This document shows, piece after piece, positions 1 to 21,554 of a DNA stretch of 21,554 nucleotides (the stretch's first letter is position 1; each line of letters starts with the position of its first letter). The stretch covers positions 1-21,554 of IMG/VR virus record IMGVR_UViG_3300025305_000173; one strand, written 5' to 3'. The translations under genes and the position numbers were made by a program. The notes under the pieces are model-generated. The model did no database searches. It was given only the letters and a program-made list of their open reading frames with translations, and was not told where the DNA came from. This DNA comes from a virus.

Positions 1-87
1 CTCCAGCCCTATCCACATACCCACAATTCCGAAAATGGTTCCACAAAGGATAGCAGCCATTATCTGAGGGCGCAACTTACCGACCAT
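1..87 (-). CDS. Partial small membrane protein (holin-like position)
   Basis: Only the first 29 codons are in the window and the frame is still open at the left edge. After a short charged start (MVGKLRPQ) residues 9-28 form one hydrophobic stretch (IMAAILCGTIFGIVGMWIGL), as expected of a single membrane-spanning segment. The ATG at 87 overlaps the end of the preceding 80-aa gene by 11 bases, so it is probably translated by coupling; only a weak G-rich run precedes it. Small one-span proteins directly after tail genes are often holins or other lysis proteins, but nothing here proves that role. It could equally be an unrelated small phage membrane protein. Confidence 0.6.
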   Translation of the reverse strand, partial: MVGKLRPQIMAAILCGTIFGIVGMWIGLE

Positions 88-319
88 CTGACTTACCCCC
101 GCCGTTGTTCTTCGCCTTAGGGCTTGTCAAAATCCCTAATTTGCCCCCCAGTTGTCCCCATTCTGGCACAGACAAATATCCGTCTTTGAACGCCTCTAGC
201 CCCCACTCGGCAACAGCTTGTCTTTCCTGCGGGGTGTCCAGTTTGTCCACCATCCGCAAAGCCAGTTCTATCATGGCACGTTTATCCTTAGATAACAACT
301 TCATCAATATCTTCAACAT
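77..319 (-). CDS. Small conserved-looking phage protein, 80 aa, function unknown
   Basis: A well-supported small gene: the ATG at 319 is preceded by AAAGGAGG at ideal spacing, and it follows the baseplate hub gene by 11 bases. The protein starts with a basic amphipathic helix (MLKILMKLLSKDKRAMIELA), continues with a charged helical middle, and has a segment around residues 50-65 (SVPEWGQLGGKLGIL). From memory this resembles short proteins found beside holin genes in environmental phages. The last 15 residues are a Gly/Lys-rich tail. No catalytic motif, cysteine or membrane segment is visible. Its place between the hub and a membrane protein fits a late tail or lysis-region accessory, but no function can be given. 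Confidence 0.7.
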   Translation of the reverse strand: MLKILMKLLSKDKRAMIELALRMVDKLDTPQERQAVAEWGLEAFKDGYLSVPEWGQLGGKLGILTSPKAKNNGGGKSDGR

Positions 320-330
320 GGGAACCTCCT

Positions 331-1470
331 TTATTGCTCTAACGTCATTAGTCCTGGCAAGATAGTAGATAGCTTGCGTGAACGCCTGTCCGGCTGTATT
401 TGTAATGAGTCTGTGTCGTAATCGTAAACCGTTTCCATGATGTAGAAGGTGCGGACATCATCAAGGGCTAAAGCAGCAGAAGCAGGAACTAAATCTTGAA
501 TGCGTATAACCTCTCCTGCCCTGATAAACCATTTAGGAACTTCTTCTAGCTTACCGCCCGAATCCGCTGTTGTCCTATAGACACTCCCATTGATTGAGAA
601 CGCTTGCTTTTGCCTGGGATATGCCTGTTCTGTAACGTGCATAGTGCCAGCATCCTCTGCGGGCGTTGCCCCGATTCCAGTGGGGAGGTTCCACTTTTCT
701 TCTCTCCGTGGGTACAACAACAAGCTGGCTGCATCTGTAACCGTGCTTCTCTCCGTGGTTCCTGAGAACGGCAGAATGGCATTCCTTAACTCTACTGCAG
801 ACTGGTCTAGACTCAAGTTCTGGAACGAATCAAGCCAGACATGCCAATCTATTTTCGCAACAGTTCTCTTAAATAAGTAAGGCTTTCTGTCGTCCCATAT
901 AGCAAAGAACCATACCCCATGATCTGCATCGGAAACGGCAGTTAATTCATTTATACGAGTCTGCGGATATTCATTAGTCGTGTAGTTGAGTCCAACAAAG
1001 TCTACAGTTCCTTCTGCTATATTGCTCTGGTCGCTGTTGATATCCGGACATTCCTCGGTAAGCATTTCCGCAATAATTTCATGGATAAAATGACCACTTC
1101 CTGCTGTCCAATCTGTATGGTCTGCCATACTGTAAAACTGGTCACGGCAAGCATTCCAGTACCCATAGCATACTACGGTTACGCTTTCTTCACCCATCTG
1201 GATATTTAACTGAACCTCCATAACCCGACCTTCCCAAACTAAGGTCAGGCCGTCGTGAACAGTGACACGACTAAAGTGTCTGCCCTTCTTCCCTTCCCTG
1301 GACAACCAGAGCCATGCCTCTTCTCTTCTCATAGATACATTAAACCTACAGACCTTAAAGCCCCCGTTCAGTGCTGTCGAAAATTGCAACTTACTGGCTC
1401 TATCTGTTAGGTCATCCAATAGAGTGGGAGATGTTAGGTTGCCGTCATACATCCGTATCTCAAGGGCCAT
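331..1470 (-). CDS. Tail baseplate hub / tail-associated protein (gp27/Tal-like)
   Basis: This 379-aa protein sits directly after the Dit-like gene and is the last large tail gene, the usual place of the baseplate hub. Known hubs (T4 gp27, siphophage Tal N-domains) form the trimeric ring at the tail tip that holds the tape measure end and receptor-binding parts. The sequence shows mixed beta structure with many aromatic residues and hub-like segments such as VTVHDGLTLVWEGRVMEVQL near residues 69-88, followed by a helix-containing region (HFIHEIIAEMLTEECPD). No lysozyme, peptidase or adhesin domain follows, so it looks like a minimal hub. Its start shares bases with the previous stop (TAATG). 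The fold assignment rests on position, size and general character rather than a diagnostic motif. Confidence 0.65.
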   Translation of the reverse strand: MALEIRMYDGNLTSPTLLDDLTDRASKLQFSTALNGGFKVCRFNVSMRREEAWLWLSREGKKGRHFSRVTVHDGLTLVWEGRVMEVQLNIQMGEESVTVVCYGYWNACRDQFYSMADHTDWTAGSGHFIHEIIAEMLTEECPDINSDQSNIAEGTVDFVGLNYTTNEYPQTRINELTAVSDADHGVWFFAIWDDRKPYLFKRTVAKIDWHVWLDSFQNLSLDQSAVELRNAILPFSGTTERSTVTDAASLLLYPRREEKWNLPTGIGATPAEDAGTMHVTEQAYPRQKQAFSINGSVYRTTADSGGKLEEVPKWFIRAGEVIRIQDLVPASAALALDDVRTFYIMETVYDYDTDSLQIQPDRRSRKLSTILPGLMTLEQ

Positions 1471-3467
1471 TATGCTCCCATCACTTGCAAGAACCTTGGC
1501 CTATAAGTTGGCTTTAGCGTAAACGTGTCCGCTATCGTATGACCGTCGCTGTTTTTCGCTAATATATAAATGCGAGTACCCTCTGGATGCAGTTCTGGAG
1601 AACGACCTAATTGAGACGATGGAAAGCTCTGCACTATATTAGAAGCATCAACAAGGTATAGACCCTTGGCCTTGCTGAATGAATCTAGCAGAATAACATC
1701 AGTACCACTCGTCTTTGTAGTGTAGTTACTGCCACGGTCATTCGGAAGCAAGAACACGAAATCCAGATACCAGTCCAGGTCTTGGTTAGCAGATGTCTGG
1801 TCTGTTGCTCCTCCAGTCCATCCACCAAATATCTTGAGCGTAAACGTAGCAGCAGTCATATTGTCAGGAGTATTTATAGGTGGAATCGTCACTGTTCCTA
1901 AGTCCAAAATGTTTCTGACACTGGAGTTTCCTGCCGATATTGTCTGAGCGTCCATAGCGATAAAACTGGCTGTGTCAGGGTTCGTATCATCCAACAGCGT
2001 AACGTCTCCATAGGTGTAACTCATACCCCATGTCCAAGAAGCAGCAGCATGAGTATTACCCCCACCAGAAGATTCTCCTATCCGCACTCCTGCAAGAACC
2101 CTATAAGTTCCCCTGGGAGGCGAGGCAAAATCAAAGTTAAGACGGTAGTATGTATCTGCAGCTAAATAGGTAGAAGGACTCCCGCTTACTTCTACATAAA
2201 CGTGCCTTGCTACCCCTGCACTTTCGGAGGAAGATGAACTCGTTCCGTTGACTGTGAACGTATACCCAGACTGTGCTTGGACGTTTGCTGCAGCATCGTT
2301 TGCTTCACCTTCTACCCACAAGTCATCTCCTACCTGGCTCCCATGTCTAGCACCAGACCAGAACTCTGTGTGGGCTTGTGCTTCTGTAACCAACAACTGC
2401 AACTCAGCAGGAACATCACCACCAGTATCAGCAAAGTCTATATAGTTGCAATCTGTCTGTGCAGTCTCATCATTGTGATTCCCTATGTTTCTACTGCTTG
2501 CCCACCCTGTAGGAACGGCAGAAGCTAAAACGGCAATCACGTTATCTATATAGGCAGTTCCTGTAGCATCTGCTGCTGTAGCTTCAAGGCGCAGCCTCAC
2601 AATAACCTGGGTCACGCTACCTGGTACGGTGTTATTATTGGCTGTTAGCTTAACGAATTCACTGGCATTAACGGTTGTGGTGGATACCTCAACATCTGTT
2701 CCAGTATTGTAATCCAACTCCATAACTACCTTGCAGTTGCTTAAAGCATCCACCCGAACCCAGCACTGAAACGACCAGACCTCAGCAGCATCTACATCTG
2801 TAAGAGTTTGATTGCGTTCTATAACCTGACCGCTTCCTCCTGAGTCCGTCATCACCAACTTCATAGAAGCTGCTCCACTCTTTTTGACAGTCGTGTCTCT
2901 TGTGGTCGTTCCTGTAGCTGTCTTGGTTTCTCCCCAATCTCCAAGTGCGGTTCCTGATAGTTCAAACCCTGCGTTCTGCACATAGTTCTCTATCGTTTCT
3001 TCTGCACCATAAGCAAAAGGCTTACAGACTAGGGTTAGTGAAGCCCTGGCTATCTTAGTGTTGATCCTATGCACTGGAGAGAACTCATCTCCGATAGCTA
3101 GGCTTCCATCAAGAACGTGGAAGTCTACCTGGTTGGTAGCACCTTCCCACTTCCTGCGGAGTATAACCTGACTACCTAGCCCTGTTACGCTATACTCAGC
3201 AGCCCTCTCGATTAACGAATTGATAGCATTGATATTAGCAATCAAGTTGTCTTGAGACGTTCCGCCTATAAGCAAAGTAACCTGTACTGCCCTGTTGTTA
3301 TATACCCTTTGCGTAATATCGCTCCCATGTCTGGCAAGGTTCTGACCACCAACGGCTGTTCTTCTTTGAGGCACAGGGGCCATAAACGGCATCATGGCCG
3401 TGTAGTTCGTACCATCATTAAGGTCTAAGGTTGTCGTGTCATTCTGAAACGATAAAGTCCAAGCCAT
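1470..3467 (-). CDS. Distal-tail (Dit)-like protein with carbohydrate-binding-like insert
   Basis: The 665-aa protein follows the tape measure gene by 6 bases. Residues 1-160 look like a Dit N-domain: an early strand-rich part, then RHGSDITQRVYNNRAVQVTL and a helix-forming stretch (DNLIANINAINSLIERAAEY), ending in KPFAYGAEETIE. Dit forms the hexameric ring joining tube and tip. Residues about 161-314 begin NYVQNAGFELSGTALGDWGE and end with TAYIDNVIAVL, the N..GFE..W...YIDNV layout of CBM4/9-like jelly rolls. A further beta-rich region runs from about 320 to 610, with a short Ser run at 410-415. The C-terminus (RIYILAKNSDGHTIADTFTL) may close the core. This matches 'evolved Dit' proteins that carry carbohydrate-binding modules. 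The ribosome site is weak, suggesting coupling with the tape measure stop. Confidence 0.68.
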   Translation of the reverse strand: MAWTLSFQNDTTTLDLNDGTNYTAMMPFMAPVPQRRTAVGGQNLARHGSDITQRVYNNRAVQVTLLIGGTSQDNLIANINAINSLIERAAEYSVTGLGSQVILRRKWEGATNQVDFHVLDGSLAIGDEFSPVHRINTKIARASLTLVCKPFAYGAEETIENYVQNAGFELSGTALGDWGETKTATGTTTRDTTVKKSGAASMKLVMTDSGGSGQVIERNQTLTDVDAAEVWSFQCWVRVDALSNCKVVMELDYNTGTDVEVSTTTVNASEFVKLTANNNTVPGSVTQVIVRLRLEATAADATGTAYIDNVIAVLASAVPTGWASSRNIGNHNDETAQTDCNYIDFADTGGDVPAELQLLVTEAQAHTEFWSGARHGSQVGDDLWVEGEANDAAANVQAQSGYTFTVNGTSSSSSESAGVARHVYVEVSGSPSTYLAADTYYRLNFDFASPPRGTYRVLAGVRIGESSGGGNTHAAASWTWGMSYTYGDVTLLDDTNPDTASFIAMDAQTISAGNSSVRNILDLGTVTIPPINTPDNMTAATFTLKIFGGWTGGATDQTSANQDLDWYLDFVFLLPNDRGSNYTTKTSGTDVILLDSFSKAKGLYLVDASNIVQSFPSSQLGRSPELHPEGTRIYILAKNSDGHTIADTFTLKPTYRPRFLQVMGA

Positions 3468-3473
3468 AACTCA

Positions 3474-5045
3474 CTATATTCCTTCGTAATTTTCCATATC
3501 ATCCTCGAACGTATTTCCAATGGAAAGACCTATATCTCTGCCAGCTAATTCAAGTTTCGCCTTAGTTGTTCTTGGCATTGTAACCCTGCCAAATTCATCG
3601 TTCCAAACCCCTCCAATACCTGTTGCCTTTAATTGAGTAGCAGTCCAATCACCACTCTCAGAGCGGGGGTCTGCAAATATCTTCATGGCATCGTTAAGGT
3701 TGCCATACCCGCCCCATCCTCCACTGCCTCCGCCACCGCCACCAGTAGCGATTGAAATACCTCCAGCACCACCTCCAGTTCCACCACCCATACCACCAAC
3801 GGAAGGAAGTGCAGAGGCGACAGAAGGACTTGGTGCAGTCATGTCTGGAGGGCCACCATCCCCCCAATCGGCTCCAACTGGGAGACTCCTCTTGTAGGTA
3901 TCCCATAACAACCTAGACCGATCTTCTGCGTATTGAACTCTCCTGCCAAAGTCTATATGCTTATTTCCTAATTTATCCAACGCAGTAGATAGTGTGGGTA
4001 TATGGGTTCCAGCTATGTCGTTAAATCTAGTAATCAATGAGTCGAGAGGCAGGGTCATACCTTGAAAGAAACGTCCAAAGCCATTAAGCATCCCCTTCAA
4101 CCCTGTTTCTGTTCTACCCTTTATATCAAAAAGGTTCGCATCCCATGCTTGTCCAAGTCCATACAGTGCTGCAATTAATGCACCAACTCCAACAACACCA
4201 GCAGCAGCAGCAGCAGACACACCGATGGCAGTAAGCCCAGTAAGAACCGCAGGAAAAATGACTACAAGTGCAGCAAGCCCAGCAAGAACAACAGCAAGGG
4301 CTGTGCCAAGGAGAATAAATTTACCAGCCCCTTCCACCGACTCTGGGTGCATAGTAGTTAACCCTGCAGTAACCTCTGTTAGTTTCTCTACAATAGGAAT
4401 CAATACAGGCAGAAGCCCTTCCCCAAGCGTTTCCTTCAAATCTCCCACCGCCATGTTCAATCCTATAAACGGGTCTCTATTAGCTGCTGCAGCACCCCCT
4501 ACAGCAGCAAGAACCTTAGCAAGTCTTTCTCCAAACCCAGCAGTCTTATCAAAGTTCATCCCAATACTTATCGCCTGGTTAACCTGACCAGACAATGCTC
4601 TTGTGAGAGTTCCGGATACAGTTTCAAGACTCTTACCCGATGCTGAAGCAGCATCCATAACGGCTGGCAATGCCTCCAGAGCCTTGTCTACTGAGCCAAG
4701 AATCGGAACCATTAAAGCCAATGCTCTTATCTGTTGCTCGTCTCCAAAGTTGGTCTTCCTTTGGAGCGCACTGGTCGTATCCATTATCCGTTTTTCGACA
4801 GAAGCAAAACTGATTCCTAAGTTATTTACACCTGCAGCCAGAGTAGAGACAGCCCTCCTCTGCTCCATAGCAGCAGCAACGAATGATTTGATGGCTACAG
4901 TACCAGCAACGCCTATCGCTGCAAAGGCGACACCAGCCGTTTTAGCGTGTTTGGTAAGGCTCTGTAAGCGAGTGCCAACATCCTTAAATCCACGCTCTGC
5001 TTTATCGGTATCGGCTTTTACTTTGATGATTACTTCATTTGCCAT
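3474..5045 (-). CDS. Tape measure protein (short)
   Basis: Position directly after the G/GT chaperone pair and before the Dit-like gene identifies this 523-aa protein as the tape measure, which sets tail length and is carried inside the tube. It begins with a charged region common in tape measures (KVKADTDKAERGFKDVG), then an Ala-rich hydrophobic segment at about 36-58 and a long strongly hydrophobic segment at about 243-297. A Gly-rich flexible linker lies at about 417-448, followed by a charged C-terminus. By the usual rule of about 0.15 nm per residue it predicts a short tail of roughly 80 nm. I see no peptidase or lysozyme domain. The ATG at 5045 has no good Shine-Dalgarno sequence and sits one base after the TGA of the frameshifted chaperone, so translation is probably coupled. 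Confidence 0.9.
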   Translation of the reverse strand: MANEVIIKVKADTDKAERGFKDVGTRLQSLTKHAKTAGVAFAAIGVAGTVAIKSFVAAAMEQRRAVSTLAAGVNNLGISFASVEKRIMDTTSALQRKTNFGDEQQIRALALMVPILGSVDKALEALPAVMDAASASGKSLETVSGTLTRALSGQVNQAISIGMNFDKTAGFGERLAKVLAAVGGAAAANRDPFIGLNMAVGDLKETLGEGLLPVLIPIVEKLTEVTAGLTTMHPESVEGAGKFILLGTALAVVLAGLAALVVIFPAVLTGLTAIGVSAAAAAGVVGVGALIAALYGLGQAWDANLFDIKGRTETGLKGMLNGFGRFFQGMTLPLDSLITRFNDIAGTHIPTLSTALDKLGNKHIDFGRRVQYAEDRSRLLWDTYKRSLPVGADWGDGGPPDMTAPSPSVASALPSVGGMGGGTGGGAGGISIATGGGGGGSGGWGGYGNLNDAMKIFADPRSESGDWTATQLKATGIGGVWNDEFGRVTMPRTTKAKLELAGRDIGLSIGNTFEDDMENYEGI

Positions 5046-5046
5046 A

Positions 5047-5663
5047 TCACATACTCGTTGACAGATTCGCTAGGTTTTGAGCCATAGACTGTTCTGGGCT
5101 AAGTTGCTGATGTTCTTGTGATTCGTGATCTCCTGCCAAGGTGGTCACATTATGAATCTCAAACAGTAAACTGATATCTTCCGTTAATAACTGCGACGGT
5201 AAGCAACTATACCTCTGGCATAGATTATCTATCATTCTGACTTTCATAAGTGTCCAGGGTTCCTTCACCACATTGCCGTCTTCATCTATCCCACCACCTA
5301 CGGCCCTCCACCGTTCAAGTTCTCGTCTAAAGGGGCTGGTGTTCCTACAATCGCTTGAGTCCATTGCTCAAGAATAATGTTAGCAAGGGCTATCGGAATA
5401 GAGTGCATCCCCTTGCTGTCTGCTTCTACAGGGTTCCCATCGCTATCGAGAAGGTTCCAGTTTTCTAGAACCGCCCTACCAAATAGAGCATAGACCTCCA
5501 TCTGTTTCTCGCCCTGCAACATTTCCTGTATCTCCAACCAAGTTCCAACCGAAACATCCAAACGCACCACAACCTCTGCTCCTTCATAATCTCCACTGAA
5601 GACTAGACGGGCTGTGCGCTTGGGAATACTAAAGCCGTTCACTGCTTTCTGTGTGGCTACCAT
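5047..5663 (-). CDS. Tail assembly chaperone GT fusion made by -1 frameshift (205 aa)
   Basis: This is the predicted long product of the tail chaperone pair. Ribosomes start at 5663, read 112 codons of the G frame to the CCT TTA codons at the slippery heptamer (5328-5334), slip back one base and continue in the second frame as RRELERWRAV to the TGA at 5047. That adds 93 residues, giving 205 aa. The downstream frame has no good ribosome site at its own first ATG (5364), and its N-terminal codons only make sense as overlap, both of which favour frameshifting over separate initiation. In lambda and many siphophages gpGT binds the tape measure through its T part while the G part recruits tube subunits; it is not in the virion. 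Frame arithmetic and heptamer are seen directly; use of the site is inferred. Confidence 0.85.
5298..5663 (-). CDS. Tail assembly chaperone, short form (gpG-like, 121 aa)
   Basis: The short product of the chaperone gene, ending at the zero-frame TAG at 5298, about 30 bases past the slippery site. The ATG at 5663 has an excellent ribosome site (AGGAGG, five bases before the start). The protein has a beta N-half (ARLVFSGDYEGAEVVVRLDV) and a helical second half (TWLEIQEMLQGEKQMEVYAL, then LANIILEQWTQAIVG), a layout common in gpG-type chaperones. Position between the major tail protein and tape measure is the standard one. In known systems the short form is far more abundant than the fusion and coats the tape measure before tube polymerisation. 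Confidence 0.88.
   Translation of the reverse strand: MVATQKAVNGFSIPKRTARLVFSGDYEGAEVVVRLDVSVGTWLEIQEMLQGEKQMEVYALFGRAVLENWNLLDSDGNPVEADSKGMHSIPIALANIILEQWTQAIVGTPAPLDENLNGGGP
5328..5334 (-). promoter_or_regulatory. Programmed -1 ribosomal frameshift site (CCCTTTA)
   Basis: On the minus strand the G-frame codons GCC CCT TTA contain the heptamer C CCT TTA, an exact X XXY YYZ slippery sequence. A one-base backward slip re-pairs the tRNAs on CCC TTT and enters the open second frame (AGA CGA GAA). An AGGA sequence lies about eight bases upstream and could act as a Shine-Dalgarno-like stimulator as in dnaX. I found no convincing hairpin 5-9 bases downstream; only a possible 5-bp GCCGT/ACGGC stem begins about 23 bases away. 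Confidence 0.85.
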
Positions 5664-5680
5664 GACTCCCTCCTATTTCA

Positions 5681-6082
5681 TTATGCCCAAGTTGGTGCTG
5701 TACCGCTCTGCAATACGGCAGGAGCCGTAAAAGTTAACTCTCCTGATGACGCACGGGTTAAAGCGTAATCGGTGATGAAACACTCTGTAGGGAGCGTCTG
5801 GCCTGACATCACCAGGGTAATCGTGCGAGATGCCGTAGCACTTGCCACGGTCTTCAGTACATCATGCGACACGTTGCTTGCATCGTTGAACACCCCGTTC
5901 ATGGTGATGCTGAAGTCAGACAAGAGTAATAGTCGCTCAATAGCCGCCTTGTCTACGCCTGTTACATCTTGGACTCCCCTGGGTATTGCCCAGTCTACTG
6001 AGGTCAAGTCATTTTCGATACTCCTCGCAGACCCTCCACTATCATCCACTGCCACAGTCATTGTCGGTGCTTCCTTCGCCAT
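5681..6082 (-). CDS. Major tail / tail tube protein, short paralogue (133 aa)
   Basis: The 133-aa protein lies directly upstream of the chaperone gene, the classical place of the major tail protein. It begins with APTMTVAVDDSGG, followed by PRGVQDVTGVDKAAIERLLL and SDFSITMNGVFND, then a beta-rich C-half ending ELTFTAPAVLQSGTAPTWA. From memory, this 'DDSGG...VQDVTGVDK...ERLLLL..F...NGVFN' pattern recurs in tail proteins of diverse siphophages. It would polymerise into the hollow tail tube. The segment at residues 42-66 and the extreme C-terminus can be aligned by eye with the longer 245-aa protein two genes upstream, so both probably share the tube fold. The start has a strong AGGAGG site overlapping the previous stop codon. 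Confidence 0.72.
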   Translation of the reverse strand: MAKEAPTMTVAVDDSGGSARSIENDLTSVDWAIPRGVQDVTGVDKAAIERLLLLSDFSITMNGVFNDASNVSHDVLKTVASATASRTITLVMSGQTLPTECFITDYALTRASSGELTFTAPAVLQSGTAPTWA

Positions 6083-6084
6083 CT

Positions 6085-6486
6085 CTACCTCCTATTAGCT
6101 TTATATACTTCCTCGTTAAATTCGTCCGTCCAACGATTGTATTCCATTGCTTGACGTTCTAAATTCCCCTCATTCCTGCCATATTTATTTTTGGTGAGCC
6201 ACGGGCCACGATCTAACTTCTTTTTATGCGCTCTTGCTTGACCTTTGAAACAAGTCTGCCCTGCTTCAAAATAATAAGCAACGAGTTCCCCTTCGTCCAT
6301 ACGTTTGCAGCTAAAGTTTTTCATTACTGATATTAGATACCTATCGTTCTTACTACCCTTCTCAACCCTCGTAACCCATCCCATAAGATACTGAGGACAA
6401 TCAACCTCTCGACAGGTCGCCGTCTGCCAATGGGTGCGGCTAGGCCAGTTCGCCTCAAAGTGATTGCTATGCGTAGGCTGTAACAT
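6085..6486 (-). CDS. Cys/His-containing 133-aa tail-region protein, function unknown
   Basis: I chose the ATG at 6486 rather than the longer 6528 start because GAGGAG lies nine bases upstream and the protein then begins MLQPTHSNHFEANWPSRTHW. The gene overlaps the end of the upstream tube-like gene by 20 bases. Cysteines at 25, 30, 60 and 79 (ATCREVDCPQYL, NFSC, AGQTCF) with His residues at 6, 9 and 19 could bind a metal, but the spacing fits no standard zinc finger. The rest is basic and helical, with a C-terminal helix rich in Glu/Arg. From memory the 'TC.E.DCP.YL.GW.TRV...' start matches an unnamed family encoded between tail tube genes of actinobacterial phages. It may be a tail assembly factor; its role is unknown. 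Confidence 0.72.
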   Translation of the reverse strand: MLQPTHSNHFEANWPSRTHWQTATCREVDCPQYLMGWVTRVEKGSKNDRYLISVMKNFSCKRMDEGELVAYYFEAGQTCFKGQARAHKKKLDRGPWLTKNKYGRNEGNLERQAMEYNRWTDEFNEEVYKANRR

Positions 6487-7204
6487 CCACAGACTCTCCT
6501 CGCCTGTACATAATAACGAACTTGGCATTACTGAATGTCCCTGTTGAGGTTACCCGCAAATATCGGTTCACCGTTCCGGATGCTTCCTTGCGCTCCGCTG
6601 TTGGCTCATTACCATCAGACACCGCCGTGAAGGTTATCAGGTCTGACCAGCTGGAATTGTTAGACGAATGCTGTAACTTGATTGTCGGTGCGCCACTATT
6701 GATGTCTATTAACTGTAGATAGGCGGCAATGCCATTGCTACTAGAGGAGCTATCATCCTTGGATGAACTGCTACTGGCACTTGAATGCGTAGCCTCGGCC
6801 TGTAGCAACACCCCCCATTCAACTGGAGTCCCCTGCCCCAAGCATTGCACGTTCAGGCTCAATGCCTTGTCCTGAGACTTACTGCCGTCATAGTTGATTT
6901 GCTTAGCTACCAGCCCTGCAGCCGGACTATCAGCAGCCGTCCCCCTGCAATATAGAACCTGTACATCCGTCGTCGGCAATGGGGAGAATGCAGCGTGTTC
7001 CAGATGGGTTCCATCATCGAACCAGGATGTTACCGTTATCTCTCCATCGGCCTGTCCTTGTAGTCTAACCATAGCCGCCGAGTCTATGGTTGGGGTGTCT
7101 ATGGTAGCCCGTCTTGAACTCACCGTATCCATCGAGGTCACGTTGCCAGATAGGTCACGCCCCCCGACATATATTGCATCGCTGATTCCAGATTGCTTCG
7201 CCAT
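6467..7204 (-). CDS. Tail tube-like protein with Ser-rich linker and C-terminal beta domain (245 aa)
   Basis: This gene follows the tail terminator and starts with a good AGGAG site. Residues 1-135 form the probable tube domain (GGRDLSGNVTSMDTVSS; TIDSAAMVRLQGQADGEITV; SWFDDG; ending LSLNVQCLGQGTPVEWG). A Ser/Asp-rich linker with two runs of five serines spans about 141-156. The last 85 residues are a separate beta domain with LQHSSNNSSWSDLITF and YLRVTSTGTFSNAKFVIMYR, a pattern I remember from surface domains of phage tail and decoration proteins. The tube-like half resembles the 133-aa tail protein downstream. It may be the main tube subunit with an outward-facing domain, or a minor tube or spacer protein at the head-proximal end. 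The tail location is firm; which paralogue builds the tube is not. Confidence 0.68.
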   Translation of the reverse strand: MAKQSGISDAIYVGGRDLSGNVTSMDTVSSRRATIDTPTIDSAAMVRLQGQADGEITVTSWFDDGTHLEHAAFSPLPTTDVQVLYCRGTAADSPAAGLVAKQINYDGSKSQDKALSLNVQCLGQGTPVEWGVLLQAEATHSSASSSSSKDDSSSSSNGIAAYLQLIDINSGAPTIKLQHSSNNSSWSDLITFTAVSDGNEPTAERKEASGTVNRYLRVTSTGTFSNAKFVIMYRRGESVDVTAYA

Positions 7205-7205
7205 T

Positions 7206-7679
7206 CTATACTCCTGTTCCTGCTAGGGTTGCGCTCCCATTAACTATAAGAGGGACGGTTATATCGGCAATGCGGTACATACTACCCCCGACATCTATAT
7301 ACCCATAATCGACCCGCATCTGAGTACCATCCATGCCAGCAGCATCTATGGACATAATGCTGGATTCTAAGTCTGTATCTCCTAGAAGGTTCTCCATTAA
7401 CTTGGATACACTAATTGCCACTTCTGTTTCTATATTCTTTTGTGGATCGGATTCTGCTGCAAGCATATCTTTGTACACTCTAATAATGACAACGTGATTC
7501 TCCCTGGTCTGGCCTCCTGCATATATCAGGTTGACCCCCACGGATTGCATAAAGACAGCAGTATGCAATCCTTGTGACAGAGGCTGTTTAGGCTCTCCGA
7601 TCTGGACAGACTGAAACAATCCTATGTCTTGCACATAGGTCTTTACTGCATCAAGGCTGCTACTAATATCAAAGGCCAC
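7206..7679 (-). CDS. Tail terminator protein (gpU-like)
   Basis: The 157-aa protein is the first tail gene after the neck protein and just before the tube genes, the standard place of the terminator, which caps the finished tube and joins it to the head. It shows an N-terminal amphipathic helix (LDAVKTYVQDIGLFQSVQIG), then alternating strands (HTAVFMQSVGVNLIY, HVVIIRVYKDML), a helix (ETEVAISVSKLMENLLGD) and a final strand pair with MYRIADITVPLIVNG, consistent with the alpha/beta gpU fold. It starts with GTG sharing bases with the previous TAG (TAGTG), with GGAG just upstream, so it is coupled to the neck gene. Confidence 0.75.
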   Translation of the reverse strand: MAFDISSSLDAVKTYVQDIGLFQSVQIGEPKQPLSQGLHTAVFMQSVGVNLIYAGGQTRENHVVIIRVYKDMLAAESDPQKNIETEVAISVSKLMENLLGDTDLESSIMSIDAAGMDGTQMRVDYGYIDVGGSMYRIADITVPLIVNGSATLAGTGV

Positions 7680-8113
7680 TACACTCCATTCATTCTGGAG
7701 GCAAGTTGTCTAACGAACTTTCTCGCCTCATTCTTAACTTGTCGATTTAACCATTGACCCGTTTTCCTAAAAGCTGCATACCCAGGAAATCGCAGAGGGC
7801 TATTCCTTGAAGATATACCTTCCAGCCACGGCCCATAGACCACATTCCCATCACTAATCTCGCCCTTCAATCCTTGCACTTTGCCATTAACATTTCGCCT
7901 GTAATGACCAGTGCTGGCCGAACCTACCCTATTTCTCTCTGCTGCCTGGAAGGACAAATACACCCCACGAGGACGAGGAGCCAGCATTCCATCAAGTCTT
8001 TGCTCACCCATCTCTACCAGTCTCCTGATGAACAATTCTGTAGTGTTCCTCGTGACCCTCCTGGGTCTATTAAATAACGGGCCACTGGCCTTTACCTCTA
8101 ACCCAAATCCCAT
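7679..8113 (-). CDS. Neck / head-tail joining protein (HK97 gp10-like)
   Basis: A basic 144-aa protein encoded between the connector and the tail terminator. The N-terminal helix (TRNTTELFIRRLVEMGEQRL), the central YGPWLEG motif at about 92-98 and the C-terminal basic helix (GQWLNRQVKNEARKFVRQLA) match the general plan of HK97 gp10-type tail completion proteins. Its start overlaps the connector stop (TAATG), with GGGAGG about ten bases upstream. It would help close the neck between the connector ring and tail terminator. It could alternatively be classed as a head closure protein, as no separate gene for that role is visible. Confidence 0.65.
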   Translation of the reverse strand: MGFGLEVKASGPLFNRPRRVTRNTTELFIRRLVEMGEQRLDGMLAPRPRGVYLSFQAAERNRVGSASTGHYRRNVNGKVQGLKGEISDGNVVYGPWLEGISSRNSPLRFPGYAAFRKTGQWLNRQVKNEARKFVRQLASRMNGV

Positions 8114-9210
8114 TAAACCACCGCCTCCCTGGTCTTCCGGTAATAGGCCACCATTGAAGTGCGGAGTTGGGTTACAGTCGCCCCTTCCAATTCTCTGTCT
8201 GGGAATGTCCCTGCATTAACGAACCCCGTGCCAGTTGTAGTCCTTGCCCACCCTGCGTTCTCCTGGTGGTAGGTAGATAACGCCTCGGCTAGACACCACC
8301 TGGCAACGTCATTATCTGGGGTGTACTTACTGATAGTCGCATCATCCGAATGGGATGCAGCGGTTGTACCGTTCAGCCCTCGTTCAATGGTTAGGGTTCG
8401 GTTCACATGGATGGCCGCATTGTTGCTATGTGCTGCAAGGACAGAACCATCCCATGCCCTGATAACTGTTAAGTCATTGGTGCTAACCGATACGACATAC
8501 ATCTGCTCAGACCCTATGCGGATGACCTCCCCCGCTACTATGCCATGACTGCTGTCCAGGGTAACCGTAACTGTAGCATTGGTTGCTGCCAGGTCGCTTC
8601 CCATATCCAAGAGGATACTCCCCCTGGCTGCAAAGCTGCGATCTGAAACGAATATCTGTTCACTATCAATTAACAGGGTGTCCCCGACATCTATCTTGCT
8701 TGCATCAGATACTACCAGGGTCGTGTCACTTGAACTAATACCACCCGAATCATCAACTGCTCCAGATGATTTTGTCTCGTTGCCCCAACCCCAGGAACCC
8801 GCAACGCTGATAGAGCGTTGTGGTGTATCCCCTGACTCGAACGAGGCTGTGCTGGACTCGTCAATCTCGATACGGTTGTATCTGCTATTGCCGTCCGGTT
8901 CTGGATTGTATGGCTCAAGAAAATAGTCGGATGAGGAGATGGTTGTGGGGCTAGTGTTCTGAGCCTTGGTTTGTAGGGTTGTGACCGAAAGCAAGTCCTG
9001 GTCTACCCATAGCACCGTCGCCAACCCTGGCCGTCGTTGAGGCCACCTGTATAGACGGGTCTGTGTCTTGGGTATGAAGTGTCTGCGAGTCCAACGTTCT
9101 ATATCACGGCTTGCCGCTTCTATGATTCGTTCAATGCCATCATTAAACTGACCGCCAGTTATACCAGCGGCAATCTTAAATCGCTCTCTGCTTATATACC
9201 AATTTGCCAT
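8113..9210 (-). CDS. Head-tail connector (gp6-like adaptor) with inserted duplicated beta module
   Basis: The two ends fit a gp6-like connector: an N-terminal helical part (residues 8-45, with FNDGIERIIEAASRDIERWT) and two C-terminal helices (VARWCLAEALSTYHQENAGW and LRTSMVAYYRKTREAVV), with a strand region from 50 to 140. The gp6 family is usually about 100-200 aa; this protein has 365. The extra length lies mainly at 151-295, where two related units occur: DASKIDVGDTLLIDSEQIFV (169-188) and the GIVAGEVIRIGSEQMYVV copy (223-240). These are followed by RAWDGSVLAAHSNNAAI (251-267) and RGLNGTTAASHSDDATI (277-293). The second copy appears nested inside the first. The connector docks on the portal after packaging; the insert probably projects outward at the neck. 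The start has GGAG six to seven bases upstream. Confidence 0.75.
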   Translation of the reverse strand: MANWYISRERFKIAAGITGGQFNDGIERIIEAASRDIERWTRRHFIPKTQTRLYRWPQRRPGLATVLWVDQDLLSVTTLQTKAQNTSPTTISSSDYFLEPYNPEPDGNSRYNRIEIDESSTASFESGDTPQRSISVAGSWGWGNETKSSGAVDDSGGISSSDTTLVVSDASKIDVGDTLLIDSEQIFVSDRSFAARGSILLDMGSDLAATNATVTVTLDSSHGIVAGEVIRIGSEQMYVVSVSTNDLTVIRAWDGSVLAAHSNNAAIHVNRTLTIERGLNGTTAASHSDDATISKYTPDNDVARWCLAEALSTYHQENAGWARTTTGTGFVNAGTFPDRELEGATVTQLRTSMVAYYRKTREAVV

Positions 9211-9253
9211 CTCGCTCCAATGCTTTCTATGGATAGGTGGCTATTCTAATCTG

Positions 9254-9430
9254 TTATGCTTTGCTTCCACCTGTCCAAGTATAGTTTCCCATCGGGCAGT
9301 TCCTTCTCCCCCTGGGGTGTATGTCTAGGATAGCCCCATCAAACGGACACGCTACAGGCGGGTCACGTTCCTCAATCGCCCTGGTTGTTTTATTCTCTTT
9401 GAGAATCGCTTGCAGTTGCTCCCACGACAT
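9254..9430 (-). CDS. Small 'MSWEQLQAIL' phage protein, 58 aa
   Basis: The frame is open from a TTG at 9466, but the ATG at 9430 is the likelier start because the protein then begins MSWEQLQAILKENK, the form I remember from a widespread small phage protein family encoded next to connector genes. It overlaps the previous gene by 41 bases; the ribosome site (AAGGCGG) is only fair. The second half reads ACPFDGAILDIHPRGRRNCP, with C28 and C45. This looks like a zinc-knuckle remnant in which the second Cys of each pair is not present, so metal binding is doubtful. The role is unknown. Confidence 0.68.
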   Translation of the reverse strand: MSWEQLQAILKENKTTRAIEERDPPVACPFDGAILDIHPRGRRNCPMGNYTWTGGSKA

Positions 9431-9638
9431 CTGCGTCCGCCTTTCCATTAGGAGATGCCTGGACAAAGACCATATCTTCTAAGCCAAGACTCCACCCTTG
9501 TCCTGTGATTCCTAGCGTATCCTGCAACGCTCTAAGATACAATGCAATATTACTCTCTGCTTGCTGCTTCTGTGAATACAGCAATCGGAGGGATTCTTTT
9601 GCACTGTCTGGTATCTCTATCCTATTATCTTCTGACAT
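9390..9638 (-). CDS. Small phage protein, 82 aa, function unknown
   Basis: An acidic small protein with a good ribosome site (AGAGGAG, about four bases before the ATG). Residues 10-45 form a long predicted helix (SAKESLRLLYSQKQQAESNI followed by ALYLRALQDTLGI), then a short Trp-containing region (GWSLGLEDMVFVQ) and a polar tail. This is reminiscent of unnamed phage proteins with a helical 'Q...AE..I..YL....D.L.I' core found beside head-tail genes. It may oligomerise through the helix. Its role is unknown. Confidence 0.68.
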   Translation of the reverse strand: MSEDNRIEIPDSAKESLRLLYSQKQQAESNIALYLRALQDTLGITGQGWSLGLEDMVFVQASPNGKADADVVGATASDSQRE

Positions 9639-9647
9639 AATTCTCCT

Positions 9648-9836
9648 CTATCTCGCTGGTACGGCGGTTGCTACGATATAACCACGGGCTTCTGCTTGGG
9701 CAATAGCCTCATTGATACTTGCTGCGGTCAGTAATAACTCGTTCAATAAAGGCGATGAACCACCAAAAGTCTCTAGATACCCCTTCCATGTATCACCGTC
9801 TCTTAGAATGTACACATAATTCCCTGACCTAGTCAT
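9648..9836 (-). CDS. Small protein, 62 aa, function unknown
   Basis: The frame can be extended to an ATG at 9890, but that would overlap the upstream gene by 40 bases. The ATG at 9836 lies after the upstream TAG and has AGGAGG ten bases before it, so I prefer the 62-aa product. The protein has a compact beta start (SGNYVYILRDGDTWKGYLET) and an Ala-rich helix (TAASINEAIAQAEARGYIVA). This looks like a small 'query a position, then helix' domain without any recognisable active site. It belongs to the accessory block upstream of the connector. Function unknown. Confidence 0.6.
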   Translation of the reverse strand: MTRSGNYVYILRDGDTWKGYLETFGGSSPLLNELLLTAASINEAIAQAEARGYIVATAVPAR

Positions 9837-9850
9837 GTGGGTAAGTCCTC

Positions 9851-10645
9851 CTACGAGTAAACATCCGAAATGATTGCTGCTATAGCCCATAGTACGTCGC
9901 TGGTGTTATCCCATGACCACGACATAGTTGTTGATGCGCCTGATGCTGTTTCGTAGCTGCCACCTTTACCACCTGATGTAAAGGCTCCAACTTGGGTCTG
10001 GCCACCACCTACAGCACCATTGGTTGCTGCTGCATCCGATAGAGAAATAGTATCAATCACTATCTGTCCTGCCGTTGTGGATATGGCCTGAGATTGAGAA
10101 GTTGTCGCTGATCCTGTTCCAGACAAAACTGTAGCTATACTGCCAGATTGCTTCACACCAGTTAACTCTATAATCTTCATTCCAGTTGAATAGTTTGCTG
10201 TTCTGTTCATTGTTGCACTGACCGTACCCGCTCCGCTAGAAGGGTTCAGCAAGCCCCATATCGAAAGCTCATGATATGGGTCAGACCCGAACTGGTCTGT
10301 CATAGCAGCAGGGCCAACGTCTACAAGTTTAGTGAAGGTCTCTGCGCTACCACCGCTCAGAGTAAATGTACAGCCTGTAGTCTCTACGGCTCCATCATCA
10401 TCTCGTACTTGCATAGACACAATCAATGCTCGACCAGTCCCAGAGCCTACGGTGATATCTCCTGTCACAGGAGAAGACGCTGCTCCATAGTTTCGGTCTA
10501 CACTCTGAACAAAAGCAGGAGGGCCGAAGGACGGGGCTGAAAACTCTATGCCATTTATCTTTTCGATATTAGCATCAGTCCTGCCGTTTACCTTTTCAAT
10601 ACTGGCAAAGGCAATACCATTTATTTTTTCAACTTCTTGTGCCAT
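9851..10645 (-). CDS. Structural beta protein with N-terminal 11-residue repeats (264 aa)
   Basis: The start overlaps the fibre gene stop (TAATG), so the two are coupled. Residues 5-37 are three tandem 11-residue repeats, VEKINGIAFAS, IEKVNGRTDAN and IEKINGIEFSA. The rest is a Gly/Ser/Thr-rich beta domain (DITVGSGTGRALIVSMQVRD; STGMKIIELTGVKQSGSI; TMSWSWDNTSDVLWAIAAII) of the kind seen in phage surface proteins and secreted adhesins. The repeat has the look of a short anchor or shaft that could pair with another virion protein. The next-door giant fibre makes a head-decoration or fibre-tip partner plausible. I see no enzymatic motif. Placing it in the virion is an inference from context and composition. 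Confidence 0.65.
   Translation of the reverse strand: MAQEVEKINGIAFASIEKVNGRTDANIEKINGIEFSAPSFGPPAFVQSVDRNYGAASSPVTGDITVGSGTGRALIVSMQVRDDDGAVETTGCTFTLSGGSAETFTKLVDVGPAAMTDQFGSDPYHELSIWGLLNPSSGAGTVSATMNRTANYSTGMKIIELTGVKQSGSIATVLSGTGSATTSQSQAISTTAGQIVIDTISLSDAAATNGAVGGGQTQVGAFTSGGKGGSYETASGASTTMSWSWDNTSDVLWAIAAIISDVYS
10535..10633 (-). repeat. Three tandem 33-base units coding I-E-K-(I/V)-N-G repeats
   Basis: Codons 5-37 of the 264-aa gene encode three 11-residue units sharing the core (V/I)EK(I/V)NG. The unit length is exact across the three copies, while the residues after NG vary (IAFAS, RTDAN, IEFSA). This is a protein-level repeat; the DNA copies have diverged. Confidence 0.85.
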
Positions 10646-13600
10646 TATGCATGCTCGATTATGTCTAAGGATGGGTTAATAAACGCACTACGAACACCAG
10701 TTGCAACTCCGATAACTTGGATGAAGTCACCGTCATCACTGGGCCGAGTAGTGGTGAGAGTCCCTGGTGTTTCTGGGGCGTACAGGTCAACACCAACGGT
10801 CATATTACCGCCGAATCCACCGTCATCCCTATAGACACCATGAGTAAGTACACGAACTGAACTGCCGGCAGAACCCTGTGCTTCAATGGCAATCCCTATG
10901 ACTGGCATCTTGGCAGCATCATTAGCGTCTGCCCTTCCAACCCTGCCTGTCGTTGTGCTGACATATACAGCATCAAACTGGGTAATAGCTTCAACCGCAA
11001 GAAACTCTATAACGATTCCTTGAACAGTATTATCGGTAGTCGGGGTTCCTGCTGCTGATTCAAATTCAATAAACTTACTGTCAGCAACCGCGACATCTTG
11101 TGCGAATGTAATTCCTCCACCATCAGCAATAGTTGCAGAAAGGTCACCGTCACTATAATCAATGGTGCGTATCTGAAGACTGCCTGTAGTGGTGAGTGTA
11201 TTAGAGCCAAGGTCAACGGCTGCTGAGAACGTGGTTGCTTTGGCTACCGTGATAGCTTCGGAACTGTTGGTAGTAGTGAACGTGATGTAGGCATTATTGG
11301 CTTCCTCGATTATCAGGGCTGATGCCTGGTCGTCTGGAATCTTGATGCTATTCTCCCCTGCGTTGGTAAACTGCAACGCCCCATCAGCACCACCGGACAG
11401 AACCAGGTCACCGGCGATATCCGCTGAACTGGAGAGGTCTAGGGTTGCTGCATCCAATTCCCCTGTTAGAGTAACATTCCTAAATGACCCGATGTCTTTA
11501 TTGGAATCAACTACTACTGCCAAACTAGCTGTCACTGACCCTGCTGAAACAGCGTCCAGGACATTCACCTCGGCTGCGGTTGTAGTGACTGCTGTGCCAC
11601 CTATCATCAATTTGTTTTGGGCAATATCTATAAACGTATTCCCTGCTGTTAGTAGCTTATCTTCTGATTGATCCCATAAGAGATATGCACTGGCGGTTGC
11701 ACCAAAGAGTTTAACGTCATGTCCTGTATCATCCACGCCAACTGTTAAAGTTCCAGTTAGTTGCATATCGCTTCCATCAAAGGTTAGGTTGGCTTCTCCA
11801 TTGATAGCAGTAGAATTAACAAAGGTGACAATTCTATTATCCGCTCCATTGGTTGTCGCACTAACCCCTCCAACAGCATCTTCCCATGCTACCCCACTAC
11901 CAGTAGAAGTTAAGACCTGTCCGTCACTACCTTGTGACCCGCCTACTGTAATATTGTCCAGTTCGGCTGTGCCGTCTACATCTAAATCAGTGCCGACAAA
12001 TAGTTTCTTAGCTATACTGGCTCCACCCTCTACCCTTAATATCCCTGTATCACCAGAGCCATCAGTGGAATCTGTTGTACCTGTCAGGTCTACAACTCCT
12101 GTAAATGTAGCTGATAAGTCATCGCTGATTGTGAGTGCGGTTGCCTGTGAGTTCAGAGAACTTCCAGACCCGCCCGCATTTGCCGTCTGGAATATAATGT
12201 CTCCACCCGCTCCAGAACCTTTGCCCTGTCCACCTTGAATCGTTAAAGCCCCGCCAGATATGTTGCTCGTGGTTCCTGCTGTAGTGTTGCCTCCAGCAAT
12301 GCTTACCCCCGTTCCTGCTGCATTGTGGGCTGTTGCTACAGGAGTGACAACGCTTCCGTCAAATGTCCAAACCCCATCAAGCAAGATAGCTGAACCTGAT
12401 GCTGGCTCTAGATTAATCGCTGCACCAGAGTCCAGGGTCAAGGCTCCTACAGAATCTATATCTACCGTTCCATCTGCTGTTATCTGTATATTCCCTGCCG
12501 CTGCTGCCGCATCGGTAGTGACAATTGAAAGGGTTCCATTGGTTCCTGCGGTAAAGACAACGGTATCACTCGTATCACCTGTCATCGTGATGACCTTGCC
12601 ATTGAGGTTTATGTCATCTATAACTGCCTCTGTTATGGCAGAGTTTGTTCCTAGTGTTACTCCATCAATCGCTCCGCCGTCTATGTTGATAGCATCCAGG
12701 GCTGCGCTTTCTATAAAGTTCGCTCTAGTCATCTTTCTGAGCGTTCCCCCTGCACCATCATCAATGACGATTAGGTCAGCATCGGCGATGGTTGTAGAAG
12801 CGGTCATGTTCTGGATGTCTAGCGTGAGGACACTATTCGCATCTGATAACCCTGTACTTGTTACCGTTCCTGCGATAACCCCTACCAGGTCTGCCAATGC
12901 TTCCTTCTTAGCTGTACCTGTACCACCCCCATCAAGGAACACAATGAAGTCGCCGTCAGCTATGGTGGTGTCTGCTAATAAAGCAGGGGAGTCTTTAATC
13001 AGATTATCTACTCCATACCGCTTGATTGTTCCACCGTCACTAATCAGCAGTTCATCTTCAGATGCAAGGCCAGTTGCTGCTAACTCTGTTTGTCCAGAGA
13101 TAACGTTGTTGTTCAACATACCTGATTCGACTGCGGTGCTTTGGATAGTTCCCGCCCCTGTTACATTACCTGACCCATCAAAGGATGCGGATGTCCAGGC
13201 GACATCGCCTGTCATTGCAATCGTTCTGCCAGTTGCTAATGCTGTTGCAGTTGTAGCGTTGCCAGATAAAGGGCCGGCAAACGCATCACTTGTAACCGTT
13301 CCATCAAAGTAGGCATTTTTGAATTCAACATCAGCAGTTCCAAGGTCGATATCATTAGTAGATGCCGGCTTGATTACGCCATCAATAATACTTACCTGGG
13401 CTGTACCGTTCAGCTTGAAGATGGTTCCTGCTGCATCCGCAGGGTCTATGACCACCTCCCCATCTACATCCAGGGTCAAATCGGCTGCGGCTGCATCGTC
13501 GTCTGTAGTGGTTAATGTGGTTGCTCCATGTGTGGCAACGGCTATTGTCATCAAGTCACCGGTGTCAGAACTGTCAGTAATCTGTAACGTACTGGCATTG

Positions 13601-14610
13601 AGGTTTAGATAATCCACTTGTAATGCAGCTAGGGTTCCTATAGAAGTGATGTTAGTCTGTGCTGCCGTAGCAAGTGTTCCTTCAAGTTCATTGACCGCTA
13701 AATTGGCTAATGTGAAGCCACTGGTAGTGTTTACCGTGGTGGTTGGTTCTTCATGGCTGTTTCCAGAGGTAGCAAATAGCTTCCACTTATCGCTATCAGA
13801 AGCATCTCTGAATAAACCAGAAAACTTCTTGCCTGAGTCGGTATACTCAGCAAAGATACCCAGGTCTACGCTGTCTGCGTTATTGTCATTCCCCAGATGG
13901 AATAGCGGGTCATCTATAACAGTAGTTGAACTACTAATCGTAGTGGTTGAACCTTGCACCTCTATGCTGCCACTGAACACAACTGTTCCCGCAACCGTTA
14001 GAGTAGAACCATCGGAGGACATATACTCACCACCCCTATCATAGAAGTAGAGTTTGTCCACAATGCGAACATCTCCATCTAATACATCGAGAGATGTTTG
14101 CCCATTGGTTCCTGTAATCTGTAGGACTTCTTCAGAAGAATCCCAGGTAAGGTTATCTCCTGATGTACCAGAGTAGAAGATTACATCGTTGCCGCTGCCA
14201 TCAGAACCTACAGATAAGGCTCCTGTCGGTACAACGTTGATGGTAGTATTTGATCTGATTCTAGAGGCATCGTCACCAGAGAAGTCCAGGGCTATGAAAC
14301 TATCCCTATCAGCATCAATAACGGCAACCGTTGTTTGCGTTATGCCGTCGAATAACCCAAGGTCTACTCCGTCCAAAGCGATACCAAAGCCAACAACAGG
14401 CACGTTGATATCACCCCCCACAGGTAAATCAAACGCCCAGTAGTTGGCATTGGCATCGGCAACTTCCCAAAAGGCTGCCCCAGTTCCGATCGTGCTTCTT
14501 GTCTCACCGTGAACAACGAGGTCGCCTGTGACAGTTAGGTTCTTAACCGTTCGGATGAAGCCCTCTGCCCCTATGCCCTTAACTCCTTCGGTTCTTGAGC
14601 CTGTAGTCAT
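10645..14610 (-). CDS. Giant repetitive fibre-like structural protein with cement-like C-terminus (1321 aa)
   Basis: By far the largest gene, starting after GAGGTGA. The protein is almost entirely Thr/Ser/Asp/Gly/Ala-rich beta sequence with very few cysteines or aromatics, as in phage fibres. Internal repeats are visible. The unit at 132-164 (GNDVIFYSG...LTWDSSEEVL) recurs at 955-987 (GHDVKLFGA...LLWDQSEDKLL). TTIADGDFIVFLDGG at 548-562 recurs as TTIADADLIVIDDGAGG at 606-622. A DDAAAADLTLDVDGEVVID stretch near 371-389 resembles one at 700-719. Residues 1196-1321 form a distinct end: FDAVYVSTTTGRVGRADAND, VIGIAIEAQGSAGSSVRVL and FIQVIGVATG resemble DUF2190-type capsid cement domains. The gene lies between capsid and connector genes, away from the tail tip, so a head fibre or decoration is more likely than a tail fibre. 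Confidence 0.75.
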   Translation of the reverse strand: MTTGSRTEGVKGIGAEGFIRTVKNLTVTGDLVVHGETRSTIGTGAAFWEVADANANYWAFDLPVGGDINVPVVGFGIALDGVDLGLFDGITQTTVAVIDADRDSFIALDFSGDDASRIRSNTTINVVPTGALSVGSDGSGNDVIFYSGTSGDNLTWDSSEEVLQITGTNGQTSLDVLDGDVRIVDKLYFYDRGGEYMSSDGSTLTVAGTVVFSGSIEVQGSTTTISSSTTVIDDPLFHLGNDNNADSVDLGIFAEYTDSGKKFSGLFRDASDSDKWKLFATSGNSHEEPTTTVNTTSGFTLANLAVNELEGTLATAAQTNITSIGTLAALQVDYLNLNASTLQITDSSDTGDLMTIAVATHGATTLTTTDDDAAAADLTLDVDGEVVIDPADAAGTIFKLNGTAQVSIIDGVIKPASTNDIDLGTADVEFKNAYFDGTVTSDAFAGPLSGNATTATALATGRTIAMTGDVAWTSASFDGSGNVTGAGTIQSTAVESGMLNNNVISGQTELAATGLASEDELLISDGGTIKRYGVDNLIKDSPALLADTTIADGDFIVFLDGGGTGTAKKEALADLVGVIAGTVTSTGLSDANSVLTLDIQNMTASTTIADADLIVIDDGAGGTLRKMTRANFIESAALDAINIDGGAIDGVTLGTNSAITEAVIDDINLNGKVITMTGDTSDTVVFTAGTNGTLSIVTTDAAAAAGNIQITADGTVDIDSVGALTLDSGAAINLEPASGSAILLDGVWTFDGSVVTPVATAHNAAGTGVSIAGGNTTAGTTSNISGGALTIQGGQGKGSGAGGDIIFQTANAGGSGSSLNSQATALTISDDLSATFTGVVDLTGTTDSTDGSGDTGILRVEGGASIAKKLFVGTDLDVDGTAELDNITVGGSQGSDGQVLTSTGSGVAWEDAVGGVSATTNGADNRIVTFVNSTAINGEANLTFDGSDMQLTGTLTVGVDDTGHDVKLFGATASAYLLWDQSEDKLLTAGNTFIDIAQNKLMIGGTAVTTTAAEVNVLDAVSAGSVTASLAVVVDSNKDIGSFRNVTLTGELDAATLDLSSSADIAGDLVLSGGADGALQFTNAGENSIKIPDDQASALIIEEANNAYITFTTTNSSEAITVAKATTFSAAVDLGSNTLTTTGSLQIRTIDYSDGDLSATIADGGGITFAQDVAVADSKFIEFESAAGTPTTDNTVQGIVIEFLAVEAITQFDAVYVSTTTGRVGRADANDAAKMPVIGIAIEAQGSAGSSVRVLTHGVYRDDGGFGGNMTVGVDLYAPETPGTLTTTRPSDDGDFIQVIGVATGVRSAFINPSLDIIEHA

Positions 14611-14619
14611 TCAGTCACC

Positions 14620-14988
14620 TCATCTGTAATACATTCGTAGAGTTCCTATTTTGCTATCACCTGCATTGCTCACAACCAGGGACAGCTTGCCATGAAAGGC
14701 GGCTCCGTCCTTCGCATCACCACCCGTCAGAACTTGCTCTGAGCTAGATGTATGCCTGTTCGCTAATCCACCCGCAGCTAAGTCTATGCCATCCTCATCA
14801 TTGACCACTATGTCATAGTTTGCACTCGGGGCGGTGCTAGATGGGTTTGTAGCCCATCTTAGCACCTGTCCGTTTACACTCTTCGTATCTTCTCCAGACA
14901 CATCTCCAGACCCATCACTTGTCCATGTCCACTCAACATACTTAACAGACTCGTGATCCTCATAAGAAATCGTTACGCTTCCTGCCAT
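14620..14988 (-). CDS. Small beta structural protein, 122 aa
   Basis: A 122-aa protein encoded immediately before the giant fibre, starting after a purine-rich GAGGGGGA run that is also the end of the acidic mini-gene. The sequence has VEWTWTSDGSGDVSG, then GQVLRWATNPSSTAPSANYD and IVVNDEDGIDLAAGG, followed by a beta C-terminus ending KIGTLRMYYR. From memory the 'W.SD..G......P...P...YD....DE.G.D...G' pattern occurs in an unnamed family of phage structural proteins near capsid genes. It may be a capsid decoration subunit or a base for the fibre. No catalytic residues or cysteines are apparent. Confidence 0.65.
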   Translation of the reverse strand: MAGSVTISYEDHESVKYVEWTWTSDGSGDVSGEDTKSVNGQVLRWATNPSSTAPSANYDIVVNDEDGIDLAAGGLANRHTSSSEQVLTGGDAKDGAAFHGKLSLVVSNAGDSKIGTLRMYYR

Positions 14989-14991
14989 AAC

Positions 14992-15132
14992 CTATTCCCC
15001 CTCTGATTCTTCTTCTTCCTCGCCGTCACCATCCCCTTCAGCTTCTTCTTGCTCAGTAGCTTCTTCGGCTGCTACTTCGGCTGCTGCATCAGCTTCTTCT
15101 TCGGTTCTTTCCCGCTCTGTTTCAGTTACCAC
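14992..15132 (-). CDS. Highly acidic mini-protein, 46 aa, GTG start
   Basis: A very short gene filling what would otherwise be the only gap of about 150 bases between structural genes. The GTG at 15132 has AGGAG six bases upstream and lies just after the beta-helix gene stop; the TAG at 14992 is followed four bases later by the next ATG. The product has 23 Asp/Glu in 46 residues, only two Arg and no Lys, and includes five consecutive Glu at 38-42. The distribution (TERERTEEEADAAAEVAAEE) predicts a helix with an acidic disordered tail. Possible roles are an acidic capsid or scaffold partner, a DNA-mimic or a chaperone-like peptide; none is supported beyond composition. The ribosome site and tight fit make it likely to be translated. 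Confidence 0.65.
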   Translation of the reverse strand: MVTETERERTEEEADAAAEVAAEEATEQEEAEGDGDGEEEEESEGE

Positions 15133-15141
15133 TTAAATCTC

Positions 15142-16074
15142 CTAACTATCTATTGCTGGGAGTACATACCCAGAGGCGGTGTTGGTGGCTGTTCCCAGGT
15201 TATCGAATTGCCTTACTCCGTCTGCATCTATAAGAACCTCAGATGCGGTATCGGCATGACCGATTCGGTTGTGGGCTATTAAGCCACTATTGGCCGTTGT
15301 ATCACTGTCCACCAGTAAGTCTCCTGCCGTGTTTAATCTATAGATATAATTCCTAAGAATCCTGACTGATGTCAGGTCTTTACCAGATGCCACGCCAATA
15401 ATGGCATTGCTATCATTTACACCTAACTCAATAAAGTTATCGTTCATCACCAACAGGTCAGTATCTTCCCTGACCGTTATGAAGTTGACACTGGCTGTAT
15501 CAACTGTCGTTGCAACGCACTCGGTAACGCTTAGTCCGTCACAGGCATTAGCCGATGCGCTTGTTCGTATGCAGGTTAGGAAGTTCTCGGCGGTTGTGTT
15601 CTCTTTCCATTCGCACTTGTGGAACTCTGCACTGGCTGCTGATACATCAATCGCCACTGTTATGTCTGCATGACCTGCGGAGAACACCACGTTCTCCCAT
15701 CGGACATTCGCTGCGCTAATTACTATGGATACAGACGCTCCTGCATCTAGGAGCAGAGTGGGTCTTGCCGTTCCTCTACCCAACCCAATAATAGTCACCC
15801 CTGCAACATCGCAGGTGATAGCGGACGCACCTGTTAGAGTTTCACTATGCCCTGCCATGACATAGATGACATCTCCGTTATTGGCCGTGGTCTGATTGAT
15901 AGCCGAGTCGATAGTAGTAAACGGCGCATCTGGATTGCTTCCATACCCTGCACTCGTTCCACCAGTTGAGGAGCCACTATCTACAAAAAAGATGTTCCCT
16001 GTAGTCTGTGACTCTGGATTTACTACATAAACTCCGCCACTTGTTTTTCTTACAAATAGTTCTGTCTTAGCCAT
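15142..16074 (-). CDS. Right-handed beta-helix structural protein (310 aa)
   Basis: The 310-aa product begins with a short strand region and then a motif typical of parallel beta-helix proteins: GYGSNPDAPFTTIDSAINQT with NNGDVIYVMAGHSETLTG, followed by VAGVTIIGLGRGTARPTLLL. Later rungs show repeated short strands and turns (VRWENVVFSAG, AEFHKCEWKENTT, LLVMNDNFIELG, VRILRNYIYRLNT, GLIAHNRIGHAD), the spacing expected of about 22-25-residue coils. Such proteins are common as phage spikes or head-surface proteins and sometimes act on polysaccharides, but I cannot identify catalytic Asp/Glu or Arg residues, so enzymatic activity is unproven. Its position in the post-capsid block favours a head-surface protein. 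AAGGAG lies before the ATG. Confidence 0.75.
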   Translation of the reverse strand: MAKTELFVRKTSGGVYVVNPESQTTGNIFFVDSGSSTGGTSAGYGSNPDAPFTTIDSAINQTTANNGDVIYVMAGHSETLTGASAITCDVAGVTIIGLGRGTARPTLLLDAGASVSIVISAANVRWENVVFSAGHADITVAIDVSAASAEFHKCEWKENTTAENFLTCIRTSASANACDGLSVTECVATTVDTASVNFITVREDTDLLVMNDNFIELGVNDSNAIIGVASGKDLTSVRILRNYIYRLNTAGDLLVDSDTTANSGLIAHNRIGHADTASEVLIDADGVRQFDNLGTATNTASGYVLPAIDS

Positions 16075-16099
16075 TTCTTACTCCTTACGCTTTTCGGGG

Positions 16100-16309
16100 T
16101 TACAGACCCTTGTTGCGAGATTCTTTAACCATCTTATCTACCGTGGGCTGCCCTTGTGCCTTAGCATATCGGGCAGCCACGATTAGTTTCGCTTCGTTCT
16201 GGCTCACTCCCTGCTCATCCATAACGTCCCAAACCTTCGCAGCCCATTCCATAGGCTCCAACCCCCCAGGGATATTATTCTTATTGCCAGAAATAACTCG
16301 CTGACTCAT
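16100..16309 (-). CDS. Small protein, 69 aa, function unknown
   Basis: The ATG at 16309 lies one base after the TAG of the preceding gene (TAG-G-ATG) and lacks a good ribosome site, so it is probably translated by coupling. The protein is mostly helical and basic at the end: LEPMEWAAKVWDVMDEQGV, then SQNEAKLIVAARYAKAQG and DKMVKESRNKGL. It contains no cysteine, membrane segment or recognisable motif. The Asn/Gly/Pro-rich N-terminus (GNKNNIPGG) may be flexible. Its place between two structural genes suggests a virion or assembly accessory, but nothing more can be said. Confidence 0.62.
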   Translation of the reverse strand: MSQRVISGNKNNIPGGLEPMEWAAKVWDVMDEQGVSQNEAKLIVAARYAKAQGQPTVDKMVKESRNKGL

Positions 16310-16310
16310 C

Positions 16311-16787
16311 CTATGTATTTACGTCCACATAGACTTGCGCCCCTGTAGAGGCTGCGCCCTGTAGTTCCTTCTTGGGGTATGCGTATCCGTAGCGGATTAC
16401 CACTCCAGTAACATTGTCTGTGCCTGTGTTTCCACCCTCCGCTACATACAATCGAATATAGTCAAAGCCATTGTCTACATCCATATCTTCGGCCCTGATT
16501 TCAATAATGACAAAGTTACCATCTGCATCGACTGGGTTGTCGGTATCGTAGTTGCCACCTGACGCATCTGTGGTTAGGTCTTTCGCCCCTGTTCCAGATG
16601 AGTCGCTTGCCTGTTGGAATCTTGCCTCGTCGAGGTCATCTGAAGAATCCCAAGTGCCAAGCTCGATATACCCCAACGCTCTGGAGTAGTTCTTCATGGA
16701 TAACCAACCGCTTGTGGCATTTGTGCCACCGATATCAGCCGTTTCAATAATCGTTATTGATGCGTGTTCGCTTAGTCTCATAGCCAT
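16311..16787 (-). CDS. Putative capsid accessory / decoration protein (158 aa)
   Basis: A 158-aa beta protein with a strong AGGAGG site. It reads ITIIETADIGGTNATSGWLS, then ALGYIELGTWDSSDDLDEAR with FQQASDSSGTGAKDL and FVIIEIRAEDMDVDNGFDYI, ending in a strand pair (VTGVVIRYGYAYPKKE). The 'EIRAEDMDVDNGFDYIRLYV' segment recalls an unnamed phage protein type usually encoded just after the major capsid gene, where the 'VIEIRAE.LD....F.YVR' pattern is common. The location one small gene after the capsid suggests a protein that binds the capsid surface. It could also be an unrelated minor head protein. No enzymatic motif is present. Confidence 0.62.
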   Translation of the reverse strand: MAMRLSEHASITIIETADIGGTNATSGWLSMKNYSRALGYIELGTWDSSDDLDEARFQQASDSSGTGAKDLTTDASGGNYDTDNPVDADGNFVIIEIRAEDMDVDNGFDYIRLYVAEGGNTGTDNVTGVVIRYGYAYPKKELQGAASTGAQVYVDVNT

Positions 16788-16809
16788 GTCTACCTCCTAT
16801 TGCTCGTGT

Positions 16810-16831
16810 CAGGGGCTAAGTTTTGCCCCTG
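16810..16831 (-). other. Intercistronic hairpin (7-bp perfect stem, 8-base loop)
   Basis: CAGGGGC and GCCCCTG form a perfect inverted repeat around an 8-base loop, between the zinc-ribbon stop (16837) and the next ribosome site (about 16795). No T-run follows on the minus strand, so it is not a standard intrinsic terminator. It may protect or define the 3' end of the upstream capsid message, or reduce read-through. Confidence 0.6.
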
Positions 16832-16836
16832 CACCA

Positions 16837-17016
16837 CTAGGCTTTCTCTTTAACAGCTTCGGCAAGGTCACTCACCTTTACTGCTTGGGAGTCCATTATC
16901 GTTCCGCACCGTCTGCACCTGGGAGGATAATCCTCTGCATCGTGCATCTTTGAACAATGCGGACACATAACTTGCAGTCCTGCTCCACCTGGAGCCTCTA
17001 TTGTTTCTAACGCCAT
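16837..17016 (-). CDS. Small zinc-ribbon protein (59 aa)
   Basis: A short gene directly after the major capsid gene. The ATG at 17016 has GGAGG about six bases upstream, overlapping the region just after the capsid stop. The 59-aa product contains C18-PH-C21 and C34-RR-C37 with 12 residues between the pairs (VMCPHCSKMHDAEDYPPRCR, then RCG), an unambiguous CxxC-x12-CxxC zinc ribbon. Flanks are a Gly-rich N-terminus (TIEAPGGAG) and a charged C-terminal helix (QAVKVSDLAEAVKEKA). Zinc ribbons this small bind nucleic acid or protein; position argues for a head-assembly or capsid-bound role. No homologous catalytic domain is attached. Co-occurrence with the zinc ribbon on the MuF protein is notable. 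Confidence 0.82.
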   Translation of the reverse strand: MALETIEAPGGAGLQVMCPHCSKMHDAEDYPPRCRRCGTIMDSQAVKVSDLAEAVKEKA

Positions 17017-17027
17017 GTCATGCCTCC

Positions 17028-18314
17028 TTATGACCTGGTAGCCAGGTTAACGAATGGGCTGAGAGTATTGGAACCGTTGCGAGGTGTTAGGGCCGACTCT
17101 AGCCAGGGCCGCCCGTCTAGCCTGGATGTAAACCTCCAGACAGTCTCGTCGTTCTGGAACCGTACATGAGGCGATGCCGTCATGCTTAGTGTTTGTCTGT
17201 CCCCGATTACATAGTAACCAAGGTCTACAAAGAAGATGTCTCCTGCCGTTCCAAGGGTCTGGCATTTCTCTGTCATAATAAGAGGTCTGCCATATATGCT
17301 TGCGGGTGCGGCTCCGGACATATTATTCATCATCACAGAACTGCCACCAGTACCAACGCTTCTGGACATGGCTACGATCTGGGGCAGGGTGTCAGGATGC
17401 GCTAACCATACGGCTCTTGCCCTACTGCTTGGAAGCATCCGGCTGTACATCTTGTCAACATTCTCGGCTGTTATTGTCGTGGCTGCCTGGCCTGTTTCCT
17501 TGGCTACAGTAATCAAGGCATCTGCGTTGATGATGCCGACGGGCTGTCCTCCACCAATTCCATTTATAAAGCTGTCGTCCTCAAAGTAGGCAAGTGCCTG
17601 TGGGAACAACCTCATGAGCAGGGCTTCTAAACTGATGGCTGCATCTGCCAGGAGTTCGTTGGCTGCACTTGTGTAGGCAGTCAGCTTCTTAGCAGTAAGT
17701 GTCACCCGTCCGAAACTAGGCTCACTTGATGTATAACTACCGCTTTCTGGAGTCCAGTAGCCTCTCACGCCTCCGAACACATTCGTCGCATGGGTCGTGT
17801 CGACTATGGTTGGGAGCGAGAGGTTCAAGCTGCTCATAGGAAGTCGGAACGCCCTGGGGCGTACAACCGCTTCCTCCAACGCCAGGGAGAGGAGTTGCAA
17901 GGTGAACTGCTCTGGAACCAAGAAACCGCCCTGGTCACCCTGACCCTCACCCAACACCTTCAACCTGTTGTCCATACCTCGGCTTATCGTGCCAGGAGCA
18001 ATGGAAGAAAGGAATTCACCAAAGTTCTTGAACTGTCCGTCCATTGTTTTGGCTTCCCGTGCTACGTTTATCTTCGTGTCATCCCCACCGGCCCAACCAC
18101 CACCAAAATTCTTACCCTGTACACTCTGGCCTTCCACCATAGCTTCCTCGGACATTGGTGGGCGATTAACCGCACCCTCTCTCAATGCCTCGTCCATCTG
18201 CTCTTTGACAGATGTCCCAATAACCTCCAGAGACTTCTCCTGTACATAACGGCTAAGTTTCTCGGGGTCATTAAGCATTTCCTCTAGTTCTGCTTGACTC
18301 TTTATCTCTGACAT
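17028..18314 (-). CDS. Major capsid protein (HK97 fold)
   Basis: The 428-aa protein has the plan of an HK97-type capsid subunit. Residues 1-80 are charged and helical with low complexity, as in the delta scaffolding domain. The N-arm (FKNFGEFLSSI, 95-105) leads to the classic GGFLVPEQF at 129-137. Later come the P- and A-domain parts such as RVTLTAKKLTAYTSAANELL, GGGQPVGIINADALITVA and PSSRARAVWLAHPDTLPQIV, ending with an IYGRPLIMTEKCQTLGT and FFVDLGYYVIGDRQTL pattern typical of the family. The upstream protease probably removes the delta domain. The start shares bases with the protease stop (TAATG) and has AAGGAGG before it, consistent with high expression. Crosslinking of the HK97 type is not asserted: I did not identify the residue pair. 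Confidence 0.93.
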   Translation of the reverse strand: MSEIKSQAELEEMLNDPEKLSRYVQEKSLEVIGTSVKEQMDEALREGAVNRPPMSEEAMVEGQSVQGKNFGGGWAGGDDTKINVAREAKTMDGQFKNFGEFLSSIAPGTISRGMDNRLKVLGEGQGDQGGFLVPEQFTLQLLSLALEEAVVRPRAFRLPMSSLNLSLPTIVDTTHATNVFGGVRGYWTPESGSYTSSEPSFGRVTLTAKKLTAYTSAANELLADAAISLEALLMRLFPQALAYFEDDSFINGIGGGQPVGIINADALITVAKETGQAATTITAENVDKMYSRMLPSSRARAVWLAHPDTLPQIVAMSRSVGTGGSSVMMNNMSGAAPASIYGRPLIMTEKCQTLGTAGDIFFVDLGYYVIGDRQTLSMTASPHVRFQNDETVWRFTSRLDGRPWLESALTPRNGSNTLSPFVNLATRS

Positions 18315-19357
18315 TACCTTCCCTCCTTATATGAATCTATAACATTCCGCACGATGTCATTAACATCGGGAAGCGGGGCTTGCACCCTGGTTGTTTCATT
18401 GTGCTGTTGCTCGTGTACCAGAACACGCAACTCAGACTTAATGTGACCGAACAGTTCTTCGGCCAATAACCTATAATCAAAGGTTGGCTGAACAACGGGT
18501 TGCGTATCCACAACTTCCTCCACTACCTCGTCAACCTTTATCTCCTGCAACATCTCGGTCACCATCTGGTCAAGTTCGGGGTGTAGCCCAAAAGCCTTGA
18601 ATGACTGCAACGCATCCGCATTGCTTGGAACTGTTACCTGGGAAACCTCCAACAACTCCTGCCCATTGAACTCATATGACAGGTTGCCGTTGGCTTCTAT
18701 TTGTTTAGCCTTGGACATATCCGGAACGAACCCTACCGAGAACGCTGCCATGCCCTTGCTTGCCAGGACAAAGCCCCAATCGGCTTCCTGGTTTCCTGCC
18801 TTCAAGTAATACTGAGCCTCGCCAACCAGCTTGTTATCCTTCACTCCCATATCTGTCCAATGCCCGATCTGGTTAGTTAGCCCTCGGTAGTTATGGGAGG
18901 AGAGGAGAATGGGGTGCGACTTGAAGTGTTCCAAATCCCAATACCCCTGGCGTATTACATCCCCGTCCCTATCTACTGATTCCGTAGAAACTACAGCGGA
19001 GATGACTCCTGTGGCCTTGTCCAGTATCTTCACCTCTGGCCGTATAAACTTTGATACATGGGTCATGTTTCCCTCCCGTATCTGTGGCCCGCTTGCGGGT
19101 TCAAACAGTAGGCCGTCTTGTGCAGAGCAATGGCTCCTGGCATCTGCACTTGTCCAGACATCCTTTGGATACCGTACTGCCTGGAGTTCACTACCGCCAT
19201 TCCTGAGTCCCCATATAGCGTCCACCCGCTTGCCGTCTATTTGCTTAAAGTTGTTCTGCCGACGGAATTCATCGAACTCTGTCGGTGACAGTAACCTACA
19301 ACTATGTTCATCAGCGTATGGCATATCAATAACAAAAGCCCGACTAAAGCTAGGCAA
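18314..19357 (-). CDS. Prohead maturation protease (HK97 family, U35-like) with N-terminal extension
   Basis: Residues 100-255 carry the HK97-type protease core: STESVDRDGDVI, then the catalytic candidates H155 (LLSSHNYRG), S207 (MAAFSVGFVPD) and E237 (ELLEVSQVTVPSNADA). The His-Ser-Glu spacings of 52 and 30 residues are close to those in HK97 gp4 (50 and 31). The enzyme cleaves the capsid delta domain and itself during procapsid maturation. Residues 1-97 form an extra domain with DEHSCRLLSPTEFDEFRRQN and AVRYPKDVWTSADAR, a pattern I remember from other phage proteases. The longest frame starts at a TTG (19357) directly after an in-frame TGA; ATG at 19324 is another option, and neither has a good ribosome site. 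The ATG at 19066 does. The 79-base gap upstream holds nothing recognisable. C-terminal residues 260-347 are charged and helical. Confidence 0.88.
   Translation of the reverse strand: MPSFSRAFVIDMPYADEHSCRLLSPTEFDEFRRQNNFKQIDGKRVDAIWGLRNGGSELQAVRYPKDVWTSADARSHCSAQDGLLFEPASGPQIREGNMTHVSKFIRPEVKILDKATGVISAVVSTESVDRDGDVIRQGYWDLEHFKSHPILLSSHNYRGLTNQIGHWTDMGVKDNKLVGEAQYYLKAGNQEADWGFVLASKGMAAFSVGFVPDMSKAKQIEANGNLSYEFNGQELLEVSQVTVPSNADALQSFKAFGLHPELDQMVTEMLQEIKVDEVVEEVVDTQPVVQPTFDYRLLAEELFGHIKSELRVLVHEQQHNETTRVQAPLPDVNDIVRNVIDSYKEGR
19064..19077 (-). promoter_or_regulatory. Internal ribosome site and ATG within the protease gene
   Basis: GGGAGGG lies four bases before an in-frame ATG at 19066 (codon 98). 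Translation from here would give a 250-aa protease with the complete catalytic core but without the 97-residue N-terminal domain. This site is much stronger than anything before the upstream TTG or ATG starts, and the product begins where ordinary HK97-type proteases begin. Confidence 0.7.
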
Positions 19358-19436
19358 TCAATGCTGCTCAAATCGGGCTTCTGGAGCCTCTGGGCTATTC
19401 AGTTTGCGTTAAGGTATCACAATGGTTTCTATGCTG

Positions 19437-20162
19437 TCAAATGGTATGGGCTGCAATCCGTTCCTTTTTGCAATGCCTACATAGGATGCGAGTACCAGGG
19501 CCGACATCCTTACCGAGGAGCCGCTTACACTCTGAGCAACGGAACTCTTCTTGGAGTCGTACTTCTGGTGGTGGTAACGGCACGTCAGCACCTGCCTCGC
19601 TGGTTCTATAGCGCACCACGCATCGACAGTTTGGATGCTGAGGAATCATATCTATTCCGCTGGTAAAGATATCGTTAATACCGATCCACCCTTGTTCCTC
19701 ATTAGCTTGGCACTCAGAAGTAACCTTGAAATCTCCTGCTGTTACCCATCTCTTCTCGTCTCGTCCTTGCTCAACCGCTGCATCTTTCATACCGTTTCCC
19801 AAGGCACTTGCCGTTTCTGTTCTGGCAATCATCCTGGCTTTCTCTGGACTGAAAGCCCAGTCTCCAGTAATGGCTCGACTTATCTGTTGAATGGATTGCC
19901 CCTCCCTGACTCCTGTAGATATCACAATTCTGACACGTTCTCTGATAGAATCAGCTATCAACTCAATCTGCTCAATGGCTCTCTTCCTAGCCCATACCGC
20001 TGCCCTTTGCTGCACATAATCATTAGGAAGAGGAAGCACCGCCGTAAAAGATGCCACAAACGCCCGTGTTAATTCCTCCACCACTTCTTCCTCATATTCA
20101 TACCAGCTATTCCAGTTGAATCCATCAACGTCAGCTTCTTCCAACTTGGTAAGTATATTCAT
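19437..20162 (-). CDS. MuF-like minor head protein with C-terminal Com-like zinc ribbon (241 aa)
   Basis: A minor head protein encoded with an ATGA overlap after the portal. Residues about 50-188 are the MuF domain: helices with RKRAIEQIELIADSIRERVR and GVREGQSIQQISRAITG, then RMIARTETASALGNGM, KRWVTAGDFKVTSECQANEE and the ending IPQHPNCRCVVRY. MuF proteins sit at the portal inside the head and are ejected or act in assembly. Residues 206-235 form a separate zinc ribbon, C209-SE-C212 and C228-RH-C231 with 15 residues between, introduced by FRCSECKRLLGK. This matches by eye the Com family of phage Mu (CxxCxKLL...CPRC), normally a small free protein. A Pro-rich linker (DVPLPPPEV) joins the two. 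The start has GGAGGAG upstream. Confidence 0.85.
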   Translation of the reverse strand: MNILTKLEEADVDGFNWNSWYEYEEEVVEELTRAFVASFTAVLPLPNDYVQQRAAVWARKRAIEQIELIADSIRERVRIVISTGVREGQSIQQISRAITGDWAFSPEKARMIARTETASALGNGMKDAAVEQGRDEKRWVTAGDFKVTSECQANEEQGWIGINDIFTSGIDMIPQHPNCRCVVRYRTSEAGADVPLPPPEVRLQEEFRCSECKRLLGKDVGPGTRILCRHCKKERIAAHTI

Positions 20163-21511
20163 GTCCCTATCTCCTCCAGATACTCGATCAGGGAATCTCT
20201 TTGCTCACGCAGCCTCCTTGCCCATCGTGCCTCCATACTATCTTCCTCATCATTAACTTCATCGGGGTGTACAGGGCTTGCAGCCTTCGATATGGCATCC
20301 TCAATCGCAGCCCCGATTCCTACACTTGGTGCTGCTGGAGCCATAAACTCGTCACCACCTTCGGGAGCCTCACCATATCCTAGCAATGCACGGCTTTCAT
20401 TCTTGGTGAGAAAACCTCCCTTGAAACCCGTATCCGCAATCCTCAAATGTAGTTCCCGATTCTCTGGTGCTGGGTCTGTATAATCAAGAAACAAAGTCTT
20501 GTCCACCAGGTGAACCAGGCGTTCATTAACCGCTTGCTTTATACGTTCCAACCTGGGCTTGAGAATCCACCTACCGAACAGTACATCCCCCGCCTCTGCA
20601 TTAGCCCTGTTGACTGACTCGGTTATACCCATCACGCTTGCAGGAACCCCGAACGCCCCAAAGATAATATCCCTGTTTAGTTTCCGCAGTTGTTCCATCT
20701 GCATATCCCGTTGACTGAACTTACGGTCTACCCATTTACCACGCTCCAGAACCGCCACCCGATGGGCGTTGGCCACTCCCTGATGTTGTTCCGTCCATCT
20801 GGATACCAACCGTTCAAAGTCCGCATCACTCATACCCTCGTCGAACTGTAGTATCCCCCCAGGCATTGCCCCATTGCTGAAGAAGTTTCTAGTCCATTGC
20901 GAGGCCATCTGTTCTGCACCTATGTCCATCATCATTGACTGCACCGTGCCGATCCCTCTGTAGGGGTCGAGCGGGCTTGGTCGCCTGATGAATATAACAT
21001 CCTTCCGCTCTAGTGGAATCTGGAGGGTTCCTATAGTGTAGATATATCCTGCAATGAAATCGGTTGCATGAGGAACCGGCCTGATACGGTCTGGACGGAT
21101 AGGCCAGAGTTCCATGGGTCTACCACCACGGTTCCTGACTATCAGCCACCATATCTCACCAGTTAATTCAAAGTGCTGTATTGATGTTTCAAGGAATTCA
21201 TGCCTGGTATAGAAGGGGTTGACCGATTGCCATAAATCCATAATCGGATGCTTGGGAACCAACTGGGATTCTCCAGAGGGCATTGAACGAAACAACCCCC
21301 AGGGTACAGCCGCAGCCGATGCCGCTATCCTATCCACCACAGCAAACAGCCATGAGGTTGTTGCCATAGCTTGCATCTGGCTTACCTGGTTGGTATTGTT
21401 CACTCCACCGTTTTGGATACCCGCCAAAGTTGCACCCGATGCAATTGCCATCGGTGGCCGTTCAGTATTGGCCTTAAACAGAGATTGTATGGAACGTCTT
21501 AATAGTGTCAT
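20159..21511 (-). CDS. Portal protein (HK97 family)
   Basis: This 450-aa protein has the general architecture of HK97-type portals: an N-terminal part with TSWLFAVVDRIAASAAAVPW, the wing region with HFELTGEIWWLIVRNRGGRP and MELWPIRPDRIRPVP, the stem-clip part (KDVIFIRRPSPLDPYRGIGT), and a helical crown region with MEQLRKLNRDIIFGAFGVPA, VMGITE and NRANAEAGDVLF. The portal forms the dodecameric ring through which DNA is packaged and which the connector binds. C-terminal residues about 370-450 include a charged tail (NDEEDSMEARWARRLREQRD). The ATG at 21511 follows an AAGGGGTGA ribosome site. It overlaps the next gene by four bases (ATGA). Confidence 0.93.
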   Translation of the reverse strand: MTLLRRSIQSLFKANTERPPMAIASGATLAGIQNGGVNNTNQVSQMQAMATTSWLFAVVDRIAASAAAVPWGLFRSMPSGESQLVPKHPIMDLWQSVNPFYTRHEFLETSIQHFELTGEIWWLIVRNRGGRPMELWPIRPDRIRPVPHATDFIAGYIYTIGTLQIPLERKDVIFIRRPSPLDPYRGIGTVQSMMMDIGAEQMASQWTRNFFSNGAMPGGILQFDEGMSDADFERLVSRWTEQHQGVANAHRVAVLERGKWVDRKFSQRDMQMEQLRKLNRDIIFGAFGVPASVMGITESVNRANAEAGDVLFGRWILKPRLERIKQAVNERLVHLVDKTLFLDYTDPAPENRELHLRIADTGFKGGFLTKNESRALLGYGEAPEGGDEFMAPAAPSVGIGAAIEDAISKAASPVHPDEVNDEEDSMEARWARRLREQRDSLIEYLEEIGT

Positions 21512-21554
21512 TCTTCACCCCTTCCAGATGTTATTCCCTGGGAAAGCAGAAGGC
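21512..21554 (-). other. Right edge: 3' end of an upstream gene (probably terminase) plus portal ribosome site
   Basis: Only 43 bases precede the portal. All three minus-strand frames are open from the edge to a stop near the portal start (reading ...AFCFPRE, ...AFPGNNIWKG or ...QGITSGRGEE), so the upstream gene's end cannot be decided. Terminase large subunit is expected from gene order. Confidence 0.4.

Follow-up and report, generated by a model that had tools for sequence, protein, structure and literature searches.

The tail assembly chaperones (TACs) of phage lambda follow the G/GT plan (PMC5009743), in which two overlapping frames lie between the tail tube and tape measure genes, and a −1 slip near the end of G adds T as a C-terminal extension. 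Here, we describe a locus of like arrangement in a 21,554-bp IMG/VR virus fragment (a metagenomic contig, hereafter the window), whose minus strand carries a siphophage-like structural module (portal, capsid, tail tube, and tape measure) and which had no DNA-level match among 50,697 phage records. Chaperones made by −1 frameshifting are a well-known phage mechanism, and the window is firmly supported as an additional, previously unannotated example. From its sequence and that of its relatives, the locus very probably holds a pair of tail assembly chaperone genes, the second being reached through programmed −1 ribosomal frameshifting at CCCTTTA.

Frames, putative slip site, and neighboring genes

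The features of the window that bear on this reading, all on the minus strand, are as follows.

3474..5045 (−): tape measure protein gene (PHROG 28, tail length tape measure, E = 5.9e-8)
5047..5328 (−): T domain, −1 frame, 93 codons plus stop, with no conserved start of its own
5298..5367 (−): overlap of both open frames, 70 nt
5328..5334 (−): putative slippery heptamer C_CCT_TTA (zero frame GCC CCT TTA)
5298..5663 (−): G ORF, 121 aa, ATG start, TAG stop; probable zero-frame tail assembly chaperone (gpG-like)
5681..6082 (−): 133-aa tail protein gene directly upstream of G (weak match to PHROG 10528, major tail protein, E = 0.27)
6467..7204 (−): major tail (tube) protein gene, 245 aa (PHROG 9522, major tail protein, E = 9.1e-20)

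The T frame opens after a TGA at 5370-5368 and runs to a stop at 5047. ORF coordinates bear out an earlier sequence-only reading of this DNA, which held that this frame overlaps G and is related to it by exactly −1. That reading had also placed an exact X XXY YYZ site within GCC CCT TTA, with an open frame of 93 codons after the slip and a 205-aa product, and all of this was recovered: C_CCT_TTA is the only X_XXY_YYZ site in the 70-nt overlap, lies in the zero frame at 5334-5328 of the minus strand, and a −1 slip on it leads through 93 open codons to a 205-aa fusion. By our estimate (~22 codon positions × 1/256), chance alone would place an in-frame XXXYYYZ in ~8% of such overlaps, so that the single window sequence is weak evidence and the case rests on relatives.

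Gene order runs from tail tube through the 133-aa tail protein, G, and T to tape measure, and is kept. All 41 tested loci have the 133-aa protein upstream of G; it may be a second tube protein or one related to the tube. The major tail (tube) protein gene is present in 40/41 related loci. The tape measure gene begins 1 nt past the T stop in the window and is also next to T in relatives where alignable. Three further observations concern this neighborhood. A 147-aa ORF (6085-6528, minus strand) shares 62 nt with the end of the tail tube gene and has no profile match, but its conservation in 24/41 related loci marks it as a real gene. A long glycine-rich stretch is found near the C terminus of the tape measure protein (3690-3900, minus strand). 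Past the tape measure gene, a 665-aa tail protein (1470-3467, minus strand) has a weak match to CBM_4_9 (carbohydrate-binding), and a gene in a comparable position in Streptomyces phage Dagobah is annotated as carbohydrate-binding domain-containing.

Searches of the G family against Pfam, PHROGs, and NCBIfam gave no profile match, and since no TAC profile in these databases matches, the G/T sequence family is unannotated. Membership of PHROG 344, one TAC sequence family, was considered and rejected (E = 0.29 for the window protein; no G family member [A3] matches any PHROG at 0.01). Structural comparison reached further. The top PDB match (Foldseek) of an AF2 model of G (pLDDT 88.7) was the HK97 tail assembly chaperone 2ob9 (E = 9e-3, prob 0.98; all others <0.1), a remote similarity with a TM of ~0.4 and about 20% identity. 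In VIA, 3fgx, an uncharacterised protein, ranked above 2ob9 (Z 5.7, compared with Z 4.6 over 92 residues), and both Z values fall below 8. Matches of the model in BFVD include several named tail assembly chaperones. As in the TAC G/GT class, the gene lies between those for the major tail protein and the tape measure, and its sequence signature predicts the C-terminal extension through frameshifting near the end of G that marks the class. By analogy, the place of the gene, the lambda G/GT plan, and the remote fold suggest a chaperone role for G.

Conservation of the heptamer among relatives

Relatives were collected by scanning IMG/VR with each half and with alignments, giving 44 distinct junctions that hold both halves (the window's own included); removal of G proteins >85% identical left a nonredundant set of 34. 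In every one of the 44, including relatives whose G identity is as low as about 25-35%, the phase of T relative to G is −1. The sequence-only reading had proposed conservation of the heptamer in related phages as a check, and CCCTTTA is indeed found in frame at the homologous place in 30/44 distinct and 23/34 nonredundant relatives, making it the standard slip site of the G/T family. The sites of other relatives are CCCTTTG, CCCTTTC, CCCAAAT, AAATTTA, and GGGAAAC, with GGGAAAA in Dagobah. CCCTTTA appears again in an Acidimicrobiia MAG contig, found with a subset of the 36-row T alignment, which as a whole was too diverse for genome scans; the other 197 Acidimicrobiia genomes searched gave no match. 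At one locus (L044:3288-3310), both halves are in −1 phase but only AAACCCG is present, with no convincing slippery site.

Codon usage at the site is fixed in the 23 nonredundant CCCTTTA members. Leucine is encoded by TTA in every one, compared with 3.1% of other Leu codons in G; proline is CCT in every one, compared with 16.5% of other Pro codons; and the preceding codon has C as its third base in every case, compared with 28.8% of other codons in G, while the residue that it encodes varies (A, D, V, G, I, L, S, or T). Under independence, the probability of such fixation would be ~10^-65, a figure that is in truth less extreme because the members are related and were chosen by site. The base following the heptamer is G in 22/24. 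Together, the comparison provides very strong evidence that this zero-frame X_XXY_YYZ site in the overlap, of the canonical −1 frameshift form, is conserved beyond coding need and codon preference, and far beyond chance.

Alternative explanations and proposed mechanism

An alternative hypothesis treats G and T as separate genes: T would be initiated at the ATG at 5364, or through reinitiation, and the heptamer would be incidental. The gene caller does list T with this ATG, and Dagobah is annotated with two genes. However, an ATG or GTG 54 nt before the Trp of the conserved T-domain motif (W..VGGG.D.DG...P..L) recurs in many relatives because a conserved Trp codon is preceded there by A or G, and the ATG at 5364 is likewise a by-product of the Trp101 codon (CAA TGG) rather than a real start. 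About 10 of the 34 nonredundant relatives have no ATG, GTG, or TTG ahead of the conserved T-domain Trp, and Shine-Dalgarno-like sequences for T are nearly absent among the 34. In L014/L015, the overlap is just 13 nt, and the −1 frame is open only from the slip site onward. The condition that the sequence-only reading had named as refuting, relatives with two well-initiated genes and no heptamer, was put to the test and did not overturn frameshifting: in most relatives lacking CCCTTTA a different slippery motif is present, and in several the conserved T domain is preceded by no start codon of any kind. With the heptamer also conserved beyond codon preference, we regard separate genes as very improbable. 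The model of the T domain had no fold match in the PDB (Foldseek), and in profile searches a single T member alone reached one unnamed PHROG (E = 0.0098).

Two other origins of the frame change are less probable still. In a metagenomic contig such as the window, an indel from sequencing or assembly, or gene decay, might be suspected, but both proteins recur with 100% identity on contigs from other samples, and the same phase is common to 44/44 distinct relatives in which both halves are conserved; we give this explanation almost no weight. The stretch CCCCTTT in the window could be taken to favor slippage of RNA polymerase rather than the ribosome. However, its runs of only 3-4 bases are shorter than those known to cause transcriptional slippage. 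C_CCT_TTA is placed strictly in the zero frame, and relatives carry the ribosomal motifs GGGAAAA, GGGAAAC, CCCTTTG, and C_CCT plus hairpin in its stead; both facts point to the ribosome, and polymerase slippage is extremely unlikely.

Programmed −1 ribosomal frameshifting in a tail assembly chaperone pair, as the sequence-only reading had it, is thus supported by phase in 44/44, the heptamer in 30/44, gene order, and remote fold similarity. From the frames, site, conservation, gene order, and remote fold similarity observed here, we infer slipping in cells, its rate, and chaperone action. Most ribosomes would produce the 121-aa G protein. When the Pro (CCU) and Leu (UUA) tRNAs occupy C_CCU_UUA, a minority of ribosomes would slip back by one base to CCC UUU and continue in the −1 frame, yielding a G-T fusion of 205 aa. 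On the lambda gpG/gpGT model, G may then coat the tape measure protein, with the rare T extension recruiting tail tube subunits.

Stimulators and possible turnover of the slip site

Assays in E. coli place C_CCU_UUA among the motifs that shift at >0.10% unaided, whereas the C_CCU tetramer needs a stimulator to exceed background (PMC4066793). In the window, the heptamer is preceded by AGGA at a distance of 8 nt, a spacing capable of stimulation and within the 6-17 nt range searched in that study (PMC4066793). The earlier suggestion that it acts as a stimulator found no support, as AGGA is not conserved across the family. Downstream of CCCTTTA, no RNA structure was shared among 21 members (RNAalifold), and single folds had a mean z of about −0.8. 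CCCTTTA members might have weak or lineage-specific stimulators. A G-quadruplex in the GG-rich stretch past the site is not claimed, because the RWR and VGGG codons account for the Gs.

A different arrangement is found in one clade (L048/49, L068, L070/71, L073; support 95/87), which keeps GTC CCT with other codons after it. In five distinct clade members, a hairpin of 9-11 bp starts 6-7 nt downstream of C_CCT; the region with C_CCT and the hairpin spans L048:1968-2040, with equivalents in L091, L092, L096, and L097. In a hand-gapped alignment, 9/10 stem pairs form in every member, and two pairs are changed on both sides (G-C to T-A; C-G to G-C, plus G-T). Across the family, hairpins downstream of non-CCCTTTA sites are more stable than those downstream of CCCTTTA (median −18.7 versus −12.3 kcal/mol; p = 2e-5), a contrast that persists after a shuffling correction based on few shuffles (p = 9e-4), with phylogeny and G+C content not fully removed. 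The tree needs ~9 site changes, and CCCTTTA is spread over most of it. We therefore lean toward an evolutionary rebuilding of the frameshift signal, in which one clade lost the TTTA half and would now use C_CCT boosted by a covarying hairpin, the weaker site being paid for by the stimulator. The hypothesis that structure compensates for slip-site turnover has good comparative support. With several changes of the site on a single tree, the family forms a natural experiment on the trade-off between slip-site strength and stimulator that keeps the needed protein ratio.

With these loci, an unannotated tail chaperone family is added from many metagenomic phages, one Streptomyces phage, and the Acidimicrobiia MAG contig. 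Among described systems, lambda differs in its slip site (GGGAAAG, compared with CCCTTTA here), and the phage described here lacks detectable similarity to known profiles, with a T domain that has its own W..VGGG.D motif. No phage paper was found that treats CCCTTT as slippery in the relevant sense, which is weak evidence given the small literature coverage. The same C_CCU_UUA heptamer has been proposed for −1 shifting in the capsid-polymerase frameshift of Giardiavirus, but this is a eukaryotic dsRNA virus in which the heptamer was proposed to act with a pseudoknot, a proposal disputed in PMC8230311. Both the C_CCU tetramer and the C_CCU_UUA heptamer, each found in the G/T family, were measured as shift-prone in E. 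coli, albeit in synthetic constructs with IS3/IS911 stimulators rather than in phage tail genes (PMC4066793). A further parallel is Dagobah, in which HUN42_00022/00023 (MT711977) have the same layout of G, T, and tape measure, the same T domain, and the same −1 phase, but with GGGAAAA as the site. Its two frames are annotated as unrelated hypothetical proteins, and since they are −1 related with GGGAAAA at the junction (L089:3717-4264; MT711977.1), the annotation likely misses a fusion. Dagobah thereby bears out the prediction that an ordinary gene call would overlook the joined product: gene callers split the G/T family in two, and a precise rule for joining the halves is now given.
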